Origin: Nymphaea colorata
Lineage: Eukaryota; Streptophyta; Magnoliopsida; Nymphaeales; Nymphaeaceae
Assembly (NCBI RefSeq): GCF_008831285.2
Contig: NC_045145.1
Span: 18,678,040-18,742,039, forward strand
Length of the DNA: 64,000 bases
Direction of reading: 5' to 3'
Within the stretch, counting starts at the first letter, position 1; each line of letters starts with the position of its first letter. Positions 1 through 64,000 of the stretch are shown here, in pieces. Below the pieces are notes generated by a model. It had not been told where the DNA came from. It ran no database searches and was given only the letters and a program-made list of their open reading frames with translations. A program made the position numbers and the translations under genes.

Positions 1-1325
1 TTCTATTTCCTTCTATCGATGGACACTGCTAGATGGAGAGGAGCACGAAAAAGGAAACCATGGCCGAGCTAGCCGGAAAAAATGCAGTTCTACAGTTTCA
101 TGACCTTTGTGAGGCCATTCCCAGCAAGAAAAAGTTTAGCTAGCTTGGACTGGACCCGCGTATATCCCATCTCAGTTTTCTCTCTAGCCACTTGATGATC
201 TCTCATTTGGATTTTGATTTAGACACCAGAGTACTCAACCCAACTTTCTCCATAAATTAATGTACTTCGGCGACATATATCTGAAAGGAACGTGAATGGT
301 TAATCACGAAGTCACTAACATTGCCTTAATCCAAAATAATGTTAATTAATGTCAGTGTATCATTCCTTACTGACAAATATGCGTGATATGTAATCAAAAT
401 TAATGCTGCAAACTTCGGTTTCTTCTATCTCGTGTTGAAACCATTAAGATTGACACACAGAGGCGATACACAAAACCAATTGAAGTTTGGTTAGATTAGT
501 TTTTCATTAACGCATTGATGCATATCAACGCCGACCGGCCAATATGGGCCAATTTGGCGTCCAATAATTGGCCGATGCGGAGTCATATATATCGACTCTT
601 GTACTGCGGCATCTGTAAGCTGTCCACTGGACGTTCATTAATGCCTCTGTTAAGAGTCGGCACAGTACCAATGGAGTCGACGATTTTTCAATCTACTGTC
701 TGGAAAGATGACAACCAGACCAAAGCCGGCCTGCAAGTGAAGAAGGACACAGTAAAATAAACTCTTAATTATCTTGGTGGTGTATGGTTGATGTGAAACG
801 ATAGTATCCACGTGCCGTCCTCATATGATCATGCATGTGCAAGAAACTTCTGCCGATCAAAATCGGGATCTTGTGAAGCTATGATAAAATCCAGAAAGAA
901 AACACGCGCAGTCTTCTGATAAGGATACTATTCCCCAGCAATTATCATTGCTGAGCAGGAAATAATATTGGAGTCTCTGTCTTTGAGCAGCCATGGATTT
1001 CTTTTCTTTTTGCAAGTTGAGGTGGATCGTTACAGTGCCTCCTTTTGGCAGGAAGGAGCACCGTGGGTCGGATTCGATGAAGTCGGTGGTGGGTGGCAAC
1101 CAATTAAGAGGGAGGATTGTTAAGGAAGGGCCAATGGGCCGGCTGCTTGTTCCCTTGTATGTGGTGATGATACAAGTGGTGATGATGGAACAAGAAAGAA
1201 CAAAGACACCCACACTTTGGCCATTAATTTGCATGGAGTGTCTTCATTGTGCCACTTTAATCGAAAAGTTTAATCTTTTATTAAAAATTATGAGCGACCT
1301 TTAAGAACTTATAAAAAATAAAATT
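1..1325. other. Intergenic, no gene recognised
   Basis: Only short open frames occur here (for example 515-760 and 993-1304 on +), and none resembles a protein family I know. Base composition is that of ordinary plant intergenic DNA. I see no RNA gene or element ends. Confidence 0.5.
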
Positions 1326-1326
1326 A

Positions 1327-1640
1327 TTATTAAGTAGCTGGTTGTTCAGCTTTTAGCCTTTTTAAGACATGAACAAACTGCTTGGGGCTATATTGGGATC
1401 GGTTGAACTAGGATCTTAAACTTAGTGTTAGAGTGAGTCGGGTTGTGTTAGTAATATCAAAGTCTATTCATCCTTTGGGCTTAGGTTCCACATGCACTAA
1501 GGAGGAGTGTATTGTAACACTTCATTTGAGAAGTTTAGTCCTATATTGAAAATTGTAAAGATCTTCCATAGTTAATAAAAATGGTTGTTAAATGGTGGGT
1601 TGTTTTGGTTTTTAGCCTTTTTAAGACATGAACCGTAAGG
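1327..1640. repeat. Dispersed repeat, copy 1
   Basis: Two segments (about 1327-1375 and 1575-1632) share the ending TTTAGCCTTTTTAAGACATG. The text between them (gatcggt.., agtgagtcggg.., tgtaacacttcat..) recurs in diverged form at about 19210-19690. The pattern of TGTAACACY, a short A-rich stretch and 'gatcttcSatRgttWataaa' resembles the end region of small LTR-type or promoter-like plant repeats. The family is not certain. Confidence 0.45.
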
Positions 1641-2070
1641 ATGTCAATATATCTGATTTAAATATGAAATCAGATGGAACCTTTCTAATAAATTTGTCAT
1701 GAAAAAAAAATTAATATCCTATTAATAAATTGAATCGGATTCAAATTTAAGAAATGACATCCAATTGAATTTAAATTCAGATATACAAACATATCCGATA
1801 GGCTTCATATATAGATTCAAGTCAGATTTATTTTAAACAAATAACCTATATTTAATTCTCTTGCATTTGGAAAATTGTTAACTTCGTACAAAATTCGAAT
1901 TTAGATTCAAATATAAATATAAAAAATAGATTTAGATCGAATTCAGATTGTAAATTTGGATTTGAATATGACTTTTTTTATTTGCATTTAAATTCGAATA
2001 TCTAAATGTAGGAAAAAAAATGAAAACATGATTAAGAGTATGTCGGATTGGAATTCGATCCATTAGCATC
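1641..2070. repeat. AT-rich degenerate repeat
   Basis: The segment is made of many variants of aaattcagat, gaatttaaat and catatccgata on both strands, so it can fold back on itself imperfectly. This is typical of old MITE-like filler DNA in plants. No clean terminal inverted repeats or target duplication could be defined. Confidence 0.35.
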
Positions 2071-2673
2071 CATAATTGCTAGGGATGGGATTAGGAGTTA
2101 CGAACCATGAATGTGAGCCCGGTGTCATATAAACTTTTGCTAACATTGGGAATTGAGAAGAGAAGTACGGAGGTCTCCATATGGATCGGACCAAGTTTCC
2201 TTTTAATTTCTTTAAAATTTTTCTCTTGCTGTCAAAGACTGCTTAACTTTTAGTGTGAGTTCGTTAGGATCTGTGTTCTTCGAAGTCAATTTTGCCGCTC
2301 TAAAATTTAGAGCTGCCTTGGCTGAGAGAGTCTTGCTTGCTTCCGTTGGAAGATTTACAGGATCAAATGCGTTTGTAGGTTTCCAAACTTTTTATTCAAT
2401 CGCTTAGTGACAAAATCTTTCGTTGGTAAGAGATGGCGAACGTTACTTTGCCCTGCTGAAGTAAAACCTGTGTAGGTTGTCGGTTCTCCGGACAATTCCA
2501 GTCATCAGCCACGGCCGTTGTCGAACCGTTGCTGACGATATGCCACACCCACCCGCTAATTGTGTGTTTTTTCGTTTTCCTCGCAAAGTATATTTCTCTC
2601 CGGTCAGCTTCCCGGGACATTCTATTTCTTCGGGAGATCGCGAGAGAGGGCGAGCCTGCATAACCGGTGACGG
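2071..2673. other. Unassigned, GC content rising to the right
   Basis: No recognisable coding sequence. From about 2440 the DNA becomes richer in GC and includes gcgagagagggcgagcc. This could be a promoter or leader of an unrecognised transcript, but nothing decides it. Confidence 0.3.
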
Positions 2674-2953
2674 GCCGACGGCCTGCCCTCTGCCGCTGCC
2701 GAGGAGGCCAACTGTGATCTGCCGCTGTTTCAATCTGTAATCCGGAGACCCCCATTTTTATCTTCTTGATCACTCGTTTACCCTTCTTCGATCCAGTCGT
2801 GGACAAGAAGAGAGCCGACGGCCTGCCCTCTGCCGCTGCCGAGGAGGCCAACTGTGATCTGCCGCTGTTTCAATCTGTAATCCGGAGACCCCCATTTTCA
2901 TCTTCTTGATCACTCGTTTACCCTTCTTCGATCCAGTCGTGGACAAGAAGAGC
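2674..2953 (+). repeat. 140-bp direct tandem duplication, nearly identical
   Basis: Unit 1 is 2674-2813 and unit 2 is 2814-2953, each starting GCCGACGGCCTGCCCTCTGC and ending with GTGGACAAGAAGAG plus one base. By eye they differ at about two positions, so the duplication is recent. No gene is recognised in the unit. Confidence 0.9.
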
Positions 2954-3218
2954 GAGCTCTTCTTCAACTTCAACCCCTCAGAAGCCCTAAATATACTCCA
3001 TATAGTTTCAGAGAAATGTCAGAGTATTTTCCCTTGCTTGCAGGGGATGCTCACGGGAGCCGCATTTCTCAAGGGTTTGTGAAAAATTGTCTTCGCCATG
3101 GGCCGAAAGGTCTTCCTACATCGGCAGTCATGGCTCTTCTTCAATTTCAACCCCTCGAAAACCCTAAGTCTACTTCATATAGTTTCGAAGAACAAGAAAC
3201 CATAGATGTCAGATTAGC

Positions 3219-4429
3219 CAGTGGCGGAGCCAGCGTGGGGCAGGCGTGGGCGGCTGCCCACGCCAGCCAAAAAAACCTCCACAGTTTAGTGGAGCGTCTT
3301 TGCCTCATGCCCGTGTTGACGCCATGTTGCTGCCCACGCCAAACATGGATCGGGTCCAACAATTGGTCCAGCTCCAGCCTCCAGAAAACATAAGGCGCCC
3401 AAATTCACCCGAAAGTTCACCCAATTGATTCTGTTTGCTCGCAGCCCGCCCAAATTCACCCGAAAGTTTGAAACCGAATGGCGAAAGTAAAACTGCCGAA
3501 GGGCGAAGCCGCGAAGGGGAAGGGGCGAACCGGTGAGTGAAGGGCAAGGCTGCAGGCCCACAACCGCGCAGTGGTGAGACGTTTTTTCTCTTGCAATTTT
3601 TAGGGTTTTCTTCTTCTTCCCGTCGGCGACCTTTTTACCCTCTGTCGATCTTTTCTTTATTTTGCTTTTTTCATCTCTGTCGATAAAGGAGAACGAGAGG
3701 AGCAGGTTGGTTTTCATCTCTGGCAAATCTTTTCTTTATTTTGCTTTTTTCTTGGGTTATTTTTTCCGTTAGGGCGTCAACTTTTTAAGCGGACCTCTCC
3801 GACGGATTTTCTAGGATTTATTTTTCCTAAATGACCTGCCGATGTCGAGGTTTTTTTTATTGGATGCGAATATTGTAATTGGTTGGTTGTTGATTAGGGT
3901 CTTGTTTCCTTCGTTTTCTGGGCGTTCTGATGAATCTGCGATCTTGTTCTTTAATTGGCATTTTTGTTTTTTCTTTTTTTGGGGAGAACTACAAGCCTTA
4001 TCGGTTCATGAGTTCAGGCATTTCTTTTGGATACGTGTATGTGGCTGCATACTTGACCCCCAGGATGTTGATGTGTGTTCGTTTTTTTTTTACTATCGGT
4101 CTTCATAGAAGCACCTATCTAGTTCAGAATCCCAGTTTTATTTAATTCTCTTGGATTTTGGGGCCCTTTTTCCTTTTAGCATTGGGCCTTCTGATTAACT
4201 CGCATGAGAACTAAATATGATTTAACTCTTTTTCCTGTACGAGCAGAAGAACTAAGAACCATGGAGAATGTTCCGTGACTTGGCCTGAAACCGTCGTTTA
4301 ACATCTTCAAGAACAACTCCAATGCTTTGTCATCTCTCCCTGACTTGGCGTGAAGATTTTTTTTTTTTGCTTTAGTTCCAACAACATGTACTAGTGCCCC
4401 ATAGCCAAAAATTTCTGGCTCCGCCACTG
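3219..4429. mobile_element. Non-autonomous hAT-type DNA transposon, 1211 bp
   Basis: The ends are a perfect 15-bp inverted pair: CAGTGGCGGAGCCAG at 3219-3233 and CTGGCTCCGCCACTG at 4415-4429. They are flanked by 8-bp direct repeats agattagc (3211-3218) and agattagg (4430-4437), 7 of 8 identical. CAGnG-type ends with 8-bp target duplications are diagnostic of hAT elements. No transposase frame is present, so movement would have needed a transposase in trans. The interior has a GC-rich left part, a T-rich centre, and a PPR-like coding fragment next to the right end. The tandem repeat that the element splits gives an independent pre-insertion reference. Confidence 0.85.
4203..4355 (-). pseudogene. 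PPR-protein gene fragment inside the hAT element
   Basis: The minus strand reads LHAKSGRDDKALELFLKM, then a short stretch with LNDGFRPSHGTFSMVLSSSARTG, which matches the 35-residue pentatricopeptide repeat pattern (YAKSGR.DEALELF..M...G..P...TF..VL.AC...G). PPR proteins bind organellar RNA in plants. Only about one repeat is present, it lies within 80 bp of the right inverted repeat, and there is no start codon or neighbouring repeat. I therefore read it as a fragment of a host gene carried by the transposon. The frame is open across the whole fragment. Confidence 0.65.
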
Positions 4430-4541
4430 AGATTAGGTTTCCTTTGCTTGCAGGGGATGCTCACTACAGCCCCATTTCTAAAGGGTCTTTAGAAAAATGT
4501 CGTCGCCATGGACTGAAAGGTCTTCCAACATCAGCAATCAT

Positions 4542-6900
4542 GGCTCTTCTGCCTCGCATTTGTATCTTCGCCATCGTTTACAGCTTACAACTGCAGGGTT
4601 CGATGTCAGGACTATCTCGGGGTCCCTGTCGAACTCTAGCAAATGTGATCGCTGATCATGATTCCGGTGGACATGTTGTGAGGTGGAGAGGAAAAAAGTT
4701 AAGGGGTTCGCCCGATTCAGATGGGGTTCAGGTCGTCTAGGAGGCGGAGCTCGTTAAGCAAGACGTGGATGTCGATTCATCGTGAGGGCTTTCAACGGTA
4801 ATCTGATCTCGCTGATCATGTTATTAATTTTTTCCTCTATGTCTTTTACTTTGTTTCTAGTTGTTCTTCATTTTCCTACTTTGTTTGGCGGATAATCATC
4901 CAGAATAGACGTATCAAAAATTCAGAGAGAGCTTCTTTTTTGTCCTTCTTCTTCTCCTCTCTCATTGGCGTTCAATTGCGGCTCGTCCATCTGTTGGAAT
5001 TCTTCATTATCTCTTTACTTATATGAGTGATGATGGCTTTCATACTTAATTTTTCTCTAGCGCACGTGATTTACATCACTTTGCACTATCCTGTTTTTTT
5101 CCTGGTTCCTCTTTTTTTATCGTTTGAATTATCCTTGCGATTTGGAAGAAGCAACAGGATCGGCATTAGTTTTGTAACTAGAAAAGCTAGTGATCCAATA
5201 AGAAAGGTCAGCTCTTCGAGAGGAGGCAGAAGAATATGACTACTTCATGCTCTTAGATATTCAAGAAAGGTACAGTGATCTTCTACTTTTTTTTTGTCAT
5301 TTTTCTTGTTTTCGCTTGTACTTGATTGAACCATGTCCAAATGGCAAGCGTTGTTGTTCCTGATACTGGTAGTATATTCTTTGGACAACTTGGTCTTTCT
5401 GGCTGAATTGGTATTAGTTAATATCTTCAGCTGCTGTGCACGATCATTTCTTTGATGCTTTCTGCCTTTGGCTGGTTCTCAAGCTATTGGAGTTATTACA
5501 AAGGTCTGAATACACACTTTTGATATATTCTCTATTGTTCATATCCATATGCTTTTTATTAGTTAGCCGCAACTTCATTATTTTCTTTTTCCTCCCATTT
5601 TATTTCTTAATTTAGCTGGCACAATTGAATGGCATTCAAAACTTTTTGCCCGGTAATGTGATTTCTTGTTGACTTGGCGATGTTGGTGTTCTGGTAACAC
5701 AAAACTGGTGGCTTAATGAAAAAAAAATGTTATGCATTTCACAATTTTCTTTGGCTATGCGAGTAATTATTTTTGTATTCTTTAGCATTTTCTACTGCCT
5801 GCATTTGGTTTTCTTCTTTCATTTAAGTGGAAAGTACAGAAACTAGTTTGTTTCTTTATGAAAAGATGTTTGCATTAGGAATAGCTAATGGTTAGAACTT
5901 AGAAGATTCCATCTTTGGCTGAAATAACATGAAAGTGTGTCTAATGTTGCTTCAGGCCAACTGTTTCTCAATCTATTGTCTACCACAAACATGTTCATGC
6001 TTTATGTCATGGTTCAATGTCCCACAAGAACTTCGTCCAAGTTACTTTATCAATGAGGGTGCTTACCAATATTTGTGGATAAATATGTGTAAACACAAAG
6101 AGTTGAGGACTTCTTCCAAAGCTGACCTGTACTGTCTAACCTCTTTTCCACACGTCGCTTTTTTAATTAGTAAATTACATACTAATATTTGCTATTTGTT
6201 CAGGTCTATCGTGATCTTTGATCATGTGGTGTTCCTCAGTTGGCGAAGAAGCTGAGTCAGGTAATTCAATGTCGACAGTGCATTCTGTCGTGTCGTTTTT
6301 TACTGTGATTGCTCACTATTTTGACTGCTCTCATGGTCCATCTATGTGTGCCACATGTGGGACTGCTCACTGGTCTGTTGTCTGGAGCTACAACGAATGG
6401 CTATGACAGTGTCTCTTGTATGTGATGTCAGAATGGACAAGGCAGCAAGGTATATATTTTTTTATACACTTTTGTCTGTTAACATGAGGCATGTCTTGGA
6501 ATATAGGCATAGGGTCTTTGATCATTTACGTGGTGAAATGGTAAACATCTCCCTGAAGCTTTTACTAGTTGTATGCAGCATAAAAGCAATAGTCACATTC
6601 AATTGTCTTACTATTTAAGATGTTTCCCTGGCTCAAAATTTTTATTGCATCATTGTTATTTTGCCTTATCTGAACTTCGGAAGCCGTTGTGCATGCATAG
6701 AGCACTATTACTCAAAAAAATGCTGTAGTTTGTTGGAAGGCAGATGTCTATTTTTCTATCCTAGAGCCTGAAGGCAATGAAGGACAAAAAAGTTCTCTTC
6801 TATCCTATTTTAGGAATTTTGTCTATATAAAAAACTCTCTGAACTTTTTTCTGGGCCATCAAAACGCACCCTATTAATTTTCCGGAGGCACTTGTCAATT
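4542..6900. other. No gene recognised
   Basis: Unit B of the tandem repeat runs on as an open frame to a stop at 4738-4740 (..RICIFAIVYSLQLQG..), with no recognised family. The rest (4741-6900) is T-rich with many splice-like signals but no exon I can identify. A spliced transcript starting in the duplicated 2.6-4.6 kb region cannot be excluded. Confidence 0.3.
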
Positions 6901-7975
6901 TTCACCCTTTTAACATTTGGCTACGAAGATAAAAGTTAATCCCATGAAAAATTGGAATTCCTTGCCCAACACAAGCTTTGGAATTATACAAATTTGTTTG
7001 TGCAATATGCAAACATAGATGACACACATAAGCTACAGGCAAACTGCACATGAGAAGAAATATGCAACAAACAATTTTGGATAGTAAACGAAAAACAGGA
7101 AAAGGAGATCCCTGCCTACAGTAAAATAATGTATTGCCCATTACTAGGATAGGCAAAGCTTTTGGCACAATAATACAACAGCTTACTTGGCAAAAAACAC
7201 TTGACATAACTGAGGCTCCTAAAAGAAACTCCCATAGATCCTAGTAATTGAACCCGTTCCAATTCCACATGCAGAAGTTGGCCCTTGCAATGCTTACATT
7301 CGTTGCCACCATTGTCCCCAACAGAACAAAAGTTTGCTGTTAAATATACTGAGAGGTATCTTTTAACACTTCCGTTGCACAACTAATTGCAAAACTAATG
7401 AACATACCCCCTCTACAATCTTGTCAAGTTCCCTACAGCCAGAAATTATCTGAACCACTTCAAGCCATGAGCTTGCATCTGGCTACTACTGGCAAAGACT
7501 GAGGGAGGGAGGGGGGGTATAGCTTGGATGCTGCAGAACATAAAACATACAGAAAATCAAAATCGCCACTAAACTTTTACAAGAAACAGGTTAAAGAAGA
7601 CAATGCCAGCTGGAATTAAATGATAACCAGATCAAGAATCAACAAACCAATTTGTGGTACTTCTTGTTTGCTTCAAACCTTGTTATCCTTCTGTCCCTAG
7701 AAGAATGGAAAGAATACCCTGACCTCAAGAAATTCATTGCTTATTTCAGTCCGAAAGGAAATGGGCAAAATATAACCAATTTGAAGGCTTCAGGCTGAAG
7801 CTCATGAAAATTGAGCAAAATTGCAACAACCTCAAAACAGTAAGCCTAGTTTGCTATATAAAAAAACATGGCCAATGGTTTGTGTGTGTTTCTTTTTTTT
7901 TTGTCTTTTTTTTTTGAAGAGCTTAAGCATTTTGTTGTACAAGACCGTAGGCACATGGAAACTAGATGTTTTCAC

Positions 7976-8207
7976 TAGGCTCAGGCCGGCCTTCTAAGAG
8001 TCGGGTTTGGGTCGGACACCTGAAAATCGTGGCCGAATCTGGCCCGATACCCAAAATCCGAGCTTGGGTTTGGCCCGATTAAAATAAAAAGTAATTTTTT
8101 AAATATAAAATATATTATTAATTATCATTATTAAATAAAAATAATATTAAAATAAGTCAGGCTGAATCCAGCCCGATCGGGTACCCGGCCGATGCCTAGC
8201 CCTAGTT
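7976..8207. repeat. Possible MITE with GC-rich arms
   Basis: A left arm containing CTAGGCTCAGGCCGG and gtcgggtttgggtcgg faces a right arm ending ccGGCCGATGCCTAGCCCTAG, with an AT-only core (about 8085-8150). The arms are imperfectly inverted. No target duplication was resolved. A related 'cgggttgggc / ggtacccgg' text is at about 20125-20265. Confidence 0.35.
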
Positions 8208-10900
8208 TTCACTTCATCTCTGTATATAATATTTTTATTATGCTAATTGTGTTCACATCCACCTTCCAAATATACTTAATAATGGAAAGCTTCCCCCTGT
8301 AGGCCCGAGTTGTAACCAAGAAGTGGTTATCTCAAACTTTTAGACCATTCAAGAAGTGGGAATAAACAACTCTATGGTTTGGCAAAAAGCAAAAGAAACA
8401 TTATATAATGGTTGTGAACCTGGGCTATGTTTGAGTCAAACCTTGGAGAATGCAGTTAGCCTCTTCAGTTCTTCCTTAGAAATGAGCCTAGGTCTAGCTA
8501 ACTAACACTACTTGTTTTCAAGGGGGGATTTTGCTGCTCATCTCTAGATCCTAATATGTGCGTAGAACACAATGTGTAGCAGTTTCAAACTGTACACGAA
8601 TGAGAACGGGTAGAATGCGAAACTCTACCAATACTAAGCAATAACTAGTTCTCTTAGGACCTATAATCTTTTCGTGGCAAACCCAAGGATTTCCAAATTG
8701 AGATTGAGCTAGTGTTTGATAAGCATTGAAAATACCTGGATAGTTTTTTTTCCCTATTGTTTGTCGACGGGCCTGAAACAAAAAAAAGATCCCAGATAAA
8801 TTTTAGTCAACCCTCCCAGATAAAAGAACGCTACCAGTTTTACTCCAAAGACGTTACACTTCTTAGTTCTTCGGTACATAGCGTGTCATGCTACAAAATG
8901 ATAACAGTTGCAAAGCTATATCCAGTTGATTCCGCAAAAAAAAAAAAATCAGTGTCTATGATGACAGCAGTCAGATAGAAGAAATACCTGTGAAGTTGAC
9001 TCTTGGATGCCCTGGGAAGAATGAGGGGAAGGTGGAGGGTTTTGGCTCTCAGTCAAACGGTAGAATGAAAGCTCTGAAATGAACAAAAAAAAGAGGAGAA
9101 AAGGGGTGTGATATCGTTATATATATGGTTTCAGTTATTTTTTTAAATCCAACACACGGTCAAACATTTTGAACTGAATACAATGTAGAGGAGGTCTAAC
9201 GAGATCAAATGCAGGTTAAAATTTCCCCAACCCTTTACAACCAGTTCTGTCCTTGGCAACAAAGGTTTAGAGAGCATCTAATGGCAGCCTAATGAGTGTT
9301 GTTAGTTAACAGACTGCATGGCTTCTCTTTACCGTCTGAAGTTCACATAAACAGAAGATCACAGATCTCCTTAGCCACCTGAGATTGACATCTATTCCAA
9401 TGTAAACCAAGAGGAACAGACTTACCAGTGTCTGTTGAGAAGAAGCCAGACTTCCCCATCGAGCAGACCATCCACACAAGGAAGCAAGGAACTCGTGCTT
9501 GTTGAACAGAAAAGGAAAGGAACAGCAGGTATCTGATTGGCTAATCGCTTCGGCTTTGAATTCGAGCTCAGCCAAGCGAACTCAAGTTCAAGAAACGTTA
9601 ATCCAGGAGAACTTAAACATCCAAACCTCTACGGGCAGAGGCTGAGATCATGTTGCATAAACACTTCTTACAATGGCCGGAAGAAGGCATTTGGTAACAA
9701 GAACGTCATTGCGTTGTTCGGAACACAGTTCCAAGAAGATGGACACATTCGTAGAACCCTGTTTCAGAGAATGCAGCCTTCCTATTAGAAAAATGCCTTT
9801 GAAATGTTGCCAAAGTCTTCCAAAATTGCATTAGTAAAGCTACTAATTTAGTAAATTGGCTGATCCAATAATTCAGTTGAATCAATTTTTGACCATTAAT
9901 GAAACTATTAAAATATTAATTTATGATAAAATAAATGAAAAAACATTATAAATTAATCATTAAAAATAACATGTAGATAGGACATAGGAACGGAGTCAAA
10001 GAGAGTGCCGGGGTCCATGGCACTCGTGAGTTATTAAAACTAAAATTACTACTAAAAAATTAATTTGACCCAAGTAAAAAATTTTAAAATTATATAATAG
10101 CCCCATACAAAAAAAATCTCGTCTTTGCCCCTACATATACTTGAATCAGCTGGCAAGTCAGGTGTCACCGGTTCAATGAATCGGAGGAGCTTTGTGACAT
10201 TGGTGTTGTGATTTTAGAGCTTGGTGGTCGGACACCCATTTGGGTTCTCATTTTTAAAATCCTTTATCACCAATTAGATGGAAGTAAATAATTAGATCAA
10301 ATATATATCTCATTTACTTTAAACAATCACTGTAGTCATACGACTCAAAGCGGGTACAACTTTTTTATATTTAGTTTTTTAAATCATCCTAATCTTCTTG
10401 TTCGTGTCCATAAGTACATGTCCTTAAATCAAAAGTCACATTTCCGTTGATCGGCTAAATTTTAGCCGTTTTTGTAATCCAAATGATATACTTAATTAGT
10501 TTAACTATTAACTTCTTAAAAGAAAAAAGAAAGATGAATTCAGAAAACCTGAAATGAGAGGATAATTTTGAAAACTTAGTCAATAAAGTGCAGGCCATTA
10601 AAAGAATCTCTTAGTACATTCACCGTCTCTCAATTTTTTTTATCAAATTCAACTATTATCTGAATGCAATGGGAGAAAGATTTGGTGTAGCGATTGAGGT
10701 AAAATAAACAGCACTATGTATATATAGAATTCTGTATGTATAGTTCATTCATTTTTCTCTTTATTTTTTTCTCAATCGTTAATTTATAACAAGTTGAAAA
10801 CTTGAAAATGTTATTTAAACATATTTTACTTTCAATCCTTAATCCGGAAAAGATCAAAAATTGAAAATGCGACTTAAACGTCTACCCTAGAAGTGTCTAA

Positions 10901-10903
<3 letters not shown>

Positions 10904-10937
<34 letters not shown>
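10904..10937. repeat. (TA)n microsatellite
   Basis: Uninterrupted alternating TA of about 34 bp in AT-rich spacer. Confidence 0.9.
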
Positions 10938-10938
<1 letters not shown>

Positions 10939-11574
10939 AAACAAAAATGAACAAGTTGCATTATTGAATCGGGTGGTTCATCGAATCATTGTGACATGGA
11001 TTCGGTTCTATTTGGCCATAAAATCAATTTCCACAGATCGCCCATAAAATGCCAAAACTGATCAAGTTCTAACCGAAGCAAGTGGAGCCAGAACCAGATA
11101 GAGGCAGGAGGAGAAGATCTATAGACTATAGCTGATATTTAGCGGCACGTACGGACTCCCCGACAAGCGGCTAACATATGCAGCGCATGGCCGCTTCCTC
11201 TCGCCAAAAGGCAGCCTCTCCTGTCTTCTTGCTTTTCAGACTGACGTTAGCTGCACGCGAGCGCATCACGTCTTTTCCTTCCTACAATCGTCTGATACCA
11301 GGCTTGGAGACCGAGCACGTACGTCTGAAAGGCGGTTCTTTTCACATATTCTCATCCTCCCCGACTCTCGACTCTTTTCCTCGCTAACTGAAGAGCAAGA
11401 TTCGCTGCAGAGCCGAGTTCGCGGTGTGGCGGCTGGTGGTTTCATGATTCTGTGCTCTTTTTGTCACTTTCTACCGATCAACGTTTCTTTACGTATATCC
11501 GAGAAGGAAGCAGAAAAGTTCCCCTCTAGGAAGAGAAAGGAGAGGAATCGCCTGGTCGGAGACAGGAAGAAACC

Positions 11575-14312
11575 ATGGTGATCACTACCACGATGCTCGT
11601 CCGAGATGGCGACCAATCTCTCAGCTCGACTTTTGCTTCCCGCTATGTCCGTTCCGCTCTCCCAAGGTCAAGAATCGCTACTCCTTGTTTGCGCCCACGG
11701 ATGGAGTACCACCCACGTTCTAAAAGACCTTCTTCTTCTTGTTCTTCTTCTTCTTGTGCAGGTTCAAGATGCCGGAGAGTCCGATACCGAAGGAGGCGGC
11801 ATACCAGATAATAAACGACGAGCTGATGCTGGACGGAAACCCCAGGCTGAACCTGGCGTCGTTCGTCACCACCTGGATGGAGCCGGAGTGCGACCGCCTC
11901 ATCATGTCCTCCATCAACAAGAACTACGTTGACATGGATGACTACCCCGTCACCACCGAGCTCCAGGCAAACTTTCACGACTCCTACCTCTGCAGTCTCC
12001 TTTATTAAGTTTTCGGTCCTTTATTCTTCACGGTCGCGCTTTTGGTCAATCGCAGAACCGGTGCGTGAACATGATCGCGCACCTCTTCCACTCGCCGTTG
12101 GGAGAGGCGGACGCGGCGGTGGGAGTGGGGACGGTGGGGTCGTCGGAGGCCATCATGCTGGCCGGCCTGGCGTTCAAAAGGAAGTGGCAGAACAGGAGGA
12201 AAGCGGAGGGGAAGCCCACCGACCGCCCCAACATCGTCGCCGGCGCCAACGCGCAGGTGTGCTGGGAGAAGTTCGCCCGCTACTTCGAGGTGGAGATGAA
12301 GGAGGTGAAGCTGAGTGAAGGCTACTACGTCATGGAACCCCACAAGGCCGTCGAGATGGTGGACGAGAACACCATCTGCGTCGCCGTCATGTTCGGCTCC
12401 ACCCTCAACGGCGAGTTCGAGGACGTCAAGCTCCTCAACGACCTACTTGCCGAGAAGAACAGGCAAACAGGGTAAGATACTAAGAGATCTTATATCAAAG
12501 GGACTATTGTGAGGATAAGTTTGCACTTTACACCCATTCCCATCTTCAACTAAATATCAAACCATATGAATCGATTCATCGTCTTGATCTATATAGTAAA
12601 TATGAGAAAACATATAGCAGGTTGTAAGCTTTTATGTGTTACATTGGCTTGAAACTGTGTAGAAGTATACTTCTTGACTCTTGAACGAGTCCAAACTTAA
12701 CTAAAGTGTGTTAGATCGGATCTCTCTCTATCAAGATGCCGGTAAGTGAGAAATTGTTTCTTCTTCTTCATGGGGAGCTGCAGGTGGGACACTCCCATTC
12801 ATGTGGACGCAGCTAGCGGTGGCTTCATCGCTCCTTTCATCTACCCAGAGTTGGAATGGGATTTCAGGCTGCCTCTAGTGAGGAGCATCAATGTCAGTGG
12901 GCACAAGTATGGACTCGTCTACGCTGGTGTGGGCTGGGTGGTATGGAGGAGCCAAGCTGACCTGCCTGATGAGCTCATATTCCATATTAACTATCTGGGT
13001 TCAGACCAGCCCACCTTCACTCTGAATTTCTCCAAGGGTAAAAAACGATGCCTCCATTTTCTTGTTTTACACTTGTACGTGCTTTCTTTGCTTACGTTTC
13101 TGATTTGCTCGATGGCCTTTGGGTTGCTGACCCAATTGTTGATTTGGTTGAATTCAGGTTCGAGCCAGATCATTGCCCAGTATTACCAACTCATTCGCCT
13201 CGGGTTCGAGGTAAGTTTTCTCCAAATATTGATTACTAAACGACCATGATATATAGTCTGCTGCCGTTTGTGCAAGTAGTGAACATGGGGTATAATATTT
13301 TCGACAGGTCGACCTCTCATTCACTTGTTTGGACTTGTTCTAAACTCAAAATGATCGTTCCCAACTTGGGTATTAGATGAACATGCGCCAAATACGTGCA
13401 TCACTAAAATATCTTTAGACCATATTGTCAGCAATTAATTACTTTTAAAAGAAATAAGCTGTGATCTAAGTTGAGCTCCTCTTCTATCGATAAGTCGATT
13501 TAAGCTTTTCGTTTTTCTTTGATCTATGTGATTTTAAGATATTTTTCTTGATTAATATGCCCAAGTAGGTAACAAAGATACAAGATCTCGAATGACCGAG
13601 GAGGAAATTTGTACAATGGAGCGTTTAAATTTTGGTGATAACAATAAGATTAAATTCCTTTATTTAAGCAATTAATTTGTGTAAATAATCAATCAGTTAA
13701 ACGAAACAAACAAAAGTTAATCGTGTTTTTATTGTCCCATTAAACTTGAGCTCGATTTGCTAAAATTTGCAAAGGTGAAGATAGAAATTTAGCACATAGC
13801 AATTCTTTAAGATGGCGTCCCTGAACATGCAATTTCAGGGCTACAAGAACATCATGGAGAACTGCACGGCGAACACCAAATCTCTGAGAGAAGCGATCGA
13901 GAAGATGGGCCGGTTTGAGATCCTTTCCAAAGAAGCCGGAGTTCCACTCGTAGCTTTCGCTCTCAAGGACAACAGCAAGTATAACGTCTTCGACATATCA
14001 CACAGCCTTCGGCGATACGGGTGGACGGTGCCGGCCTACACGATGCCGGAAAGCGTCAAGGACATCGCCCTCCTCCGTGTTGTCATCAGGGAGGATTTCA
14101 GCCGGAGCTTGGCAGAGAAATTAGTATCTGATTTGGAGAAAGTGCTGAAGGAATTGGACTCTCTTTCAGCGGCTGCTGTGGCTCCACCTGCCGACACCAC
14201 ACAGGGCAACGGCAAAGGTGAGATGAAGAAGAGTGTAGGGAAGGCCTGGGAAAAAGACAGCAAGAACTCGAAGAGGGTCGTTCCTGCGAGGAGGACCAGT
14301 GGACCATGCTAA
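11575..14312 (+). CDS. GAD: Glutamate decarboxylase (calmodulin-type plant GAD), 6 exons, 497 aa
   Basis: A cytosolic PLP enzyme that converts glutamate to GABA and CO2. Exons by reading frame: 11575-11666, 11762-11966, 12056-12471, 12784-13037, 13158-13210, 13839-14312 (TAA). They join to 497 residues, the usual plant GAD length. Visible landmarks are STFASRYVR near the N-terminus, [20 protein letters not shown], the [20 protein letters not shown] substrate and PLP region, HVDAASGGF, and the PLP-lysine motif NVSGHKYG with Lys at about residue 279. The C-terminal tail is basic with one Trp ([12 protein letters not shown]), the position where plant GADs bind Ca2+/calmodulin, but it is shorter in Lys clusters than in Arabidopsis GAD1. 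The ATG sits in AACCATGG, a good context. Intron 2 (11967-12055) begins with GC rather than GT. Exons 2-3 are strongly GC-biased at third positions, unlike the AT-rich last exon. No frame breaks seen. Confidence 0.95.
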
Positions 14313-16293
14313 CTGTGGAGCAACTGCAGCACCCTTTTGTTCTTCTTTTACCTCTTTCCAATTTGTTTAATGTACAGTGACTAGACTCTCTTCAGTACAC
14401 GTACATGGCAAGAATGTACAGAAACCAGGCGGTCATGTACTTGACATGAATGGTGGAGGTGAACGCCTCCTTTTTGGCTCGCGGCAATGACTGTACAAGT
14501 TTTTGGATGCATAGGTCATCTCTAGGCTTGTGGAAGTAGATCTTGTTATTTAGTGGTACGAGTGGGCAAAGAAGGATCTGTCTTTTACACACATGTTGAG
14601 ACTTGCCATCATCTTCATTTTACGTGACTTGCTTTTAATTTCTTGTGGTATCTACTTTGCTTGCCGGCTGTTGAGCAAGACGCAGAAATATTGGTCATCT
14701 TTAATTGATTTGGAAATGAAAGAGTGTGCCACCTTTGAAAGAACAAGAAAAATATTCTAAAGCTGCACTTTGTTCCGGAAAGTTATTTGTGCATTGGAAA
14801 GAAATTTCTTGAAACTTTTTTTCCTTTTTTACTAGAAAAATTGTACAGCTTTTCCTGTTTTCCCGTCCCCATGAAACGGATCCATCTTTTTCTCTTGGAA
14901 ATCGGTGTTTCCTGCACTTGGGAAGTTCTCCTCCTCCTCTCTTTCATCCCCATGAAATATCTTAGTTAGGGTCGTGGACCGTTGTAGTTGCCCATGTTTT
15001 TTTTTTTGTGCCGGCTGCTGATTGAATGGCTCATGGAAGTGTACTCGGTAGTGCAGTAACTTCTATCAGATTTAGGAAAGGGCATTCATTGAACAGATGC
15101 AGAAGGATATGTGAATTATAGGCGTTAATTAATGGGTTGTCTGAAAAGCTTTCCATTTTCTCTCACGACTTAACTCACACTCAAAAAGCTACCATCTCGA
15201 GCTCTTCATTTACTCTCTTTAGACTCACCACAATCATAAATGTGATATGTGATGCCGTATCTCTTGTATGCCTTTTCCCTTTCAATCAAATCTCCGACGT
15301 GACTCTTTATAAATACGCGTTGAACGACTGCAGTTTCTGAAGTTCGTGGTTTTAACTGGCCGCCACTGAAAATAAGTGGGAGTCAAAATGTTTTTGCCAA
15401 ATAAACGGACTAAGTTAACAAATGTCCTTTGTAACTAGATCGGTGCATGATATTGGTTGCATATAGGTGTGGCGTCGCTGGCCGGTGGACCTGCTGATTA
15501 TGTATCTGGTTGGCGTTACTTTTTTTAGATTGTAAACGGTGTCTGGGTAACATTCAATTGAAAAATATATTAAAAGTGTCGTCGAATTGAAAAGTATACT
15601 GTATGATGACAAAAGTCTACAAGTGGGTGTTATTCCTCTAGATTGTAAGCAGTGTAGGGCTATAGCGTTCGACATTCGAATTGAAAAGTATATTGTAAGA
15701 TCATTGAGGTTTTCTATCAGTCGTCAACCTCAAAAGCAAAGGAAAGGAAGGTGGTTTCAATTTATGACAAAGCACAAAAAATCATACAAACTTAAAACCC
15801 TGCCTACCAGCAATAGATGTTCTGGAGGATAGCCTCCTGTAAGAGGCATGCACTGCTCGCCATTCTCTTTGCACGTAACATTAGAGACTAAGTGAAACGG
15901 CGTTTGAATGGAGTAAGTGAAAATGAGAATTCTTTGATGCACAGGCTGATTCATTCTTTCGGCTGAATTGGTCGTCAACAAGTGAAAATATCAAAAGCTT
16001 TACCTTTTCAGAAAGAGCGAAAAAAAAACTAGTAGCAATAAAATAAGAACACTCTTAAAAATATTTAAAGATAGACATGGGGCAGTCCGATTTATAACAC
16101 TGATAGAACCCCACATATTAAATGCTCAGCTGGCGCATAATAAATTGAATGATGGGGATGAAATGATAAAAATGAGTTCAAAGTCGAAATAAAAAGGAAG
16201 CCCGTGTAAAAGACAAAGTTGAAAATACAAGAAAAAGGCGGGTGTACCGTTCGATGCGAATTTTACTATAAATATTTTTATGTTAAAATATTA

Positions 16294-16333
<40 letters not shown>

Positions 16334-16800
16334 ACAAATAAGTATAAAATAACATCAGTTAATGAAAAACAAACAAATATATGAAATAAAGTAAAAAATA
16401 AGTATAAAATTGAGATAGCAAAAAAAAATTATAAAATAATAATAAAAGCTTACGAATATATCAATTAACTTTAAATCTAAATAAAAAATAATCAAATATT
16501 TATAAAATAATATGATAATAGATAAATATATAAAATAACTGTAAACATAAAAAATAATATGTATGAAATAATAAAATATTTATATAATAATAATATAATA
16601 ATATTAAAAATATAAAAATATATTTTTTTTGCTTAAAAAATATTAATCATATGTACTGGTAAATTTTACAATTTTACAATTTTTTCAAATTTTTTATTCT
16701 TCTTTTTTATTCGTCATTGGTTTGGTTTTTTTGGTGTACACACAAAATTACATGCACCAATACAAATACGAAAACGACTTATATAACTAGCTTCGATTCG
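14313..16800. other. GAD 3' flank and AT-rich spacer
   Basis: The first about 300 bp after the GAD stop are probably its 3' UTR. No further gene is recognised. From 16020 to 16700 the DNA is almost entirely A and T (mixed ataaaat repeats), with a (TA)n tract at 16296-16328. Confidence 0.4.
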
Positions 16801-16801
16801 A

Positions 16802-16809
16802 TATAAGAG
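16802..16809 (+). promoter_or_regulatory. Candidate TATA box of the P450 gene
   Basis: TATAAGAG lies 34 bp before the ATG at 16836. A six-codon open frame (ATG at 16815, stop 16833-16835) sits between them and abuts the P450 start. Normal TATA-to-start spacing would place transcription start near 16830-16835, so the ATG at 16836 would be almost at the cap. A downstream ATG (16839, 16920 or 17007) is then more likely to be used. Confidence 0.4.
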
Positions 16810-16835
16810 CGCACAATGAAATCACCGGCGTTGTA

Positions 16836-18491
16836 ATGATGTCAAGAGTCCTGGAGAACCTCCAAGGCCTCCTGCATTTTTTCGATGCATTGAAGTTGAA
16901 TTCAACATCTTCAATGTTAATGTCAAGAGTTCTAGAGAACCTCGAATGGGCACAAGGCCTTGTACGTTCTTATCGACCAGTTCACTTGAAGTTTTCTGCG
17001 TCTTCAATGTTGTTCAGGGTCGTAAAGAACCTTCAAGGGCCAGAACTATGGCTCTCTTTGTTCTTGTTCTTCATCTTCAAACTGTACTTCAAACAAAGGA
17101 ACAAGCCCGTCTGGAGTTGGCCCCTCTTGAAAAGTGTCCCTTCCGTGCTAGCCAACTCCCACAGGCTCCATGACTGGTTAAGCGGTCTTCTCGCAGCCGG
17201 CGGAGGCACCTTAATGTTTTACGTGCCTGCCATGCAAGCGGTCGTCACGAGCGACCCGAGAAACATAGAGTTCATACTCAAGTCCAATTTCGAGAATTTC
17301 CCCAAGGGAAAGGAGTTCAGCAAAGTATTCTCGAAGCTCATGGGCTCGGGAATCTTCAACTCGGACGCAGAATCATGGAAGGTTCAAAGGAAGATCGCCA
17401 ACGTTCACATTCATTCCAAGCTCTTCCGCCAGTTTATGGCTCGAACGACCCAAGACATCGTCGAGACGCAGCTCATTCCGATCCTAAAACGATGCGCTCA
17501 ATCCCCATCGCCCATTGACCTCCAAGACATCTTATTGAGATTCACGTTCGATGCCACATGCACGGCCGTGTTTGGCGAAAACCCTCGTTGCCTTTCTCCC
17601 GATTTACCGAGCGTCCCGTTTGCGGAAGCCATTAACGAGGCCATGGAAGCTATAGTGTTCAAGTACGTCCTTCCTGCAAGCTGGTGGCGGACGCTTCGCT
17701 GGTTGAATCTTTGGAAAGCAAGGAAATTTTCCGAAGCCATAGTGGTGATCGACGAATTCGTCGCACGTCAGATCAAGCTTCGAAAGGAAGAGGAGGTCCG
17801 AGGCGGCGACCTTCTATCAATATATGCAGAAAAATCCGATGAAGTGACGTTTCTAAGAGATACGGCAGTCAATTTCCTAATCGCCGGCCGGGACACCTCG
17901 GGAACTGCTCTGAGCTGGTTCTTTTGGAACCTCGCGAATCATCCCCACGTGGAGGCGAAGATTCTGGAAGAGTTGAGGGAGGTGCTGAGGGAGAAGACGA
18001 GGGAGAGCCTGAAACCCGACGATTTAGACAAGTTGGTGTACCTCCACGCAGCACTGAGCGAAAGTCTGAGGCTGTACCCTTCTGTTCCTATTGGCCAGAA
18101 AGGGGTCATAAAGGAAGCAACGCTTCCTAGTGGGACTGTGGTGAAGCCAGGAATGGTCATTTTTTACCTGATTTACGCAGTGGGGAGGATGGAATGGGTG
18201 TGGGGAAAGGATTGCATGGAATTCAAGCCGGAGAGATGGATAGATGAAAACGGAAAACTGAGGCACGAGAACAACAGCTACAGGTTTCTTGCTTTCAATG
18301 GAGGGCCGAGGACCTGTATAGGTAAGGATGTGGCTTTTGTGCAGATGAAGTTTGCTGCTGCCTTGGTCTTGCTCAACTTTGAGGTAAGGGTGGTGGAAGG
18401 ACACCCTGTTGCGCCGCTCACTTCCGTCATCTTGAACATGAAGCGCGGGTTAATGGTCACGGTGAAGGAGAGGACTAAAGTGGAGGGCTAG
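16836..18491 (+). CDS. Cytochrome P450, CYP86 clan, CYP96-like; intronless
   Basis: A haem monooxygenase of the type that hydroxylates long aliphatic chains (CYP96 members include the midchain alkane hydroxylase of cuticle wax); the substrate here is inferred only. One frame of 551 codons holds the membrane anchor (LWLSLFLFFIFKLYF, about residues 71-85), the WPLL..SVPSVLAN proline-rich hinge, SNFENFPKG and SGIFNSDAESWKVQRK typical of CYP96/CYP86, I-helix AGRDTSG, K-helix ESLRL, FKPERW, and haem loop FNGGPRTCIG with Cys at about residue 494. The absence of introns fits this clan. The N-terminus from the first ATG is unusually long and consists of an in-frame repeat. Starting at the ATG at 17007 gives 494 residues, the normal P450 length, and places the anchor near the start. 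I prefer 17007 but report the full frame. ER membrane location expected. Assignment to CYP96 rather than CYP94 or CYP704 is by recalled sequence style. Confidence 0.88.
   Translation: MMSRVLENLQGLLHFFDALKLNSTSSMLMSRVLENLEWAQGLVRSYRPVHLKFSASSMLFRVVKNLQGPELWLSLFLFFIFKLYFKQRNKPVWSWPLLKSVPSVLANSHRLHDWLSGLLAAGGGTLMFYVPAMQAVVTSDPRNIEFILKSNFENFPKGKEFSKVFSKLMGSGIFNSDAESWKVQRKIANVHIHSKLFRQFMARTTQDIVETQLIPILKRCAQSPSPIDLQDILLRFTFDATCTAVFGENPRCLSPDLPSVPFAEAINEAMEAIVFKYVLPASWWRTLRWLNLWKARKFSEAIVVIDEFVARQIKLRKEEEVRGGDLLSIYAEKSDEVTFLRDTAVNFLIAGRDTSGTALSWFFWNLANHPHVEAKILEELREVLREKTRESLKPDDLDKLVYLHAALSESLRLYPSVPIGQKGVIKEATLPSGTVVKPGMVIFYLIYAVGRMEWVWGKDCMEFKPERWIDENGKLRHENNSYRFLAFNGGPRTCIGKDVAFVQMKFAAALVLLNFEVRVVEGHPVAPLTSVILNMKRGLMVTVKERTKVEG
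16839..17050 (+). repeat. In-frame tandem repeat at the 5' end of the P450 frame
   Basis: Unit 1 (16839-16919, 81 bp) and unit 2 (16920-17012, 93 bp) both start ATGTCAAGAGT and end TCTTCAATGTT plus one base. A third partial unit starts at 17013 (TTCAGGGTCGTAAAGAACCT). In protein they read MSRVLENL..SSML, MSRVLENL..SSML and FRVVKNLQG. All unit lengths are multiples of three. Unit 3 joins directly to the membrane anchor, so the upstream units are duplications of the original N-terminal coding segment. Confidence 0.85.
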
Positions 18492-19209
18492 GTGCTTAAG
18501 ATCAGGATCTGAGCTTAGCTTTTACTGTTTAACTTATAACTATATACCAGTACAGGTGGTCTGTGTTTGTTCCATAGCTTTGACTAATATTTATCTACAT
18601 ATATTTCAGCATAGATCTTTTGCTAGTTCCTGATTATGTCTGCTAAAATGTCATATGTACTTTGCATGCAAATAAGTTTTAGGAATAGAAGCTTTCTTGC
18701 GCCTTTGTTTCAGGCGACGTGTGATACAGTAAATTAAACCAACATGGCTCACTCTCTTCTTCCAAGGGCGGTTTCTTTTGTGTTCTTGGCTATCCCATTA
18801 AGGACGGAAATTTTTGTCGGTGAAAGGCTAATCGTTTCACTCATGAACTACAAACGGCAGGGTAGAAGGGAGAAGCGCTTTGGCTTCTTTCTTATCTGCT
18901 CCCCTCTTTTCCCTCCTCCAATTGTAGACAATTGATTGGATGGATGAGAGATTCCCTACCTTGAGACCACTCGATCAACTAATCGAATTAACTAAAAAAA
19001 CCTAAGAGATGTGATTTAGTTGCATGGTTATTTATAAATGAAAAAGTTGCCACTAAAAGTGACAATGACGTTACCTTGGGGAAGGGCGAGGGTCCAACTT
19101 TGTCTTTCAACCAAAGACACATTTTTCTAATCATAATTGTGGGTGAGCAAGAGCTTAACGATTCGTCACAAAATGAAATCTCAGTCTCTTTCATTCCCCT
19201 TCTCCAAGA

Positions 19210-19690
19210 TTATAGGGTATGTTAAGACCGTAGTATGTAGCGTTTCAAAACTTTAGTAAGTTTTAAAGATGGTGAGGAATGTTCAAGGTTGTATAAAAAA
19301 AGTTGTTAAAATAGTGGGTTATTTTGGTTTCTAATTTTTTCAAGTTGAAATTGAAACTATTAAGAGCATCTTGGGATTTGTCGGACTAGGAACTTGAACT
19401 TGGAAGTGGGTCGAGCCATTAATAGCATGAGAGTATGGATCAACACTCAAACCTAAGGTCTCACTTGTGTCGATACATGTGCTTTAAGGGGACTAGATGT
19501 AACACCTCAAACGTTTAGTTACACATTTAACATTATACATTATAAGAGATCTTCGATGGTTTATAAAGGTTTATAAAAAGAGTTATTAAAATAGTTGATT
19601 GTCATGATTCTTTTAACATTTTTGAAGTTGAAATGGAAACTAGAACCCGAGTTTGAGAATAGGTCGAGCCATTATTATTAAAGCATTACG
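19210..19690. repeat. Dispersed repeat, copy 2
   Basis: Shares with 1327-1640 the ordered words gttgttaaa.tggtgggttgtt, 'ggactaggaacttgaactt', 'gtgggtcg', 'tgtaacacctcaaa' and 'gatcttcgatggtttataaa'. The block itself contains two internal versions (around 19290 and 19570), like copy 1. The internal duplication in both copies suggests a terminal repeat structure. Confidence 0.45.
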
Positions 19691-20656
19691 ATCCCACCAT
19701 TCACATCAATCAAATAACACCGGCTTAAATAGTGTCAGCTATACTAAAGCCCTTGGAGCTTATCCTCAGTTGCACCCAAATAAACCCTTAATAAATGCCG
19801 TCAGTTGCTTGGGAAAAGGAAGCTAACGTTGTTGGACAAGTTACTTAGACTAGAGCACATATAGACTTAGGCTTAATGGGAGACTTTTTTTGGGTGAATA
19901 ACAAATGACTGCCCAAGTTTTACTGCGCGGCAAGTTTTACCTTAACTTTCAAATTGAATCATTTCCCAAGTACTTTACAAAACTAGCCTACCCAAAACAA
20001 AATATTTCAAAAATATCAAAAACCCCTTCTCCAAGCAGAATAGGGAGACCTGTCAACTCTCCTTAGACAGAGGGGTTTGAGAATCTGATTGGTAACTGTC
20101 ACACTCTCAATTAAGGCTTGGCTTTGCAATCGGGGTAGCCCGGCCGGTAGCAAGGTTCAACAAAGTCGGGCTGGGTTCTCTCAAAGCTTTTGCCGGTGAT
20201 CTAAGTCTAGCCCACATAGTTATCGGGTTGGGCAGACTATCAACTTTATACCCATCGGTACCCGGTTTCATGTCCATTCATATTTGAAACCTTATATTTC
20301 ATATTTTAATATCTCAAAAACCCTTAGCGACAAGTTGAGAGCTTTTAAGAGTCATCGGCATCATATGAAGCATTTCTAAGTGCGCTATCAGCAACACATG
20401 AAGATTATCTAGAGGAGTCATCGGAGATGCACCAAAAGTTTTTAAGTAAGCTGATTGCAAGTGTCATATAATGATGAATGTGTGTATATATATAAACTAA
20501 ATGTGATGGTTGTTGAAAGACTAAAAATTAAAAAAAACAGCCAACAAAAAAGATCATTCTAGGAGTATTAGCAACAGCATATAGCATAGTAACAGTTTAT
20601 AATAGTTTTAGCGACAATTTATTAGTTTTTCAACACATAAAAATTAACGGCAATTG

Positions 20657-20659
<3 letters not shown>

Positions 20660-20697
<38 letters not shown>
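20660..20697. repeat. (TA)n microsatellite
   Basis: About 38 bp of alternating TA. Confidence 0.9.
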
Positions 20698-20700
<3 letters not shown>

Positions 20701-21619
20701 TGAGTGTGTCCTCCAAGCTTTATTTCCTTTTAAACTTTCCGTCCAAAACCATATATACCAATCATGGAAGATCATTAATTTTACACGATTGGCAGCTGAA
20801 GGTCATCTCACACAGGGTTTTTGGATGGCTGTCAGTGTCATCATATCAAAAGCTTCTCGCACATCTGATGAATTGAATTTTCTTACCAAGAACTAATAAA
20901 ATAAGGTAAATTTTGACGAATTAATGGGCGAGGGACTGAAATTCGGGAAGCGATTGGACCTTGCTTTCCAATTGATCACGTATATCACCCGTATATATAT
21001 AAATCTGGCTACCTTTCACATGAAATGTCGGTTGCTCCGTTCGTTCCATAGATGCCTGACGTTGACACTTTTAAGTTGAAGACGATAGGAAACGAAGGTT
21101 GGGGGGCTTACTTACTCCACAAAGAAACTCTTTAATGAGTAAACCAAGGGCGCGCGGAAGTGGAGCCAAAGGAGCTAAGTTGGCCAACAGCCTTGCCGTC
21201 CAATTTAATAGGCCAGATTTCCCACATTTACACATGGCAAAGTTCTAATCCCTTCTGCACCATATTAGATTCAGTAAGTTTTTTTCTCACCCGGTTTTTG
21301 GAATTAATATATGAAATTGAAGGCATTAAGCTCAACAAACATTTTTATAAAATTTCACGACCACATGCTACCATAAAACAATGATATCTGGCCGAACAAA
21401 TTTAAGTTCATACCATGTTATAACCCAAAATCATTCACAAAAAAAAAAAAAAAAGTTCAACACGAAGATTGAAGAACCAACCTTTTGATCGTTTGGCCGT
21501 TCAAAAATGATAAAGAATACATGCACTTGTTAGAAAAACACATAACCGTCAATAAGAAGAAGAAAGAAGAGAAAGAAAATAAAGAAGAAGAAGAAAGGTT
21601 CGGGCAGAGTTAATAATTC

Positions 21620-22105
21620 GGGAAAACATTTACACATGCGAGAGAAACGTCGGTAAATACCTCACTTAAAAAACGTCTGGTAAATCTCTGCGGCAACTTT
21701 ACCGACGTTCGATGTGCATTAGTGAGAGTGACATTAACGACGTTTCGACAAAACACATCGATAAAGATAGAGTTATACAAACGAACGCGGAGGACATTGG
21801 CAATTCTTTGCCGAAGAACAATTTTAGTGACGCAAGCATGATCATGGATCGGTAAATTATTTTTTTTTCGACATCTGCAAAATGGACGTCAGTAAGTAAG
21901 TTTTTACCGTCGTTCATTATCAGACATCGATAAAAGTTAATTGTTTGGCGACGTTTACAAACGCTCAACTTCAACGACATCCTACCAGCACACGTCAATG
22001 AAAGCTGCTTTTGCATCAACGTTCTTCATCAGATGTCAGTAAAAGTGGCTTTTCATTGAAGTTCATTTTCCCATATGTGGTGACCTTTTTTTTTTTTTGG
22101 TAGTG
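21620..22105. mobile_element. CACTA (En/Spm-like) transposon end with subterminal repeats
   Basis: The segment ends in a T-run followed by GGTAGTG at 22099-22105, whose complement CACTACC plus A-run is the classic CACTA terminus. Inside lie about ten variants of a 10-12 bp word in both orientations (cgtcggtaaa, accgacgttc, aacgacgttt, catcgataaa, cgtcagtaa, ccgtcgttc, gcgacgttta, cgtcaatgaaa, tgtcagtaaaa), as expected for the subterminal transposase-binding repeats of this superfamily. A matching left CACTA terminus was not found, so the element is truncated or its other end lies outside what I could resolve. No transposase frame. Confidence 0.65.
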
Positions 22106-22614
22106 TTTAGGGATCATGTTGAAGTCAATTTCCTTGGAAACATGATCATGATTTTTTAGGCATTTGATATTTTAATCTCCCTTTTCATATATCTTTCTTA
22201 ATGTGCATGAAAGTTTTTTTTTTCTTGAAAAAAAAAATGTGAATTACGTCAAAAAAATTATTTGGTCCATTTTCACCTAATTTAGCTCATGCAATTTATA
22301 CAGTTATTTTAACATCTCCTTTTTGTCTCTCTCTCACTGAAAAAATGCATTTTTTCCATTCCAAGTAGTGTATTCATCTTATTAATTCATTTTTATTTCA
22401 TCATTTGTTTAGGCTAGTGTATACGTATTGGAAGGAAACAATTCCGTATAAATGACGAACTTAACTCTAACACGGGGGCAGGAATAAATTACGGAAATTT
22501 TTCATTGCCACTTTGAACATGGAACAATTTTTTTCGGGCCATTTGACATATTCTTACTTCATCAGACTGTCTGTTTTTCTCCACAGTTATTGTTATTATT
22601 GCATATATGCACTA

Positions 22615-22960
22615 TTACGGTGCAAATCTGCTGGGAGTGTGGGAAAAATGACAAGAATGCGTACAAGGCTCCCACTGTTGCCTCATGCAAAGAAAAGATG
22701 CGTACAAGACTCCAACTCTCGCCTTGGATAAATCTAACTCTAGTAAAATTGAAGCTCCTCTGTCCTTGTCAAGACTATTGAACAACTCATGAACTAATTT
22801 TTTTTTGCTCTGATCCTCGCAAATGACTCTTGCAATAACACATCTCAAACGATCCACCATAATCTTGGTGATAATTTTCTAAGGGCAATTACAGAGCGAT
22901 ATAGGCCGAATGTCCATTTTATCTTAGCAGCATGAATCTACTGGTTTAAAAGAAATGTGT
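22615..22960 (-). pseudogene. Degenerate LINE (L1-type) reverse-transcriptase fragment
   Basis: The minus strand reads IRPISLCN, then in the same direction KIITKIMVDRLRCVIARVIC, EDQS, and HELFNSLDKD..ILLELDLSKARV. This follows the LINE RT core order FRPISLCN..YKIITK..NRL...ISEDQSAF..HEL.....MALKLDMSKAYDRV. The text between IRPISLCN and KIITK is interrupted by a stop, and the stretch between EDQS and HEL is shortened. It is therefore a dead fragment of a non-LTR retrotransposon. Its 5' and 3' limits are not defined. Confidence 0.65.
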
Positions 22961-25675
22961 AATTACCAGGCACATCTTTTGACCTTGCTCTTCAATTTCT
23001 TCCAGCTTCTGAAGCAGTTTTATCATTGGAAACCCAGCAGTATTTCGATTCCACGCAGCTCTGTCCATGACTTCAATGCAAGATTATGATTGGAGTTTTG
23101 AGAAAGAGAAAACAGAGGGAACACAGTCTTAACACGACAAGGGGTGGCATCAGGATTCCTTCATTGCAGGGACTGAACTATAGTCTCAAATTTTAACAGA
23201 GCCAAACTTTAAACTATCTTTGAACGTGACCAACATCCACGAATTGTTCATAAACTTCATGCATGGCTGCTACTCTCGCATGTTTTTTCTTTCACAATCA
23301 TGTTCCTAATTACCCTTAGACATATTGGTGGCCATTTCAGACATCACATTAGTTTGTAGGGGGCAATTGTAATTTTCATAGTAAATTGATAATTTTGTTA
23401 TTCAACTAGCAGTAACATAAAAATGTGGTGTTCCTACTTCCCTGTTTATTCTTCCTCTTTCTGCTTCATCATATTTCCTCTTCTTATTCACCATTTTTGT
23501 TGCCTATTTAGTTGTTCGATTTGATCAGTGTGTGCATGCTCAATGGGGACTGCGTTGGAGCTCTAACGACAGGGTTTTCAGTCTTGACGTGCTTCTGATG
23601 CATGGGTTGATAATACAATGAGAAACAGATATTCAACATCCATTATTATTATTATTATTATGTTGGTGTAGATTTTATGTTCGTTGATTGTTTCGTTTGG
23701 TTCACATCTTTTTTGTTTTAAAAGAAAATAAGAACATTGTTAGTGGGGATTAAAAAGCTTTCAGATGTATTGCATATAACCCATCTGATGCACTCTGTAA
23801 TAGCCACCAAGGGTGTTGTTGGCTAGACCTAACTCGGACTTGGTTCATTTGCCTTTTCATTTTCTCACGCTGAAAGGAATTACTGAAGCCAGCCGCCTTC
23901 CGTTCCCTGTGGGTTTCCCGCCATTTTCCATCGATCCGAGAGGGTGAGCGAAAAAAGATAGACCTCGCCGCTCTCTCTCTGCCCCTCTCTCTCCCGTTTG
24001 ATGGGCTGCCAACATACTGGAGAAGGAGGGAAACGTTAGGGCATCGTCTCAGTGCGCAGGGCACGACGGGTTGCTCTCTCTCTCTCTCTCTCCCCTCCCT
24101 GTTCCATTTGAACCAGAAGAAGAGGAAAGAAGGTGAGGAAGAGGTAGGCGACGGCGACGCCAGTGGAATCCGGTTGGAGATTAGGGTGATAGGCTTGGCT
24201 ATTACCCTTCTTTCCTGGGGCGAAAGAAGAGTGTGGTTACCATTGGCTCCAAGCCCGACCATTCTGGTCACCGGAGGTAAGCGCCACGCCGTCTAAGGTC
24301 CCCCAGATACATCTCCTCTGCTTTTTCTTTTTCCCCAGATCACCCGGCAGTCTCAATCGATTTTCTCCTCGTGAATTGATTTGGTTGGTCAGTGAAAGGG
24401 TTACAAGGAGGAATACAACGTCGCAGTGGTTTCTTCTCGTTTATTCATTTCGATGGTGATGCAAGTAACAAACGGGAACAGTGGGGAGACGACGCCTTGG
24501 GACCAGATCTTGCTGGACCCTGGTGCGTTGGTTTATACCTCTCGGTTTCATTTGGTTCCTTTCTTCTTGGTCGTTGTGGTTTTTGTTCATTTGATCAATT
24601 TCTCTGGTAGGAATGGGGACTTACAGTGGTACTTCCTCAGTAAGGAGGTTAAAAATTTCCTCAAAGTGCAACCATAGTCTATCTTTTGTGTGCTTAATCT
24701 GATACTGCTAGACCCAAAAAGGGGAATGAAGAGGAAAAACAATGTTTGAGAGGCAAAAAGTCACTTATTTCACGGTTTTGGACGGGAGAAACATCCTTCT
24801 TAAAGACTTGAATAGATGAATGAGCTTTGCTAGTAGAATCTTAATTTTTCAAATCGTCCTCAGTTTAAGTATTACATGATCTTTTACTTGTATAGGCTTC
24901 ACACTGAAGAGCTTTTGTCATTTGTGTTATGGATCCCTGGGCATTTATTGTGTGAAAAGTTTTCAGAATATTTATATATTTGCCATATATTTATGTATAT
25001 TAGCATTTAAAAGATGATGAACTTCTACCATTGGCAAGAACAAAGTTACAGCCGAAATTTTTCCGAAACGTATTTTGCGTTTCTATCTCATGTTATTTTT
25101 TTTTCCACAACCAAACTGCTTCTTTTCATGATTCCTGGTTTTGACACCATATACCTGAGTGTGCTCTTGTGTGACTGCTTAACAGTTCCATTGCAGACAG
25201 TTGTAGGCATGAGCTTGCTGAAAGTTATATGCATGAGCAAGTCGATTAATTCCAACAACTCCTGTTCTAGTTCAACTTGCACTGATTGCTTTTCATACAA
25301 CTTTTATTATGCAGCTCCTGTTTTTAGAACATGTAATTTTGAACTGCTTTGTGTAGTTTCTTCTGAAGAGCAAATAGCGTTCTTAAATTCATCAGAAAAG
25401 TGATTGTTTAAGTTGAAGCAGGTAAATGCTGAAATCAGTCGTGAATTGAAGCCAAGCCACTTAGTTACAACGGTAAGTTTTTTTGGCTGTTGAATTTTAT
25501 TTTTTCTTCATCAAACATAGTTAGAAATTTCGTGAATTTTGTTTCTTGTCCATGAAACACTGGTTAAAGATACATGGCCTTTATTTTTTTCTCTTTTATT
25601 CTTTTCAGGGAATTATTTCTAGATAAAAAAAACCTCATGAATTTTTATCTGTGACCATCAAACGAGACCTTTGTG
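22961..25675. other. Spacer and upstream region of DPB2
   Basis: At 23870-24300 a GC-richer segment with a (TC)n run (about 24073-24093) looks like a promoter or leader. Exon-like pieces follow: an open frame from an ATG at 24450 (MVMQVTNGNSGETTPWDQIL..) and a short block at 25423-25472 bounded by gaagcag and acg/gtaagt. I recognise no protein in them. They could be untranslated or coding exons of an unknown upstream transcript, or leader exons of DPB2. Confidence 0.3.
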
Positions 25676-25710
25676 AGAAGAAGAAGAAGAAGAAGAAGAA
25701 GAAGAAGAAG
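25676..25710 (+). repeat. (GAA)n microsatellite in the presumed DPB2 leader
   Basis: About 11 GAA/AGA triplets end about 37 bp before the DPB2 start codon at 25747. Confidence 0.85.
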
Positions 25711-25746
25711 GTCAAGGCTACCTAGAAAGGTAAAGGAAGGGGGCCA

Positions 25747-28700
25747 ATGAACAAAATGGGTGCGGTGACCCTGAAAACAATCCAGCGGAAGTGCAAGTTG
25801 AAGGGATTAATCCTAACCCTTGATGCCATGAACGAGGTCCTCACCTTCGTCAATCGCCATGACGATGAAGATGAAGCCCTCGACTTCCTCCTCGATGAGG
25901 TCGTCAAGGAGTCACGTAATCCCCCCTTCCCCTTCTTCGCTTCTCTTTTACCTTCTTTCCTTCTTCTTTAGTCGTACTGCCCTTCTTGTTATGTTTATCA
26001 GCACAATACCTAACCTTTTTTTTTCCTTCTGTTGGTGAACTATGACTAGTTAAATCATCGGTTCTAAACAAGGAGACGGTTCATAGGGTCATTAATTTGC
26101 TGTTAGAGGCGGAGGTTGCCGTTGATTCAGTCGTGAGCTCCCGGAATCCTTTGGCCTTACGCATAATCGATGCTTTCAACATTCCCAAATTCTGCTACGA
26201 CCCGATAAAGAAATTGTTTTACCAGTGTGTTCATTAGTTCCCCTTTTCCCCCTTTTGTGTTTCTTTTTTCCTCCTCCTCCTCTGTTTGCTCATTTCTTGG
26301 TTCACACTTTATGCAACCATAGGCATAAAGGAGATCTTTCGATCCATGGGGATCCGTCTGCAAAAGCTTCCCTATATAGGGACAGGTTTCAATTGTTGTA
26401 TCAGAGGCTCTGTCGCGATCGCCACTTCTCTAAACGTGCATTTCAAACTGACCTATGCGACTCTGAAGGACCGAGTTCTGAGGTTGAGGATTAGACACAT
26501 TTTCCTTCTTACTTGGATTTTGAGTTTGTGAATGTTAGCTTCATCTTATGGCTCATTCGTTTGTGTAGATAACTCCAATCCAGTCGCTCATAGGATGCAC
26601 CGGTAGACGCTGGATCATGGGTGTAATTTCTCAATTGGAGGACGGTCATTTCTTCTTGGAAGATTTGACTGCAGCTGTGGAAGTCGACTTGTCCAGTGCA
26701 ATATCCTTGACGCTGTCCTCATAGTCTTTTAGCTCATGGATTTGCTTGTTTTCTACTAGACTGCAAATTGCCCTTGGAAGCCATGTCATAGTCCACCATT
26801 CTCTAGCTTGGATTCTTATTTTTTATATGAATGAACATTGTCCTTCACTTGATACACAAACACATGTTCCGTGAAAATATTGTATTGAATCTTTCTCTCT
26901 TTTTTTGATTAGAAGCTGTCATGGAGTCATCATCAATCAATGTTTAACAAATCTGCTTGATGTGGCTTCTAATAGTACTTTGCTTTTATCCGGTGAGTCC
27001 TGATACGGTAACATATATCCTTGATTGGTTGTAGCCTGGTCTTCAACTGATCAAATAAATGGATAAATGTATTCACTTTTTTCACTGCATTTTTGATGAG
27101 AGCTTGGATTTCATGTGGTTAAGTTACTAGAATGTGGTTTTCCCATTTGCATTAAAAAAGGGGACTCCATTTTATACATTGCAAACTTGGGAGCCTGTGT
27201 GATATCAATGTCAGATTGATTTCAAGTGACTGTTTATCTTAATATCAAACACAAGATTACGTCTGGATTCTTTGTGGAGAACACCATAATTGTGGCAGAA
27301 GGCGAGCTGCTTCCGAGTGGTATATTTCAGGTCTGCATTTTTTAGTATTATTTTTCACCAAACGCCATTCTACATGCTATCTTTATTTGATGAGTCTGCT
27401 TGAATATAACTTGTTTTCTAGTTTGTCATGATCTTTCATAGTACGTTCAGTGGGGTGCTGTTTGACTTTACATTCATTGTACTCTCCCTTTCTCCCTCTT
27501 TACGCATGCTTTCCTATTTCTTTATGCACAAATTGAATGGTAATTTTTGGTGAACTTTAGTAGTATATCTGATACAAAAAAAGAAGTCATTTATGTAATT
27601 TTCCAAGAAATTGAACTAATATTCTTGCATATATTTAAAAGCTCTTGAGTTTAGGTGAAGGACTGACTCTCCCTACATTTGATATAAGTAGAGGCTGCGA
27701 TGTTGATAACTCCTCTTTCTATGTGCAAAAACCCTGTGTGCGTAGTACTTGTAAGCAGTCCTATTTAAATTTTTGAGAAAGTTGAAATGAATATGTACGT
27801 TGAAACCTTTTTTTAGGGAATGGAAACAAAAACTGAGGCAGGTTGGTATTAGTTGGCACTTTGGTGAGTTTGAGCCTTGCTGCTATGTCACATGAATTCT
27901 TCAAAAAGGGAGCTGCATCCACATTGATGCGACTAGGGTGCGGGTTACTGTCCTACGGATAAGGGTGCGGCTCCACCATGCACCTGGGCATAGTCAATAC
28001 TTGTCGAGTACTGCTGACTGCACCTGCTCTTGTTCTCTTCCCCTCCCTCTTTATTTCTTTCTTTTTCCTTTTCTCTGTTTCTCCTTTTCTTTTCCTTTCT
28101 TTTTTTCCTTTCTTTTTTTTCCTTTTTTCTCTCTCTTTTTCTTTGTCTTGTCCTTTAAAAAGGTTGATAACGTCTAGTTGTCCTTTCTTAAGGGGCCGTT
28201 TGATGCCCTGGAAATCCACTGTAGCAGTGGAAAAAAATTTGAAAATTTGAAAATTTTTCCTTCTCATCAAACTTAGAATTTTTTTTTTTACCGTTAAAAG
28301 TGGAAACGGCAAAATATTTCTGGAAAAATTTTTCCAGCCAGAGGGATGGAAAAATTTTTCAGGAAATATTTTTGTGACCGTTGGAGGAGGAAGGAGGGAG
28401 GAGGAGCGCAGAGGAGGAAGGGAAGGAAGGAGGGAGGAGGAGGAGGAAGGGAAGGATGGAGGAGAAAGAAGGGGAGGAGGGCACGGTGAGGAGGGAAGGA
28501 GAAGAGGGCACAGCGAGGAGGGAAGGAGAAGAGGGAAAGAAGGGAGAGGGGAAGAGGGCACGAGGAGGGAAGGGGAAGAGGGCACGAGGAGGGAAGGGGA
28601 AGAGGGGAAGAAGGGGAAGTAGGGGAGGAGGGCACGAGGAGGGAAGGAGAAGAGGGGAAGAGGGGAAGAAGGGGAAGAGGGGAAGAAGGGGAGGAGGGCA

Positions 28701-31700
28701 CGCGAGGGGAAGAGGGGAAGAAGGGGAGGAGGGCACGCCGCACGCGAGGGGAAGGGGAAGGGGAAGAGGGGAAGAAGGGGAAGAGGGAGAAGAGGGGAAG
28801 AGGGGAAGAAGGGAAGGAGGGCACGCGAGGGGAAGGAGAAGAGGGGAAGAAGGGGAAGAGGGAGAAGAGGGGAAGAAGGGGAGGATGGCACGAGGAGGGA
28901 AGGAGAAGAGGGGAAGAAGGGAAAGAGGGAGAAGAGGGGAAGAGGGGAAGAAGGGAAAGAGGGAGAAGAGGGGAAGAGGGGAAGAAGGGAAAGAGGGAGA
29001 AGAGGGGAAGAAGGGGAGGAGGGCACGCAAGGGGAAGGAGAAGAGGGGAAGAAGGGGAAGAAGGGGAAGAGGGAGAAGAGGGGAAGAAGGGCACGCCAGG
29101 GCACCTCCCCACGTCCCCCGCCGCCGCCGATGGCACCGCCCCCACCGCCGCCGATGGCACCGCCTGACGCCTCTTCCCCAAAATCCTCCCTCCTTCCTTT
29201 CCCTTCCCTTCTTCCTCCTCCTTCCCTTCCCTTCCCTTCCCTTCTTCCTCCTCCTCCCTTCTCTTCCCTTCTTCCTCCTTCCCTTCCCTTCCCTTCCCTT
29301 CTTCCTCCTCCTCCTCCTCCTTCCCTTCCCTTCCCTTTCCTTCCCTTCTTCCATTTCTACCAAACGACGAAATTTCTTTCCGGAAAAATATTTCTTACTT
29401 AACAAACACAAGCTTGTTTTGGAAATATGGAAATTTTTTTCTTATTTCTCAATTCCAGAAATATATTTCTGGAAATTTTTTTCCGTTTCCATGGTTTCCA
29501 GCCATCAAACGGCCCCTAAAGGATGACCAGCCTGTCATCCTGTTTAAAGGACGACAACGGTTGTCAAGTCTGTTATGCACCTTTGTTATAAATTTAGTAA
29601 ACTATGATTAGCTTCTTGGGAGCAACATTTGGAAAATCCTGGTGGCTTTTATTCACGTCTTCCTTAAATGTGTGGATTGAAAGTTTAAACATTGTAAATT
29701 TGGAAGTGGCTTTAGAGCAGTCTTGTATCTAAGATTTTGAAAAGTTTGGACAACAATCTCCTTGGTTGCAAGGTTGGTCACGTGTACAAACTACATGACA
29801 AGTTCAAAACTGAAATCGATAAATCCCTCGTTTAGCAGATGATTGCACACATAGTTTTACCAAGGTCTGTGACAAAAAAATCAAGAATGAAATAGATGCC
29901 TTTTCTTCAATTTTGAATTGCCTCTGCTGAATTTTTGAAAATTTGTTGTTCTTAGAAGATAGTTTAGCATGAAATTCTTGGTGTACCTATATGTTTGGTA
30001 TTCCTATTATTAATTTTTTCTAGATAGAAGTCTCAATTGTCGTTATTGATGCATTTCTATGAAATTGTGATGCTCTGTCAATTAGATTTTGTAAATTTAT
30101 TTTTTAGTGTGCTTGTTCATGTTTATCTACACGTTTGAATTTTGTTGAGCTCTTTACTTTTGTAACATGCCTGTATTAAGAGGAAAAGGGTTGGGGAGGG
30201 GGAACTTTGCCCCAGGTTCAACGACTTGTACATCATTGCTACACATATTTGGTTATTTTCAAAAATCAATGCAGGAGACTAAATGAGCTGAGACTCTTCA
30301 ACTGATTCATGCAATCTGTTGGCTTGAGGAGATCATCACAGTTCTTAAGTTGCTTAGTTATTGACATCCTTGGGTGCATATATACATGGTGTTGGCGACT
30401 GTTTTATCTGATTAATTCCTAAATTTCTTAGACCTGTTTTTGTTTCTTTCGCCACTATGAGAAAGGAACCTTAATGGTTGTGGGCTTTTTCAGGTGCGTG
30501 CATGTGGGTTTCCACCTTTGGAAGACAGAAATACCTCTCTTTCATTACTTGCAGCGCTTGATTTTTTTGGTGCTGGTAGCATTTCACAAGAAGAAAATGT
30601 ATCCTGCACTCATGCTTCTTTAGATTTTTGCTCATGGAAATTCATGTCTGTGTTTTTGTATGGTGCAATGCATGTATTTGTGCAGTTTTATATGTGCATG
30701 CTTGTTTTCCTATATTTCTTTATAGATTAAACTTGCTGAGCTGGAGAAAAATGCATTCAATGACATGTTCGTCATTTTGTCTGATGTCTGGCTTGATTCC
30801 CAGGAGGTAATATTTTAGTAATGCAAATCGGCTAGGGGTTATGAAAATTCATGTATGCTAAGACCCAATCTTGTTGCTTTTCCTGTAGTGAAGACTTTGG
30901 AAAAGTTAGCTGCAGTATTTGATGGTTATGAAAATGTGGAGGTGGTGCCATCTTTGTTTGTTTTAATGGGGAATTTCTGCTCTCGTCCATGTAACCTTGC
31001 GTTCCATTCATTTTCGAGTTTGAGGTGAGTGTTGGCTCAAACTTAAATTTCCAATATATGAATATGAGGTATAGTTACAAACAAAACACGGTTTTAATTT
31101 TTTCTCCACTTTTGAAGATTGCAGTTTGGGAAGCTTGGAGAAATGATTAAGGCTCATCCACGATTAATGGAAGGGAGTCGATTTCTATTTATTCCGGGTC
31201 CCAGTGATGCAGGTCATACTTACATTATCCTGTGAACTTCTTGGGTTTGGGTTTCAGCAACTTGCTTTCTCTAATGCATTTGATCTTCTATTTTTATTAA
31301 CTTCATTCATTATTGTACACTCTTAGGCTTTCATAGGATCGCTCAGAAGAAATCAAGTGACAGATTCTTAGTTATAGACTTGCAAATGAGGTTCCGTGCA
31401 TCATTTTTTGGCTAAAAGAGTTATTGTTTTGGATTTACAGGTCCTTCAACTGCCCTTCCTAGGTGTGCCTTACCCAAATATCTAACTGAAGAGCTCCTAA
31501 AGCATGTACCGGATGCAGTCTTCTTGAGTAACCCTTGCAGGTAACTTTTTGCATTTGATGTGACACGAAGCATGCTGGAAGATTATTGAAGTATTGAACT
31601 TAGTAGTCAAAACATGCCTTTGTGTCGGCCTAGGTGCTCTTATGGCCTAGGTGCTCTTATGCCCTAGGCACACATTTTCCACTAGGCTGTGCCACCTAGG

Positions 31701-33295
31701 TGCCTAAGAATTTTTTTCCCTTTTTTCTCCATCTAATTTTACTTTTTTCATTCTTGTTCTTTTGTTTTTTTACCGTAGTTTACTTTTTTTTTTTCCTTTT
31801 CATTCTTCATCTTCTTCCTTGTTATATTTTTGCCTTTCATATACTGTTGTCTACCTTCCTTGGCTTGCTTGGTGGGCCACGGCCGAGTCCCATCTAGTAC
31901 TTTTGACTACTAAAGTAATGAAGTACAAAGGCCTTGTGATAGTAGACAAACTATTGGATGAATGACACGTATTTGCTACGGATGTTTACATAAGAAATAT
32001 CTACTCTTAAAGGTGAAATGGATATTCGGTTCAGTTGATGACACAAATCACAAGTGAATTTAGGTTAAGCAGTGAAGGCTGAAAAGAAATATAAAAAAAG
32101 TTAAATCATGTTGACTGTATCTGCTGTCCAAGTGTTCCAATTTTTTTAGCATATCATCTGTGTGGATAAGCATGCTAAGAAAAATGTCTCTGTTGTTATA
32201 GCTGAAGCATAATGCAGATTATTATGCAGCTTGTGGGTGTGGTTTCATTCTCAGGACTGTCCTGGAGAACTTGTAATACAAATTTCACCTCTATAGCTTG
32301 GCTTTTGATGCGGATCATGAAATTTGTGCGCTTTGGCCGTCATAATGTGGCCACTGCAAAGAGGTGACAGAAGTAGCAGGTTAAACCAGAGCTGTAAAGT
32401 TTCTTTCCCAGAAAGTTGTTAATATCTTACTGAAAAAGGCAATACTGAATTTAGTGCACAACCAACGACTTCTTTCTATATCTCTTCCCACTTGGGTTCT
32501 CATTTGATGTTCTTTTCCATATAAGCTTGTTTCTTATGTTAGATGTAGATTATATTATGAAGCCTCTAATAAGGCCTGCATGTTCGCTTGGAATGATGCT
32601 CCGATCATAATGCATGGTGATTGGATAATTTGGATTGATGGGGGACCAATGCTTTCTTGAAAATGACATTTTTCTCCAATTGCCTTTGTGGTTTTTCGTC
32701 TGCTGTTTTTTTCCTTTCTTGTTTCCAGGTTGATATCTTCAGTTTTTTACTGCAGGATAAAGTTTTACACGCAGGAAATTGTGTTTTTTCGGCATGATCT
32801 ACTGTACAGAATGCGTCGATCTTGCCTTATTCCTCCTACAAAGGATGAGACAGATGATCCTTTTGAGCATGTAAAGTTTCCTTCTGTTGTAGTTGAAATA
32901 TTATTTCCTAGACACAAACTCTAATGAAAGCATCTTTGTTTGATGCAGCTTGTTGCTACCATTTCTCATCAAAGTCATCTCTGCCCTTTGCCACTGACTG
33001 TTCAACCAATAATTTGGAACTATGACCACTGTCTCCGCTTGTACCCTACACCGCATACGGTAATATTGTAGTATTGTGCTTTCACTGTTTAACGCGATTC
33101 TTTTGTGTTTTGCTTTATCTTATTGCCTCTTTATCTTGTTTGTCGCCAATGCAGATAGTATTAGGTGATCGGAGTGACCAGAAGATGTTCAAGTATATGG
33201 GCACTACTTGCTTCAATCCAGGATCGTTTTCTAATGACAGTACATTTGTTGCCTATCGGCCTTGCACTCAGGAAGTTGAGCTTTCGTCCTTATAG
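25747..33295 (+). CDS. DPB2: DNA polymerase epsilon subunit B (DPB2/POLE2), 13 exons, 530 aa
   Basis: Second subunit of the leading-strand replicative polymerase epsilon, nuclear, essential for origin firing. Exons: 25747-25915, 26050-26224, 26323-26482, 26569-26700, 27253-27330, 30494-30598, 30726-30806, 30894-31024, 31118-31212, 31441-31540, 32756-32870, 32949-33059, 33155-33295 (TAG). All phases join without a break. The protein has the N-terminal helical domain ([11 protein letters not shown]..), the [22 protein letters not shown]-fold region, and the inactive phosphoesterase domain with [62 protein letters not shown] and the terminus [16 protein letters not shown]. Length matches Arabidopsis DPB2 (about 526). 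Intron 4 is AT-AC. Exon 8 must use the second of two close acceptor AGs (tgtag/tgaag) to keep frame. Introns 5 (3163 bp) and 10 (1215 bp) are swollen by repeats. Gene intact. Confidence 0.95.
26701..27252 (+). other. DPB2: U12-type AT-AC intron (DPB2 intron 4)
   Basis: Exon 4 ends at GCA and the intron opens ATATCCTT, the exact minor-spliceosome 5' splice consensus. It closes CAAACAC before AAG ATT ACG. A branch-like TATCTTAAT lies with its branch A 10 nt before the 3' end, the short spacing required by U12 introns. Only this boundary gives the conserved join DLSSA-KITSGFF. No GT-AG alternative preserves the frame. Confidence 0.88.
28192..29516. mobile_element. PIF/Harbinger-like non-autonomous fold-back element in DPB2 intron 5
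   Basis: Terminal inverted repeats GGGGCCGTTTGATG (28192-28205) and CATCAAACGGCCCC (29503-29516) are flanked by TAA on both sides (28189-28191 and 29517-29519). TTA/TAA 3-bp duplications suit Tourist/Harbinger-type elements. The subterminal parts (gaaaaatttttc.., ggaaatattt..) also pair with each other. The centre is purine-rich on the left (28376-29098) and pyrimidine-rich on the right (about 29180-29345), so the whole can fold back. There is no transposase. A similar short repeat also flanks the element (GTCCTTTAAA.AGG.TGA at about 28150 and its complement at about 29548), so the true unit may be slightly larger. Confidence 0.7.
28376..29098 (+). repeat. Polypurine minisatellite
   Basis: About 720 bp made of variants of GAGGGGAAGAAGGGGAAGAGG, GAGGGAGAAGA and GGGCACG(A/C)GAGG. 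The + strand is nearly all purine apart from GGGCACG spacers. Long open frames on both strands here are by-products of the biased composition, not genes. Confidence 0.9.
29765..29935 (+). repeat. Intronic segment shared with the FAR-array spacers
   Basis: Words such as tcac.tgtacaaacta, 'caagttcaaaa', 'taaatccctc.tt.agc', 'gatgattgca.acatagtt' and 'aagaatgaaatagatgcc' recur in the same order at about 41240-41400 and (shortened) 57665-57795. This is either a dispersed repeat or a piece of DPB2 intron 5 copied into the array. Confidence 0.7.
31615..31960 (+). repeat. Dispersed repeat in DPB2 intron 10
   Basis: Begins with two direct copies of GCCTAGGTGCTCTTATG, then a T-rich stretch, then 'acttttgactactaaagtaatgaa'. 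The T-rich plus 'ttgactactRaagYaatgaa' part recurs at about 40230-40435 and 56610-56830 in the FAR-array spacers. Confidence 0.55.
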
Positions 33296-33499
33296 TGTCA
33301 CTCAGTTTCTATGATCATGACGGCAAGATATGTAGGTGTTGGATCCAGCCGACTTGATACCCGATGCCTGCATTATGGGCGTCTGAAGAGAACTCAAGAG
33401 GAGGTGGTGCCCACGCCTTGCGGGTGGTCGGTGGTGCAATTGCTTCCACTAGTTCCAGTTCATCTGTCAAAGGTTGTGTATCATTATGCATTTGAAAGA

Positions 33500-34077
33500 A
33501 ATTTTCTTGTGCTGTGAGTGTTTGTCTTATTTATAACGATAATCAATAACACTAAAATGTGGAACAGAGGTGGTTAAAATCCAGTCTCCTTTAGAGCAGC
33601 ATTTCCTCCGTAGGATCCGATTTGATCGATGATAACAAGGGAGGCGTTTACCTTTTTCATTCCCTTGAGTTGACGCTTGTGTGAGAGATAATGGCGTACC
33701 ATATCTAATTACTGGTGTTATATGTGTCCTCTCAAATTCAACATTTCCAAACGCAAGAAAGAACATACGGATATTTAATTTGCACAAACGATGTCCCTGC
33801 TGGTGTGCAGTAGAAAGATTCATTTTTATGGTGTTATTCGACGTCGTCAAAATGGCCCTATGGAATCAGCGATTCAAAATTTGAGATTGAACAAAACCCT
33901 TTTTATTTCATAACTAGAAGCAGCAAAACTGTTGATCCCATGAAGCACAACATTTAGCAAGCATTACAATGGTATACGACCGACGCGTGAAAGAGTAAAG
34001 ATGCAATTTAGTTGCACTGGTAACATAGGCTTCTAAATCGCATGGTTTCTTAACGAAACCAGACATGGTAAATAAAG

Positions 34078-34136
<59 letters not shown>

Positions 34137-34153
34137 GTTGTGAAATATTTTGC
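33500..34153 (-). repeat. 3' flank of FAR-A, homologous to flanks of FAR-B and FAR-C
   Basis: From just after the DPB2 stop, the sequence matches 42055-42230 and 59364-59525 (gtttgtcttattta.., 'gatcaata', 'ccagtctcc', 'gatcgatgataacaa'), then jumps to the block matching 53745-54230 and 60665-61106 (gagataatggcg.., 'gtgtcctctcaaattcaac'). It therefore marks the left limit of the duplicated FAR unit, with an internal loss of about 1 kb relative to FAR-C. A (TA)n tract occupies 34082-34133. Confidence 0.75.
34082..34133. repeat. (TA)n microsatellite just after the FAR-A stop codon
   Basis: About 52 bp of alternating TA, 20 bp beyond the stop codon at 34154-34156 (minus strand), so probably in the 3' UTR. 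FAR-B has an even longer tract at the same place; FAR-C has only a few repeats. Confidence 0.9.
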
Positions 34154-37100
34154 TCATGAAGCATCGCCACTGATGATATGCTTCCGTAGACCAGGAATGT
34201 GCACGTTGACAATGTAATCCCTCCAGTCTATTGCTGCCACATCAAATGTGAAGATGTTCCTCTCCACTCGCGACATTCTCTTCATCAATTTTTTTGCATT
34301 TGCGATATCAAACCTGAAATTCCTCATATCAGGGCTACTCGTTCCTTTTTTCATTATTATAAAAGAGAAGCATGTGGTGCATTATATAAATGTGTTTGTG
34401 TGGATTTGTTAACTTAAGCACCTTAACTTCTAATGGCAACTTGAAACACCTTACCTTCCTTTATAACTAGTGTATGGCTCATATGTCACCGATAGCTTTC
34501 TTAAGATGTGCATGTCTCTTGCCTTTTTCAATCTGCCGTTTTCCCCAGCCGACAAATATGAAGATATCGCTTCCAGTGTGTCAAAGAAGTTCATCCTTTC
34601 TATATGGACAAATTTTCCTTGTGAATCAATCAAAGGAAATGAATGAAAGTGCTCATAACAGTGATTAAACAGCTCATCCACTCGCAGGGGGTTCGTGGAA
34701 CTTGTCCCAACGTGATAAATATTCAGGCCAGCAACGCCTGATGATCCATGCCTTGCCATTGCGGCCAAGATTGCGTTTATAACCATGTCTGCGGGCACCT
34801 AAAATGATCAAACATCCTCAAAATGAGTTTGTTGGCCAGTGGCAAGAGGGAGGGAGGGAGAGAGAGATAAAGAGAGAGAGAGAGAGAGAGATGGATACCA
34901 AGTCAAGAATAGTCTTCCCTTCCGCTGTGAAGACGTTAAATTGGCCTTTCCCGTAGTAGACAATGACTGGGTCTGCCATTCTAGAGAGCGAGCGAATAGG
35001 ATGTTTTACTCAGTTTCTTTTCAATTCAGAAACATCAGGAAATTAAGTTAAGAGGGGCTGACCTGAGTCCTTGAATCCACCCCGGGAATGGGTCTTGGAT
35101 TGTGCTTCCAATGATGGTAGGCCGAACAATGACTGTTGGGAGGTCGTTTGACATGCTTCCGATCACCATCTCGCCCATCGCTTTTGTGAAAGAATAAACA
35201 TTTTGCCAACCGTGGATCTTTGCCCTGGTCCACAGGCAACAATCACCATTAGCACAAACCCTGCCCTCCAACGAACCCTCAGCATTAAGAAACACATAAT
35301 AGCAAAATGGGAACACGATATGTTAATAATGATCCAATGGAAACACTTGTTATAATGTTAGACAAATATATTTCATTTTTGAGGTAGATTCTGAGACAAT
35401 AATAGTGTGTTATTGTTGCCAGAAGCTCCTAAAAACCTGGTTGTTGCCTTGTTGCTGCACCCGTTACCTGCCTTTGGTAAGCCAAAACAGCAAGTAAATG
35501 GTCAAATTAACTCTGAAGATAGTAGGAAAAGGGAGAGAAAATTAAAGAACAGCTGACAAGGGTTATATAATTCAGCAAGATTAGGTAGAAATCCACACAA
35601 ACACATTCACAAAAGGTTACATTGTGTGCATTATAGAAATGTGTGCACGCGACTCCATCTAGAAAGGAAAGTGGGCAGAGGTTTGTGTGAGAGAGAGATA
35701 GAGAGGGAGAGAGGTTACAATTCTGTAACTTTGAGAGGTGAAAAAAATTCTTGATACAAACTATTTGGAAGCTTCTATTTAGCCTTTTGCTTATGATTTC
35801 AGGGGAGAACACCGTCTGTAATTTTTAGTTGTTCCCACCTTTGACCAAAGCTGCCTAGTTATAAGGGCTACCAGTGGAATTTTGTGAATTGAGAAGCAAA
35901 AAACAGAAAAAAAGAAAAAAGGAAAAACGGGGGTAATGATCCTTCTTCAACATTAATCTTCACTGCTACATGACATTTTTATCGCTTTAAGCAACAATAT
36001 TTTTTGTTTCACAACTTAGGAGAAATTGACATGGGCCGCCTCTTATTCAAATTTTTTTAGAGAAGTATGACATTCCCCAATAAATTAGAAATCATAGGCA
36101 TGCATGCAAGGTAAACCGGACGAAAAAAGAGTTTTGCTGGTCCACTGGCTCTATTGCTACTTAGTTAGTATTCCGACTGCTTGTAGAAAAGCAAACTACG
36201 ACATGACGGTTTTGGATACCTTTCGAGACCCAACTCTTTCATTCTTGGAGTTGGAGATGCCGTGTTTTCCGCCCGTCCTTCCAGAGTGTCTTTTATTATC
36301 TTGGTTTCCTCTCCGATATCCAAGATGGGTGGGATTTCTTGAGAATGTGTTGCCATAGCTTCTTCTCGTGCAATGCTATCTCCGAGGAAGAACGGCCTTT
36401 CCTTTATCAACCCAGTTCTCGGTCCATTCACATAAGCTACAATTCGGAAAAGAAAGAAGAAACAAGGAATTATGTCCATTGACATCCCTGGCGAAAGAGA
36501 GTTTTCAAGAACAGAGCCGAATACTGGTTGCACTACCTGTGGAGACATGCAAGAAGACCTGAAGTTTCCTGCATCTTCTTGCAAGCTTTACCAGCCTCGA
36601 CGCCCCATTGGTGTTGGTATTGAGAGCAACATCATACCTGTTTGTGTTCAATTTAAAGTTTTAGAAGGAATGGAGAAAATTTGAGGAGGAAATAGGCAAG
36701 AAATCCACACGCATTCTGCAAAAGTACTGACCTTTCATCGAACCTCGTGTTTGCAGCGCAACTTACAATTACGTCAACATTGTCTACTATATCCTTCTGC
36801 ACTTTTTCCTCCAATCCCAAAGAGTCCTCTCCAAGATGTGCAACTACTGGGACCAGCTTGCTCAGCATGAAAGCTTCGTAAGAACTCCCATGGACTCCCT
36901 TCAAACGCTTGAAGAGTTCGGCGTTGATTATCTTGTTGAAGAGCAAAAGAGCTCATCAATTCTTTTGTGAATGGAAATGCAAGGATCACGGTGATTTTTT
37001 TCTGTCATTATATGATGCTGGTAGCAAGTATGAAGATCGAAATGGTGGTGGCAGAAATTTTAGTTGGTGCCATATGTAAGGCAATAAGTATTAGTAATAT

Positions 37101-38437
37101 TTTACATATTTTTTTTTCTTGTATAGATGCGCCATTCTAACATGTGAACCCGCTCTTAGAAGTCCGAAAAATAATTTCTGTAAACTAAAGTGAAAAGCTA
37201 AGGATTTTATGCGTTCTATAAAAAATATCCTTTTTTACATTTTAAAAGTAAAGCAGATCATATTATATAAAGTAACAACGATTTTTTTATGATGATTATA
37301 TGAAAATTATATGCTGGGCAAAGGTAAAATAGTATGGTAACTAAGTGATTTTTTGATAAAAATTGTGCACATGGTGAAAATTAAATTTTTAAAAAGTATG
37401 GAGAAGAGGCCCAAAGGGCCAAAACATGAAAATGCCTAGCCAAGAAAAGGAAAAGAAGCCGGACCAAAGTGAATGAATAGAGAGGTTACTTTTTGAACGA
37501 ATAAACAAAACAAAAGTACCTTTTAGCAAAAGAAAAAGGCAGGCCCTTGACTTGTTAAACTATCCAGGGCAAATTATAGCTATATTTTTCTGAAATAAAG
37601 TTGAAGCTTTCTAGGAGGGATAGGGATGAAGAGAAAAGAACAGAAACAAGAAAACATGAAAGGGCGGTTCCAAACATTAGGGGGGCAGTCTCTTACTAAA
37701 TCGAGTGTTTGGTGCTGTAAATAACTAAATATGAGGGAGGGTAAGTGCCCACACGTAAGCAAACAAAAAAAAAACGTACTTCGTGTTTTAATCGTTCATT
37801 CACAGCCTCTTGGTTTGGCCCTTGAATGAGAAGGAAAAGCTTGCCTACGTCAGGCTGACTCCGGAGGATCTTCTCTATAAGCACTGCATGGTATCAAGCA
37901 AATATTAATTCTGAATGGCAAGATGTACAGCAACCGTAGGAACAAGTTCATGAATTTGATAGCTATACGTTTTCCGACAAAGCCGGTCGTTCCTGTGATA
38001 AGCATGTTCTTATCTCTGAGGAATTCCACGATCCCTAGACCACAGCCGTCCTCTTCTTCTTCAAACACCTCCCTCTCCTTCGGCGTCGTCAATATTCCTG
38101 CCCTTGTGACGGCCAAAGCTCTTTTCGATTGAGATGCGCGCTTTCGGTCCACCATGCTCACGAGCGGAGCTGGTTGCGTGCTTTTGACAGGAAAAGAATT
38201 GAATGTGCATGAGGCCGGCTGTGGTGTGGATGAACGGAGATGATGGGGAGGGCTGATGAAGCTGACGGAATAATTCGCAGGCACTTGGTTAGCTGCTGCT
38301 AGTCGTGTAGCATTCATTGTGGGAGGAGACATGAAAGAAAAGTGACCTAAGCTAAACATGATATGGTGATGAGGAAGGAAGAATATCTCGAGATTGATCT
38401 TCGCGGGAGGCTTGATAGGCTGGAGAGTTTCGAGCAT
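34154..38437 (-). CDS. FAR2: MS2-type fatty acyl-CoA/ACP reductase FAR-A, 9 exons, up to 612 aa
   Basis: Alcohol-forming reductase that uses NADPH to reduce fatty acyl thioesters to primary alcohols. The MS2/FAR2 branch acts in tapetal plastids for pollen-wall sporopollenin. Exons on the minus strand: 38437-37969, 37883-37780, 36931-36732, 36637-36537, 36436-36220, 35224-35063, 34980-34899, 34798-34455, 34313-34154 (TGA). All phases fit. Rossmann motif ITGTTGFVGK at residues 147-156, VSCAANTRFDER, and the active-site YSFTK (Tyr 374, Lys 378) are present; the C-terminal Sterile domain ends FDVAAIDWRDYIVNVHIPGL. A 130-residue Ser/Pro-rich N-terminal extension suits a plastid transit peptide, as in MS2 (616 aa). 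A TATA-like box only 9 bp upstream of the first ATG suggests translation may begin at Met27 (38359) instead. No defects seen. Confidence 0.93.
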
Positions 38438-38445
38438 TGCACTTG

Positions 38446-38453
38446 TTCTTATA
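38446..38453 (-). promoter_or_regulatory. Candidate TATA box of FAR-A
   Basis: The minus strand reads GCTATAAGAAC, with TATAAGAA at 38453-38446. Transcription would start about 25-30 bp downstream, near 38420-38425, which is inside the reading frame after the first ATG (38437). The next in-frame ATG is at 38359. Confidence 0.45.
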
Positions 38454-39947
38454 GCAGTTCCAAGGACAGCGGCATGCTATAGGATGGATGATTTTCTATT
38501 TTTCTTTTGGGTGTTTGGTAGGTAGATCCATTTATTATTACCACCATTATCATATTTTTCTGCAGCTCTCAAGAACCAAAGAGGATCTTGTTTTTTCTGT
38601 TTTTAAGTACAAAAATGAGCGACGATGATAACGAGGAGAGCATACCGCCAAATAACGCACAAATTGAAATCACAAGGGGAACTGTGCGCGGGTGAAGTCA
38701 GAACGCTTAAATGGCTGCCCTATTTGCCGGTTAGTCCATACTAACCTATCAAAAATTACATTGCGATCAAGTTAGACATGTATGGCTCGCTAACTCAAAT
38801 GGCCTTTAACCAAAAGTTCTAGATGGCGAATCAGACTGGACCAGCCAAACTCCAGCTCATTAAATTTTAATCTGACACGGCTTCGATCCATGAGAGTGTC
38901 GAGTCCAAGACCTTGAATTTGGGTTCGCTTTGTTACTGCACCGGTTTGGGGTAAATGACAAAACCCTCTGCGCTTCATTAAGCACATGTGGAACCCTGTT
39001 ATCCAACAGCATACATGATGAATTAACAGCATTCATGATGGATCATTTAAACGTAAACGTGAACAAATTGGACACTAATTATGATCTGCTGCTTTCATAT
39101 CCGCCTCCTGATTTGGCCACCTAAAGCCCGTGTGCTCAACGTGGGAGTCCGGAAATGGGTTCCTGTTTCCCTCGTGCATCGAAGTTTTCACGTTGAAGCC
39201 TTCCGTTTCTAAAGTTATTCATCCTTTAATAGTATTTCTTTAAAGGTCACACGTAAAACGTTGCACAGGAAAATTTTAGGCAGCAATTTCTAAAAATATT
39301 TCTCTCTACCAATAAATTATATTTGTACTATTTAAGCCAATGTTTCTTTTCGCTTTTGAAGGCAATAAAAAATTTTGTTTTTAAAGTTGTAAACAAAAAG
39401 TAAGCAAGTAATGTTATATGTTTTTTTCCATGCATAATTGGGTGCAAGTAAGCGACTTTTTTGGACCATTTCACACCCCTAGTTTTGGTTGAGATATTTT
39501 CACATCCCTAGTTTTGGCCCCTTTGAGTTATTTCAATAGGTTTCCCCCATTTACAAATTAAAGAATTACAAAAGTCACAAACAGAGGCAAAAAAAAACTA
39601 AGTCCCCATAGAAATATGGCAACCAAGAAGGTCATCAGTATATGAGAGAGCAACAATTTTCAACAAGCAACTCCTCCCCAAAAGAAAGTCCCATCTTGAG
39701 ATCTAAAAAGTTCATATTACTAACAATTTTTCAAAGATCTCAATGATTTCTCACAATGATATTATTATTGATAGGATAATAATGCCGCCTTCCCTTATGT
39801 ATAGGAAAAAATTACGTATGGGTGCTCAAGTTTTGATGCAATAGCAAAGCTACCCTCAACAATATTGGAGGTAAACCAAGGAGCCTCAACTTTACGTATT
39901 GGCCTGAAATTTAAGCGCTGATTTGTAATTCTTTCAATTACCTTATT

Positions 39948-39983
<36 letters not shown>

Positions 39984-40204
39984 GGAGAAATTTACGGAGC
40001 CTCAACATTGAACCGGGGCTGGATCGGGATAATGGCGTTTTTATTTTTTTATTTTTATATACTAATCGAATACTTGCCAAAAGGGATTGAAAGTTTCAAG
40101 CATAATAGTTCTACTAAAATTAATTCAACTGAAATAAGTTTTATTGCCTCAAGGAGCCAACGCAAACAGTGGTTACTAAAAACAGTATATGAAGGGAAAG
40201 TACT
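38454..40204. other. FAR-A upstream region and spacer; no gene
   Basis: No coding sequence recognised. The near part should contain the FAR-A promoter. Further out, 39420-39930 is AT-rich filler with short repeated phrases (ctagttttgg twice at about 39480-39520), followed by (TG)n at 39960-39982. Confidence 0.4.
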
Positions 40205-42502
<2,298 letters not shown>

Positions 42503-42923
42503 TGAGAAAATTGAGAGCACAAAGAGGAAAGAGAATTTCTGACGTATATTTCACTAATTGTTACAAGCACATATATATACACAAAGGAGAAGATTTACAA
42601 AGATTTACAATATCCACTAATTTTGGAGTGGATGAAGGAAGATCATAACAAGGCAGAATATGCCATGATTGTCATTTAAGTTTCCTCAACGTCTCCCTCA
42701 ATTTTCCTTTCCATTGAGTACGTTTTTATCCTCAACTTCTTCCTTGATTTTTGGCTTTCTATTATTTTGGTTACCATGCCTTTCATCCTCAACGACTTCC
42801 TTGATTTTTGCCTTTTCAATAAATACTCTCTCATCCTTAGTATCTTCAAGGATCTCATTGATCTTCAGCAGCCGAGGATTTTGGGTATCCCTAAATTCTC
42901 GTCTTGCTGATTTACTCTTATCA
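42503..42923 (-). repeat. 3' LTR of the young copia element
   Basis: On the + strand it starts TGAGAAAATTGAG and ends TTACTCTTATCA, and is 421 bp long. The purine tract (minus strand GAGGGGGCA) adjoins at 42924. Confidence 0.95.
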
Positions 42924-45900
42924 TGCCCCCTCAAACTGGATGGTGGGTAAACGACACCCAGTTTGCCTCTGAGATATTCGGTAGAGGATCTAGACAAGCC
43001 TTTTGTGAAAATATCAGCAACCTGTTGAGATGAGGGGACATAATGAGTAACTAAGGTCCCCAATGCCACTTTCTCTCGTAAAAAATGATAATCAATGGCA
43101 ACATGTTTCATTCGTGAATGAAACACTGGTTTAATGCTGACTTGCAAAGCAGACATATTGTCACAGTATAGCTGTGGGGGGTCAGTAATACGAATACCAA
43201 TATCTTTGAGTATGAATGAAAGCCATGTTAGTTCAGCTGCTGCAGAGGCCATCGATCGATATTCAGCTTCAGTTGTAGAGCGAGCCACAGTTGGCTGTTT
43301 TTTAGCTGTCCAGGAGATAGCATTTGTGCCAATGAACGTACAAAAACCTGTTGTGGACCGTCGTGTTTCTTGACACCCAACCCAATCAGAATCGGAATAA
43401 GCGTGCAAGCGAAAAACTGACTGTGGTGAAAGTATACAACCTAGTTCAATGGTCCCATGAACATATCGAAGTATTCTTTTAACAAGCATAAATTGACTTT
43501 GAGCAGGCTGCTGCATATATTGACTGACATAGTTCACACTATAAGTGATATCAGGACGTGTGAACGTGAAATATTGAAGTCCACCTACCAAGCTGCGATA
43601 GAGTGTAGGATTGGCAAATAATGGATCTCCAGAAGGCGACCGAAAATGCTGAACAAGAGGTGTTACAGCAGGTTTACATGCTGTTAGATTGGCACGTTCC
43701 AAGAGACTGTATCCATATCTCTTTTGATTAAGGAAAAGACCTTGAGGCGTTTTGAGAACTTCAATACCAAGGAAGTGATGTAAACTTCCTAAATCCTTCA
43801 TCAAAAACTCATGATTAAGCTCATTGATAAATTCTTGAACGAAAGAATTATTGCTGCCGGTCAAGATGATGTCATCCACGTATAACAATAGAATGATGGT
43901 ACCTTTTTTATGATGGCAAATATAGAGAGAAGAATCGGAAATACTGCAAAAGAAACCTTTGGAGAGTAGAAAAAATCCGAACCTATCATACCATGCCCTT
44001 GGAGCTTGCCGAAGTCCGTAGAGAGCTTTATGAAGTCGACATATATGATTTGGTTTGGTAGGATCTTCAAAACCTTGTGGCTGCTCAACATAAACGGTTT
44101 CTTTGAGCTCTCCATGTGAAAAAGCATTCTGGACATCAAGTTGCCTAATATCCCAATTTCGAGATAGAGCGATAGTCAAGACAATGCGAATTGTGGCTGG
44201 TTTGATGACTGGTGAAAATGTTTCCATGAAGTCAATTCCTGGAATTTGGTTGAAGCCACGAGCCACTAATCGAGCTTTTAGGCGATCTAAAGTTCCATCG
44301 CTTTTTTGCTTGGTTTTGAACACCCATCTGGTAGAGATGACATTCATATCAGCAGTTCGGGGTATTAGAGTCCATGTTTTGCATAGATTCAATGCTGCTA
44401 TTTCTTCCTCCATTGCTTTCACCCATCCTGGATGTTTGAACGCCTCTTTGACTGTCTTAGGTTCCAAGGGAACCGGAAGAGCAATGAAATACTTTGAATT
44501 GGGCTTAACTATGCCATCTTTTGCCCTGGTGACCATGGAATGTGAGTTGATAAGAGATGGTGGCTGCGGATCAATGGGAGTGTGTGATATGGAGTCAGTG
44601 AGAGAGAGCTCGATGGCCTGTTGAGGAGAGCTAGCATCTGTAACATGAGAATGGTTAGCACCCGTAGCAAAGGGAAAATCGCCACCACTTGTAGCTAAAT
44701 CATGATTGTCGTTGTGACAACGAGTTCTAATGGAATCATTTGCAAGATCATTGTTAGAGCCAGGCTGAGGTCCTTCTTCAACTGATTGGTTGTCGTCAAG
44801 CCATGCCTTGTAGGTGACGCCTTCTTGAGAATGAGAAATTGATGAAAATAAATTCCCAGGTTGTCAAAAAGGAAATATATTTTCATCAAAAACAACATTT
44901 CTGGATATAAAAATCTGACCTGTTGGTGGGTATAAGCATTTATATCCTTTATGTGCTGAGCTATACCCTATAAAAACACAGGGTAAGGATCTAGGCTCCA
45001 ACTTGTTCTTAGCATAATCTCGTAGATAAGGGAAACATCGGCTTCCAAGAACTCTCATGCATCCATAATCTGGCCCTTTTTTGAAGACGAGCTGGAATGG
45101 ATTATTCATATTAAGAGTCGGTGTTGGCAGTCGATTGATTAACCACACTGCTGTAGAGAAGGCTTCCACCCAAAATTTTGTAGATATACTAGCGTGAAAC
45201 ATCATAGCAAGTCCAAGTTCAACTATAGTTCGATGTCTGCGTTCAACCATTCCGTTTTGAGGAGGGTTTTAGGACATGCTTTTAGGTGTTGAATACCATA
45301 TTCACGCAAGTATGAAGCAAGAGAATTGCTATTAAATTCTCCTCCTTCATCAGTTTGAAAAATTTTTATTCTTTTCCCAAACTGGTTTTCCACAAATTTG
45401 TGAAAAATTTTAAAAATCTCATAAAAGTCTGACTTGAATCACATTGGATAAAACCAAATGAAACGAGTAGATTCATCAACAAAGATTGCATAATACTTAT
45501 ATTGTTGAGATCTGATGATCGGAGCAGGCCCCCATAGATCACAATGCACACGACCAAGAAATTCATCACAATGTTCTTCAATAGGAAGATATGGAAGACG
45601 ACATGACTTAGCCAATTGACAGCTAGAACATAAAAATCTGCTACTAGATGGGCCAAGAATTTTAATGGCCTTTTTATTTACTAAAAACTCTACTACCTGC
45701 TGATTTATGTGGCCAAGGCGATGATGCCACACTTCTTTATTTGCTCCTCGGAATCTAACTGAGAAAAACGCCTTGTGATTTCCTTGAAGTTTTGACGCTG
45801 CTCCTACATTTTTCAGCATGTAAAGACCATCATGCCTGGTTCCGGACGCCACAATCTGCCGATTCCTCTTGTCCTTTATAAGAAAACCATTAGCCGAGAA

Positions 45901-47150
45901 TTCAAAGATATAAGGCATGTCTGTTGTTAATTGACTGACTGAAATTAAATTCTTTTTAATTTCTGGAACCACCAAAACATTCTTGAGAGGAATAGTATTT
46001 TGCCCATCATTAACGATAGCATTTCCTACATGCGTGATGTCAAGTTTCTGGCCATTGCCTACCATTATCTTTTCTGAACCATAATATTTAGCTGAGATAT
46101 TGAGATTACCTGGTTCCGATGTAATATGAGCAGACGCTCCAGTATCTAGAAACCATTGTTGATCTTGTCCATCGGCAACGTTCATTGCAGCCAATGCCTG
46201 AGGAACTTGTTGGGGCTGGAATGTTTGATTAAAACGATGCCAGCAATTAAGTGCATAATGGTTTCTTTTGTTGCAGATTTGACACACGACTCCCTTTGAA
46301 GAGGCATTGGACTGATTATTATTTTCCCTTTTGTCGTTGTTGAATGAATTACCTTGGCTGGCTTGACGAAATTCGCGTCCCTTAGAGTTGAACGCCTGAT
46401 TTTTATATCCCTTATACCTTTGATTTTGAACACGTTGATTCACAAATGCCACCTGAGGACCTGAAATATCTCCATACATATTCTTTACCGTCTCATGACT
46501 TTCAAGCAAGGCGATGACTTCCAAGTATGGTGGAGTCGGTGGACGCATATAGGTCGTTCTAAAGGACTCATATTCTGGCCCGAGACCAATCAATAGCCAA
46601 AAAACTTTGGATTGATCTGAAACTGGTTTTCCAATAACAGCAAGTTCGTCGCATATAATTTTGAAATTTCTGGTGTATTCAGCAATACTCAGATTGCCTT
46701 TTCGGTTCATCTGAAGTCTTTGCATAAGGAGCATTTCTCGCTCCTGCGACTCATAAGCAAATCTGTGGTTTAAAGTATCCCATACCTGTTTGGAGGTTTT
46801 TAGGCCGACGACCAACCCCAATATTTCTTCAGATAGGGTTCCTGTGATCCATCCACTTAGCAACCGATCTGATCTTTGCCAGGCATTGAAATCTGGATTC
46901 ACAGCTTGTTCAACTGCAGCACTGTTGCTGGGAAGATATCTATCAGGCATAAGGGTTTCTCCATTAACGAAACCAGTCATATCCTGACTTTCAATTAGTC
47001 CTAGCACCTGCGTCTGCCATAGGAGAAAATTGGACTGGGTCAATTTGATGGACACAAAATTGGCGACGTTCAGGTTGAAAGGATATGGATATTTGACAGA
47101 GGTAGCTTGTGAGCTTTGTGAGGCCATAGAATCGTATGGCTCTGATACCA

Positions 47151-47571
47151 TGAGAAAATTGAGAGCACAAAGAGGAAAGGGAATTTCTGACGTATATTTC
47201 ACTAATTGTTACAAGCACATATATATACACAAAGGAGAAGATTTACGAAGATTTACAATATCCACTAATTTTGGAGTGGATGAAGGAAGATCATAATAAG
47301 GCAGAATCTGCCATGATTGTCATTTAAGTTTCCTCAACGTCTCCCTCAATTTTCCTTTCCATTGAGTACGTTTTTATCCTCAACGTCTTCCTTGATTTTT
47401 GGCTTTCTATTATTTTGGTTACCATGCGTTTCATCCTCAACGACTTCCTTGATTTTTGCCTTTTCAATAAATACTCTCTCGTCCTTAGTATCTTCAAGGA
47501 TCTCATTGATCTTCAGCAGCCGAGGATTTTGGGTATCCCTAAATTCTCGTCTTGCTGATTTACTCTTATCA
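47151..47571 (-). repeat. 5' LTR of the young copia element
   Basis: 421 bp, about 98 percent identical to the other LTR, with the primer-binding site directly adjacent at 47139-47150. Confidence 0.95.
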
Positions 47572-47576
47572 AAGGG

Positions 47577-47999
47577 TTGTTCCTTTTGTTTTTTCCGTTA
47601 GCTCCCACACCAGCACTTTCTCTTCTCCCATTAAACGCAACCAATGTTGCTGGTGCTGGGGATCTTTCGGCTTTCTTGAAGGTGAAGCTGAAAGAAAGCA
47701 ACACGATAATGTTGAAAATTAAATATAAGAAAAGACAGAGATAAGAAGAAAGAGAAGTATTATTACGATGGCATTTACAATTGTTTCTAAAAATTAGCTG
47801 AAAGAAGGCATCTATCGACCATGAAGTCGATAGTGCTCAATACCTTTATAGTTACGATGGCATTTACAATTGTTTCTAAAAATTAGCCATAAATGAGGGG
47901 TATTATATTTCCACATACCTGTCACCGTTATTCATATCCCTTACTTCAGCACATTATCACATTTTTTATAGATTAAGCCATCGATATCCTTCCAAGCTT
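47577..47999. repeat. Array spacer block continued after the copia insertion
   Basis: Resumes the match to the second spacer copy (60046-60222: 'ctcccacacca', 'aaacgcaacca', 'gatctttcgg'), then contains the 'aggcatctatcgacc .. gatatccttcca' segment (47801-47998) that also occurs at 53118-53306 and 60240-60378. Confidence 0.75.
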
Positions 48000-48532
48000 G
48001 GTCATATACAAGTCAACAGTGGGCATTTGTGTCTTTATTTAAAACCCTTATTTTTGCTTTATGTAATGGTTCGACTTCTTTCCCCTTTTTTGCTTCTCAC
48101 CTCATTTTGTGGTATGAGACTTTGGTGGAACGTCTCAAGGAGTGGCCGTAAACATGGACCCTCCACTACCTAACTCTCTCACTTTCTGCAGTCTTTTTTG
48201 GGCGAGGGTGTTTTGGGGCTGCATGTCACTGCGCAACATTGTTATTTGTAAGGGGATTTATTTGTTTCAGTTTCTTTGATCTCACTTTATTTGATGCTTC
48301 TTATAATATTGAATCCTGCTGGTTTCTTCTCGTGGATGTAGGAAGACAAACAGTCTATCCGAACCACATAATTTGGGTGTCTTCTGTGTGACTTGGTTTC
48401 TCTGTTTTTTCATCTGCTAGTTTATTTTTTTTAGTGACTCTCTTGATATCACATACACATATTTGTTTATAGAATGACTGTTTACACTTTACTCTGTTTT
48501 TTACTTGCAAAATGGACCTCACCTGCTCAACA
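48000..48532 (+). repeat. 5' LTR of the old copia element (outer end missing)
   Basis: Matches 52586-53103 from 'tcatatacaagtcaac' to the closing 'ctcaaca', with indels. It lacks the first 60-80 bp seen in the 3' LTR. Confidence 0.75.
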
Positions 48533-51500
48533 TCTGGTATCAGAGCCAGCTTGCAATTTTTGTGTTTGTATAATTGGTTTTAATGACTTTAACATCAAAT
48601 ATGTCAACGACTAAGTTTGAGGTGGAGAAGTTTGATGGGAAGATTGATTTTGGTTTGTGGCAAAAGCGTATAAAAGCCATTTTGGTACATAATAACTTGC
48701 ATAAAGCTTTGCTTGAAAAAGGGAAATGAGGGATCAAAGATGCTGACTGGAATGAGTTAGATTTGAAGGCGATGAGTATAATTCATCTCTATCTAGCTGA
48801 TGAGGTAATGTATAATGTTGCAGATGTAGATACTACAACTGATTTGCGGACAAAATTAGAAAAATGGTATATGTCAAAGTCTCTCACAAATAAGTTGTAT
48901 TTGAAAAAGCAACTCTATATTTACGTATGATTGATGAGACAAATCTGCTTGAGCATCTGAATGCTTTCAATAAATCAATTTCTCAACTTCGCAGTGTTAG
49001 TGTTAAGGTAGATGAAGAAAACCAGACCCTTTTTCTTCTTTCATCAATGCCTAAATTGTATGACCATCTTTTGACTACTATTCTCTATGGAAAAGACACT
49101 TTAAAACTAGAAGAAGTTAGAACTATTTTTGCTTTCAAATGAAGCCAGACATAAGCCAAATCATGGAGAAAATTTGATGGTAAAAAAACATGGTCATGAG
49201 AGAGGTCGTCCAAAGCATAAATTCAGCAAGAAATTTAGATATCAATCCAAGTCCAAAGGTAGAGACAACAAATGCAAGTATTGCAAGGAAGAGGGTCATT
49301 GGAAAGTTGTCCGTCCAAAGCTTAAGGAAAAACATAAACATAAAAACAAAGAAGCCGAAGAAGCAAGTGTAGTATCAGATGTCAATGGAGATGTGCTGAC
49401 CATTTTTTTAGGTAATAATCTCCAACCTGATGTATGAATTTTAGATTCTGGATGTTCATATCATATGTGTCCTCATAAGTCATGGTTTGATTCTTATACA
49501 TCATGTGATAATAGAAAAGCGTTGATGAGAAATAATAAAAAATGTGAATCAGTTGGAATTGAAACCATAAAAATAAAAATGTTTGATGGTGTCATTAGAA
49601 CTTTAATAGAAGTTAGACACATTTCACATTTAAGAAAAAATCTTATTTCTCTTAGTACGCTTGATGTTAATGGTTTTACTTTTAGTGGTGTTAATGACAT
49701 ATTGAAAGTGAAGTGAGGAGCTTTAGTTGTCATGAAAGGAGAGAAAGTTGATGGAAGAAACAATAACAGGGACGGCTACCATCTCATCTTCTTCATCATT
49801 TTCTGATGATGATACTGCTTATTTGTGACATGCTAGATTAGGCCACATGAGAGAAAAGGGAATTCAAGAGTTGCATAATAGAAAACTACTCAAGGGCATC
49901 AAATCATGTAAACTTGAATTTTGTGAATGTTGTGTTCTTGGTAAACAGTGCAGAGTTAAATTTTCAACCTCTATAAAAAGAAGAAAAGACATCCTTGAAT
50001 ATATCCATTTAGATGTGTGGGGGCCTGCACTAGTTACATCTAAAGGAGGAGCTAGATTTTTGTTACGTTCATTGATGACTACTCTCAAAAAGTTTGGGTA
50101 TATTTCCTAAAGTATAAGCCTGAAGTATTTGAGAAATTTAAAGAATGGAAAGCGAGAGTGGAAAACCAAATAGGTAAAAAATTAAAGGTACTAAGAAGTG
50201 ACAATGGTGGTGAGTATACATCAACTCAGTTTGAAAATTTTTGCAAAGCTAAAGGGATCACTCAACATTTCACTATTTCAAGTACACCATAGCAAAATGG
50301 TGCGGGAGGGAGAATGAACAAAACTTTAATTAAGAGGGCTGATTGCATGAGGTTGTTTGAAGGTTTACTAAAACAATTTTTTGGGCAGAAGCTGTTGATC
50401 CAACATGTTTTCTAGTAAATAGATCGCCTTCTATAACATTAAATCTGAAAATGCCAGAGAAGTATGGTATGGTAAGCGAGTTGATTACTCTGACATACAT
50501 ATTTTTGGTTGTCTTATTTATGTGTTATTGCAGGAAGGAGAAAAAAGCAAACTTGATGCTAAATCAAAGAAATATATCTTTCTTGTATACAAAGCAGACA
50601 TGAAAGGGTATAAAGTATAAAACCTCAACACACAGAAAGTGAAAATCAACAGAAGTGTAATATTTGATGAAGCTTTAATGTTAAAGCAAATTTAATATTG
50701 TGATAAAGACATTGAAAAGTTAAACAATCCAATTCAGCTAGAGTGGAGTAATGACAAGATCAACCAAATTTGAGAAGAACCATCACAAGAAAGTAAGGAA
50801 GAGGAACAACCACATGAAGAACCTTATTCTATTGCAAATGGTAGAGAAAGAAGAGAAGTTAAATTATCTTTAAAATTTCAAAATCACAGTAGCATATATA
50901 TTTTTAATTATGTCTACTGAATTATTGACTTTTCAGGAAGTAATAAAAAGCAAGGATAGAGAAAGATGGATGACTACTATGGAAGATGAAATGAAGTGCC
51001 TTCAAAAGAATGAGATGTGAAAATTGATAAGTCTTCCCGAAAGAAAGAAAGTGATTAGCTGCAAGTGGGTGTTTAGAATAAAAGAATCTTCAACTCCAAA
51101 GGAACCACCAAAGTATAAGGTCAGGCTGGTGGCCAAAGGCTATGCTCAGAGAAAAGGAGTGAATTTTTTTAAAATTTTCTCTCCAGTTGTTAAACATTGC
51201 TTAATTAGAGTTTTGTTAGCCATAGTAGCTATTGTTGATTTGAAACTTGAACGACTAAACGTTAAAACTACATTTTACATGGTAGCCTAGAAGAAAAAAT
51301 ATATATACAACAAAGAGAAAGGATTTATTCAAATAAAAAATGAAAAGTTAGTGTGCAAATTGAAAAGATCAATCTCTGGCTTGAAGCAAGCACCACGATA
51401 GTGATATAAAAGATTTAACACCTTTATGTTGGCACAAGGCTACAATAGGAGCAGATATGACAGTTCTGTTTATTTTCATTTTTTGAATGATAGTTGTATT

Positions 51501-52506
51501 ATTATTTTGATGCTTTATGTGGATGACATGCTTATAGCATGCAAGCACATGCTAGAAATTGCTAAGTTGAAATATGAAATTAGAAATGAATTTGAAATGA
51601 AAGATTTGGGGGCAGCCAAAAGAATTCCAGGTAATTCACAGGGATCAGGAGAAGAAGAAACTGTGATTGACACAAAAGAGTGCATTAACAAAGTGTTGGC
51701 TAAATTTAATATGAAGAGTGCAAAATTAGTATCTACTCCACTTGCTCAACACTTTATCTTTGAAAGATTGTCCCAAATTTGAAAAAGAGGGCAGCGTTAT
51801 GAGCAAAATACCATATGCTAATGCAGTTGGATGTCTTATGTATGCTTTGATTTGCACTAAGCTTGATTTATCTTATGCTGTAAGTGTCGTCAATAGATAT
51901 ATGGCAAATCAAGGTCAAAGACATTGAGAGGCAGTAAAATGGATTTTGTGATATTTGAAGAGCTCATCAGATTTTGGTTTATTATTTCAGGTATAAATAT
52001 TTCCGATGCTCTAATTGGCTATGTTAATTCAGACAATGCAGGTAACTTAGACAAAAGAAGATCTACAACAAGGTATATATTTACTCTAGGTGGAGACCCA
52101 ATCAGTTGGAATATTGCATTATAGGATATTGTTGCTTTATCAACAACTGAATCAGAGTATACTGCTGCAGTGGAAGCTCCTAAAGAAACAATTTGGTTAA
52201 GAGACTTGTTAATGAACCAGGTATTATGCAGGAAAATGTCAAATTACATGGTGATAGTCAAAGCGCAATATGTTTGACTAAAGATCCAGTTTATCATGCA
52301 AGAACTAAACATATAGATGTTAGATACCATAAAATCAGAGAGTTTGTGGTAAATAGTAAAATTCAACTGCAAAAGGTGGAGTCGCAACGTAATGTGGCAG
52401 ACATGTTGACAAAACCTCTCACTAGAACTAAATTTCACCATTGTTTGAGCTTGGCTCAGATATGTGCATGTTGACATCTTAGGAGTCCAAGGGAGAAGGG
52501 ACATTA

Positions 52507-53103
52507 ATATTGAATAGGATTGATCTTATCTAATTTTTGGATTATGACCAAGCCAAAAAAGTGGAGTTTTGTTATTATTTTGACTTGGTCATATACAAGT
52601 CAACTGTAGACATTTGTGTTCTTAGTCAAAACCCTTATTTTTGCAACTTCTTTTCCCTTTTTTGCTTCTCGCCTTCATTTTGTGGTCTTCGACTTTGGTG
52701 GAGCATCTCAAGGAGTGGCCGTAAACATGGATCCTCCATTACCCAACTCTATCACTTGCTGTAGTCTTTTTTGGGCAGCTATTTTTCTGTTGCATTTAAA
52801 AACAGGTATGTTTTCAGTTTTCATGGAGGAACATACAGAAGACAATAGGTGTTTTGGGGCTGAATGTCACTGCATAGCATTGTTATTTGTAAGGGGATTT
52901 ATCATTTTCAGTTTCTTTGATCTCACTGCATTTGATGCTTCATATAATATTGAATCTCACCTTGTGGATATAGGAAGACGTAATTACGGTGTCTTCTATG
53001 TGACTTGGTTTCTCTGTTTTTCCTTTTCCAGTTTATTTTTTCTAGTGACTCTCTTGATGTCACGTACACATATCTGTTTACAGAGTGCCTCACTTGCCCA
53101 ACA
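52507..53103 (+). repeat. 3' LTR of the old copia element
   Basis: Begins near 'attgaataggattgatct' after a purine-rich stretch and ends '..cacttgcccaaca' at 53103. Confidence 0.7.
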
Positions 53104-54230
<1,127 letters not shown>

Positions 54231-55405
54231 TCATGAAGCATCGGCACTGATGATATGCTTCCGTAGACCAAGAATGTGCACGTTGACAATGTAATCCCTC
54301 CAGTCTATTGCTGCCACATCAAATGTGAAGTTGCTTCTCTCCACTCGCGACATTCTCTTCATCAATTTTTTTGCATTTGCGATATCAAACCTGAAATTCC
54401 TCATATCAGGGCTACCCATTCCTTTTTTCATTATTATAAAAGAGAAGCATGTGTTGCATTATATATATTATATATATGTGTGTTTGTGTGGATTTGTAAA
54501 CTTAAGCACCGTACAACTTAAAACACCTTACCTTCCTTTATAACTAGTGTATGGCTCATATGTTACCGGTAGCTTCCTTAAGATGTGCATGTCTTTTCCC
54601 TTTTTCAATCTGCCGTTTTCCGCAGCCGACAAATATGAAGATATCGCTTCCAGTGTGTCAAAGAACTTCATCCTTTCTATATGGACAAATTTTCCTTATG
54701 AATCAATCAAAGGAAAGTAATGAAAGTGCTCATAACAGTGATTAAACAGCTCATTCACTCGCACGGGGTTTGTGTAACTTCTCCCAATGTGATAAATATT
54801 CAGGCCAGCAACGCCAGATGATCCATGCCTTACAATTGCGGCCAAGATTGCGTTTATAACCATGTCTGCGGGCACCTAAAATGATCAAACATCCTCAACA
54901 TGAGTTTGTTGGCCAGTGGCAAGAGGGAGGGAGGGAGAGAGAGAGAGAGAGAGAGATGGATACCAAGTCAAGAATAGTCTTCCCTTCCGCTGTGAAGACG
55001 TTAAATTGGCCTTTCCCGTAGTAGACAATGAGTGGGTCTGCCATTCTAGAGAGCGAGCGAATAGGATGTTTTACTCAGTTTCTTTTCAATTCAGAAACAT
55101 CAGGAAATTAAGTTAAGAGGGGCTGACCTGAGTCCTTGAATCCACCCCGGGAATGGGTCTTGGATTGTGCTTCCAATGATGGTAGGCCGAACAATGACTG
55201 TTGGGAGGTCGTTTGACATGCTTCCGATCACCATCTCGCCCATCGCTTTTGTGAAAGAATAAACATTTTGCCAACCGTGGATCTTTGCCCTGGTCCACAG
55301 GCAACAATCACCATTAGCACAAACCCTGCCCTCCAACGAACCCTCAGCATTAAGAAACACATAATAGCAAAATGGGAACACGATATGTTAATAGGTTGAA
55401 GAATT
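54231..55405 (-). pseudogene. FAR-B, truncated MS2-type reductase pseudogene (exons 6-9 only)
   Basis: Exons matching FAR-A: exon 6 at 55289-55128, exon 7 at 55045-54964, exon 8 at 54875-54532, exon 9 at 54390-54231, all with the same lengths (162, 82, 344, 160) and splice sites kept. Exon 6 encodes exactly the same peptide as FAR-A over the active-site YSFTK region. Exon 8 carries a premature stop (CAA to TAA) in the conserved PLIDSQGKF, read as PLIDS-stop. Exons 1-5, including the Rossmann NADPH-binding motif, are absent: homology stops about 55405-55420, inside former intron 5, and the intron 5 remnant is closer to FAR-C there. No active enzyme can be made. Exon-level similarity to FAR-A is about 95 percent or better, so the loss is recent. 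Confidence 0.92.
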
Positions 55406-56299
55406 ATAATTGTCATTTGATGTCTCTACTTTGTTGTTGTCGCTTAAATCCTATTATTATTGTTGCTGTTCAGTAATGGTGTGAATTTAAGAGGGTGGAG
55501 ATGGCCGTCACTGATGTCTTTGCTTTTGTTTTTTGGGTTTATGTGGGCAATTTTCTGAAGTTACTCAGCACTTCTATCACAGGTTTTTCTATCGAGCAAA
55601 GGCGACCATACTTTAGTATTGATGCGTCTATTTTGCAAGCAATTGCTTTACTTGGAGATATTCTCTGAAATTCTCTGAAATGATCTTCTATACAATATTC
55701 TTTACGATTAAATTATCAACTGGACGATGAGAACTTTTCAAGTTCTCATCGAAGCATTCCTTTTCATCTATGCTCAATAGTTACATGGAACTGCCATATG
55801 TTGCTTACAGATTTTAGTTCTTGTGTCAAAAGTTTAGGCCAATCTGGTTCCCTTCGTCTGCAGTTTGAATTGATACACAACAACATTATTATGATGCTTG
55901 TAAATTAATATTCTTAGTTGCATTGATATGTCTGTATGATATGATTCTTAGTTATCTGATTCCCTTTGTTTTCTTTTAAACAGGACAACTAAGATGATGC
56001 GTCCCAACGAAGATGACATCGCAGATGAAGATATAGAAGATGATGCGTCCCAACAATGCCTCTTCATGTTTTCTTTGTTGGATATGTACTTATTAAACTT
56101 CAGTTTTTTTGGATAGTAGGAAATACACCCTTTTGTAGATTTGTACTAGTTAAACATATGTAGACATGTACCTTTGTGAGTATAACTTTGTTATTGTTAT
56201 AAATTTCGTTTTGACAACTATATTATACTGTTGGATGTTATGGTTTTAACTGTGTTTTAGAAAATCATCTTCCAATTTCTTCGCACGTCATATTTGGCG
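55406..56299. other. Unique DNA replacing the 5' half of FAR-B
   Basis: Not matched elsewhere in the window. There is one exon-like piece at about 55984-56060 (after tttaaacag, a run of Asp/Glu codons with GATGATGCGTCCCAAC repeated twice). It may be the tail of a gene carried by the adjoining element. No family recognised. Confidence 0.35.
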
Positions 56300-56550
56300 A
56301 GGAAAAGACACAAAAAAAACAACATTTATCAAGTTAAATTCTTCTTGTGCATCAAACATGGTTAAATTTACCAGGTTAAATTTTTCTTGTGTATCAAACA
56401 AAGTTAAATTTACCACGGTAAATTCTTCTTGTGCATCAAACACGACTTCAAATTGGAAGAAGGAGAAATTTCAACCTGTAAATTTTTCCAGAAAAATTTA
56501 CCACGGTAAATTTACCGCGTTAAATTTTCACCCGCCCATCAAACGGGCCC
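56300..56550. mobile_element. Right end of a PIF/Harbinger-like element
   Basis: Ends CCCATCAAACGGGCCC (56535-56550) followed by TTAA, close to the terminus of the element in DPB2 intron 5. The interior is built of repeated 'ttaaatttaccacggtaaatt' and 'cttcttgtg.atcaaaca' words. The left end was not found, so the element is partial or its left terminus has diverged. Confidence 0.5.
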
Positions 56551-56605
56551 TTAAGGAAAAAAGAGGTCAATTTTTTTCATTTATTTCCTTTTCTTTCTTC
56601 TACTA

Positions 56606-58327
56606 TTATGCCAACACTATTCTTCTATTATTATATTAATAATTTTTTTCTTTCGTTTCTTTTCCAATTTTTTCTTGTTTTTCTTTTCTTTCTTCCCCTC
56701 TTTCTCGTCTACTTTCCCATCATATATTGTTTTTTATCCGCCTATATATACAGGTGCTACCTGGGCAGTTCTAGGGCCACTGCCTAGACTTGCCTGGTGC
56801 ATTTGACTACTAAAGCAATGAAAGTCTTACAAATACTTGCGTTTGAAAGTAACAAAATTTTAAACATGAAACTAATATCAATCCAATAAATACAAAAGAT
56901 CTTAAGCGACACTACATAGATCAATAATCGTATATTACATACTGTCTGTTCAATTATACCCGTTTACGGGTGATCTAATATGTCCGAGCCTGTAATAGTG
57001 TACCAGCCAATGACAATAGATATCCAGCTTACGATGGATAAATCTGTTATTTTGACTTTCATAAGTTTACAAATGGGATTGTAGGCCTAAGGGTTTAATT
57101 TATAAATGATTTTTTTTGTCTCGTCGGGCAACCTATGAAAATTTTGCGGTGAACATTCCAGTTATTCAAAAGATCTTTGAGTGAACTTACTAGTGGCTCC
57201 AGTGATGAACCGACTGTATTGGATCACAAAGTCACGAAATGATCGTAGCCCAGTCATGGCGACTACCCACTTTAGAAGATCCACAAGGCTCCATCCATTT
57301 CAGCAATGAATTTCTATACGCTTCCTCAAAACTTTTGTCAACACGATAAGCATGAATTGTTCATCTTTTTGTCATGTATAGTTTGTTAATTATTCTAGTT
57401 ATGGTTTTGTGCCGTATCAAAGCTTTCCTTCCTTGCCTTTCATTGAATCTAGTTTATGAATTTGGTATTATATGAGAGAGAGTGGCAAATTTCTGCCGGC
57501 CACATACATCAAAAGAGAGATGGCCATGCACTCTGTTAGAAGCCCATGCCATCTCTCGAGGACGAGCGCATAAAGGGTCAGGATGTATAAGTGGAGAAGG
57601 CAACATGGTGCCTTTTCCGTGCCGAAGAAAGTGGGTTGTTCCAAGCTCCCTGCTTGCTAGGTCGGTCACATGTACAAGGTAAATCCCTCATTGAGCGGAT
57701 GATTGCAGACATAGTTCTACCAAGATCTATGACAAAAAAAAAAAAAAAAAGACAAGAAAGAAATAGATGCCTAATTTTCTGCAATTTTGAATTGGGTGTG
57801 TTAGTGTTTGTGAAAGAAAAAAAGCATCGATGCACTATTTTTGCTCTCTTTTGGCAAGGGGCAAGAGACAAATCGGTGGATGCGCTCGTACAAGGAGCGT
57901 TCTTTACAGCACCGGAATATTATTGCGGTCTTTTCAGATTACGCATGCGTTATGTTACTGTGTCGTAAGAGATTCAACAATCAGGGCTGCATTGACAAAA
58001 GATCGATCTACCCCCCTTAACGAGAAGATGCCGAGAAGCAAAATCGCTTTCACAATGAGAAATACTTTTGACGCCGAGCATTTTGTGGATGCATGGAATT
58101 CACTGCGTTTTCTGTGTGACATGATCAATTAAAAAGTAACTTTTCATAGACCGAGATCATGTAGGATATTGTAGGCAGGGCATCGGATGCATATTGATAT
58201 CTTTCGTGTGATGGGGCCCCAAGACAACCTTTCAAACTAAATAAGATGTCTATCACGTCTATCGGATTTGTTCCTTTGCGGTAGCATTGGTGCTCTGCAG
58301 TAATCTTAACTTCGTATTTTTATTTTG

Positions 58328-58379
<52 letters not shown>

Positions 58380-60378
58380 CCGATAAAATGAGAATATATA
58401 ACAAAATTTGGGGACAAGAGGTCCCCTAAATACAAAAACAATCCGCAAAGAACAAAATTACACAAAAAACACAAGCAGGAGGAACAAATATACAATACAA
58501 TGCACAGAAAAATAGGAGAGAAGAGGAAAGACGAAACGGCACAGTCATCCAACCGCAGTCAGGCGGCGGCGCTTTAACCGAATGGCGAACTGGATATCCC
58601 CTTGCACAAGACGAGCCACAGAATCTGGTAAAGAGAAGGTGCCCCTGAAGACCCTGTTGTTGCGCTCCCCCCAAATGCGCCACCAAGCTGAAATGAGCCA
58701 CGACCTCCAGACAATACCCCAGGAAGCAGTCAGGTGGGGGGAATGACAAAAGAGGAAGAAAAGACGAATGGATGGTGGGTTTGGAAGATTACTAATAAGG
58801 GAAGGCCAAGTACAAGCAAGGACACTAGAGAAAAAAGGGCAAGAAGTAAAAATGTGGACCCGAGACTCAGTCGCAACAAGACATAGGGGACACTGGTTAG
58901 CCAAACTGATGCTAAGGCGCTGTAGGTGATCAAAAGTGTTGATATGACCAGTCAGAAGAAGCTAGACAAAAGCAATGACTCGAGGAGATGGACCAGGAGA
59001 CCAAAGAGACCGGGCAGAGTGACGCGACAGAAGGACCAAAGGAGGCCAGGTAGCAAGAAGAAAAAGTGAACTCACGGGTAGGTGAAAGGGGACAGGATGG
59101 GGACGCGAACGATGAGAGGTCAGCAAGGCGGAGGAAAAGAGGGAGGACAGAAAGCATGTCGGACCAAAAGTGAGAGGGGGAGATGTGAGATATAGAACTA
59201 TGCCAGACGCTAGGGGAAGGCAGGTCGAATTTTGAACTAATGAATTGGGTGATGGGAGAATGTTCAGTAACTAACCGCCACCACCAAGAATACAGGGAAG
59301 ACTCGTAAGCCCGACTAAGGTTGAGAGAGAGAGATAGAGAGAGAGAGAAAGAGAGAGAGAAATTGGTGCTCTCAGTGTTTGTCTTATTTATAAATTATAA
59401 CCATGATCAATAAAGAAAAATTTGAGGCAGAGTTGGTAAAAGTCCAGTCTCCCATGGAGCACCACTTCCTCCCTAGAATCCGATTTGATCGATGATAACA
59501 AAGGTGGCGTTTACCTTCTTCATTCTGTTGGTATTTTTACAGTTCCTGGCTTTTCTTAAGATATCAAGGAAAAAGTTCACATATGTTGCACGAGAAATGA
59601 ATCAAAATGCAATTGTAGAGAAATGATCATTGATCTTGGGGGTGAGCGGACAAATTTAGTCAATTTGTTTTAGTGCATTTTATCCGATGTATGCATCCTC
59701 TTTCTAGTATTGTGAATGTTAATATCTTGACGCCCTTATCATTTTGTTCGACAATGATTGTAAGAGAAATGTGGTTATTGATCTTGCGGAAATACACTGA
59801 GTAATCCTTTTTTTTCCCTCTCTCCCTTTTCCTTTGCATCTGAACACAAAAACTCACTCTCCTTTCCTTTCCTTCCTCTCCAATTAGCCATCCAAACACA
59901 TTAGAAGGTATCATTTTCATTCCATCCAGATACGGTGTTGATGCTTCAGCCATGTTTAGATCACACTTAAAAAACCAAGTTTAATACCTCGTCTTTAGAG
60001 CTAAATGGAAACTTAATCTGGCAAAATCCTCGCTTATATAAAGGCTGTTCTTATAGTTTTTTCCGTCAACTCCCACACCACCACTTTCTCATCTCCATTA
60101 AACGCAACCAGTGTTGCTGGTGCTGGAGATCTTTCGGCATTCTTGAAGGTGAAGCAGAAAGAAAGCAACATGATAATGTTGAAAATTAAATATAAGAAAA
60201 GACAGAGATAAGAAGAAAGAGAATACGTGGTTGTTCACCACGGAAGGCATCTATCGACCTTGAAGTCGATAGTGCTTAATACCTTTATAGTTATGATGGC
60301 ACTTAAAATTGTTTCGAAAAATTAGCCATAAATGAGCCGTGATATATTTCCACATACCTGTCACCATTATTGATATCC
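56606..60378. repeat. Array spacer block, copy 2 (matches 40205-42502 and 47577-47998)
   Basis: Collinear with spacer copy 1, but without the copia insertion and with a LINE insertion at about 58380-59325. The site equivalent to the copia target is intact at 60031-60050 (cgcttatataaaggctgttc). It differs by small indels such as a shortened segment near 57680 and a longer A-run at 57734-57750. Confidence 0.85.
58380..59325 (-). mobile_element. LINE fragment with RVT zinc-binding domain
   Basis: On the minus strand, a continuous frame in 58545-59080 reads PSPRVIAFVWLLLTGHINTF, then DHLQRLSISLANQCPLCL, ESRVHIFTSCPFF and, further on, SAWWRIWGERNNRVF. This is the C-terminal zinc-binding domain found after reverse transcriptase in plant L1-type LINEs (CPLC..ES..H...C, then W..W..RN...F). 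Only the 3' part of the element is present, as expected of 5'-truncated LINE insertions. It lies inside a GA-repeat tract and is absent from the homologous spacer copy 1, so it inserted after the duplication. Its frame is open over the preserved part. Confidence 0.8.
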
Positions 60379-61106
60379 AAAATGGGCAGTGGATCTAAAA
60401 GCTTTATCACTTTATTATTTTTTCAGCTTTTTCATTAATTTACCTAAATATTAATTTTATTTTAAAAAGATTTTGCAATCGACCTTATTAAGGAAGGATT
60501 TCAATTTGATTCGATTCAGCTGTTTTAGTGAATCTTTTACTTGTAAATTCAATTGGAAAACATCATTGGAATAGCGAAAGAACGTTTAAGGTGAGAGACC
60601 TGATCCGAGGGGACGGCAATGTCAATCTCAGGAGCCGTCGGTGGTAGCAAATCAAACGGCTGAAGTGAGAGATAATGGCGGATCATATCTAGTTACTGGT
60701 CTTATATGCGTCCTCTCAAATTCAACCTTTGCAAACGCAAGACAGAACATACGCCTCAGTGATATATTTAATTTGCACAAACGACGTCCCTTTTGGCGTG
60801 CAGTAGAAAGATTCTATTTTATGGTGTCATTCGACGTCATCAAAATGGGCCTATGGAATCAGCTGATTCAAAATTTGAGATTGAACCAAACCTTTTTATT
60901 TCATAACTAGAAGAAGCAAAGCTGTTGATCCCGTGAAGCACAACATTTAGCAAGCATTGCGATGGTATACGACGGACACATCAAAGAGTAAAGATGAAAT
61001 TTAGTTGCACGCACAACATAGGCTTCTAAATCACATGGTTTCTTAACGAAACCAGACATGGTAAATAAAGATATTGTATATATATGGAGGCTGTGAAATA
61101 TTTTGT
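60379..61106 (-). repeat. 3' flank of FAR-C
   Basis: Matches 53450-54230 (FAR-B flank) and, in its right half, 33690-34150 (FAR-A flank). It includes the shared words 'gaaggatttcaatttgatt', 'ggagccg', 'gagataatggcg' and 'gtgtcctctcaaattcaac' (with variants). Only a short TATATATA is left of the microsatellite. Confidence 0.75.
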
Positions 61107-64000
61107 TCATGAAGCATCGCCACTGACGATATGCCTCCGTAGACCAGGAACGTGCACGTTGACAATGTAATCCCTCCAGTCTATTGCTGCCACATCAAAT
61201 GTGAAGTTGCTTCTCTCCACTAGCGACATTCTCTTCATCAATTTTGTTGCATTTGCGATATCAAACCTGAAATTCCTCATATCAGGGCTACCCATTCCTT
61301 TTCTCGTTATTATAAAAGAGAAGCATGTGGTGCATTGTATATACGTGTGTTTGTGTGGATTTGTTAATTTAAGCACCTTAACTTCTAATGTCAACTTAAA
61401 ACACCTTACCTTCCTTTATAACTAGTGTATGGCGCGTATGTTACCGATAGCTTCCTCAAGATGTGCATGTCTTTTGCCTTTACCAATCTGCCGTTTTCCC
61501 CAGTCGACAAATATGAAGATATATCTGCCAGTGTGTCAAAGAGCTTCATCCTTTCTATATGAACAAATTTTCCTTGTGAATCAATGAAAGGAAAGGAAAG
61601 ATAGTGCTCATAACAGTGATTAAACAGCTCATCAAATCGCAGGGGGTTTATGGAACTTGTCCCAATGTGATAAATATTCAGGCCGGCAACGCCTGACCAT
61701 CCATGGCATACCATTGCGGCCAAGATTGCGTTTATAACCATGTCTGCGGGCACCTGAAATGATCAAACATCCTCAACAAGAGATTATTGGCGAGTGGCAA
61801 GAGGGAGAGAGGGAGAGAGAGATAAAGAGAGAGAGATGGCTACCAAGTCAACAATAGTCTTTCCTTCCGCTGTGAAGAGGTTAAGTTGGCCTTTCCCGTA
61901 GTAGAGAATGAGCGGGTCGGCCATTCTAGAGAGCGAGCGAATACGATGTTTTACTCAGTTTCCTTTCAATTCTGAACATCACGAAATTAAGTGGGTTTTA
62001 TTAAGAGGGGTTGACTTGAGTCCTTGAATCCACCCTGGGAATGGGTCTTGGATTGTGCTTCCAATAACGGTAGGCCGAACAATGACTGTTGGGATGTCAT
62101 TTGACATGGTTCCGATCACCATCTCACCCATCGCTTTTGTGAAAGAATAAACATTTTGCCAACCGTGCATCTTTGCCCTGGTCCCAAAGGCGACAACCAC
62201 CATTAGTACAAACCCTGCCCTCCATTGAACCCTCAGCGTTAAGAAACACATAATAGCAAAATGGGAAGAAAATATGTTAATAGGTTGAAAAATATAATCG
62301 TCATCACGTGCACAAAAAGCTCCAAAATATTTTGTGAGGTAGAGAAGGAATTAGTCAGCAAGAAAGATCTGTTGAAACACTTGTTATAACGTTGATAACG
62401 TTGAATATATTCCATTCTTGAGGTAGATTCATGAAACAATAATAGTGTGTTATAGTTACCCACTACTAGCCTTTGAAGATGATAGGAAGAGGGAGAGAAA
62501 ATTAAGGAGCAGCTGACAAGGAGTAGATAATTCAGCAAGATTGATACAAGCTATTTTGAAGTTCCTATTTTGAGGTAGCCTTTTGCTTATGATTTCGGGG
62601 GAGAACACCTTAAGTAATTTTTAGTGATTTTCACCTTTGATCAAAGCTGCCTAGTTATAAGGGATACCAGTGGAATTTTGTGAACTGAGAAGCAAAAAAA
62701 AAAAAAAAAAAAAGGGAAGAAGAAGAAGAAATTTACATAAGCTGCCTCTTATTCAAAAATTTTCTAAACAGTAAGACATTCCCCCAATAAATTAGAAATC
62801 AGAGGCATGCATGCAAGGAAACCGGAGAAAAGCGTTTTGCCAGCAACTTATTTAATATTCTGAGTGCTTGTAGAAAAGCAAACTATGACCGAAAACACGA
62901 CGGTTTTGGATACCTTTCGAGACCCAACTCTTTCATTCTTAGAGTTGCTGTGTTTTCTGCCAGTCCTTCTAAAGTGTCGTTTACTACCTTGGCTTCGGCT
63001 CTGATATCCAAGATGGGTGGGATTTCCTGAGAATGTGTTACCATGGCTTCCTCTCGTGCAATGCTATCTCTGAATAAGAATGGCCTTTCCTTTATCAGCC
63101 CAGTTCTTGTTCCATTCACGTAAGCTACAATTCGGAAAAGAAAGAAAGAAGGAGACAGAATTATGTCCATGGACACCCTTGGCTGGAGGGAGGGTTCAAA
63201 CAATCGATAACAATACTGCCAAAACTACCTGTGGAGACATGCAAGAAGACCTGAAGTTTCTTGCATCTTCCTGCTAGCTTTACCAGCCTCGACGCCCCAT
63301 TGGTGTTTGCATTCAGAGCAACATCATACCTGTTTTGTGCTCAATTTAAAGTTTTAGAAGGATTGGAGAAAGTTTGAGGAGAAAGACAAGAAATCCACAT
63401 GCAGATTCTGCAAAGTACTCACCTTTCATCGAACTTCGTATTCGCAGCACAACTTACAATTACGTCCACATTGTCTGCAATATCCTTCTGCACTTTTTCC
63501 TCCATTCCCAAAAAGTCCTCTTCAAGATGTCCAACTACTGGGACTAGCTTGCTTAGCGTAAAAGCTTCGTAACAACTCCCGTGAACTGCCTTCAAACGCT
63601 TGAAGAGTTTGGTGTTGATTATCTTGTTAAAGAACGAAAGATCATATCAATTTTGTGAATGGAAATGTAAGGATCATGGCGATTTTTTGTATCATTATAT
63701 GCTGCTGGCCGCAAGTATGAAGATCGAAATGGCGGTGGCAGAAATTTTAGTTTGTGCCATATGTATGGCAATAAGTATTAAAAATATTTTACATACTTTT
63801 TTTCTTGTATAGATGCATCATTCTAACATGTGAACCCGTTCTTGGAAGTCCGGTAAGTAATTTGAAGGGGGGTTCCAAACATTAGGGGGCTGTCTGTCTT
63901 TTACTAAATGGAGTGCTTTGTGTTAAGCTGTATATCTGAGGGAGGGTAAGTGCCCACATGTAAGCAAGAAAAAAAAAAACATACTTCGTGTTTTAATCTT
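61107..64000 (-). CDS. FAR2: MS2-type fatty acyl-CoA/ACP reductase FAR-C, partial at window edge
   Basis: Exons on the minus strand: 3' part of exon 2 from 64000 to 63985, then 63622-63423, 63329-63229, 63124-62914, 62177-62016, 61925-61844, 61753-61410, 61266-61107 (TGA). Phases and splice sites are all usable. Exon 6 ends AA/GTCAAC instead of AG/GTCAGC but keeps GT. Exon 5 is 211 rather than 217 bp, an in-frame loss of two codons in the variable NTASPTPRMKE loop (NTATLRMKE here). The active-site YSFTK, VSCAANTKFDER and the Sterile domain (YAPYTSYKGR, FDVAAIDWRDYIVNVHVPGL) are intact. Exon 1 with the NADPH-binding motif and transit peptide lies beyond the window. It diverges from FAR-A by about 10 percent in protein. 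The role is presumably the same plastidial fatty alcohol synthesis, possibly specialised. Confidence 0.92.

Follow-up and report, generated by a model that had tools for sequence, protein, structure and literature searches.

A predicted U12-type AT-AC intron in the DNA polymerase epsilon subunit B gene (DPB2) of Nymphaea colorata

In one database, 26% of Arabidopsis U12-type introns have AT-AC ends (PMC7367187, excerpt). Intron 4 of the Nymphaea colorata DPB2 gene, described here, shares the AT-AC ends of these introns, a likeness at the class level. In a mouse study, Pole2 is named among the genes with affected U12 introns (PMC7312986, excerpt). Mouse Pole2 and DPB2 are orthologous and have the U12 class in common; the comparison is at the level of gene and class only. 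Given this mouse example, a dependence of DPB2 on the minor spliceosome would not be peculiar to this plant. In addition, conservation between human and Arabidopsis is greater for the positions of U12 introns than for those of U2 introns (PMC2426677, excerpt). Thus, intron 4 is of a kind already known, and since a U12 intron is also on record for the mouse gene, intron 4 is ordinary rather than surprising.

The literature was searched for both gene names. No text was found that has both AT5G22110, the Arabidopsis DPB2, and U12. Among the matches listed, none connects DPB2 and a U12 intron in its title or the opening of its abstract; supplementary intron lists may already have intron 4. DPB2 appears in PMC6368322 in a reference only, with U12 not found in the main text, and both DPB2 and the word “polymerase” are absent from the main texts of PMC2426677, PMC4892727 and PMC5853960. 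For POLE2, the matches listed in one search contain no occurrence of “U12-type intron”, and in PMC5538549 POLE2 and the minor spliceosome come up separately from each other.

The window, i.e., the whole stretch of DNA analysed, is 64,000 nt in length. The gene at 25747..33295 (forward strand) was assembled by hand from the sequence. It has 13 coding exons with a coding sequence of 1,593 bases including the stop, and the spliced translation of 530 aa is open throughout. Residues 16–529, nearly the whole length, align to 5vbn_A, DNA polymerase epsilon subunit 2, which we take to be the human chain (E = 3.4e-92). The product also matches 6hv8_B, DNA polymerase epsilon subunit B, presumably the yeast chain (E = 4.5e-39), and Pfam PF04042 scores 166.7 bits (cut-off 29.1). 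Full-length similarity and the PF04042 domain, both expected of DPB2/POLE2, are thus present, and from these three matches the gene is identified, by sequence similarity, as DPB2/POLE2, which encodes an essential subunit of the replication apparatus. The 13-exon open model and the 5vbn_A match also bear out the assignment made in an earlier note on this DNA, that the intron under study is the fourth of DPB2.

A frameshift at intron 7 was considered and rejected. The acceptor CCTGTAG gives the wrong frame, and the one that follows, GAAG|ACT with its end at 30893, mends it. Since this acceptor restores the frame together with an ungapped match to DVWLDQVEVLEKL, no frameshift is needed. A second DPB2 copy was sought in the same assembly as the window (407.8 Mb, 783 contigs). 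PF04042 is present in four places, two of them within the DPB2 gene itself, and the other loci, L001 and L004, are without a tblastn match to DPB2 at 1e-3; a second copy elsewhere was therefore rejected. Exon-like stretches are also seen by eye upstream of DPB2 at 24453–25475; they include an ATG near position 24453 and, ahead of a GT, a piece that reads VNAEISRELKPSHLVTT. These may be 5′ leader exons or belong to another gene. Intron 5 is 3,163 nt long and has within it a transposable-element-like stretch at 28192–29516. This stretch displays GGGGCCGTTTGATG inverted ends with TAA on both sides, inner inverted arms, and a filling of GA-rich and CT-rich repeats; we label it, as an assumption, PIF/Harbinger-type.

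Exon 4 (26569..26700, forward strand) ends with ...VDLSSA on a codon boundary, and exon 5 (27253..27330, forward strand) starts with KITSGFF. Between them lies intron 4 (26701..27252, forward strand), 552 nt in length and in phase 0. The intron opens with ATATCCTTG and closes with TATCTTAATATCAAACAC / TTTATCTTAATATCAAACAC; the 3′ splice site CAC occupies 27250..27252 on the same strand, and the putative branch A lies 10 nt away from the intron's final base. The coordinates and letters given for the intron in the earlier note match the sequence, as do the AT start, the CAC end and the distance of the branch A from the 3′ end. The terminal AT and AC dinucleotides (ATAT...CAC, at 26701 and 27252) are assigned on the basis of the protein alignment, in which the join DLSSA|KITSGFF aligns without gaps to DLSKA|QFHSGLY of 5vbn_A.

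Alternative borders were enumerated with the last exon base at 26600–26859 and the first exon base at 27100–27319. The types GT-AG, GC-AG, AT-AC, AT-AG and GT-AC were included, and only in-frame, stop-free pairs were kept. Of the 95 such pairs, AT-AC 26700/27253 fits POLE2 best with a score of 150, a measure that relies on the same POLE2 chain (5vbn_A) and is thus protein-level evidence only. Next are AT-AC 26702/27261 (139) and AT-AG 26700/27256 (138), followed by GT-AC 26695/27251 (135), GC-AG 26697/27256 (133) and the best GT-AG pair (132). The earlier statement that the protein join requires exactly these borders therefore holds insofar as they are the best of the 95, but is slightly too strong in view of the score of the AT-AG pair.

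That AT-AG pair represents the other reading that survives best, although it is very improbable. Here the intron would be U12-type with its 3′ end at the AAG ending at 27255, and the Lys would be lost. AAG does follow directly after CAC, and the branch A would then be 13 nt away; however, a one-residue gap against POLE2 is introduced, and an AT start expects CAC as its partner. Less probable still is that the true borders are GT-AG borders nearby, for example a donor after 26695 with an exon start at 27227, and that the AT-AC appearance arose by chance. GT-AG pairs are not scarce, at 24 of the 95, but the best of them falls 18 points short of the AT-AC pair and swaps SA for nine residues (MTVYLNIKH) in a stretch that is otherwise ungapped against POLE2. 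A second ATATCCTTGA, identical in all ten letters to the 5′ site, is found within intron 4 at 27015–27024 and is a possible decoy. The ATATCCTT at this position was rejected as the true donor, as its use leaves 314 surplus bases with stops.

The U12 consensus consists of the 5′ site RTATCCTTT and the branch site TCCTTAACT (PMC2846911, excerpt). With the borders at 26700/27253, the 5′ splice site ATATCCTTG (26701..26709, forward strand) matches RTATCCTTT at 8/9 positions. The branch site TATCTTAAT (27235..27243, forward strand), which resembles TCCTTAAC and lies close to the 3′ end, matches TTCCTTAAY at 7/9 positions, with 27242 as the branch A; the match is imperfect, being off consensus at two positions, and the CTTAA core is intact. 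By a crude count among the 12 introns of DPB2, a 5′ score of 8/9 is reached by intron 4 alone and one of 7/9 by introns 6 and 10; at the branch, introns 5 (AACCTTAAT, 19 nt) and 6 likewise reach 7/9. As background, 35 of 10,815 AT sites on both strands of the window score at least 8/9 against RTATCCTTT. A branch match of at least 7/9 at 8–21 nt accompanies 151 of 2,828 YAC sites on both strands, and under the stricter CTTAAY core the number is 24 of 2,836 YAC sites. U12-type introns are expected to be without a pyrimidine-rich tract ahead of the 3′ end. In intron 4 the fraction of pyrimidines there is 0.55; values for the other 11 introns lie between 0.50 and 0.82, two of them below intron 4, which therefore does not stand out in this respect. 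Phase 0 is under-represented among U12 introns (PMC7367187, excerpt), and intron 4 thus has the less common phase for its class. Overall, a U12-type reading is very likely. That the major spliceosome processes this AT-AC intron is barely conceivable: among the U2-type introns of Arabidopsis, 0.01% do have AT-AC ends (PMC7367187, excerpt), but ATATCCTT and the CTTAAT placed 10 nt from the end count as U12 signals by consensus (PMC2846911, excerpt).

The 8-mer RTATCCTT is found at 11 sites in the window, compared with 5.0 expected, and none of 100 shuffles reaches 11. Thus the 8-mer by itself marks nothing, and what is special about that of intron 4 is its placement where the protein match sets the end of an exon. 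Common upstream flanks group four of these sites into two pairs. These are ATATCCTT sites at 47984, 53295, 36789 and 63480, and the flanks are attaagccatcg and acattgtct. The two pairs appear to represent repeat copies, so dispersed repeats account for part of the 8-mer excess.

The genome was also searched for minor-spliceosome snRNA genes. The best 40–46 candidates were scored in each search, and the copy numbers that follow are lower bounds. A single Rfam match to U12 scores 88.9 bits (cut-off 53), and its GTAAGGAA is intact. U11 is likewise represented by a single match, which spans the complete model (positions 1–134) and scores 75.0 bits (cut-off 39). For U6atac, at least five matches exceed the cut-off (33). 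Two of the U6atac copies (L006 and L007, with 97.6 and 92.1 bits) cover the full model and have T-rich 3′ ends. Three weaker U6atac-like matches, L008, L009 and L010, display altered 3′ parts and are perhaps pseudogenes. The window itself has no Rfam match at gathering thresholds. When paired with the plant's own U6atac element, the intron 4 5′ site gives −5.5 kcal/mol, compared with −6.4 for a consensus-like control. The branch region with the plant's own U12 element gives −7.3 kcal/mol (control −9.9), and A27242 is left unpaired.

Intron 6 (30599..30725, forward strand) has GT-AG ends and is of uncertain class. It has a U12-like 5′ site, GTATCCTGC, with a 7/9 match, and a weak branch-like sequence, TTCCTATAT, with a 7/9 match at 11 nt. 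It is without the CTTAA core, and its end is pyrimidine-rich (0.82). In the window, 133 of 6,279 GT sites and 150 of 2,940 YAG sites provide the background for these scores. Together, the two signals would be expected at a rate of about 0.001 per intron, or about 1% for all 11 GT introns, assuming that they are independent and that random GT sites represent real donors. The 5′ site with the plant's own U6atac element gives −4.6 kcal/mol, weaker than that of intron 4. For the branch region, pairing with the plant's own U12 element gives −13.8 kcal/mol, which is stronger than in intron 4, with much of the pairing in a U-rich stretch. Intron 6 is thus a weak second U12-like candidate, and may be a relic U12 intron or a product of chance. 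It is unlikely that intron 6, with its GT-AG ends, is a second, decaying U12-type intron of DPB2 beside the AT-AC intron 4. If it is, retention of either intron would tie the supply of DPB2 to minor-spliceosome activity, and intron 6 would represent a U12-to-U2 conversion caught half way.

With high confidence, intron 4 of DPB2 is predicted to be a genuine U12-type AT-AC intron that the minor spliceosome removes, with the exons joined at 26700/27253. The prediction draws on the sequence signals, the fit of the join to POLE2 and the U11, U12 and U6atac genes of the genome, and is in line with the naming of mouse Pole2 among genes with U12 introns. In the minor spliceosome, the 5′ site is recognised by U11 and then by U6atac. 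At the intron 4 donor, U11 followed by U6atac would recognise ATATCCTT, and U12 would pair around ATCTTAAT, freeing the A at 27242 for attack. Exon 4 would then be joined to exon 5. U4atac is presumed to be present in the genome.

The length of intron 4 is a multiple of three, but when the frame is continued from exon 4 into the intron, a stop appears after 7 codons. Full-length DPB2 therefore needs intron 4 removed; retention would truncate the protein, and correct DPB2 would thus depend on the splicing of this intron. We consider it soundly inferred that DPB2 would be dependent on the minor spliceosome. Loss of function of DPB2 arrests Arabidopsis embryos (PMC6801657, excerpt), and for this reason the splicing of intron 4 may add to the growth defects of minor-spliceosome mutants. 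The intron is also a case for annotation, as a predictor limited to GT-AG introns would miss the join and alter DPB2. If the position of intron 4 is that of the U12 intron of animal POLE2, it would be one more minor intron that predates the plant-animal split.
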